From contig NZ_FTNC01000026.1 of assembly GCF_900156285.1 (NCBI RefSeq), positions 1 through 34,820 of the forward strand: 34,820 nucleotides of DNA, read 5' to 3'. Position numbers and translations under genes: made by a program. A model generated the notes under the pieces. It was not told the DNA's origin, ran no database searches, and was given only the letters and a program-made list of their open reading frames with translations. This DNA comes from Halanaerobium kushneri (lineage in GTDB: Bacteria > Bacillota > Halanaerobiia > Halanaerobiales > Halanaerobiaceae). Below are positions 1 to 34,820 of the stretch, in pieces. Position 1 is the stretch's first letter, and every line of letters starts with the position of its first letter.

Positions 1-182
1 GCATTAGCTGCTTTTTGATAGCTAATATTATCTGAAATTAAAGATTTAAAATCTATACAGGATTTAGCAGCTTCCAGATAAGAAAAGGCTGGACAACTAG
101 ACACAGTATCACTATCAAATTTAGCTGGAATATTTAATTTGTTAAAACTATTTATTTTATTGTTGTTTTGTGGTAAACTCAT
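1..182 (-). CDS. N-terminal fragment of a probable transposase (runs off window)
   Basis: ATG at 182-180 on the minus strand, preceded by AAAGGAG about 7 bases upstream, opens a frame of 60 codons that continues past the window edge without a stop. The protein begins MSLPQNNNKINSFNKL and contains a CPAFSYLEAAK stretch. There are no catalytic residues in this part, so the transposase identity rests on position: it abuts a truncated gene and has an attenuating hairpin typical of transposase leaders. It could instead be an unrelated hypothetical gene. I do not recognise the family from these residues. Confidence 0.5.
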   Translation of the reverse strand, partial: MSLPQNNNKINSFNKLNIPAKFDSDTVSSCPAFSYLEAAKSCIDFKSLISDNISYQKAAN

Positions 183-186
183 ATCA

Positions 187-257
187 GAATCTCCTTTTTG
201 GTTTTGGTATGGTTTTTTGTCCTAAAAACATTTTACCATAAAACCAAGAGGAGATTC
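187..257 (-). promoter_or_regulatory. Leader hairpin that can sequester the transposase ribosome site
   Basis: GAATCTCCT at 187-195 is an exact inverted repeat of AGGAGATTC at 249-257. The pairing continues inward as TTGGTTTT/AAAACCAA with small bulges. Read on the minus strand, the distal arm carries the AAGGAGATTC ribosome site of the transposase-like gene, so a transcript entering from outside would fold and hide it. A transcript started inside the hairpin would leave the site free. This is a known way in which insertion sequences block read-through expression. Confidence 0.65.
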
Positions 258-796
258 TATTTTTTTATTCAAAAAAATTTGAACTAGATTTACTGTTTAA
301 AGACTATCATAACTGGATTCGGTATTTTTACTTGCCGAATTCAAGTTTAAGCAAAAACATTTTAGGTAATATGGATTTAGCCTGGATTGGAGTAGTTATT
401 CTTGCTGTCTGGAATTCCAGTGGTTTTAATACGCTTTTATATCTATCTGGCTTACAAACTGTACCAGACGAGTTATATGAGGTAGCTAAAATAGATGGTG
501 CAGGTAAGTGGGATCAGTTTAAACATATTACATTTCCATTGATTGCTCCTTTCTTCACTATTAATATTGTTATTTCTATGCGCGGCTTTTTAATGGTTTT
601 TGATCATATTATGGCTTTGACTCAGGGAGGACCTGGACGAGCAACAGAGTCGATAACTTTACTTATTTATAATGGCGGTTTTATGGGTGGAGAATTTGCC
701 TATCAAACTGCAAATGCAGTTGTCTTTTTAATTGTGGTTTTAACTATTTCTTTATTCCAGATCAAAGTACTGCAGAAACGTGAGGTGGATTACTAA
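242..796 (+). pseudogene. 5'-truncated sugar ABC transporter permease (MalF/UgpA type)
   Basis: The recognisable part, roughly 345-796, is the C-terminal half of an inner-membrane sugar ABC permease of the MalF/UgpA class. It has the cytoplasmic EAA loop (EVAKIDGAGKWDQFKHITFP) that docks on the ATPase, the LTQGGP segment and a final membrane helix. Family members are about 290 residues and start with several further membrane helices; here only about 150 remain. The frame is open back to 242 (TAA at 239-241), but the first 30 or so codons do not look like permease and have no ATG or ribosome site; the first possible starts are TTG 332 and ATG 371. It overlaps the next permease by one base (TAATG). 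Best read as a gene broken by the neighbouring element, with the missing part perhaps on the element's far side. Confidence 0.75.
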
Positions 797-1617
797 TGAA
801 AGAGAAAACAAATTGGTGGGCGACAGGCTTACTTTTTTTAGGATCATTTATTATAATAATACCATTGTATATGGCCCTAATAGTTTCATTAAAAAACCCA
901 CAGCAGCTGGCAGAGTCTATACTTGCTGTACCTGATTCTTTTCAATTTAAAAATTATCTGGAAGCAGTAAAATTAACAAACTATTTTCAAAGTCTAAAAA
1001 ATAGTGCCTATGTTACTTTACCTACTGTAGCGATTGTATTGGTTGTTAATTCGATGGTTTCTTATGCTATAGCAAGAAATATGGATAAAAAATATTTTAA
1101 ATTTCTGTATTTTTACTTTATCAGTGCAATGTTTATACCGTTTCCTTTAATTATGCTTCCTTTAGTTAAAGAAATGGCAATGTTTAGTCTTGATAATCTT
1201 ACTGGACTTATATTATTATATATAGTATATGCTCTTCCCTTAAATGTATTTATTTATGTAGGGTATATAAAAACTTTACCAAAAAGTATAGAAGAGGCAG
1301 CTATAATTGATGGAGCAAACGTCTGGCAAATTTTTTGGAGAATAATTTTTCCTGTTTTAAAACCTATTAATGCAACAGTAGCAATCTTAACTGCTTTAAA
1401 AGCCTGGAATGACTTTTTATTACCATTATTGATGATTAGTGACCGGTCCAGTATGACATTACCCTTAGTTCAACATGTTTTTCAATCACAGTTTAGTACT
1501 AATTATAGTTTAGCTTTTGCTTCTTATATACTTGCATTACTTCCGATGTTAGTAGTCTATATTATCGCCCAAAAGAAAATTATTAGTGGAGTTATGAGGG
1601 GCTCAGTGAAAGGATAA
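796..1617 (+). CDS. Sugar ABC transporter permease (MalG type)
   Basis: A 273-residue inner-membrane permease, the usual size for MalG/UgpE-class subunits of sugar importers. It has an N-terminal membrane helix (about residues 10-30), further helices, and the EAA loop EEAAIIDGANVWQIFWRIIFP near residue 165-185 that contacts the ATPase. It starts within TAATG of the upstream permease, showing translational coupling in one operon. Its normal partner is the truncated upstream permease, so the importer may be inactive if the missing half is not elsewhere. The substrate cannot be read from sequence; the LacI regulator and alpha-glucosidase downstream suggest an oligosaccharide. Codons are noticeably AT-rich (many TTA, ATA) compared with genes after about 2650. 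Confidence 0.9.
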   Translation: MKEKTNWWATGLLFLGSFIIIIPLYMALIVSLKNPQQLAESILAVPDSFQFKNYLEAVKLTNYFQSLKNSAYVTLPTVAIVLVVNSMVSYAIARNMDKKYFKFLYFYFISAMFIPFPLIMLPLVKEMAMFSLDNLTGLILLYIVYALPLNVFIYVGYIKTLPKSIEEAAIIDGANVWQIFWRIIFPVLKPINATVAILTALKAWNDFLLPLLMISDRSSMTLPLVQHVFQSQFSTNYSLAFASYILALLPMLVVYIIAQKKIISGVMRGSVKG

Positions 1618-1625
1618 TTAATATT

Positions 1626-2621
1626 ATGGCAAAAGATAAAGTTAATATTTATGATGTAGCAGAAGAGGCAGGAGTTGGGATTGGAACTGTCTCAAGAGTT
1701 TTAAATAATAGTCAAAAAGTTAAGGAAGAAACAAGAGATAAAGTTCTTACTGTAATGAAGAAATTAAACTATCGACCAAATAAGTTAGCACAAAATTTGG
1801 CAAGCCAAACTGCTAATGCAATTGCGGTAGTTGTACCAACGTTTATTGATCACTACTTTGTAGAAGTATTAAAAGGGATTCAGGGTGTCCTGGAAGAAGA
1901 GAAAATAGATTTGGTATTATATAAAATAGATAAAGACAAAAATATGATGGATAAAATCCTTGATATAGTCCACAGCAAAAAAGTGGATGGTATTGCAGCT
2001 GTGACAATGGATATTTCAGAACATGATTATCAGGTTTTGCTAAAAGAAGAGATTCCTGTAGTTCTTGCTGATGAAAAAATCTCTGATTTTCATTCAATAT
2101 ATCTAGATGATATAAAAGGTGCTGAAATGGCAATTAATTACTTATTAGATCTTGGTCATAAAAAAATAGCATTTATAAATGGTTTAAAGGAAAGTCAACA
2201 CGGAAGTAAAAGATTAAAAGGAGTAAATGATACTCTTAAATCCAGAGGGTTAAAACTAGCAACAGAACTTTTGAAATTTGGAGACTTTCATACTGAAGAC
2301 GGCTATCAATCAATGAAGGAAATTCTTAGTCTTCCAAAAGATAAATGGCCGACAGCAGTTTTTGCAGCTTCTGATAACCAGGCGATTGGAGTTCTGCAGG
2401 CAATGGAGGAAAAAGGATTAAAAGCACCAGCAGATATAGCAGTAATCGGCTATGATAATATTGAACTTGCTAAATATTTAAAAATCACAACTATCTGGCA
2501 GCCCATGTATCAACTCGGACATCTGACAATAGAAATTTTATTAAAAGCGATTAATGGTCAATTGAAGGAAACCTATCATAAAGAATTAGAATTAAAGCTT
2601 GTTAAAAGGGAAACTGCTTAA
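1626..2621 (+). CDS. LacI/GalR family transcriptional regulator
   Basis: 331 residues, standard LacI-family length. Residues 6-27 form the helix-turn-helix (YDVAEEAGVGIGTVSRVLNN), followed by the hinge-helix region (NYRPNKLAQNLAS). From about residue 62 the protein is a periplasmic-binding-protein-like sugar sensor, with IAVVVPTF at its start and VIGYDNIELAKY near residue 275. It begins 8 bases after the permease stop, so it is co-transcribed with the importer and probably represses it. The effector is unknown. A palindrome of the kind LacI proteins bind sits upstream of the maltose phosphorylase at 20825-20842; whether this protein binds it cannot be told from sequence. Confidence 0.93.
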   Translation: MAKDKVNIYDVAEEAGVGIGTVSRVLNNSQKVKEETRDKVLTVMKKLNYRPNKLAQNLASQTANAIAVVVPTFIDHYFVEVLKGIQGVLEEEKIDLVLYKIDKDKNMMDKILDIVHSKKVDGIAAVTMDISEHDYQVLLKEEIPVVLADEKISDFHSIYLDDIKGAEMAINYLLDLGHKKIAFINGLKESQHGSKRLKGVNDTLKSRGLKLATELLKFGDFHTEDGYQSMKEILSLPKDKWPTAVFAASDNQAIGVLQAMEEKGLKAPADIAVIGYDNIELAKYLKITTIWQPMYQLGHLTIEILLKAINGQLKETYHKELELKLVKRETA

Positions 2622-2685
2622 TCATGGTTTTTTGCTCTTTATTATTTAATTTTAACTAATATAAACATAAAGAAAAGGTGTAAAT

Positions 2686-3891
2686 ATGAACAAAGAAAAT
2701 AAAAAGTACCTATTGATTGCTTTAATTTATATTGCCTTTATTTCGTTGGGGCTTCCGGATGGTTTACTTGGTGTTGCCTGGCCTGAGATGAGGGCCAGTT
2801 TTTCACTTCCTCTTGATGCTCTGGGTATTATTTTAATTGGATCTACTTCAGGTTATTTACTTTCCAGTTTTTTTAATGGATTTTTTATTAAAAAAATTGG
2901 GGTAGCTGTATTACTTGCTTTAAGCTGTCTGGCAACTGGTCTGGCTCTGATCGGCTATACTCTGGCGCCTTTTTGGTGGCTGCTGCCATTGCTGGCGGTT
3001 TTTGCTGGTATGGGAGCAGGAGCAATAGATGCGGGTTTAAATACATATGTTGAAAAACATTTTAATGAAGGATTAATGCAGTGGCTACATGCAAGTTTTG
3101 GGATTGGAATAACTATTGGTCCTATTATTATGTCCAATTCTATTAAATTTTCTGAAAGCTGGCGAACAGGTTATATAATTGTTGGAATTGCTCAAATTGG
3201 ACTGGCAGTGATTTTTGCGCTGACACTTTCTCTCTGGAAAGATCCCAAAAATAAGAAGCCTGCCGGCTCTAAGCAAGCTGTAAAAAAGAATAAAGAAATT
3301 AAAATGACTCAAACCTTAACTTATTTACCTGCTCTAATGAGCATTCTTCTGTTTTTTATTTATACAGGAATTGAAATGGCGATTGGGCACTGGACCTATA
3401 CTTTATTTACTGAATCCAGAGGTATTAGTACTGCTCTGGCTGGATTCTGGGTTAGTGCTTATTGGGGCTCATTTACAGTTGGTCGAATCTTAGCCGGTTT
3501 TTTAGCTTACAAATTCTTGAGCCGTAAAATTGCTAAATATGCAGCTGCTTTTGGTCTTTTTGGAAGTGCTTTAATCGCTGTTAATTTATCACAATGGTTA
3601 TCACTTGTCGGGATTGCTATTACCGGGCTGGCAATAGCACCAATTTTTCCCGCATTAATTTCTAGTACTTCCTATAGGGTGGGCAAAGAACATACAACAA
3701 ATACAATTGGGATGCAAATTTCAGCTGCCGGTCTTGGTGGTGCTCTGCTACCTGGATTAGCAGGTGTTCTGGCTAGAAATATTTCTTTAGAAGTTATTCC
3801 AATTTTTATCGTAGTTTTATTTATTTTATTTTTAACTATTAATAATTTAATTAAAAAAATAACAGAACAGGCTGCAGAAAAAGCAGCTTAA
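2686..3891 (+). CDS. MFS transporter, probably sugar-linked
   Basis: 401 residues with about twelve predicted membrane helices and a basic cytoplasmic loop (KDPKNKKPAGSKQAVKKNK) between the two six-helix halves near residues 185-205. This is the layout of the major facilitator superfamily. The first helix region (FISLGLPDGLLGVAWP) resembles the fucose/glucose-permease-like branch. ATG at 2686 follows AAAGGTG at a good distance. The gene ends just upstream of the alpha-glucosidase and shares its transcript, so the cargo is plausibly an alpha-glucoside or a product of its hydrolysis. Direction of transport is not determined by the sequence. Confidence 0.85.
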   Translation: MNKENKKYLLIALIYIAFISLGLPDGLLGVAWPEMRASFSLPLDALGIILIGSTSGYLLSSFFNGFFIKKIGVAVLLALSCLATGLALIGYTLAPFWWLLPLLAVFAGMGAGAIDAGLNTYVEKHFNEGLMQWLHASFGIGITIGPIIMSNSIKFSESWRTGYIIVGIAQIGLAVIFALTLSLWKDPKNKKPAGSKQAVKKNKEIKMTQTLTYLPALMSILLFFIYTGIEMAIGHWTYTLFTESRGISTALAGFWVSAYWGSFTVGRILAGFLAYKFLSRKIAKYAAAFGLFGSALIAVNLSQWLSLVGIAITGLAIAPIFPALISSTSYRVGKEHTTNTIGMQISAAGLGGALLPGLAGVLARNISLEVIPIFIVVLFILFLTINNLIKKITEQAAEKAA

Positions 3892-3915
3892 ATGATTATA
3901 ACTGGAGGTTTAAAG

Positions 3916-5580
3916 ATGAATAAAAAATGGTGGAAAGAAGCAGTGGTTTATCAGATTTATCCCCGCAGTTTTAAAGACAGTAACAATGATGGAATTGGAG
4001 ATTTACGAGGAATTATCGAGAAAATTGATTATTTAGATCAGCTTGGTGTTGATGCAGTCTGGTTAAATCCAGTCTATCAATCTCCTAATGATGATAATGG
4101 TTATGATATTAGTGATTACCGGGCGATAATGGATGAGTTTGGAACGATGGAAGATTTAGAAGAACTAATGGATTTACTGCATGAGAGAGATATTAAGTTA
4201 ATCATGGATCTGGTTTTAAATCACAGTTCAGATGAACATCAGTGGTTTAAAGAATCTCGTCAAAGCAAAGATAATCCCTATCGTGACTATTATATCTGGA
4301 AAGATGGAAAAAACGGTGGGCCACCAAATAATTGGAAGTCATTTTTTGGCGGTTCTACCTGGAAGTATGATGAGCAAACAGGACAATATTATCTGCATTT
4401 ATTTTCTCCCAAACAGCCTGATTTAAACTGGGAAAATCCTGAAGTGCGAGAAGATATTTATAAGATGATTAACTGGTGGCTTGAAAAAGGAGTAGATGGT
4501 TTTAGACTGGATGTTATTAATTTGATTTCCAAGGATCAGCGTTTTCCTGATGGTGCTAAAAATGGCCAGGAGGGTTATAAATATTTTGCCAATGGGCCTC
4601 GAGTACATGAGTTTATTCAGGAAATGGCCGCAAAAACTTATAATAACTATGATGCGATGACAGTGGGAGAAACACCTTTTGTTGATAAAGATGAAGCGTT
4701 AAAATTTGTAAAAGAAGAAAGACAGGAATTTTCAATGGTTATTCCTTTTGAGCATTTAGAATTCGATCGCAAAGAAGGCTGGAATAAAATCACTGACTGG
4801 GATCTAACAGAACTGAAAAATTTAATGAGTGAGTGGCAGTATAAACTGCAGGCAAATAATGGCTGGACCAGCCTTTATTTCTGTAATCACGATCAGCCAA
4901 GAATTGTTTCTCGTTATGGTGATGATGGTAAGTATCGTAAAGAATCAGCCAAAATGCTGGGAACTATGCTGCACACACTAAGAGGAACTCCTTTTATCTA
5001 TCAGGGCGAAGAAATTGGAATGACAAATATCAGCTTTGAATCCTTAGATGACTTTGATGATATTGAAACCAGAGGTTATATTAAAGAGCTTCAGCAAGAA
5101 GAGAAAATGAGTGAAGCAGAAATCTTAAAAATTGCAAATTATAGAACTCGCGATAATGCACGCACTCCAATGCACTGGAATGACAGCAAATATGCAGGTT
5201 TTTCAGAGGTTAAACCCTGGCTAAAAATGAATAGAAACTATCCAGAAGTTAATGTAAAAAATGACCTGGCTGCAGCCGATTCAGTCTTTGAATATTATAA
5301 GAAAATGATTGCTCTGCGTAAAAAATATCCGGTCTTTGCTTATGGTGAATATGATATTTTACTGGCAAAAGATCAAAATATATATGCCTATCAGCGACAA
5401 GGTAAGGAAAATAATCTACTCGTTCTTTTAAATTTCAGTGAAAATGAAGCAAAATATAATTTAACTGCTGAGCTAGAAGTGGAGTCAGCAGAGCTAATTC
5501 TAAATAACTATCAGAATAAAGCTGATTTCAAGCTTCAGGACAGTTTACGACCTTATGAAGCAAGAGTTTATCTTTATTAG
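3916..5580 (+). CDS. GH13 alpha-glucosidase, oligo-1,6-glucosidase type
   Basis: A 554-residue cytoplasmic glycoside hydrolase that splits glucose from short alpha-glucosides. Conserved GH13 regions are present: DLVLNHSSDEH (98-108), GFRLDV with nucleophile Asp199, TVGETPF with acid/base Glu252, and NHDQPR with Asp326. The residue after the nucleophile is Val200, which in this family goes with alpha-1,6 (isomaltose-type) linkages; alpha-1,4 enzymes usually have Thr or Ala there. The start is set at ATG 3916, preceded by GGAGGT; an in-frame ATG at 3892 lacks a ribosome site. No signal peptide. It lies in the MFS operon 24 bases after that gene. Trehalose-6-phosphate hydrolase is a related alternative that I consider less likely. 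Confidence 0.9.
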   Translation: MNKKWWKEAVVYQIYPRSFKDSNNDGIGDLRGIIEKIDYLDQLGVDAVWLNPVYQSPNDDNGYDISDYRAIMDEFGTMEDLEELMDLLHERDIKLIMDLVLNHSSDEHQWFKESRQSKDNPYRDYYIWKDGKNGGPPNNWKSFFGGSTWKYDEQTGQYYLHLFSPKQPDLNWENPEVREDIYKMINWWLEKGVDGFRLDVINLISKDQRFPDGAKNGQEGYKYFANGPRVHEFIQEMAAKTYNNYDAMTVGETPFVDKDEALKFVKEERQEFSMVIPFEHLEFDRKEGWNKITDWDLTELKNLMSEWQYKLQANNGWTSLYFCNHDQPRIVSRYGDDGKYRKESAKMLGTMLHTLRGTPFIYQGEEIGMTNISFESLDDFDDIETRGYIKELQQEEKMSEAEILKIANYRTRDNARTPMHWNDSKYAGFSEVKPWLKMNRNYPEVNVKNDLAAADSVFEYYKKMIALRKKYPVFAYGEYDILLAKDQNIYAYQRQGKENNLLVLLNFSENEAKYNLTAELEVESAELILNNYQNKADFKLQDSLRPYEARVYLY

Positions 5581-5620
5581 TATCTAATAAGCAAATAAAG
5601 GAATCTCAAGTTAATTTTGC

Positions 5621-5647
5621 TTGACTTTAAACAAAAAAGAATATAAT
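5621..5647 (+). promoter_or_regulatory. Probable sigma-A promoter of the tup operon
   Basis: TTGACT at 5621-5626 and TATAAT at 5642-5647 lie just upstream of the riboswitch. The spacer is 15 bases, shorter than the usual 17, so the exact -35 box is uncertain. Transcription would begin about 5654. Confidence 0.55.
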
Positions 5648-5661
5648 ATTAATGTAAGAAT

Positions 5662-5800
5662 AGTCGCACAACTCCGAGTGTATTACAGCTAAAGCAGTTA
5701 GCCATGCTTATTACACCGACAGGGTTTAAAGGGAAATCTTTGGGCCTCCCGGAATGGAAAGGAGTGATCGATTTGGATTACATTAATTTTAATCCACCTT
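5662..5800 (+). ncRNA. Molybdenum/tungsten cofactor (Moco/Tuco-type) riboswitch aptamer
   Basis: The untranslated leader of tupA carries sequence blocks I associate with the Moco RNA motif: CTCCGAG (5672-5678), a region of paired arms, CGACAGGG, GGGAAA, GGGCCTCCCGGAA (5742-5754), GAAAGGAGTGATCGA, and a closing hairpin TGGATTA/TAATCCA ending in CCACC. The class senses molybdenum or tungsten cofactor. Because it precedes a tungstate-specific importer, the tungsten-cofactor subtype is likely. A terminator follows directly, indicating transcriptional control. Subtype depends on the P3 stem, which I could not settle by eye. Together with the flanking terminator it fills the 336-base gap between the glucosidase and tupA. 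Confidence 0.8.
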
Positions 5801-5801
5801 A

Positions 5802-5835
5802 AACTTCCGGTTATGCTGCCGGGAGTTATTTTTTT
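5802..5835 (+). terminator. Riboswitch-controlled intrinsic terminator
   Basis: AACTTCCGG (5802-5810) pairs with CCGGGAGTT (5819-5827) around an 8-base loop, followed by ATTTTTTT. The aptamer segment CTCCCGG (5746-5752) is an exact complement of the terminator's distal arm CCGGGAG (5819-5825), giving a mutually exclusive antiterminator. When ligand locks the aptamer, the terminator can form and tupABC would be switched off. Confidence 0.8.
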
Positions 5836-5852
5836 GGCAAATTTCTAGTTGA

Positions 5853-5880
5853 CCTGACTTAGAAGTTAATTTAAGTCAGG
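5853..5880. repeat. Perfect 9-bp inverted repeat upstream of tupA
   Basis: CCTGACTTA (5853-5861) and TAAGTCAGG (5872-5880) are exact inverted repeats separated by 10 bases, between the riboswitch terminator and the tupA ribosome site. There is no T-run after it, so it is not a terminator. It may be a protein operator or an mRNA hairpin. Confidence 0.6.
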
Positions 5881-5916
5881 AATTAGTAAAAACAAATTAA
5901 AAACAGGGGGATTACT

Positions 5917-6744
5917 ATGTCAATTAAAAAGATTTTAGTATCATTATTAATTTTTGTGATTATTTTTAGTTCTGCTGCAGCTGCTGAGGAAGTTTTAACA
6001 ATGGCTACTACAACCAGTACTGAGAACTCTGGTCTGCTGGATAAACTGCTGCCTCCTTTTGAAGAAAAATTTGATGTACGGGTAGATGTTGTCGCAGTTG
6101 GAACTGGAGCAGCTATAGAACTGGGGCGTAATGGGGATGCTGATATAATTTTTGTTCACGCCCGAGCTGCAGAAGACGAATTTGTGGCAAATGGTTACGG
6201 TATTAATAGAAGAGATGTTATGTATAATGATTTTGTTATTTTAGGCCCACCATCTGATCCAGCTGGAATCAGAAAAACTAAAACTGCAGTGGAGGCTTTT
6301 CAAAAAATTGAAGCCGAAGGAGCAGAATTTGTATCTCGAGGAGATGATTCAGGTACTAATAAAAAGGAATTATCTATCTGGGATAAGGCAGAGATTACTC
6401 CTGCTGGAAGTTGGTATTTAGAAAGTGGTCAGGGAATGGGTCCCAGTATCAATATGGCCAATGAGCGTCAGGCTTATATTTTAGCTGATCGAGGAACATA
6501 TTTAGCCTACAGTGGAGATGTTGAGTTGGAGATAGTAAATAGTGGAGATCCTGAACTATTTAATCCTTATGGAATTATTCCTATTAATCCAGCCTATCAT
6601 ACTCATGTTAATTATCAGTTGGCAATGGCCTTTACCGGTTATCTAACTTCACAGCAGGGACAGAATATAATTAATAGCTATAAGCGCTATGGTGAACAGT
6701 TATTTTATCCATCAGCAATTGAAACAGAAAATCTGGTGAAATAA
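5917..6744 (+). CDS. tupA: Tungstate ABC transporter, substrate-binding protein
   Basis: 275 residues. An N-terminal Sec signal (basic MSIKK, hydrophobic core to about residue 19, then SAAAA) exports it; there is no lipobox cysteine, so it should be a soluble periplasmic protein, consistent with a two-membrane envelope. The mature protein begins with LTMATTTSTENSG; the TTTS stretch (31-34) is typical of TupA anion-binding pockets, and GRNGDADIIFVHA and SRGDDSGTNKKE are further family motifs. It captures tungstate with high affinity and delivers it to TupB/TupC. It lies downstream of the cofactor riboswitch, with GGGGGA as ribosome site. Confidence 0.95.
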   Translation: MSIKKILVSLLIFVIIFSSAAAAEEVLTMATTTSTENSGLLDKLLPPFEEKFDVRVDVVAVGTGAAIELGRNGDADIIFVHARAAEDEFVANGYGINRRDVMYNDFVILGPPSDPAGIRKTKTAVEAFQKIEAEGAEFVSRGDDSGTNKKELSIWDKAEITPAGSWYLESGQGMGPSINMANERQAYILADRGTYLAYSGDVELEIVNSGDPELFNPYGIIPINPAYHTHVNYQLAMAFTGYLTSQQGQNIINSYKRYGEQLFYPSAIETENLVK

Positions 6745-6771
6745 ATTTCAATTTAAAAATTATAATAAATG

Positions 6772-6806
6772 TAGCCGGCTGTAGTTTTAATTTCTGCAGC
6801 TGGCTA
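6772..6806 (+). promoter_or_regulatory. Intercistronic hairpin between tupA and tupB
   Basis: TAGCCGGCTGTAG (6772-6784) pairs with CTGCAGCTGGCTA (6794-6806) in a 13-bp stem with two G-U pairs and a 9-base loop. It is followed by an AT-rich stretch without a clean T-run, so it is a partial terminator or a 3' stabiliser rather than a full stop. Such an element would give more binding protein than permease, as is usual for ABC importers. Confidence 0.65.
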
Positions 6807-6834
6807 ATTAAATTTTATTTTCAGGAGGCAAAAA

Positions 6835-7539
6835 GTGGACTATTATACTGATGCAATTTTGAGAGCACTGCAATTAATTGTCAGTCTGGATTCGGAAGTG
6901 ATACAGGTTGTAACAACATCACTTAAAATTTCTATTTCATCAACCCTGATTGCTTCTGTTATATCTATTCCCCTGGCAATTTTGATTGCTCGCAATAAAT
7001 TTAAAACAAAGAAGTTTATAAATATTATTTTAAATACAATGCTCAGCCTGCCAACAGTTGTAGTTGGAATTTTTGTCTATTCTCTGATATCAAGAAGGGG
7101 AGTGCTGGGAGAGCTCGAACTACTTTTTACGCCAGCTGGAATTATAATTGGTCAGGTAATACTGATCGTACCCTTAATTACAGCTCTAATTAGGAATGTT
7201 ATTTTTTCGATGGATGAAAAACTATATAAAACAGCAACTTCGATAGGAGCCAGCCGCTATCAAAAATTTAAACTTTTAATTTTAGAGGCCAGATATGGAA
7301 TTATTGGTGCTGTTATTGCCGGGTTTGGCAGAGTTTTAGGCGAAATCGGTATTTCCATGATGCTGGGAGGGAATATTAAAGGAGTTACCAGAACAATAAC
7401 TACAGCCATGTCGCTGGAAACAAATAAAGGACGTTTTGCTTTTGCTCTGGCATTAGGAATTATTTTGTTATCACTTTCATTTTTAATTAATTTTGTTACC
7501 TATTTTCTGCAGGAGGGAAAGAATTATGCAAGCCGATAA
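6835..7539 (+). CDS. tupB: Tungstate ABC transporter, permease
   Basis: 234 residues with about five membrane helices, the usual size for TupB. The ABC-docking loop reads KLYKTATSIGASRYQKFKLLILEA near residues 130-155, and FGRVLGEIGISMMLGGNIKG follows, a conserved stretch of tungstate and related oxyanion permeases. The start is GTG at 6835, preceded by AGGAGG; no ATG lies nearby. The 3' end overlaps tupC by 14 bases, indicating coupled translation. It forms the membrane channel with TupC as ATPase. Confidence 0.94.
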   Translation: MDYYTDAILRALQLIVSLDSEVIQVVTTSLKISISSTLIASVISIPLAILIARNKFKTKKFINIILNTMLSLPTVVVGIFVYSLISRRGVLGELELLFTPAGIIIGQVILIVPLITALIRNVIFSMDEKLYKTATSIGASRYQKFKLLILEARYGIIGAVIAGFGRVLGEIGISMMLGGNIKGVTRTITTAMSLETNKGRFAFALALGIILLSLSFLINFVTYFLQEGKNYASR

Positions 7540-8254
7540 GATTATTGAAGTTAGAAACATTAAAAAGATCTGCAGTGAGAAGCTTATTCTGGATATTAAT
7601 CAATTTGCTGTTTTTAAAAACAAGTTCAACTTTATTATTGGTGGAAATGGCAGTGGTAAAACATCTCTTTTAAATATTTTAAGTTTGATTGATCAGGATT
7701 ACCAGGGTGAACTCTACTATAGAGGGCAGAAAATTAATCGGGATGAACAGAATTTAAAACTGAGGCGAAAATTTTCTGTAATCTGGCAGGATCCCTATCT
7801 TTACCGGGGGAGTGTTTTTTATAACATAGCTTTACCTTTAAAATTAAGAGATATTAATCAGAATATAATTGTCAGGAAAGTAAAAGCAATGGCTTCCAGG
7901 CTGGAGATTGAGAATCTGCTGGAACAGTCAGCACATACACTTTCAGGGGGGGAAAAGCAGAAAACATCAATTGCCAGGGCTCTAATTACCGATCCAGAGA
8001 TTCTCTTTGTTGATGAGGCAACTACAAATTTAGATGAAGAGAGCATTCGTTTTTTCAACTCTCATTTTGCTGATCTGGTAACTGAGGAGATGACTGTAGT
8101 GATGGTCAGCCACGACCGGCGACAGATTAAAGAACTGGCAGATCAGATAACTTTACTTAAAGCTGGAGAAATAGAATTGACTCAAAAGATTGATAATTTT
8201 AAATTTGAAAACTTTGGTGCAGGAATTGCAGTTCCGGTAGCAGAATTAGTATAG
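7526..8254 (+). CDS. tupC: Tungstate ABC transporter, ATP-binding protein
   Basis: 242 residues with all ABC ATPase motifs: Walker A GGNGSGKTS, Q-loop WQDPYLYRG, signature LSGGEKQ, Walker B ILFVDEAT and switch histidine MVSHD. ATG at 7526 is preferred because AGGAGGG lies 8 bases upstream; a longer frame from 7493 has no ribosome site. It energises tungstate uptake through TupB, whose gene it overlaps. Only 16 bases separate it from the following hydantoinase-family gene. Confidence 0.94.
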   Translation: MQADKIIEVRNIKKICSEKLILDINQFAVFKNKFNFIIGGNGSGKTSLLNILSLIDQDYQGELYYRGQKINRDEQNLKLRRKFSVIWQDPYLYRGSVFYNIALPLKLRDINQNIIVRKVKAMASRLEIENLLEQSAHTLSGGEKQKTSIARALITDPEILFVDEATTNLDEESIRFFNSHFADLVTEEMTVVMVSHDRRQIKELADQITLLKAGEIELTQKIDNFKFENFGAGIAVPVAELV

Positions 8255-8270
8255 TATAGAGGTGAAGAAA

Positions 8271-9659
8271 ATGAAAAAGATCCTATTAAAAAATGCTAAA
8301 GTAGTTGATGATAAAGGAATTAGAAAGTCAGATATTTTGATTGATGATGAAAAAATTGCTGCTGAAGAGAAGAGAGGGTTCTTTGAGGAAGGAGAGCAAA
8401 AAGGAGAATTTAAAATAATTGATCTTGATGGTAAATATATTTTTCCAGGGATTATTGATGCCCATACCCATTATCTTCTTCGTTCCAGAGGAACTGTAAC
8501 GGCAGATGATTTTTATCAGGGAAGTATTGCCGCTGCAGCAGGTGGAGTAACAACTGTGATAGACTATGTCGATTTTCCAGAAGATGGAGATTTTAAACGT
8601 TCAGTGGCTGCAAGAAAAAAAGAAGCAGAGGAATCGGTAATAGATTATAATTTTCATCAGATTGTTCAGGAATTCAACCCGGAAATTTCAGAAAATTTGG
8701 CTGATTTAAAAGAGCTGGGTCTTGCCAGCATTAAACTTTTTACAACTTATAAAGATGTCGGGTATATGATAGATAGAAAAATGTGGCCGGATTTATTTAA
8801 AAGGTTAAAAGAAATTAAAATCCTGCCCCAGGTTCATGCAGAAGATGATTCTTTAATTCAGGATTTAAAAGAGGTTTACAGCAGGAGAAATTTAATAGAA
8901 TCCAGATATCATCCCGCAATTAGGCCTGCAGCAGCAGAAGCACTTGCTGTTAAAGATATGGGAGAAGTGGCACATGAAGTAGATATTCCAATCTATATTG
9001 TGCATTTGTCTTCAGCTGAGGGTTTAGAAGCTGTGAGAAAATTAAGAGCAGAAAAAGCTCAAGTTTATGCAGAAACAACCCCCCATTATTTAATGCTCGA
9101 TAATTCCTATCTTAAGCGTGAAGATGCTCAATTATTTTTGATGACTCCACCGCTGAGAGATAAATATGATAATCAAATATTATGGCAGGGAATTAGTCAG
9201 AATGAATTTCAGGTAGTGGCAACTGATCACTGTGCTTTTAACAGAGAACAAAAAATGAAGTCCAATTCCAGTCTTGAAATTTTACCTGGTATACCGGGAA
9301 CTGAAAGTTTGCTTCCCTTAATTTACAGTTCTGGTGTGAGAAACAACAGAATTACTATCCGGGAAATGGTAGAGCTGCTATCGATTAATCCGGCCAAAAT
9401 ATTTGGCCTTTATCCAGAAAAGGGTTCTTTAGAAATTGGCACAGACGCTGATTTAACAGTGTTTGATCCAAATGTAGAAAAAAAATTAACTGCAGAAAAT
9501 TTGCATTCTGCAGCTGAGTACAGTCCCTATCAGGATTTTACAGTTAAGGGTTATCCAGTGATGACTTTTAGACGCGGCCAGCTTATTTTTGATAATAAAC
9601 TGAGAGCAGAAAAAGGCAGCGGTAAATTTATTTTTGCCCACAGCTCAAGTCTTCTGTAG
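8271..9659 (+). CDS. Dihydropyrimidinase/hydantoinase family cyclic amidohydrolase
   Basis: 462 residues, typical for the D-hydantoinase/dihydropyrimidinase family, which opens cyclic amide rings with a two-metal centre. All expected metal ligands are visible: His65 and His67 (DAHTH), Lys155 for carboxylation (ASIKLFTTY), His189 (VHAED), His245 (IVHLSS) and Asp319 (ATDHC). ATG 8271 is chosen because AGAGGTGA sits just before it; a GTG at 8262 would overlap that site. The gene follows tupC by 16 bases and is probably co-transcribed, although no tungsten role for it is known to me. Phenylhydantoinase or allantoinase-like substrates are possible. Its 3' end overlaps the convergent rex gene by 32 bases. 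Confidence 0.87.
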   Translation: MKKILLKNAKVVDDKGIRKSDILIDDEKIAAEEKRGFFEEGEQKGEFKIIDLDGKYIFPGIIDAHTHYLLRSRGTVTADDFYQGSIAAAAGGVTTVIDYVDFPEDGDFKRSVAARKKEAEESVIDYNFHQIVQEFNPEISENLADLKELGLASIKLFTTYKDVGYMIDRKMWPDLFKRLKEIKILPQVHAEDDSLIQDLKEVYSRRNLIESRYHPAIRPAAAEALAVKDMGEVAHEVDIPIYIVHLSSAEGLEAVRKLRAEKAQVYAETTPHYLMLDNSYLKREDAQLFLMTPPLRDKYDNQILWQGISQNEFQVVATDHCAFNREQKMKSNSSLEILPGIPGTESLLPLIYSSGVRNNRITIREMVELLSINPAKIFGLYPEKGSLEIGTDADLTVFDPNVEKKLTAENLHSAAEYSPYQDFTVKGYPVMTFRRGQLIFDNKLRAEKGSGKFIFAHSSSLL

Positions 9660-10308
9660 TCCCATCCTGATTTAGACGTTTCTGATTCATCTTAAGTGAT
9701 AATTTGCAGAGACCTTCGTTAATTAACTGTTCTTCTAAGAAAATATCTTCCGGTACCTTTAGAGGGACTTCAGTAAAATCCCAGATTGCTTTAATTCCGG
9801 CCGCTACCAGGCGGTCGGTTATTTTTTGGGCAGCAGCTCCTGGTACTGTTAGAGCTGCTACATCAACTTTATTATTTTCTAAAAATCTTTCTAAATTACT
9901 GACACTCTGGATTTCAATATCATTAATTACCAGATCTATTAATTTTGGATTTTTATCAAAAATTGAAATCAGCTGATATCCTCTCTCGTTATAGCCTTTA
10001 TTATAAGCAAGTGCCTGTCCCAGATGCCCAGCTCCAATAATAATAAGTTTCTTTTTATAATTAAATCCCATAATAATATTTATCTGCTGAAAAAGACAGT
10101 AGATATCATAACCATAACTTTTACGTCCAAAAGTGCCAAAATAACTAAGGTCTTTGCGAATTAGGGAGCTGCTAAAACCGGTAAGATCCGCCAGCTCTTC
10201 TGATGAAACATATTCTTTGCTTGAGCTCTGTAAATTCTTAAGATGTTGATAATACACCGGTAGACGACTGATTATTATATCAGGTATAGCATTCAGTTCT
10301 TTCCCCAT
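9628..10308 (-). CDS. rex: Redox-sensing transcriptional repressor Rex
   Basis: 226 residues, slightly longer than the usual 210-215. The N-terminal winged helix (about residues 1-80) includes IPDIIISRLPVYYQHL and the DNA-contacting SSSLIRKDLSYFGTFGRKSYGYD. A Rossmann domain follows with IIIGAGHLGQALA for NAD(H). The C-terminal swapped helix region contains IWDFTEVPLKVP. Rex releases DNA when NADH rises, de-repressing fermentation genes. Its ribosome site is GGGGGT before ATG 10308. A Rex-type palindrome lies just downstream of its promoter, suggesting autoregulation. The last eleven or so codons run into the opposite-strand hydantoinase gene. Confidence 0.95.
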   Translation of the reverse strand: MGKELNAIPDIIISRLPVYYQHLKNLQSSSKEYVSSEELADLTGFSSSLIRKDLSYFGTFGRKSYGYDIYCLFQQINIIMGFNYKKKLIIIGAGHLGQALAYNKGYNERGYQLISIFDKNPKLIDLVINDIEIQSVSNLERFLENNKVDVAALTVPGAAAQKITDRLVAAGIKAIWDFTEVPLKVPEDIFLEEQLINEGLCKLSLKMNQKRLNQDGTTEDLSCGQK

Positions 10309-10327
10309 AATTTAACCCCCATTAATA

Positions 10328-10345
10328 TTGTTAAAAAAATAACAT
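10328..10345. promoter_or_regulatory. Rex-type operator upstream of rex
   Basis: TTGTTAAAAAAATAACAT is a near-perfect palindrome matching the Rex consensus TTGTTAAnnnnTTAACAA in both half-sites except for a few positions. It lies about 5-22 bases after the predicted rex transcription start, where bound Rex would block RNA polymerase. Confidence 0.7.
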
Positions 10346-10356
10346 AACCTAATTAT

Positions 10357-10385
10357 ATTTTATCTTAATTGATAATTTTTTTCAA
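10357..10385 (-). promoter_or_regulatory. Sigma-A promoter of rex
   Basis: Read on the minus strand, TTGAAA (10385-10380) and TAAAAT (10362-10357) are separated by exactly 17 bases. The start would be near 10350, giving a leader of about 40 bases that contains the Rex operator. Confidence 0.7.
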
Positions 10386-10549
10386 CTTTGATTAGTATAT
10401 TTTTCCTTATATTTAAATAAAAATACCAGTTGAATCTGCAGGCAGGATATATTTTATTTTTGACGAATTAATTAACTAAGGCTTTTAACTGAAAATTTCT
10501 TAAATAACAGCTTTTAATTTAATCATTTAGTAGCAGGAGGAGTGAAAAA

Positions 10550-12976
10550 ATGGATAAATATAAAATTCCTATTTCAAATTTAGATTATAATTTTAAGGCA
10601 GAAGAACTTGACTTTGAGACAACCGAAGAGCTTTCTGCAATTGATGAAGAAATAATTGGTCAGACCAGAGCAGCTAATTCACTTGATTTTGGAATGAGAG
10701 TTGATAAGACAGGGTATAATATTTTTATGGCCGGTGAATCTGGGACTGGAAAATCAACTTATGCCGAAAATATGGCAGAAGAAAAATCTTCTGAGTTAGA
10801 ACAGCCAAAGGATATTTTATATGTTTTTAACTTTTCTGAGCCGGAAAAGCCAAGAGTAATGAGAGTACCGGCTGGTATGGGTAATAATTTAAAGGCTGAT
10901 ATGGAAAAAATTGTAGAAGAATTACAGGACGAAATCCCCCGTGCTTTTGAGGGTGAAGAATATGAAGCTGAAAGAAAAGAAATTTTAAATGAATATCAAC
11001 CAAAATCCAATAAAGTTATGCAGGAGTTTGAAGCTTCTGCCAGAGAAAGAGGTTTTATGCTGCAGAATACTTCGCAGGGGCTGGTTCCTGTACCAATTGA
11101 TGAAGATGGAGAACCTATTTCTCGCGATGATTTTCAGGAGATGGATGAAGATAAAAAAGAAGAAATTCGAAATAAAAGTCAAAAAATACAGAATGAAATT
11201 TCGCAGGTGATGAGGGAAATTCGTTCAATTAAAGAAGAAGCACAGGATGAGCTGGCAGCTCTGGAAAAAAAGATCGGAATTTCTGTGGTTCAGCCAATTA
11301 TCTGTCATCTGCAGGACAAATATGAAGAATGTGAAGAAATAGTAAATTATTTGGAAGAAGTTCAGGAAGATATTGTGGATAATATTGATCGTTTTCGCAG
11401 TAATGACGAAGAACAGCAGAATCCATTTGTTGCTATGCAGCAGTATGATGATGGTAGTTTCTTTAACCGCTATCAGATCAATATTTTTGTTAATAATAGT
11501 AAAACTGAAGGTGCACCGGTAGTTTATGAAAAAAACCCTACTTATTATAATCTTTTTGGCAAAATTGAAGGAAAGAGTCAGTTTGGGACTATCACTACCA
11601 ATTTTACGATGATTAAAAGTGGAGCACTGCATCGAGCTAACGGAGGTTTTCTAATTGTTCATGCTAAGGATCTGCTGACAAATCCATTTTGCTGGGATAC
11701 TCTCAAACGAGCTCTAATTAATCAGGAGATAACAGTTGAAAATATAGGAGAGCAGTACAGAAGTGTTCCGATTATTACTCTCAAACCCGAAGCTGTAAAG
11801 CTGGATTTGAAAATTATTATGATTGGTTCTCCCTATATTTATTATTTGCTGTATAATTATGATGATGAGTTTTCTGAACTCTTTAAAATAAAAGCTGATT
11901 TTGATACCGAAATGGAAAGAAACAAAAAAAATATAGCCAAATTTGCTGATTTTATTTCTTCGGTAATTAACAGGGATGAGCTCAAAGAGTTTAGTGCCGA
12001 AGCAGTTGCTGCAATGATTGATTTCAGTTCTCGCCTCACAGGAGATCGGGAGAAGCTTTCAACTAAATTTAATGAAATTATAGAAATCTTATTTGAGGCA
12101 GATGTCTGGTCAGATAGTTTTGGAGAGGATATAGTTAGTTCTGAATCTGTTAAAAAGGCGATTGAGGAAAAAGAAATGCGCTCTAATCTGCTGGAAGAAA
12201 AGATTCAGGAACAGATTGATCGAGATCACCTTTTGCTGGATGTCAGTGGAAGCGAAATAGGACAGATTAATGGGCTTTCAGTTTATCAGGCTGGTAATTA
12301 TAGTTTTGGTCGCCCCGCCAGAATTACCGCCCGCAGTTATCTTGGTAAAGAAGGGGTAATTAATATTGAACGAGAAGCCAAGATGAGTGGCCGAATACAC
12401 AGTAAGGGTGTTATGATCCTAACAGGTTATCTTGGTGGTAAATATGCTCAGGAGGCTCCCTTAAGTTTAACTGCTTCTATAGCTTTTGAGCAGAGTTATG
12501 GTGGTGTTGATGGGGACAGTGCAACCTGTGCTGAAGTAGTTGCCCTGCTTTCATCACTGGCCGAAATACCGGTCCGCCAGGATATAGCAATTACGGGTTC
12601 GATGAATCAAAAAGGTGTCGTTCAGCCAATAGGTGGAGTTAATGAAAAAATTGAGGGTTTCTTTAAAGTATGTCAGGCCAAAGGTCTTACGGGAGAGCAG
12701 GGAGTAATAATACCTCAGCGTAATTTAGATAATCTAATGCTGGATCAGGAAGTTATTGAGGCCATTGATCAGGGGGAATTTAATCTTTACAGTATAGAAA
12801 ATATTGATCAGGCACTGGAGATTATGCTGGCAAAAGAAGCAGAAGAGATCCACAATGCTGTTAAAGAAAAGTTAGAAGAATATGCTGAACTGGAAGCTGA
12901 AAATTATGGAGATATCGAAGCAGAAACGGAAGCAGATAAAAATAATGAATCAAATGAAAATAACCAGGATCAATAA
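10550..12976 (+). CDS. Lon-family ATP-dependent protease (LonB-like, AAA_32 type)
   Basis: 808 residues. An N-terminal AAA module carries Walker A GESGTGKS (62-69); its middle is interrupted by a long charged, coiled-coil-like insertion (about 110-260), and Walker-B-like GGFLIVHAKDLL follows. The C-terminal Lon protease domain has the catalytic dyad Ser657 (DGDSAT) and Lys700 (NEKIEG), spaced 43 residues as in Escherichia coli Lon (Ser679/Lys722). The N-terminal substrate domain of LonA is absent, so this is the LonB-like branch. There is no membrane anchor. The last 35 residues are strongly acidic. It is cytosolic, presumably degrading misfolded or regulatory proteins. It is preceded by AGGAGGAG. 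Confidence 0.9.
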   Translation: MDKYKIPISNLDYNFKAEELDFETTEELSAIDEEIIGQTRAANSLDFGMRVDKTGYNIFMAGESGTGKSTYAENMAEEKSSELEQPKDILYVFNFSEPEKPRVMRVPAGMGNNLKADMEKIVEELQDEIPRAFEGEEYEAERKEILNEYQPKSNKVMQEFEASARERGFMLQNTSQGLVPVPIDEDGEPISRDDFQEMDEDKKEEIRNKSQKIQNEISQVMREIRSIKEEAQDELAALEKKIGISVVQPIICHLQDKYEECEEIVNYLEEVQEDIVDNIDRFRSNDEEQQNPFVAMQQYDDGSFFNRYQINIFVNNSKTEGAPVVYEKNPTYYNLFGKIEGKSQFGTITTNFTMIKSGALHRANGGFLIVHAKDLLTNPFCWDTLKRALINQEITVENIGEQYRSVPIITLKPEAVKLDLKIIMIGSPYIYYLLYNYDDEFSELFKIKADFDTEMERNKKNIAKFADFISSVINRDELKEFSAEAVAAMIDFSSRLTGDREKLSTKFNEIIEILFEADVWSDSFGEDIVSSESVKKAIEEKEMRSNLLEEKIQEQIDRDHLLLDVSGSEIGQINGLSVYQAGNYSFGRPARITARSYLGKEGVINIEREAKMSGRIHSKGVMILTGYLGGKYAQEAPLSLTASIAFEQSYGGVDGDSATCAEVVALLSSLAEIPVRQDIAITGSMNQKGVVQPIGGVNEKIEGFFKVCQAKGLTGEQGVIIPQRNLDNLMLDQEVIEAIDQGEFNLYSIENIDQALEIMLAKEAEEIHNAVKEKLEEYAELEAENYGDIEAETEADKNNESNENNQDQ

Positions 12977-13079
12977 TTGAAATTAAAAATAGATGCTGTA
13001 ATTTATCTGGAGCAGAATGTAAAATATTTTCTTTAAAAACAGACAAAAATCAGATAGATTATAGTTAGAGGTGGAAAAG

Positions 13080-14225
13080 ATGAAAAAACTAATAAAAAAC
13101 GCAAAGATAATCTTGGAAGATAGAATAATTAATAAAGGCTCAATAATTTTTAATCAGGAAAATGCAGAGATTGAAAAAGTAGCTGCCTATAACCTCAAAG
13201 AGGATGAAAAAATGGAAGTTATAGATGCCCGGGGGGGATATCTTGCTCCGGGAATGATTGATATCCATATCCATGGAGGTGGAGGTTTTGATACAATGGA
13301 TGCCTCTGCTGAAGCCTTAAATAAGATCAGTAAAGTCCTGGCGGAACATGGAATAACTTCGTTTTTGCCTACAACTATGACAATGGCAAGAGAGGAAATT
13401 CAGGCATCTCTGGAGAATATTCGTCAGGCTAAAGAAAAAGGAACAGAGGGGGCAAGAGTTTTAGGTACCCATGTTGAAGGACCATTTATCAGCTCTGAAT
13501 ATATTGGAGCTCAAAACAGTGAAAATTTAATTGAACCTGAAATAAAACTTCTCAGAGATTATTATGATGTAGTAAAAGTTGTAACTATGGCTCCGGAAGT
13601 TGAAGGAGCTCTGGAATTAATTGAAGAACTGCATCAGCATAAGATTACCGCTTCAGCCGGGCACTCTGCTGCAACTTATGAAGAATTTCAGCAGGCTTAT
13701 CAGAAGGGAATGGACCACTTTACCCATTTATATAATGCGATGACCGGTTTGCATCACCGCCGACCGGGCCTGGTGGGAGCTGCTTTTGATTCTGATGCCA
13801 CAGTTGAGCTAATAGTTGATTTAATTCATCATCATCAGGCTGTTGATCGATTTACCATTCAGGCCAAAGGTGTCGACAGAGTAATTTTAGTTTCCGATGG
13901 TATGGAAGCAACTGGACTGGCAGAGGGCGAATATGAGTTAGGTGGGCAGAAAGTAATTGTAAAAGACGGAGCAGCCCGACTTGAATCCGGTGTTCTTGCA
14001 GGTAGTGTTTTAACCCTTGATCAGGCTGTCAGAAATTTACTGGAAATTACTGACCTGTCAATTCCAGAGATATTCAGAATGGTAACCCTAAATCCTGCTC
14101 GCAAGCTTGATTTAGCTCATAAACTGGGAAGATTAAAAGCTGGTTATCAGGCAGATATAGTACTTTTTGATCAAGATTTTAAGGTTGAAAAAACCTTTGT
14201 TTCTGGGAAAAGGATAGGGCATTAA
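13080..14225 (+). CDS. nagA: N-acetylglucosamine-6-phosphate deacetylase
   Basis: 381 residues, the family's normal length. It removes acetate from GlcNAc-6-phosphate in amino-sugar and cell-wall recycling. Visible metal and substrate motifs are DIHIHGGGG (His63, His65), HVEGPF, SAGHSAATYEEF, HLYNAMTGLHHRRPG and LVSDGMEATG with the catalytic Asp. ATG 13080 is chosen because AGAGGTGG lies just before it; the GTG at 13071 would fall within that site. No nagB or amino-sugar transporter lies beside it, so it appears alone, about 100 bases after the Lon-type gene and without an obvious terminator between them. Confidence 0.94.
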   Translation: MKKLIKNAKIILEDRIINKGSIIFNQENAEIEKVAAYNLKEDEKMEVIDARGGYLAPGMIDIHIHGGGGFDTMDASAEALNKISKVLAEHGITSFLPTTMTMAREEIQASLENIRQAKEKGTEGARVLGTHVEGPFISSEYIGAQNSENLIEPEIKLLRDYYDVVKVVTMAPEVEGALELIEELHQHKITASAGHSAATYEEFQQAYQKGMDHFTHLYNAMTGLHHRRPGLVGAAFDSDATVELIVDLIHHHQAVDRFTIQAKGVDRVILVSDGMEATGLAEGEYELGGQKVIVKDGAARLESGVLAGSVLTLDQAVRNLLEITDLSIPEIFRMVTLNPARKLDLAHKLGRLKAGYQADIVLFDQDFKVEKTFVSGKRIGH

Positions 14226-14302
14226 TTTTAAGAAAATAAGAGTATTATCAACTTAATTTATTCTAATCGGCTATTTATAACAGGAATTCCCTTTTTGCTT
14301 TT

Positions 14303-14331
14303 TTGACCTTTTCTGACTTTAGATTTATAAT
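14303..14331 (+). promoter_or_regulatory. Sigma-A promoter of the hsp20 gene
   Basis: TTGACC (14303-14308) and TATAAT (14326-14331) with an exact 17-base spacer, about 50 bases upstream of the small heat shock gene. No CIRCE palindrome is seen near it. Confidence 0.75.
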
Positions 14332-14386
14332 TATAGTAGAAAATAAAGATGAAGTGTTAATCTCAATTTAATTCGGAGGTGGTTTT

Positions 14387-14827
14387 ATGTTTGATTTAGT
14401 CCCATTTAGAAACCGCAGTCGGAGAGATGTTGTTGAAAGAGATGAAGATCCTTTCAACAGTCTGGTGTCCGGTTTCTTTGATGATGTGATGGATTTTGCC
14501 GGCCGCAGTTTTAGAGCTGATATTAAAGAAAGTGATGAAGAATATACCATTGAAGCTGAAATGCCAGGTATGAAAAAAGAAGATATTCAGCTTGAAATCA
14601 ATGATGATTATCTAACTATTTCTGCTGAGCATCAGGAAGAAAAAGAAGAAAAGAAAGAAAATTATATTCGTCGTGAGAGAAGACAGGGTAAATATACCCG
14701 CAGTTTTTATCTCGAAAATGTAAATCAGGATGATATTAAGGCAGAATATGATGAAGGTGTTTTAAAAGTTCATCTGCCAAAAGAAGAAAAAACTCCTGTT
14801 AAAAAACGTACAATCGATATCGAATAA
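14387..14827 (+). CDS. Small heat shock protein, Hsp20/alpha-crystallin family
   Basis: 146 residues with a short N-terminal arm (VPFRNRSRRDV), the alpha-crystallin domain from about residue 42 (FRADIKESDEEYTIEAEMPG) to about 130 including the conserved GVLKVHLPK, and a short C-terminal tail. Such proteins form oligomers that hold unfolding proteins for refolding by other chaperones. It is a single-gene unit with its own promoter upstream and an intrinsic terminator immediately after. GGAGGT is the ribosome site before ATG 14387. Confidence 0.95.
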   Translation: MFDLVPFRNRSRRDVVERDEDPFNSLVSGFFDDVMDFAGRSFRADIKESDEEYTIEAEMPGMKKEDIQLEINDDYLTISAEHQEEKEEKKENYIRRERRQGKYTRSFYLENVNQDDIKAEYDEGVLKVHLPKEEKTPVKKRTIDIE

Positions 14828-14845
14828 ATTTTAATCAGATAATTT

Positions 14846-14877
14846 ACCCGGCCTGCTGGTCGGGTTTATTTTTTTTT
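14846..14877 (+). terminator. Intrinsic terminator after hsp20
   Basis: ACCCGGCC (14846-14853) pairs with GGTCGGGT (14858-14865) around a 4-base loop, with one G-U pair, followed by a run of T's interrupted by a single A. Confidence 0.85.
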
Positions 14878-14895
14878 GAAAGAAAAGCTAATTGA

Positions 14896-14924
14896 TTGAA
14901 GTATTAATAATTGTGAAGTATAAT
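14896..14924 (+). promoter_or_regulatory. Sigma-A promoter of the racemase/exporter operon
   Basis: TTGAAG (14896-14901) and TATAAT (14919-14924) with a 17-base spacer. The implied leader to the TTG start at 15011 is about 80 bases and AT-rich; no riboswitch was recognised in it. Confidence 0.65.
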
Positions 14925-15010
14925 ATAGTTATAGTTTATAAATATTTGATTTTTATTTCTGATTTACTGGTTTTTAGAGTAATAATTATGAAATTCTAGG
15001 AGGAATTATT

Positions 15011-16081
15011 TTGAATTATCCCCGGCTTGATATTTATGTAAATCAAATAGAAGAAAATGCTAATAAACTGCAAAAAGAGTTAGCAATGAAAGGAATAAAA
15101 TTAACTGCAGTAGTTAAAGGTTTTGCTGGTGACTTAAATATATTTAAAGCTTATCAAAGAGCTGGAATTAAGAGCATAGCTGACTCAAGAATTGAAAATA
15201 TAATAAAGTTTAGAGAAACAGGATATCAGGATGAAATTATGATGCTCAGGATACCAATGCCATCTGAAATTAATGAGATTGTTCCCTATATAGATAGTTC
15301 CCTGGTGACAGAAGCCCGAACAGCAGAGCTGTTTTCCAGAGAAGCGGCTGCTGCTGGTAAAGAAATTGACCTGATTGTAATGGTAGACATAGGGGATAGG
15401 AGAGAAGGGATTCTGGCTGAAAAATTAATTGAGCTGGCCCGGGTGATAGAATCCTTAGAAGCAGTTAATTTAAAGGGTATTGGCACCAATTTGGGTTGTT
15501 TTGCCGGTATTATACCTGATAAAAATAATACTGAAAAATTAATCACAATAAAAAAAGATCTGGAAAATCAGCTTGATCGTAAACTTGATATTTTATCAGC
15601 CGGTAATACAGCAACTCTGAGGCTATTAGAGCAAAATAGTCTGGCCTCTGAAATAACAAATTTGAGAATCGGTGAAGCTATTTTGCTTGGAACAGATATT
15701 ATTAATGAGCGGCTGATTGCTGGACTTAATCATTATAATTTTCGTCTGCAGGCAGAAATTGTTGAGCTCAAAGAAAAACCTTCAAATCCTGAGGGGGAAA
15801 TGGCCTTTGGTGGAGCAGGAAGGGGTCAGATTATAGAGGATAAGGGTTTAAGAAAAAGAGCAATCCTGGCAGTTGGCAAACAGGATATTGATTATCATGG
15901 ACTTTATCCTCAACTGGAAGGTGTGGAAGTGCTCGGGGCCAGCAGCGATCACCTGATAACAGATATTACTGGTGTATCTAAAAAATTGAAAGTTGGAGAT
16001 ATTCTAACTTTCAAAATTAATTATAGTGCTATGTTGGGAGCTATGACTTCTCACTATGTTACAAAAAAATATATAAAATAA
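15011..16081 (+). CDS. PLP-dependent amino-acid racemase, ornithine/alanine racemase family
   Basis: 356 residues of the alanine racemase N-terminal-domain fold. The PLP lysine is expected at LTAVVKGFAGD near residue 36, and the phosphate-binding region includes LSAGNTATLRLL and NLRIGEAILLG. It resembles the clostridial ornithine racemase group more than the biosynthetic Alr, which would have a longer C-terminal tyrosine domain. It would interconvert L- and D-forms of a cationic amino acid in the cytosol. The start is TTG 15011 with AGGAGG before it. It lies 16 bases before a LysO-type exporter, and that pairing supports ornithine or lysine as substrate. Confidence 0.8.
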   Translation: MNYPRLDIYVNQIEENANKLQKELAMKGIKLTAVVKGFAGDLNIFKAYQRAGIKSIADSRIENIIKFRETGYQDEIMMLRIPMPSEINEIVPYIDSSLVTEARTAELFSREAAAAGKEIDLIVMVDIGDRREGILAEKLIELARVIESLEAVNLKGIGTNLGCFAGIIPDKNNTEKLITIKKDLENQLDRKLDILSAGNTATLRLLEQNSLASEITNLRIGEAILLGTDIINERLIAGLNHYNFRLQAEIVELKEKPSNPEGEMAFGGAGRGQIIEDKGLRKRAILAVGKQDIDYHGLYPQLEGVEVLGASSDHLITDITGVSKKLKVGDILTFKINYSAMLGAMTSHYVTKKYIK

Positions 16082-16097
16082 AGCGGGAGGGATATTT

Positions 16098-17033
16098 TTG
16101 GATTTTTATTTAATAGTTTTATTCTTATTCACCGGGATTTTACTCGGATTCTGGCTGAATCAGGATAATTATTTTGTTAAATTTGCTGATTTAATCACCA
16201 AAGGAGGGCTGATAATTCTGCTGCTTGCAATGGGAGCGAGTCTTGGCAGTAATAATCAGATTGTACTACAGCTGGGAGAGATTGGGTTTCAGGCTTTTAT
16301 TTTTGCTGCTGGAAGTATAATTTTCAGCCTGCTGGCGGTTATTGTTTTTGTTAAAATTTTTGGCCTCAATAACCTGCTTTTAGGAGCTGATCCTGCAGCA
16401 GAGGCCGAAGTTGAAGAACAGGGTACTGGTAAGACAATGACTGTTTTAATTTTTAGTTCGGTTATAATTGGTATTTTAATAGGGTATTTTCTGTTAAAAG
16501 GTAATGAACAGCTTTGGCTGGATTCGCTGACAAATTATTCGCTAGCTTTACTGCTTTTTGGAGTGGGCATTGATATTGGAGCCAGTCGCGAAATTATTAA
16601 TGATTTTAGATTATTGGGATGGAAATTGCTGCTGATACCGGTCTTAATTGCTTTTGGCTCACTGTTTGGAGCTCTGCTTAGTGGTCTCTTTTTTGGTTTT
16701 GGTGCTGGCGAGTCTGCAGCAGTAGGGGCTGGCTTTGGCTGGTACAGTCTTTCTGGAGTTTTAATTTCTAAACTTCACAGTGCAGAACTGGGCTCACTGG
16801 CATTTTTAAGCAATGTTTTTCGAGAACTCCTGACAGTAATCATTTTACCATTTGTCAGCAGATATTTTGGCAGTCTGGCAACAATTGCTCCCGGGGGGGC
16901 AACCACAATGGATGTTACTTTACCTCTAGTCAAAGAATCTGGTGGAGAAGCAGTTGTAATACCGGCTTTTGTTAGTGGTGCTGTGCTTTCAACTCTGGTA
17001 CCTATTTTAGTACCCTTATTTCTAAATTTTTAA
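16098..17033 (+). CDS. lysO: LysO-type lysine/cationic amino-acid exporter
   Basis: 311 residues, hydrophobic throughout with about eight to ten membrane helices. It matches the LysO (YbjE, DUF340) family: a short N-terminal half (FTGILLGFWL), a linker near residue 95-110, and a conserved C-terminal half with GFGWYSLSGVLIS, FLSNVFRELLTVI and PGGATTMDVTLP. LysO exports lysine and toxic analogues from E. coli. Starts at TTG 16098 after GGGAGGG. The upstream racemase in the same operon suggests that a D- or L-form of ornithine or lysine is exported. Confidence 0.85.
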   Translation: MDFYLIVLFLFTGILLGFWLNQDNYFVKFADLITKGGLIILLLAMGASLGSNNQIVLQLGEIGFQAFIFAAGSIIFSLLAVIVFVKIFGLNNLLLGADPAAEAEVEEQGTGKTMTVLIFSSVIIGILIGYFLLKGNEQLWLDSLTNYSLALLLFGVGIDIGASREIINDFRLLGWKLLLIPVLIAFGSLFGALLSGLFFGFGAGESAAVGAGFGWYSLSGVLISKLHSAELGSLAFLSNVFRELLTVIILPFVSRYFGSLATIAPGGATTMDVTLPLVKESGGEAVVIPAFVSGAVLSTLVPILVPLFLNF

Positions 17034-17131
17034 GCTGTAATTTGGCCAGTAAGAATTTAGATTACTTAAAGCATCAAATTTTGTAGAACATAAATATAGA
17101 TTAAGATATATCAATAGAAAGGATGAATTTT

Positions 17132-17617
17132 ATGACTAAAAAGGAGACAAGATTAAAAGAAATGAATCAAGCTCTGAAAGCATTGATTGAGCCTGAAGGA
17201 GACTGGCTTGCCAATCTAGCCAATAGTTCAGCTTTATTATTTGAGATGCTTGATGGTCTCAACTGGGCTGGATATTATATCTGGAAAAAAGATCAATTAG
17301 TTTTAGGGCCTTTTCAGGGGAAAACAGCCTGTGTTAGAATAGATGAAGATAAGGGTGTTTGTGGTACAGCCTATTCTCAGCGGAAGATAATGCTGGTCGA
17401 TGATGTTCACGAATTTCCAGGTCATATAGCCTGTGATCCTAATTCTCGCTCTGAAATAGTGCTGCCTGTAATTGTGGGTGGGGAAGTAATTGCAGTTCTA
17501 GATCTGGACAGTCCTGTTAAAGCTCGTTTTGACGAGCTGGATCGCAAATATTTAAAGGAATTTGTTGAAATATTAGTTGACGAAACTAATTTTTTACCGC
17601 TGATGGAGAAATTTTAA
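17132..17617 (+). CDS. msrC: Free methionine-(R)-sulfoxide reductase (GAF-domain fRMsr)
   Basis: 161 residues made of one GAF domain. The three functional cysteines are Cys67 (KTACVRI), Cys77 (GVCGTA) and Cys101 (IACDPNSRSE); their spacings of 10 and 24 equal those of E. coli MsrC (84, 94, 118). WAGYYIW and VIAVLDLDS are further family motifs. It reduces free oxidised methionine with thioredoxin, useful for an anaerobe meeting oxygen. ATG 17132 is preferred because AAAGGAT is well spaced from it; the in-frame ATG at 17123 is too close. Confidence 0.93.
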   Translation: MTKKETRLKEMNQALKALIEPEGDWLANLANSSALLFEMLDGLNWAGYYIWKKDQLVLGPFQGKTACVRIDEDKGVCGTAYSQRKIMLVDDVHEFPGHIACDPNSRSEIVLPVIVGGEVIAVLDLDSPVKARFDELDRKYLKEFVEILVDETNFLPLMEKF

Positions 17618-17682
17618 TTAGAAAAAATGTTGTTTGCATTGGCGATTAAATTTGTCAGAATACAATAGGAGGTATTATAGTT

Positions 17683-18414
17683 TTGTTTAAAGATAAAGAA
17701 GTGTTTCTTTTTGATCTGGATGGTACTCTGCTGAGCATTGAAGCTGAGAATTTTTTGAAGTATTATTTTGCAGCTCTTTCCTCCGAATTTGAGGACTTAT
17801 GTGCAGAAAAAGAAGAATTTATTCAGCTTTTAATGGGATCAACCAATAAGATGATTCGTAATGATGGCAGCCGCACTAATCAGGAAGCTTTTATGGAAGA
17901 TTTTATAGAAAAGCTGCAAATAAGTGATCGCTCTGAAGCTGATAAAATTAAATCTCGTTTTGAAAAATTTTATCAGACAAAATTTGCTGCTCTGGACCAG
18001 TATTTTGAAATTGATCGTAAAACTCCGGCTGAGATTATTGAATATTTAAAAGCAAAAAACAAAAGACTGGTTCTGGCAACTAATCCACTTTTTCCAGAAG
18101 AAGCAGTTGCAGCCAGATTGAGCTGGATTGGAATTGATGCTGCTGATTTTGAACTTTTAACCCATTATGAGAATATGAGTTATGCAAAACCAAATCCAGA
18201 TTATTATCGAGAAATTTTAAATAAAATTGATGTTGAGCCAGAAGCATGTCTGATGATTGGAAATGACTTAAAGGAAGATGCTGTTGCTTCCAGGCTGGGC
18301 ATAGATACTTTAATTATTGAGGATAAATTGATTGAAAGAGAAGGTAGTGACTTTGATATTAGCTGGCGTGGTAGTTTAAAGGAGTTTAAGAACTTACTGG
18401 AGGAAAAGTTATAA
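17683..18414 (+). CDS. HAD-family hydrolase (phosphatase)
   Basis: 243 residues with the four HAD motifs: FLFDLDGTLL (nucleophile Asp11), LATNP, the lysine in YAKPNPDYY and MIGNDLKEDAVASRLG. A helical cap of about 80 residues lies between motifs I and II, as in C1-cap phosphatases of the phosphoglycolate/YjjG kind. The substrate cannot be named. The start is TTG 17683 after AGGAGGT. It ends immediately before a bidirectional terminator. Confidence 0.88.
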   Translation: MFKDKEVFLFDLDGTLLSIEAENFLKYYFAALSSEFEDLCAEKEEFIQLLMGSTNKMIRNDGSRTNQEAFMEDFIEKLQISDRSEADKIKSRFEKFYQTKFAALDQYFEIDRKTPAEIIEYLKAKNKRLVLATNPLFPEEAVAARLSWIGIDAADFELLTHYENMSYAKPNPDYYREILNKIDVEPEACLMIGNDLKEDAVASRLGIDTLIIEDKLIEREGSDFDISWRGSLKEFKNLLEEKL

Positions 18415-18425
18415 TAAATAAAGAA

Positions 18426-18466
18426 CCCCAGCCAGAGTTTAAATCCGGCTGGGGAATTTTATTTTT
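18426..18466. terminator. Bidirectional intrinsic terminator
   Basis: CCCCAGCC (18426-18433) pairs exactly with GGCTGGGG (18447-18454) around a 13-base loop. T-rich sequence follows on the plus strand (AATTTTATTTTTT), and a weaker T-rich stretch follows on the minus strand. It sits between the converging HAD and maltose phosphorylase genes. Confidence 0.85.
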
Positions 18467-18483
18467 TAGAGTAAAGTAGGTCA

Positions 18484-20778
18484 CTATTTTTCAATGGTTA
18501 AATCCTGTTCAGTGTTTAGGTAGTATTCTTGATCATAAACTTTAATTTTTATTTCATTTCCGTTTTCTAACGCAAAGCTTACTTTCTGTTGACAAACATC
18601 TACCTTAATTCTCCGGCCTCTGAACATTATCATAAAGTCATATCCATTCCAGGCCTTCGGTAAAAATGGCCTAAAAGAAATTTCGTCATTTTTAATCTCA
18701 AAACCCGCAAAGCCTTTAATAATTGACATCCAGGTACCAGCCATACTGGTAATGTGCAGACCATCATCTGTATCTGTATTATAGTTATCCAGGTCAAGGC
18801 GGGCTGTACGCAAATAAAGCTGATAAGCTTTTTCTTCCCTTTCCAGATCAGCAGCCAGAATAGAGTATATACAGGGTGAAAGAGAAGATTCATGGACTGT
18901 TCTGGGTTCATAAAAATCGTAATGGCGAGCAACACTGTTTTGATCAAAATCTTCCTTAAAGTAATAGATGCCCTGCATTACATCGGCCTGTTTTATATAG
19001 GGAGAGCGCAGAATTTTATCCCAGGACCAGTTTTTATGAAGCGGTATATCTTCTTCTTTAAGATCAGAAACTAATTTTTGTTCTTTATCAAGATATCCAT
19101 CCTGTTGGGCATAAATATCATATTCATCAAGGTAGGGATAATACATTTTCTCAGATATTTCCTGCCACAATTCCAGTTCAGAAGCTTTAAGATCCAGTTC
19201 GGTAAGCCAGTGCTGATACTTGTCTGGATCATTTTCCTTTAATTTTTTTAGTTCATTAAGTGTATATTTCAGGGTCCAGACTGCAATTCGATTTGTATAC
19301 CAGTTATTATTTACATTATTTTCATACTCATTTGGTCCCGTCACTCCCAGTATCATGTATTTTTCTTTTCGGGGATTAAAGTGAGATCGATCGGCCCAGA
19401 ATCTGGAGATTTGTGCCAGAACAGGTATCCCATATTCTTTAATATATTTATCATCACCTGTATAATCTACATAATCTTTAATGGCATGTGCAATTGCTCC
19501 ATTACGGTGGATTTCCTCAAAAGTAATTTCCCATTCATTATGGCATTCCTCACCATTAATTGTAACCATTGGATAGAGAGCACCGTCCAGCCCTAGTTTA
19601 TCAGCGTTTTCAACAGCTTTTTCCAGATGACGGTATCTGTATAATAATAAGTTGCGGGCAACATCCTCACTGTGTGTAGAGAGGTAAAAGGGCAGACAGT
19701 AAGCCTCAGTATCCCAGTAAGTTAAACCTCCATATTTTTCGCCAGTAAAGCCCTTAGGCCCAATATTTAAGCGAGGATCATGGCCGGTATAGGTCTGATT
19801 TAAGTGAAAAATATTAAAACGAATTCCCTGCTGGGCTTCAGGATCACCGTCAATTTTAATATCACTTTCCTGCCAGATTTTAGCCCAGGCATCCCTGTGT
19901 TCAGCAAATAACTCATCATAACCCCGGATGGCAGCTTCGGAGACTTTATTTTCTGCTTTCTCTTTTACCTGATCAGCCTGATAATCGCGACTGGTGCAGA
20001 CTGCTATATATTTATTGAGCTCAATATTTTCTCCTGCTTCTGCCCGGAAGGTAATTTTATTACCTACATAATTCTCATTACCAGGTCCGGTTAATAGTTT
20101 TACTTCTCTATCGTTTTTGTTTAATTCCCAATCCATGGCTGTTGAAACTACAAAATTAGATTTTCTAGTTTTCATAGTTAGACTGGCTTTACCTTTCTTA
20201 TTTGTTTTTTTCAGTCCCTCCCAGAAAAACTCATCATAGTTTGCATCTTCATTTTTAACATCACCATCAAGATAAGGAGTCAATTCTATTTTTACTTTTC
20301 TATCAAGAGATCGTACTCTGTATTTCAGAGCAGCCAGCTCTTTATTTTTCTGATCTAAAAAGCGCCTTTCAACAATTTCCACTTTATTACCTTCCAGATT
20401 AACAGTAAAAGAACGTTCTAGATAGGCCTCTTTCATATTTAATACTCTTTTAAAATCACTGAATTCAATTTTATTTAAATCAATTTGCTGACCATCTATT
20501 TTTAAGTCAAGTCCGATAAAGTTGGTGGCATTTGCAATTTTGGCAAAGTACTCAGGATAACCGTTTTTCCACCAGCCAACAATAGTTTTGTCAGGATAAT
20601 ATACTCCAGCAATATATGTACCCTGCAGGGTATCTCCACTGTATTTTTCAGCAAAATTACCACGCAGTCCCATATGACCATTACCAAGGCTCATTACACT
20701 TTCTGTAACTCTGTTGTAATCTTTATCAAAACCATTTTCAATAACTTTCCACTCATCAACTTCAAAATATTTTCTCAT
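18484..20778 (-). CDS. Glycoside hydrolase family 65, maltose phosphorylase
   Basis: 764 residues, the usual length for GH65 phosphorylases, which split a disaccharide with phosphate to beta-glucose-1-phosphate and glucose. Visible: LGNGHMGLRGNF at the N-terminus, YGGLTYWDTEAYCLPFY (349-365), loop His413-Asn414-Glu415 to Glu421 (HNEWEITFE), and catalytic acid Glu484 in TGPNEYENN. The HNE loop is what maltose phosphorylases carry at this place; trehalose and kojibiose enzymes differ there. Cytosolic, no signal peptide. The ribosome site AGGCAGGTG precedes ATG 20778. It is monocistronic, with an operator-like palindrome over its promoter and a shared terminator after it. It complements the alpha-glucosidase at 3916 in intracellular alpha-glucoside use. 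Confidence 0.9.
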   Translation of the reverse strand: MRKYFEVDEWKVIENGFDKDYNRVTESVMSLGNGHMGLRGNFAEKYSGDTLQGTYIAGVYYPDKTIVGWWKNGYPEYFAKIANATNFIGLDLKIDGQQIDLNKIEFSDFKRVLNMKEAYLERSFTVNLEGNKVEIVERRFLDQKNKELAALKYRVRSLDRKVKIELTPYLDGDVKNEDANYDEFFWEGLKKTNKKGKASLTMKTRKSNFVVSTAMDWELNKNDREVKLLTGPGNENYVGNKITFRAEAGENIELNKYIAVCTSRDYQADQVKEKAENKVSEAAIRGYDELFAEHRDAWAKIWQESDIKIDGDPEAQQGIRFNIFHLNQTYTGHDPRLNIGPKGFTGEKYGGLTYWDTEAYCLPFYLSTHSEDVARNLLLYRYRHLEKAVENADKLGLDGALYPMVTINGEECHNEWEITFEEIHRNGAIAHAIKDYVDYTGDDKYIKEYGIPVLAQISRFWADRSHFNPRKEKYMILGVTGPNEYENNVNNNWYTNRIAVWTLKYTLNELKKLKENDPDKYQHWLTELDLKASELELWQEISEKMYYPYLDEYDIYAQQDGYLDKEQKLVSDLKEEDIPLHKNWSWDKILRSPYIKQADVMQGIYYFKEDFDQNSVARHYDFYEPRTVHESSLSPCIYSILAADLEREEKAYQLYLRTARLDLDNYNTDTDDGLHITSMAGTWMSIIKGFAGFEIKNDEISFRPFLPKAWNGYDFMIMFRGRRIKVDVCQQKVSFALENGNEIKIKVYDQEYYLNTEQDLTIEK

Positions 20779-20802
20779 AATTCACACCTGCCTTTCAGCT
20801 AA

Positions 20803-20842
20803 ATTATATCAGATTGATTAGTATTTTGAAAGTGCTTCCAAA
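20803..20842 (-). promoter_or_regulatory. Promoter and LacI/CcpA-like operator of the maltose phosphorylase gene
   Basis: On the minus strand an extended -10 (TGATATAAT, 20811-20803) follows a weak -35 (TTTCAA, 20831-20826) by 17 bases. The imperfect palindrome TTTGAAAGTGCTTCCAAA (20825-20842) covers the -35. It matches the cre consensus WTGNAARCGNWWNCAW at all but one position and also looks like a LacI-family site. Repression by CcpA or a local LacI protein is inferred. Confidence 0.55.
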
Positions 20843-20969
20843 TTATACAGCGTTCTTTTAATAAAAATTTAATTGGCTGCTTGATTTTAAAGAAAGAAAA
20901 ATGAATTAATTGTCCCTCAAATTTGCTTCTTTACTTTCAATTTTCTCCAATCTATTGTATGATATAAAT

Positions 20970-20988
20970 AATAATGATAATAATTACT
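20970..20988. promoter_or_regulatory. Fur-family-like box before the ZIP transporter
   Basis: AATAATGATAATAATTACT matches the classical 19-bp Fur box GATAATGATAATCATTATC at 15 of 19 positions and lies 14 bases before the transporter start. AT-richness makes chance matches easier, so this is tentative; Fur, Zur or PerR could be the binder. Confidence 0.4.
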
Positions 20989-21001
20989 GGGGGGGTTAAT
21001 A

Positions 21002-21817
21002 ATGATTATTGATTTTTTAAGTGGACAATCGCCTATTATGCAGGCGCTTTTTGCAACTTTATTTACCTGGTTTGTTACTGCTCTGGGAGCAGGAATAGTT
21101 TTCTTTTTTAATAATGTTGACCGGAGAATTCTTGATAGTATGCTTGGTTTTGCCTCAGGTGTGATGATAGCTGCCAGTTTTTGGTCACTGCTTGCTCCTG
21201 CAATAGAAACTGCTGAAAATCAGGGAGTACCTGGCTGGATTCCAGCTGTTGTTGGATTTTTATTGGGAGGAATATTTTTACGTCTTGTTGATGCTGTCTT
21301 ACCACACTTACACCCTGCTCTGGCTAATAGTGAGCCTGAGGGTATTAAAACTAAATGGCAGCGAAGTGTTTTGCTGGTGCTGGCAGTTACCTTACATAAT
21401 TTTCCCGAAGGTCTTGCAGTAGGTGTTGCTTTTGGAGCGGTAGCTTCTAATATACCATCTGCTTCTCTGGCCGGTGCGGTTGCTCTTGCAGTTGGAATCG
21501 GACTGCAGAATTTTCCAGAAGGCGCTGCAGTATCAATACCTTTAAAAAGAGAAGGGCTTTCTTCCAAAAAGAGCTTTATGTATGGACAATTTTCTGGTGC
21601 TGTTGAACCAGTAGCGGGAGTTCTGGGGGCGGCGGCAGTATATTATATGAGACCAATTTTACCTTATGCTCTTGCTTTTGCAGCTGGTGCAATGATTTTT
21701 GTAGTGGGAGAAGAGTTAATACCAGAAGCTAACTCAGAAGGCAACAGTCACCTGGCTACGACTGGTTTGATGTTAGGTTTTGCCGTGATGATGTTTTTAG
21801 ATGTTTCGCTTGGATAA
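21002..21817 (+). CDS. ZIP family divalent metal transporter (GufA/ZupT-like)
   Basis: 271 residues with about eight membrane helices. Two metal-binding helices carry [15 protein letters not shown] and [14 protein letters not shown], the hallmark HNxPEG and NxPEG motifs of the ZIP superfamily; the histidine of the second copy is replaced by glutamine. A GEELIPEA motif follows near the C-terminus. The N-terminal [20 protein letters not shown] is typical of the GufA branch. It imports zinc or another divalent metal across the inner membrane. GGGGGG before ATG 21002 is the ribosome site. It stands alone, with a Fur-like box just upstream. Confidence 0.92.
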
Positions 21818-21876
21818 TTTTGAAATACGATTGTGTTATTAATAATTTGAAAATTGCTTAAGCAGATAATTTTTTC

Positions 21877-21905
21877 TTGACTTATTTAAATTATTCAGTT
21901 ATAAT
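21877..21905 (+). promoter_or_regulatory. Sigma-A promoter of the trp operon
   Basis: TTGACT (21877-21882) and TATAAT (21900-21905) separated by exactly 17 bases. The start would be near 21912, a few bases before the first NAG triplet, so the leader RNA begins with the protein-binding array. Confidence 0.85.
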
Positions 21906-21916
21906 GAAAAAAATTC

Positions 21917-21970
21917 GAGATGAGAAGAGCCCAGATTAGTAGAGAAGAGTTAGAGATGAGATTAGATGAG
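21917..21970 (+). promoter_or_regulatory. TRAP (MtrB) binding site, 11 triplets, in the trp leader
   Basis: Eleven NAG triplets start at 21917, 21922, 21927, 21932, 21937, 21942, 21947, 21953, 21958, 21963 and 21968: eight GAG, two TAG and one CAG, with two-base spacers except one of three. TRAP is an 11-subunit ring that, with tryptophan bound, wraps RNA through one (G/U)AG triplet per subunit at this period, so number and spacing fit exactly. The site lies between the promoter and an intrinsic terminator, as in Bacillus trp leaders. No mtrB gene is in the window, so binding is inferred. Confidence 0.88.
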
Positions 21971-21988
21971 TAAATATGAAATTAACGG

Positions 21989-22024
21989 GCCAGGTTTATA
22001 GCTATTTATAAACGTGGCTTTTTT
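21989..22024 (+). terminator. trp leader terminator 1 (attenuator)
   Basis: GCCA-G-GTTTATA (21989-22000) pairs with TATAAAC-G-TGGC (22007-22018) around a 6-base loop with one G-G mismatch, followed by six T's. It lies 18 bases after the last TRAP triplet, the position expected for tryptophan-dependent termination. Confidence 0.85.
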
Positions 22025-22075
22025 GTTTTAGCCAGAGAATGATTTGAACTTATTGCTTCAAATCATGACTAAAAC
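22025..22075 (+). promoter_or_regulatory. Structured hairpin between the two trp leader terminators
   Basis: GTTTTAG (22025-22031) pairs with CTAAAAC (22069-22075), and ATGATTTGAA (22039-22048) with TTCAAATCAT (22057-22066). Between the two helices is an asymmetric internal loop, CCAGAGA on one side and GA on the other. It has no T-run, so it is not a terminator. The role is unknown. Confidence 0.65.
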
Positions 22076-22114
22076 ACAAATTTAAATATCTAAAAATCTC
22101 TTGCTAATAACTAT

Positions 22115-22148
22115 GGTCAGGCTTTTAATTAAGCTCTGGCCGTTTTTT
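22115..22148 (+). terminator. trp leader terminator 2
   Basis: GGTCAG-GCTT (22115-22124) pairs with AAGC-t-CTGGCC (22131-22141), with one bulged base and one G-U pair, around TTAATT, followed by G and six T's. It lies 43 bases before the trpE start. With terminator 1 and the hairpin it completes the 374-base leader region. Confidence 0.8.
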
Positions 22149-22191
22149 GATTTCGGGGCAGAAAACTGAAATAAGTTAGAGGGGGAGTAAG

Positions 22192-23700
22192 ATGAAAACT
22201 AAGGCTGAATTTCTAGAGTTAACTACAGAATACAATCTGATTCCAATTTATGAGGAGTTTATTGCAGATGTTGAGACACCAATTTCTCTGTACAAAAAGC
22301 TGGCTTTAAATAAGGATTATAGCTATCTCTTGGAGAGTTCGGAAAATGATCGCTATTCTTTTATTGGGCTTAAACCGGCAGCAGTCTTAAAAAACTATGA
22401 TCAGCATTTAGAAGTGATTAGAGATGGTAAAAAAGAAAAATTAAGTGGTCAGGAAATTGTACCTTATCTGCAGCAGCAGCTTAATGAACTGAGGGTTTAT
22501 GAAGACGAAAAGCTGCCTCCTTTTTCTGGAGGGTTTGTTGGTTATTTTAATTATGAAATGATAGAGAAATGGGAAGATATTTATCATCTGGAGGCAGATA
22601 GAGAGCTGAAAAAAGATAATACACCTTTAAGTCTGCTGGTAATGACCAGGATAATAATCGCCTATGATCACCTACACAATACAGTTAAAATTATAAACAA
22701 CTTAAAAGTTGATCAAAACTTAAGCTTAAAGCAGAAAGAAAAAATTTACCGGCAGGCAAAAGAAGAAATTAAAAAAGTGAAAACAGAAATTGAAAATACT
22801 GAATCAAAATTACAGCAGCCAGCAGTAAAATCGGTTCTTAATAATTCTAAAAAATTAAAGTCAAATACTGAAAAAGAGGAATTTAAAAAAATGGTGGAGA
22901 AAGCAAAAGAGCATATTAAAGCCGGAGATATTTTTCAGATTGTGCTGTCTCAGAAATTTTCTATAGAAAATGACCTGCCTCCATTTAAAATTTACCGGGC
23001 TTTAAGATCTATAAACCCTTCCCCCTATTCTTTTTATTTGAACTTTCCTGAAATAAGAATCATTGGTTCCTCACCTGAAGTTCTGGTAAGAGTTAGAGAT
23101 CAAAGGGTGCTGACCCGACCTCTGGCAGGGACCAGGCGCAGAGGTAAAGACAGTAAAGAAGATCAAGAATTAAAGCTGGATTTGCTCAGTGATGAAAAAG
23201 AAAAAGCAGAACACACGATGCTTTTGGATTTAGGCCGTAATGATTTAAGCAGGATTGCGGCAAAGGGAAGTGTAGAAGTTACAGAATTAATGGAAGTAGA
23301 ATTTTATTCTAAAGTGATGCATATTGTTTCTCAGGTGGAAGCAGATTTGCGTGAGGGACTGGACAGTCTTGATGTTTTAAAAGCTGTTTTTCCGGCCGGT
23401 ACAGTTTCCGGAGCTCCAAAAATTAAAGCAGTTGAACTGATTGATCAGCTGGAAAAAGAAGCGCGGGGAGTATATGCGGGTACAGTTGCTTATTTAAGTT
23501 TTAATGGAAATCTGGACAGCTGTATTACAATTAGAACCTTTTCTTTAGTAGACGGAAAACTTAACTTACAGGTCGGAGCAGGAATTGTTGCTGATTCTGA
23601 TCCAGTAAAAGAATATCAGGAAACACTTAACAAGGGCCGGGCATTGTTTGACGCTCTCAAAGTGGTAAGAGAGGATGGTATCCGTGATTTTAGTAATTGA
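22192..23700 (+). CDS. trpE: Anthranilate synthase component I
   Basis: 502 residues. It turns chorismate into anthranilate using ammonia from TrpG. The N-terminal part carries the tryptophan feedback site LLESSENDRYSFIG (residues 43-56). The chorismate-binding domain shows IFQIVLSQKF, NPSPYSFYL, GSSPEVLVRV, RPLAGTRRRG, DLGRNDLSRIA, FPAGTVSGAPKIKA and the C-terminal VGAGIVADSDP. The feedback signature suggests allosteric control in addition to the RNA control of the leader. ATG 22192 follows AGAGGGGGAG. Its last 17 bases overlap trpG. Confidence 0.97.
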   Translation: MKTKAEFLELTTEYNLIPIYEEFIADVETPISLYKKLALNKDYSYLLESSENDRYSFIGLKPAAVLKNYDQHLEVIRDGKKEKLSGQEIVPYLQQQLNELRVYEDEKLPPFSGGFVGYFNYEMIEKWEDIYHLEADRELKKDNTPLSLLVMTRIIIAYDHLHNTVKIINNLKVDQNLSLKQKEKIYRQAKEEIKKVKTEIENTESKLQQPAVKSVLNNSKKLKSNTEKEEFKKMVEKAKEHIKAGDIFQIVLSQKFSIENDLPPFKIYRALRSINPSPYSFYLNFPEIRIIGSSPEVLVRVRDQRVLTRPLAGTRRRGKDSKEDQELKLDLLSDEKEKAEHTMLLDLGRNDLSRIAAKGSVEVTELMEVEFYSKVMHIVSQVEADLREGLDSLDVLKAVFPAGTVSGAPKIKAVELIDQLEKEARGVYAGTVAYLSFNGNLDSCITIRTFSLVDGKLNLQVGAGIVADSDPVKEYQETLNKGRALFDALKVVREDGIRDFSN

Positions 23701-24250
23701 TAATTATGATTCCTTTACCTATAATCTGGTTCATCTGCTGGAAGAGTTTGATGAGGTTAAAGTGTTGAGAAATGATAAACTTTCTGTTGAGGACATAGAA
23801 ATTATGGCACCTGATAAAATTATAATTTCTCCGGGACCGGGAAGGCCAGATGATGCAGGAATTTCAAAAAAAATAATAGAATATTTTAAAGATAAGATTG
23901 ATATTTTGGGAGTCTGTCTTGGCCATCAGTGTATTGGAGAGGTTTTTGGCTCTCAAGTAGTAAAGGCTGATCAAATTGTGCATGGAAAAGTTTCAGCAAT
24001 AAAAAAAATAAGAGAGGAAAGATTATTTAAGGGGATTGAAGATGGCTTTCTGGCTACCCGCTATCATTCCCTAATAGTTAAAAAAGCAGGTCTGAGCGCT
24101 GAGCTTGAGGTGCTGGCAGAAAGTGAAGAAGGAGAAATAATGGCTTTAAAGCATAAAAATTATCCTGTTTATGGTGTTCAGTTTCATCCGGAATCAATTT
24201 TGACCGAGGCTGGCAGACAGCTGATAAAAAATTTTCTTAACGTAAAGTGA
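23684..24250 (+). CDS. trpG: Anthranilate synthase component II (glutamine amidotransferase)
   Basis: 188 residues of the class I amidotransferase fold, supplying ammonia from glutamine to TrpE. Motifs: LVIDNYDSFTYN, ISPGPGRPDDAG, nucleophile Cys in LGVCLGHQCIGE, and the His/Glu of VQFHPESILT. GTG 23684 is preferred, with AGAGG 10 bases upstream; an in-frame ATG at 23675 directly abuts that site. It overlaps trpE by 17 bases, indicating coupled synthesis of the two subunits. It may also serve folate (PabA) synthesis, as in Bacillus. Its stop codon is the first element of a second TRAP-like triplet cluster. Confidence 0.95.
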   Translation: MILVIDNYDSFTYNLVHLLEEFDEVKVLRNDKLSVEDIEIMAPDKIIISPGPGRPDDAGISKKIIEYFKDKIDILGVCLGHQCIGEVFGSQVVKADQIVHGKVSAIKKIREERLFKGIEDGFLATRYHSLIVKKAGLSAELEVLAESEEGEIMALKHKNYPVYGVQFHPESILTEAGRQLIKNFLNVK

Positions 24251-24290
24251 GCTGAGATGAGATAAGATAAGTATAACTAGAGGAGGAGAG
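24249..24290 (+). promoter_or_regulatory. Second TRAP-like triplet cluster covering the trpD ribosome site
   Basis: Triplets start at 24249 GAG, 24254 GAG, 24259 GAG, 24264 AAG, 24269 AAG, then after a longer gap 24278 TAG, 24283 GAG and 24288 GAG, otherwise at five-base spacing. They run from inside the trpG stop to three bases before the trpD ATG and contain its AGGAGGAG ribosome site. TRAP bound here would directly block trpD translation. Further triplets at the same spacing continue in the first codons of trpD (24323, 24328, 24338, 24343, 24348). Confidence 0.7.
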
Positions 24291-24293
24291 AAA

Positions 24294-25313
24294 ATGTTTA
24301 ACAAACATTTAGATAAAGTAGTGAGCAGAGAGAATTTAAGTTTAGAAGAGATGGAAGAGGCCATGACAATGGTAATGGAGGGCAAGACTACTGATAGTCA
24401 GCTGGCAGGATTTTTAGTTGGGTTAAGAATGAAAGGTGAAACTATTGATGAAATAACTGGTGCAGCCAGTGTAATGCGCAGTAAAGCAGCTGCAGTGAAA
24501 ACTAAAAGCAAAAATTTAATTGACAGCTGTGGAACTGGAGGAGATGAAAAAGGAACCTTTAATATTTCCACGACCACAGCAATTGTTATGGCAGCTGGAG
24601 GCTTAAATGTCGCCAAACACGGCAATCGTTCTGTATCTTCAAAAAGCGGCAGTGCTGATCTGCTGGAGGCACTGGGAGTAAAAATTGATTTATCACCAGA
24701 AGCAGCTGGTAAATGTCTGGATCAGGTCGGAATTTCATTTCTGTTTGCACCTCATTTTCATCAGGCAATGAAATATGCTGTTGGTCCCCGGAGAGAACTG
24801 GGCCTGAGAACAATTTTTAATGTTCTGGGACCCCTCACCAATCCAGCCCAGGCTGATTATCAGGTTCTTGGAGTTTACAAGGAAGAACTGGTAATGCCGC
24901 TGGCCCATGTACTTAAAAATCTTGGTTTGAAATCAGCAATGGTTGTTCACGGTGCTGGTGGGGTGGATGAGCTTTCACTGGCTGGGGAAAACAAAACTGC
25001 TTATTTAAAAGATGGAGCAGTCAAAGAATTTAACTTCAGTCCGGCAGAAGCTGGTCTGAAAACTGCAGCTATTGATGAAATTTTAGGCGGCAGTCCGAAA
25101 GAAAATAAAGAAATTACACTTGCTATATTAAAAGGTAAAAAAGGACCTAAAAGAGATGTAATTCTGCTTAATTCTGCTGCAGCCTTTCTGGTTGAAGATA
25201 AAGTTAATGATTTAAAAGAGGGTGTTAAACTGGCGGCAGAACTAATAGACAGCGGTCAGGCATTAAAGAAGTTAGAAGATCTTATTAACTGCAGCAATTC
25301 AGTGGTGGTGTAG
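24294..25313 (+). CDS. trpD: Anthranilate phosphoribosyltransferase
   Basis: 339 residues, the normal length. It joins anthranilate to PRPP. Motifs are DSCGTGGDEKGTFNIS (PRPP binding), KHGNRSVSSKSGSADLLEALG, and GPRRELGLRTIFNVLGPLTNP. HGAGGVDELS follows. ATG 24294 is preceded by AGGAGGAG, which is embedded in a TRAP-like cluster, so translation of this gene may be tuned separately from trpEG. The stop TAG shares its last base with the possible trpC GTG start. Confidence 0.97.
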   Translation: MFNKHLDKVVSRENLSLEEMEEAMTMVMEGKTTDSQLAGFLVGLRMKGETIDEITGAASVMRSKAAAVKTKSKNLIDSCGTGGDEKGTFNISTTTAIVMAAGGLNVAKHGNRSVSSKSGSADLLEALGVKIDLSPEAAGKCLDQVGISFLFAPHFHQAMKYAVGPRRELGLRTIFNVLGPLTNPAQADYQVLGVYKEELVMPLAHVLKNLGLKSAMVVHGAGGVDELSLAGENKTAYLKDGAVKEFNFSPAEAGLKTAAIDEILGGSPKENKEITLAILKGKKGPKRDVILLNSAAAFLVEDKVNDLKEGVKLAAELIDSGQALKKLEDLINCSNSVVV

Positions 25314-25315
25314 TG

Positions 25316-26059
25316 ATGATATTAGATAAAATAATTTTGGAGAAGAAAAAAGAAGTAGATAATTTAAAAAAACCGAGATATTCTCTTAAAAAAAAGCTGG
25401 CTCAGGACAAAATTTCTCTGCTGGCAGAAATTAAAAAAGCATCTCCCAGCAGAGGTATAATTCAGCCTGATTTTAAGCCTGAAGCACAGCTTAAGGCTTA
25501 TGAGAAAGCTGGAGCAGATGGAATTTCAATTTTAACTGATCAAAAGTTTTTTCAGGGGAGTAATGAGATTTTAAGAGAGATGAGAAAGCTGACTGAGCTG
25601 CCGATTCTGCGTAAAGAATTTATTATTGATCCTCTGCAGCTTTATGAGAGTTTTTTTATCGGGGCAGATGTAGTCCTTTTAATAGCTGCTGTGCTCAGTG
25701 ACCGGAGATTGAAAGAACTTCTGGCTCTCTGCAGTGAGCTCAAAATGGAAGCTCTGGTTGAAGTTCATAATCGTGAAGAACTGCAGAGGGTCTGCGCGAC
25801 TGAAGCTGAGATTATAGGTATCAATAATCGGGACTTAAATGATTTTAGTGTTGATCTTAAAACAACCGCTGAACTAACAGCTGAGCTAGAAAAAAAGAAA
25901 CTTAGAGATGATTATTACTTGATTGCAGAAAGTGGTATCAAAAAAAGAGAAGATATTGATTTTCTAAAGGATATTGGAGTTGATGGAGTTCTGATTGGAG
26001 AGACATTGATGAGGGCAGAAGATCCAAAAACTAAAGTCAACGAATTGGGGTTGGGGTGA
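25316..26059 (+). CDS. trpC: Indole-3-glycerol-phosphate synthase
   Basis: 247 residues of a TIM barrel that closes the indole ring. Motifs: LLAEIKKASPSRG (catalytic lysine), ADGISILTDQKFFQGS, LRKEFIIDPLQLYES, EVHNREEL, IIGINNRDLNDFSVDL and LIAESGIKKREDI. The start is ATG 25316; GTG 25313 overlaps the trpD stop and is equally possible. There is no strong ribosome site, so translation is likely coupled to trpD. A separate gene from trpF, not fused. Confidence 0.96.
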   Translation: MILDKIILEKKKEVDNLKKPRYSLKKKLAQDKISLLAEIKKASPSRGIIQPDFKPEAQLKAYEKAGADGISILTDQKFFQGSNEILREMRKLTELPILRKEFIIDPLQLYESFFIGADVVLLIAAVLSDRRLKELLALCSELKMEALVEVHNREELQRVCATEAEIIGINNRDLNDFSVDLKTTAELTAELEKKKLRDDYYLIAESGIKKREDIDFLKDIGVDGVLIGETLMRAEDPKTKVNELGLG

Positions 26060-26066
26060 GAAATTA

Positions 26067-26726
26067 ATGTTAGAAAATCGAACAATGATTAAAGTTTGTG
26101 GAATGACACGGAGAGAAGACATTAAATTTGCAGCCAATATTGGAGTTGATGCAGTAGGCTTTATACTTGCTGAAAGTTCAAGGCAGGTCAGTCTCAGCAG
26201 GGTTCGAAAACTTATAGATGACTGTCCTCCCTTTATCAGCAGGGTTGCGGTTGTTGTTAATCCAACTAAAAATGAGATTAAGGAGATTACAGATAGCCGC
26301 CTGTTTGACTATATTCAGTTTCACGGCAGTGAAGAAGTCGAATTAATTAAGAATACTCCCTTAAAAAGTATTAAAGCTATTTCTATTGCTGGAGAAGAAG
26401 ACTTAAAAGAGCTTGAAAAATATAAAGAAGCCGCTGACTTTTTACTTTTTGACACAAAAATTGGCAGCCAGACCGGAGGCACGGGAGAAAGTTTTGACTG
26501 GTCTTTAATTAGTAATCTAAAAATTCCATATATACTTGCCGGTGGACTGGGACCTAAAAATATAAAAGAAGCCTTAACTAAACTTAATCCAACTGCAGTA
26601 GATATTAACAGTAGAGTCGAAAATGAACCGGGTAAGAAAAATCATCGGCTGCTGAAAGAGATTGTAGAAAAAATTAAGAATTTCAAGCCCAGATTTGAGG
26701 CAAAAATAAAGTTAAGGACAGATTAA
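26067..26726 (+). CDS. trpF: Phosphoribosylanthranilate isomerase
   Basis: 219 residues, slightly longer than the usual 200-210 because of a basic C-terminal tail (NFKPRFEAKIKLRTD). The TIM-barrel motifs are IKVCGMTRREDI (catalytic Cys), VGFILAESSRQVS, IQFHGSEE, LFDTKIGSQTGGTGESFDWS (catalytic Asp) and LAGGLGPKNI. GGGGTGAG before ATG 26067 is the ribosome site. It lies 7 bases after trpC in the same operon. Confidence 0.95.
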   Translation: MLENRTMIKVCGMTRREDIKFAANIGVDAVGFILAESSRQVSLSRVRKLIDDCPPFISRVAVVVNPTKNEIKEITDSRLFDYIQFHGSEEVELIKNTPLKSIKAISIAGEEDLKELEKYKEAADFLLFDTKIGSQTGGTGESFDWSLISNLKIPYILAGGLGPKNIKEALTKLNPTAVDINSRVENEPGKKNHRLLKEIVEKIKNFKPRFEAKIKLRTD

Positions 26727-26780
26727 TGACAGTTTTTTTATTTAAATATTTTTCTTATAAAGCTGAAAGGAGTAGAGAAG

Positions 26781-27965
26781 ATGAGCAGAGGATATTTTAA
26801 AGAATTTGGGGGGCGTTTTGTCCCGGAAACTCTAATGCCAGCCTTAGATGAGCTGGAAGAAGTTTATTTAGAGATGAAAGATGATCCCGATTTTGTTAAT
26901 GAATTAAAGTCACTGCTGGCTGATTACAGCGGCCGGCCGACTTCTTTATATTATGCTGAACAGCTTACCAGTTACTATGGAGGAGCAAAGATTTATTTAA
27001 AGCGTGAAGATTTAAATCATACTGGAGCACATAAAATTAATAATACTCTCGGTCAGATACTGCTGGCCAGAAAAATGGGTAAAAAGCGAATTATTGCTGA
27101 AACAGGTGCCGGACAGCATGGTGTAGCAACAGCAACAGTGGCAGCCAGATTTAATCTGGAGTGTGAAATTTATATGGGGGCAGAAGATATCGAGCGTCAG
27201 GCGCTTAATGTCTACAAGATGGAAATGCTGGGAGCAGAGGTTATTCCGGTCACCAGCGGTACTCAGACTTTAAAAGATGCAACAAATGAAGCAATTCGAG
27301 ACTGGGTTACAAATGTTGAAGATACGCATTATATCATTGGCTCAGTAGTTGGTCCCCATCCCTATCCTGAGATGGTTCGGGATTTTCAGCGAATTATTGG
27401 AGATGAATGCAGAGAGCAGATCAAGGAAAAAGAAGGTAGACTGCCGGATTATATTTTAGCCTGTGTTGGTGGTGGCAGTAATGCAATGGGAATATTTTAT
27501 CCTTTTGTTGATGATCAGGAAGTTAATTTAATTGGAATTGAAGCTTCCGGAAAAGGAATTGATAGTGGCCAGCATGCAGCAACTTTGTCTGCCGGCAGAG
27601 TCGGAGTTTTACACGGCAGCAAATCTTATCTGCTGCAGGATGATGATGGGCAGGTAATACCAGCCTACTCAATTTCTGCCGGGCTCGATTATCCAGGTGT
27701 GGGTCCTGAGCACAGTTATTTAAAGTCAATTAATCGAGTGGATTATCAGGCAGCAACTGATATGGAGGCAGTGGCAGCTTTTAAACTTTTAAGTGAAAAA
27801 GAAGGTATTATACCTGCGCTGGAGAGCTCACATGCACTCTCTTATTTGGAAAAACTTGCTCCAGAGCTGGCAGAAGACCAGATCATTGTAGTTAACCTTT
27901 CTGGGCGTGGAGATAAAGATATTAATAACTTTAAGAAGATCAGGGAGGCAGAAAATAATGAATAA
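26781..27965 (+). CDS. trpB: Tryptophan synthase beta chain
   Basis: 394 residues of the TrpB1 type. It condenses indole with serine using PLP. The PLP lysine lies in [13 protein letters not shown] (about residue 87), the phosphate is held by [10 protein letters not shown], and [12 protein letters not shown] and LSGRGDKD are family hallmarks. The 54-base gap before it holds no terminator. GAG triplets around its ribosome site and start (26770, 26775, 26783, 26788) resemble a partial TRAP site. It overlaps trpA by 8 bases, consistent with assembly of the alpha-beta complex. Confidence 0.97.
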
Positions 27966-28743
27966 AATTTCAGCACAATTTAAAGGAAAAAAACCGCTGG
28001 TTACTTATATTAGTGGTGGTGATCCAAGTCTGGAGATGACGGAAAAGTTGATTTACAGGCTTCAGGCTGAAGGGGCAGATATTATTGAGCTGGGAATTCC
28101 TTTTTCTGATCCTCTGGCTGATGGACCTGTGATTCAGGAAGCTTCACAGCGGGCTCTAAGAGGTGGTACTACTCTAAAGAAATTGATTGCAAAGATTGAT
28201 CAAATTCAGAATCAGGTTGAGGTGCCGCTGATACTCATGGGTTATTATAATTCAGTCTTAAATTATGGAGAGGAAGAATTTGCCTATGATATTGCTGAAG
28301 CAGGAATTTCAGGAGTAATTATTCCTGATTTGCCAGCAGATGAAAAAGCCGAACTTTCTCGATATCTGGCGCGGTCTGGAGTCTCGCAGATTATGCTGGT
28401 AACCCCCAATACCTCAGAACAGCGTTTAAAAAAAATTACAGCTAAAAGTTCAGGTTTTCTTTACTGTGTGGCTCATCTGGGTACTACTGGTGATGATCAG
28501 CAGGGTGTTTATCCAGAACTGGAAAACTATCTGGAACGGGTGCGTAACTCAGCAGGAGAACTTCCGCTGGGACTTGGTTTTGGTATTGATGGTCCGGAAA
28601 AAGTAAAGAAAATAATTGATTATCCAGATGGAATTATTATTGGCAGTGCGCTGATTAAGCAAATTCAGGCCGGGGATAAAGAAAAAGAGATGTTGGATAA
28701 TGCTGGTGAATTTGTTAGGTCTATCAAAAAAGCGATAAATTAG
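27958..28743 (+). CDS. trpA: Tryptophan synthase alpha chain
   Basis: 261 residues, TIM barrel. It cleaves indoleglycerol phosphate and channels indole to TrpB. Catalytic Glu in [17 protein letters not shown] and Asp in [11 protein letters not shown]... region analogues are present, with [13 protein letters not shown] for phosphate binding; the usual [10 protein letters not shown] stretch is seen. ATG 27958 follows GGGAGG; the longer open frame upstream (from 27907) lies inside trpB and has no ribosome site. Last gene of the operon, followed by a strong terminator. Confidence 0.96.
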
Positions 28744-28805
28744 TTATTGTCAGGCAGGAGTATCAGAAGTTAAAGTGAGAGTAATGAAGAGGAAATTAAA
28801 GAGTA

Positions 28806-28846
28806 AAAGCCAGATTGAGGTTCACCTCAGTCTGGCTTTCTTTTTG
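28806..28846. terminator. Terminator of the trp operon, probably bidirectional
   Basis: AAAGCCAGATTGAGG (28806-28820) pairs with CCTCAGTCTGGCTTT (28825-28839) in a 15-bp stem with one G-U pair and a TTCA loop, followed by TTTCTTTTT. The minus strand also has T-rich sequence after the stem, so it can serve the convergent chemoreceptor gene. Confidence 0.92.
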
Positions 28847-28865
28847 TATATTGACTTATTTTTAT

Positions 28866-30887
28866 TTAAATCCTGAATTTATTTACTGCATTTGAAAGTT
28901 CCTGAGCCATGTTTGCAAGGTTCTGAGCTGAATTTACAATTTCTTCTGTGGAAGCACTCTGTTCTTCACTGGCAGCAGCAACTTCTTCTGCATTGCTTGC
29001 TGCTGTCTGGCTGACTGCTGCAATCTGTTTTACTGCAGATTCTACTTCATTACTGTTAATTTTCATTTTTTCGCTCTGGTTGCCTATGTTTTCTATTATA
29101 TTGTTTAAAACAGAGGCTGCCTGGCGAATGTCATCAAATGACTTACCGCTTTCTTCAATAGAATTTACACTTGTATCTACGGCTTCTTCTGTCTCTTTCA
29201 TATTTTTAACTGAAACTTCTACATCTTTCTGGATTCCACCAATTAGTTCTGAAATTTCGTCTGTTGCCTCACCAGACTGTTCAGCTAGTTCTCTTATTTC
29301 ATCTGCAACTACACTAAAACCTCTTCCAGCTTCTCCAGCTCTTGCTGCCTCAATGGCTGCGTTTAGGGCGAGAAGATTTGTCTGAGCAGAGATATCTTTA
29401 ATTAGCTGAACTATTTCACCGATTCTTTTTGAGGAATCTGCAAGAGAATCTATAGCATTGGCTACATTATTCGAATTTTTCTTAAGTTTATTGACCTCGG
29501 TTACAGAATTTTCTATAGATCTGTCACCTATCTCAATATTATCTGTAACTTCTCCTGCTTTTCTGTTCATCGCTTCCGAAGAACTGTTTACCATTTTAAT
29601 CTGGCCTGTCAGCTCATCAAGTAGAGCACTGGTTTCCTGGGCCTGGGCAGACTGTTCCTCTGCTCCAGATGCTACATCCTGGATTGCTGTCCCAACATGT
29701 TCGGCAGAGGCTGACACTTCTTCACCAGAGGCTGAAAGTTCTTCACTGGAAGCAGAAAGATTACCTGAAATATCTATTACCTGGCCGACAAGGGCTTTCA
29801 GATTTTTAAGCATATTGTTTAAAGCATCTGATAGTTGGCCTACTTCATCTTGAGTTTTTACTTTTAATTCTGCTATTGAAAGATTACCGTTTGCTATCTC
29901 TTCTGCAAATTCTATTGCATTTTTAAGTGGATTTACTACAGAGGAGGTTACTATAAAGACTATAATTGAAGCTATAATAATTGCTATTAAGATTGTAATA
30001 AAGATCTTATTTCTATAAGCATCCAGTGCTGTCTGATACTCAGCAGTTGGCAGAGCTGTAACTATTATATAGTCATCATAGGGCATATAATGCTGAAGCA
30101 GTTCTTTGCCATCCAGGGTGATAATGTTACTACCCTGCTGCTGATTTAATATTTCATTCCCCCAGCTGTAATCTGCAATATTGCTGCCTATTAAGGCACT
30201 GTCCGGATGACTTATTATATTTCCACTTTTGTTTGTTATATAAACATATCCATTTCTTCCGTATTTAGTTGTCTGCGCTGTCCGGGTAATATCTATTTTT
30301 GCCAGGATTTGCTGAAGTTCTTCTGGCTGGACACCAATCTGTACAATTCCAGGTTTATCGGTTCTTCCGACACCTATATATTTAAATAACGCACCATCTG
30401 TTCCTCTCTGCTGGGGAGCCTGTGCTAGTTCAAATTCTTCATTTTTCAGGCCTTCCAGAAAAGGTTTTGTCTGTTCTGATTCATTAAAGTCAAAACCAAC
30501 AAAATCTCTAACTGTGGACCATTTTATAACTCCTTTTCCATCAGTCACATGTATTTCTTCTACATTAAGTTCTTTCATTAAAGAATCTACTTTATCCTGA
30601 AGCATAGAATCATCTGTTGCTGTTAAATATTGATCTACAGCTCTGGTTATAGTAATTAGATATTTATCTATTGCCTTTTCAGTAAGCTGAGCATTTTCTT
30701 TTCTGTCATCTATTATTGTCTTTATTTCTTCCATCTTAGACTTAGCAGTTTCTTCGGTTTGATTCATTATATAATCACGCTGTGTATCATATCCTATATA
30801 ACCGATGACTGCCATTCCTGTTATTAACACTATAAGTGTTGGTATTAAAAATTTTGCTCTAATCGACTTGAATTTTAATAATTTCAT
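28866..30887 (-). CDS. Methyl-accepting chemotaxis protein (dCache sensor)
   Basis: 673 residues. The first membrane helix is at about 14-33, an extracytoplasmic double-Cache-type sensor spans about 35-290 (containing [20 protein letters not shown]), and the second helix is [24 protein letters not shown] domain ([18 protein letters not shown]) follows, then a long coiled-coil signalling domain. Its tip, [20 protein letters not shown], is the CheA/CheW contact hairpin. No C-terminal CheR pentapeptide is present. The ligand is unknown; dCache sensors often bind amino acids or organic acids. AAGGAGAG lies rather far (about 12 bases) from ATG 30887. Confidence 0.95.
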
Positions 30888-31238
30888 TTTTTAAAATTAC
30901 TCTCCTTTTTTCTATGAGTTTGATTTAATCATATTTATTAAAAGTCATTTTATTTTACTATTGACTTTTTTCCAGATTCGAACATAATTAGTATAGGGAT
31001 TTCTTTGCAGAAACTTAAATATCTTTAATTATGATTAGATTCTTTCTGCTTTAATTAAATTCCATATACTCAACAATAGTCATTATTTTAACTAAAACTT
31101 TCTTGCTTGTAAAAACTGTGTATGTTTTACTTGGATAAAAAAACCTATATCAACTTTAATGTTGGTTATATTTTAACAAGGATAAATTATATTTATGACT
31201 AAATATAGAAATAAGAATTAAAACTGGAGGTCAAAACT
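30888..31238. other. 351-base intergenic region between divergent genes
   Basis: AT-rich. It contains an exact 8-bp inverted repeat, AAAAGTCA (30940-30947) and TGACTTTT (30962-30969). On the plus strand TTGACT (30962-30967) with ATAATT (30985-30990) could be a weak promoter, far from the DUF1349 gene. I see no sigma-28 type promoter for the chemoreceptor and no RNA gene. Confidence 0.5.
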
Positions 31239-31835
31239 ATGCAAAAAATAAAAATGGACAAAAGTATTTTTAATGACTTTTACTGGTTGAATAAGCCGGA
31301 AGAATATTATTTTGAAAATGCACTGGTAATTGAAACTGAGCCAGAAACAGATTTCTGGCAGCGGACTCACTATGGATTTAGAAATGATAATGGACACGCT
31401 TTACTGACTGACCTTGAAGGAGATTTTTCTTTTGCTGCTAAATTTAAATTTGAACCACAGAATAAATATGATCAGTGTGGTATCATGCTCCGGCTGGACA
31501 GTGAAAACTGGATTAAAATATCTACAGAATATGAAAATCAGGAAATCAGCAGGCTGGGTTCGGTGGTTACCAATTATGGTTATTCCGACTGGGCCACGGA
31601 AGATATAAGTTCAGAAATTAATGCAGTCTGGTATAGAATCAGTAAAAGAGGGAAAGATTTTTTAATTGAAAATTCCTTTGATGGTAGAAAATGGCTGCAG
31701 ATGAGGATTGCTCACCTGCATCAAGATTTTGAAGAAATTAAAATAGGTGTTTATGCCTGCAGCCCCAGAGAAGATAGTTTTAAAGCAATAATCGAAGAAA
31801 TGATAATTGATGAGAATCACTGGGAACAGGAATAA
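31239..31835 (+). CDS. DUF1349 domain protein
   Basis: 198 residues forming one concanavalin-like beta-sandwich of the DUF1349 type, seen from FYWLNKPEEYYFEN through FAAKFKFEP, DQCGIMLRLDSENWIKISTEYE, SRLGSVVTNYGYSDW, and WYRISKRGKDFLIENSFDG to IGVYACSP. No signal peptide. Members are often annotated as regulation-of-enolase-like proteins, but a biochemical function is not established; carbohydrate binding is a plausible inference from the fold. GGAGGT precedes ATG 31239. It ends 83 bases before an exported protein gene. Confidence 0.85.
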   Translation: MQKIKMDKSIFNDFYWLNKPEEYYFENALVIETEPETDFWQRTHYGFRNDNGHALLTDLEGDFSFAAKFKFEPQNKYDQCGIMLRLDSENWIKISTEYENQEISRLGSVVTNYGYSDWATEDISSEINAVWYRISKRGKDFLIENSFDGRKWLQMRIAHLHQDFEEIKIGVYACSPREDSFKAIIEEMIIDENHWEQE

Positions 31836-31918
31836 CTATTTAATTTTTTAAAAGTAAAAAATGTCAGGACTAACACAAATATAATTTAGTTAATAAGAAA
31901 AAATTGAGGTGAACTTTA

Positions 31919-33109
31919 GTGAAAATTAATCTGCTAATTTGTATGTTGTTGATTTTATTTTTTATTTCTACCGGAGTTCTGGCAGCTTCGGAAGCAGAAG
32001 TATTAAAAGATATTTTCAATATTGAAAAGGAAAATCTGGAGTCGCTTTTTGCAGCTTCATTTTTAGAACAGGTTTCCCTAAATCAAATTGAAGCAATTGT
32101 TAAGCAGTATGGAAGTGTTCTTGGGGCTGTTCAGTCAGCAGAAAAAACTGAAGATGGCTACAGACTTCAGTTTGAAAATGGAACTGTACCGGCTCAGATA
32201 AGCTTAAATGAAGAGGGAAAAATAATTAGACTCTGGTTTGGTAATTACAATCTGACTGAAGATAATTTAGATTCTATATTAGCAGAATTAAAAGAGCTTC
32301 CAGGTGAGCTTTCAGTTTCAGTAATTAAAAACAATCAGAAAAAAGTTATTTCATATAATGATCAAAAAACTATGGCAGTTGGTTCCAGCTTCAAACTCCA
32401 TGTTCTAAAAAAATTATATGAGAAAATTGAAGAAAATAATAAAAACTGGAGTGATATAGTAGAATTGGAAACTGAAAATAGGTCATTGCCATCCGGAATT
32501 TTACAGGACTGGCCTGCAGGCACACCTTTAACTCTTAGAACATTAAGTAATTTAATGATCTCTCAGAGTGATAATACAGCCACAGATAATTTAATTGATT
32601 ATTTAGGTAGAACAGAATTAGAAGCAGATTTAACAGAAAGAAATATTCCTTTTTTAAAGACCAGAGAATTTTTTATGCTTAAATTTTCTGATGATGTTCA
32701 ATTGAGGAAAAATTATCTTAATTCAGATCTAGAAGGCAAAAGAGATATCTTAGCTGAAATTTCAGGGCAGAAGTTTAATAAAATTGAAGTTGGCACTAAA
32801 CCGATTTTAATTGATCGTCTGGAATGGTTTTTTAGTACTGAAGAGCTAGCAGAGTTAATTTATCAGTTAAGAGAGGCACCAGAGATTAAAATTAATCCTG
32901 GGCTGGTTGATAAAAATGAATATTATCTGGCAGGATTTAAAGGTGGTTCAGAGCCGGGAGTGCTGCAGTTTACCCAACTGCTGCAGAGAACCGAAGAATC
33001 TGATATTTATGCAGTTTCGGTAACAATTAACAATAGTGAGCAGGAAGTGAAGCAGCAGCAAGTAGCACAACTGACATCCAGATTGATTTCGGCAGTGCTT
33101 GAAAAGTAA
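31919..33109 (+). CDS. Exported serine hydrolase, class A beta-lactamase-like (ORF12/LpqF-like)
   Basis: 396 residues. A Sec signal peptide (1-22, ending VLAAS) exports it; there is no lipobox. Residues about 25-125 form a small alpha-beta domain, and the rest is a penicillin-binding-type hydrolase. SxxK is Ser156-Ser-Phe-Lys159, the SDN motif is 217-219 and KGG is 341-343 (GFKGGSEPG). The two-domain arrangement resembles clavulanate-cluster ORF12 and mycobacterial LpqF rather than a true resistance beta-lactamase. Esterase or peptidase activity is as likely as lactam hydrolysis. The start is GTG 31919 after TGAGGTGA. Confidence 0.82.
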   Translation: MKINLLICMLLILFFISTGVLAASEAEVLKDIFNIEKENLESLFAASFLEQVSLNQIEAIVKQYGSVLGAVQSAEKTEDGYRLQFENGTVPAQISLNEEGKIIRLWFGNYNLTEDNLDSILAELKELPGELSVSVIKNNQKKVISYNDQKTMAVGSSFKLHVLKKLYEKIEENNKNWSDIVELETENRSLPSGILQDWPAGTPLTLRTLSNLMISQSDNTATDNLIDYLGRTELEADLTERNIPFLKTREFFMLKFSDDVQLRKNYLNSDLEGKRDILAEISGQKFNKIEVGTKPILIDRLEWFFSTEELAELIYQLREAPEIKINPGLVDKNEYYLAGFKGGSEPGVLQFTQLLQRTEESDIYAVSVTINNSEQEVKQQQVAQLTSRLISAVLEK

Positions 33110-33190
33110 AATGATTAGATCTTAAGCGCGGGGGAGAGCAAAATGAAGAAACAGAAAGCTGCTTGAATTTTTAGATTAAAATTATTTCGA

Positions 33191-33218
33191 TTGACATCTC
33201 TTCTTAAAATGATATAGT
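33191..33218 (+). promoter_or_regulatory. Sigma-A promoter of the downstream MFS gene
   Basis: TTGACA (33191-33196) and TATAGT (33213-33218) with a 16-base spacer, about 42 bases before the start codon. Confidence 0.75.
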
Positions 33219-33259
33219 TTATTGCAGATAATATATTAGATAAGGAGAGATTAGAATCT

Positions 33260-34540
33260 ATGCACTTAAATACTCAAAAAGAAGAAGAACCGATTAAAAC
33301 TAACTTTTATTATGGCTGGGTGGTACTGGTGATGGCTGCTCTGGCTTATTTTTTTAGTGGTCCTGGTCAGACCTATTCGATTTCAATATTTATTGATCAC
33401 TACATAGAAAACTTTGGCTGGAGCCGTTCATTAGTTTCTACCCTTTATTCTGCTGGAACTTTAATTTCCGGTTTGATTTTAACTTATATGGGAAAAAATA
33501 TTGATAAATTTGGTCACCGTAAAATGATTGTGGTTATTTCAATTTCTCTCGGACTGGCAGCAGTCTGGATGAGCTTTGTTTCTACCCCAGTAATGCTTTT
33601 GATTGGATTTTTTCTAATGAGATTTTTTGGTCAGGGCTCACTTGGTCTCTGGCCACAAACTCTGGTACCACACTGGTTTAGATCAAAAAGAGGGCTGGCA
33701 ATGAGTATCATGGGAATCGGAGGTGTTGTAGGTGCGGCTGTTATTCCACCTTTAAATAATTATTTGATCAACAGCTTTGGATTGAGCGGTGCCTGGCGTT
33801 TCTGGACTCTGGCTCTATTTTTGATTATGGCACCTCTGGGCTGGTTCTTTGTCCGCAACCGGCCGGAGAATATTGCTCTGAAAATAGATGGTCTGGATCA
33901 AGAGGAGGAAGACAGGGTCAGCGAAAAATTTGCACCTCAGGTACATATCAGCAGTGATCCCTGGACATTAAAAAAAGCAATGAAGACCAAAGAGTTCTGG
34001 ATGTTAATTTTTATCATTGTTGTGCCGGCAATGGTCAATACGGGGATGACTTTCCATATGGTATCAATAATTGGAGAAAAAGGTTTTAACGCAGCTTTTG
34101 CGGCCTATATTTTAAGTATTACTTCTGTTGTAAAATTTCCGCTTACATTTTTAGGTGGCTTTCTGTTAGATCGAGTTAAAGCAAGTTTGATTAAAGCAGT
34201 TAATTTTGTTTTACTTGTAATTGCTATATTTTTGTTAATTAAGGCTGATAGTAGAAGTGCATTTTTGATTTATGCAGTGGTGCATGGTTCATTTATGGCT
34301 TTTGATGGTGTCAGCACTTCAGTAATTTTACCAAACTATTTTGGTAAAAAACATCTGGGAAGTATTAGAGGTTTCTTTTCTACGGCCATGGTTATTGGTT
34401 CTGCCTTAGGTCCGCTCCCTTTTGGACTGGCTTTTGATCATTTTAATGGCTATCGAGAGGTTTTATTATTGATTTTAATATTACCTTTAGCTTCCGTAAT
34501 AATTTCTTATTTAGCAACTCCACCGGAATATAGAAACTAA
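33260..34540 (+). CDS. MFS transporter, monocarboxylate/oxalate-formate antiporter-like
   Basis: 426 residues, about twelve membrane helices in two halves joined by a charged loop (LDQEEEDRVSEKFAP, near residues 213-227). The opening FYYGWVVLVMAALAYFFSG with FGWSRSLVSTLYS is characteristic of the OFA/monocarboxylate branch, and RFFGQGSLGLWPQTLVPHWFRSKRG of its fourth-fifth helix region. The cargo is probably an organic anion, but cannot be named. It has its own promoter and AAGGAGAG as ribosome site. There is no obvious terminator after it. Confidence 0.87.
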   Translation: MHLNTQKEEEPIKTNFYYGWVVLVMAALAYFFSGPGQTYSISIFIDHYIENFGWSRSLVSTLYSAGTLISGLILTYMGKNIDKFGHRKMIVVISISLGLAAVWMSFVSTPVMLLIGFFLMRFFGQGSLGLWPQTLVPHWFRSKRGLAMSIMGIGGVVGAAVIPPLNNYLINSFGLSGAWRFWTLALFLIMAPLGWFFVRNRPENIALKIDGLDQEEEDRVSEKFAPQVHISSDPWTLKKAMKTKEFWMLIFIIVVPAMVNTGMTFHMVSIIGEKGFNAAFAAYILSITSVVKFPLTFLGGFLLDRVKASLIKAVNFVLLVIAIFLLIKADSRSAFLIYAVVHGSFMAFDGVSTSVILPNYFGKKHLGSIRGFFSTAMVIGSALGPLPFGLAFDHFNGYREVLLLILILPLASVIISYLATPPEYRN

Positions 34541-34627
34541 CTAAGTATTATATAAGATAGGAAAATAAAGAATAAAGGCGAAAGACAAAGAAAATCAAGA
34601 TTAGATTAAAATAATTATAGATAATCC

Positions 34628-34656
34628 TTGACAGTATCATTTCAGAATGCTATACT
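34628..34656 (+). promoter_or_regulatory. Sigma-A promoter of the cold-shock gene
   Basis: Consensus TTGACA (34628-34633) and TATACT (34651-34656) with a 17-base spacer. The leader of about 55 bases contains GATGGA/TCCATC arms upstream of the AGGAGG ribosome site. Confidence 0.85.
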
Positions 34657-34718
34657 ACAGGAGATGGAGAAAAAACAAGTAAGATTTCCATCGTTATTAA
34701 TTAGGAGGAATTTATTTA

Positions 34719-34820
34719 ATGATTTACACAGGAACAGTTAAGTGGTTTGATGGGAAAAAAGGTTTTGGATTTATTGAAAGAGAAGACGGAGACGACGTGT
34801 TCGCACACTTCTCAGCAATT
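34719..34820 (+). CDS. Cold-shock domain protein (3' end outside window)
   Basis: The first 34 codons are visible. [19 protein letters not shown] contains RNP1 (KGFGFI), and DVFAHFSAI is RNP2, both RNA-contacting strands of CspA-type proteins. These are nucleic-acid chaperones of about 66 residues, so roughly half the gene is present. AGGAGG precedes ATG 34719. Whether it is cold-induced or constitutive cannot be decided here. Confidence 0.95.

Follow-up and report, generated by a model that had tools for sequence, protein, structure and literature searches.

TRAP is a textbook regulator that, to our knowledge, is known almost entirely from Bacillus. The locus considered here raises the question of whether TRAP may act on one trp operon at two places, the leader and the start of an internal cistron. 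The window, that is, the whole stretch of 34,820 nt of Halanaerobium kushneri DNA, contains a trpEGDCFBA operon, as established from the list of open reading frames (ORFs) and Pfam matches. Our answer is that the segment 24249–24290, immediately upstream of trpD, is very probably a second TRAP site of this operon, which serves for tryptophan-dependent occlusion of the trpD ribosome site; we infer both the binding and the repression.

All features of the operon are on the forward strand. The likely trp promoter (TTGACT-17-TATAAT, 21877–21905) matches the consensus at 11 of 12 positions, and a leader array of triplets starts 12 nt downstream of it. The trpE gene (22192–23700) is recognised by Pfam domains Chorismate_bind and Anth_synt_I_N. 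The trpG gene (23675–24250; Pfam GATase and the ORF list) overlaps the end of trpE and terminates with TGA at 24248–24250. The trpD gene (24294–25313; Pfam Glycos_transf_3 and Glycos_trans_3N) is the proposed controlled cistron. It is followed by trpC and trpF (25316–26726, from the ORF list), and since these start 2 and 7 nt after the genes that precede them, they are probably coupled to trpD translation. Their starts carry no triplet arrays, the scores being 1.7 and 2.0 (the scoring is described below). The trpB start features a weak candidate site of five triplets (AAGgagTAGagAAGatGAGcaGAG, 26767–26793, score 6.9). The trpB start of H. salsuginis (L037:7520) has a stronger array, with eight triplets and a score of 8.4.

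The leader upstream of trpE contains the best TRAP-type site of the window (21917–21970, score 19.0), formed by 11 NAG triplets with spacers of 2–3 nt. This array is conserved in the genus, most members having 10–13 triplets. Downstream of it there is a terminator hairpin with a U-run (21987–22026, −15.8 kcal/mol), and in the folds of truncated transcripts the TRAP-site segment GAGCCCAG pairs with CGGGCC, yielding a weak antiterminator. Hence the arrangement characteristic of a leader attenuator, an antiterminator overlap and then an intrinsic terminator, is present at 21917–22026; it is absent at the trpG–trpD junction. A second terminator-like hairpin, conserved genus-wide, is situated at 22110–22150 (GGUCAGGC...GCUCUGGCCGUUUUUUG), between the TRAP attenuator and trpE. 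The region 22025–22200 folds far better than its shuffles (z = −3.9), and UCUCUU is predicted to pair with the Shine–Dalgarno (SD) sequence of trpE. It is possible that the 22110–22150 hairpin is a second attenuator or controls the trpE SD, and the latter may itself be sequestered.

The array at the trpG–trpD junction (GAGctGAGatGAGatAAGatAAGtataacTAGagGAGgaGAG, 24249–24290) consists of eight triplets, GAG at 24249, 24254 and 24259, AAG at 24264 and 24269, TAG at 24278, and GAG at 24283 and 24288. The spacers are 2, 2, 2, 2, 6, 2 and 2 nt, that is, all steps but one are of five bases. The array extends from the trpG stop codon, with which its first triplet overlaps, to 3 nt before the trpD ATG (24294), where the last triplet ends. 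These coordinates confirm the preliminary description, which had reported eight triplets at five-base spacing, with one longer gap, covering the trpD SD. A TRAP site is expected to have at least seven NAG triplets, with N mostly G or U and spacers mostly of 2–3 nt; the junction has eight (six G/UAG and two AAG), with the caveat of the two AAG triplets and the single 6-nt spacer. In a ribosome-occluding target, the array overlaps the SD or the start codon, and here the SD block itself (TAGAGGAGGAGAG, 24278–24290) is made up of the last three triplets. It was also suggested that further triplets in phase occur in the first trpD codons. These triplets (24310–24359) begin 20 nt past the last triplet of the site, recur in genomes G024–G026, which have no upstream array, and erode in G015, G017 and G018; they therefore track the coding sequence and were dropped from the site. 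No terminator-like hairpin was found at the junction, nor does it have an unusual fold (z = +0.39). An internal promoter there was rejected, as promoter-like matches in this region are no more frequent than in shuffles.

The arrays were scored as chains of NAG triplets (GAG 2, TAG 1.7, AAG 0.8, CAG 0), where a spacer of 2 nt is free and other spacers are penalised; the weights were chosen by us from the known TRAP properties. The score of the junction array is 11.3. In the background sample, 1.10 Mb of the same genome on both strands, it is matched at one place, the start of a YheO-like PAS/HTH gene, where the high score is reached only via many irregular spacers. The maximum over 560 SD-bearing starts in these 1.1 Mb is 7.2, and the 99th percentile is 5.9. 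When the stretch is shuffled with dinucleotides preserved, 11.3 is reached in 8 cases out of 5000, and in 27 out of 5000 if the SD block is kept fixed, hence the score is partly due to base composition. A strict pattern, five DAG triplets spaced by five-base steps, produces 15 overlapping matches in the 3.2-Mb genome versus four for the reversed pattern, the latter being a weak control because GAG is identical when reversed. Among the strict matches are the trpD junction and the starts of the TrpP tryptophan transporter gene and of a stand-alone trpB-like gene.

The trpD array is found in most of the Halanaerobium species that have trpEGD. All 11 genus members with these genes share an identical block TAGAGGAGGAGAG, and at positions −20 to −6 of trpD, 11 of 15 columns are invariant in these members, compared to two for trpE, one for trpF and three for trpB, although some conservation of the array is expected anyway, as part of it is the SD. 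The trpD chain scores range from 6.0 to 12.3, and the positions and spacings of the triplets differ among the genus members. Ahead of the SD block, seven of them (G000, G010, G014–G017, G019) retain three to five triplets that exceed the 99th percentile for ordinary starts; the run seen there in G011 is a different one (TAGagTAGaTAGta), and G012, G018 and G020 have little. The trpD scores in G016, G019 and G020, only 6.0–6.8, are within the tail of ordinary SD-bearing starts. The distance from the trpG stop to the trpD start varies among the relatives from about 31 to 118 nt, and the array remains on the trpD SD. Unanchored scans of 13-kb loci from three named species (L034, L035, L036) produced two arrays in each, one in the leader and one at the trpD junction.

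Beyond the genus, arrays at the trpD start are seen in two other families of the same order, represented by G028 and G029 (AAGagGAGctGAGatGAGatGAGaaGAG), where mtrB precedes trpEGDCFBA, and by G005. They are absent in G024–G026, G002–G004, G006, G008 and G009, also from this order. We then considered the phylum sample of 72 TRAP-positive and 34 TRAP-negative genomes with a trpD match, setting the array cut-off at a score of at least 7. The array is present at the trpD start in 53 of the 72 TRAP-positive genomes and in one of the 34 TRAP-negative ones (Fisher test, 7e-13). As the genomes were taken from the best trpD matches, these fractions are no unbiased census; about a quarter of the sampled TRAP-positive genomes have no array. 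The count by family, 27 of 37 TRAP-positive against 0 of 17 TRAP-negative (3.6e-7), is safer, since genomes of one family are not independent. Among the 48 TRAP-positive junctions with a recognised trpG upstream, 39 have the array. In 24 TRAP-positive trp loci, the cut-off is reached at 18 of 24 trpD starts, but at none of 16 trpG, 21 trpC and 23 trpF starts, nor at any other SD-bearing start of these loci. Thus the triplets do not vary freely among related genomes, as they might have done had the preliminary description been wrong: the array recurs across Halanaerobium, and its occurrence tracks TRAP across 54 family groups.

TRAP itself (MtrB) is encoded in the H. kushneri genome (G000:C25:113719), and 32 of the 38 genomes from the order have mtrB. 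The residues contacting RNA in TRAP are F32, E36, K37, D39, K56 and R58 (PMC3184956), and all six are conserved in this MtrB when it is aligned against solved TRAP structures. The family search for anti-TRAP found no convincing gene. Nearly all matches were inside long frames of about 340–400 amino acids, which we read as almost certainly DnaJ zinc fingers, and they were rejected.

Several other TRAP-type arrays were observed. The H. kushneri genome has arrays over the starts of the stand-alone trpB-like gene and the TrpP transporter gene (G000:C28:164445, L220; G000:C45:90600, L226), which speaks in favour of the TRAP reading of the junction. In the same genome, seven perfectly spaced triplets (TAGatGAGtaAAGttAAGctGAGatGAGagGAG; L133:1501-1533, that is, G000:C32:47994-48026) extend over the SD of a short ORF (MLDQMVEKYEDL...), behind which lies a gene with no Pfam match; this is a possible unrecognised TRAP target. 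In G005, a TRAP-like array covers the start of the DAHP synthase gene (L204:16921-16949), which suggests that TRAP may reach the common aromatic pathway too. TRAP-like arrays are also seen ahead of nadA, encoding quinolinate synthase, and over a trpB-like gene directly behind mtrB (L171:1501, G011; L180, L181, G024, G025). The window also has a molybdenum cofactor (Moco) riboswitch (5660–5780, Rfam RF01055) ahead of an apparent ABC transporter of the tungstate/molybdate type.

The junction array could be just a strong purine-rich ribosome-binding site or a translation enhancer, similar to a TRAP site by chance. Indeed, the SD block accounts for three of the eight triplets, and shuffles that keep this block do sometimes reach the observed score. 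On the other hand, no other SD-bearing start of the H. kushneri sample comes near that score, the other trp starts of the same operons lack arrays, and a mere ribosome-binding site is disfavoured by the association with TRAP (53 of 72 genomes against one of 34). Hence we consider chance resemblance very unlikely.

Alternatively, TRAP could bind the array and mainly affect the transcript, via pausing, termination or RNA stability at the trpG–trpD boundary, or else termination of trpG. In B. subtilis, TRAP can induce termination when the trp attenuator hairpin is lacking (PMC3913778), and in the window the site begins within the trpG stop codon. However, neither a terminator-like hairpin nor an unusual fold is seen at the junction, and in the relatives the array stays over the trpD SD at any observed distance from the trpG stop, so an effect exerted mainly on the transcript seems very improbable. 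As for a decoy that buffers free TRAP and does not regulate trpD, nothing specific speaks in its favour, titration being common to any binding site. A decoy would not require placement on the SD, and this placement in 27 of 37 TRAP-bearing families, with the array usually ending at about −20 to +25 relative to the start, makes titration as the sole role extremely doubtful.

The preferred reading is that TRAP occludes the trpD ribosome site. With abundant tryptophan, the TRAP ring would bind the array and cover the trpD SD, ribosomes would be unable to start at trpD, and trpC and trpF would presumably fall along with it. The preliminary description further proposed that trpEG would continue while trpD onward is repressed; this part is less certain, since the trpE SD may be sequestered as well. 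The site would act as a second checkpoint for transcripts that have passed the leader attenuator. The reason for such a site would be that trpD, lying 43 nt behind trpG, is served by a separate ribosome site and, unlike in B. subtilis, is translationally uncoupled from trpE. The recurrence of the array in most TRAP-bearing families of the Bacillota sampled, and not in TRAP-less ones, suggests that a second checkpoint inside the operon is widespread. Should many Bacillota families besides that of Bacillus have a TRAP site at trpD, TRAP could adjust how much anthranilate synthase (TrpEG) is made relative to the later enzymes from a single transcript, and one could test directly the rule that the first cistron uncoupled from trpE is the one blocked by TRAP. 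As TRAP is found in 200 of 398 sampled genomes of the phylum, that is, in half of them, this is relevant to tryptophan control in a large group. No description of an internal TRAP site at trpD or of TRAP in Halanaerobium was found in the open-access literature searched; an earlier mention in subscription papers is possible.

The junction site may be compared with three TRAP systems of B. subtilis. TRAP represses trpG, trpP and ycbK by covering their ribosome sites (PMC11255114), and RNAs with at least seven triplets are stably bound by it (PMC4027176). The H. kushneri site resembles these targets in that NAG triplets, mostly with 2-nt spacers, include the SD, no hairpin is needed, and the genome encodes TRAP. 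Unlike trpG, trpP and ycbK, which lie outside the trp operon, the target here is an internal cistron of an operon that is already equipped with a TRAP attenuator in its leader. The second system is the B. subtilis trp leader, with attenuation and sequestration of the trpE SD (PMC11255114, PMC4027176). The leader of the window is similar to it, having 11 triplets, a terminator and mutually exclusive pairing, whereas at the junction there is neither a terminator nor an antiterminator, and the array covers the SD directly. Finally, the preliminary description was right to contrast this operon with Bacillus, where the trpG target is outside the trp operon, the nuance being that B. subtilis trpD is repressed by TRAP indirectly, via its 29-nt overlap with trpE (PMC2311275). 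This overlap makes a separate site at B. subtilis trpD unnecessary. In H. kushneri, trpD translation would likewise be under TRAP, as far as the sequence tells, but between trpE and trpD lie trpG and a gap. In Anoxybacillus (L039), a TRAP-bearing member of the Bacillaceae, there is a leader array only and none at trpD. On balance, we lean slightly towards the view that two-stage control by TRAP, leader attenuation plus blocking of the trpD ribosome site, is the common layout in TRAP-bearing Bacillota, and that Bacillus is the exception, originating in lineages in which trpE overlaps trpD and trpG has moved away.
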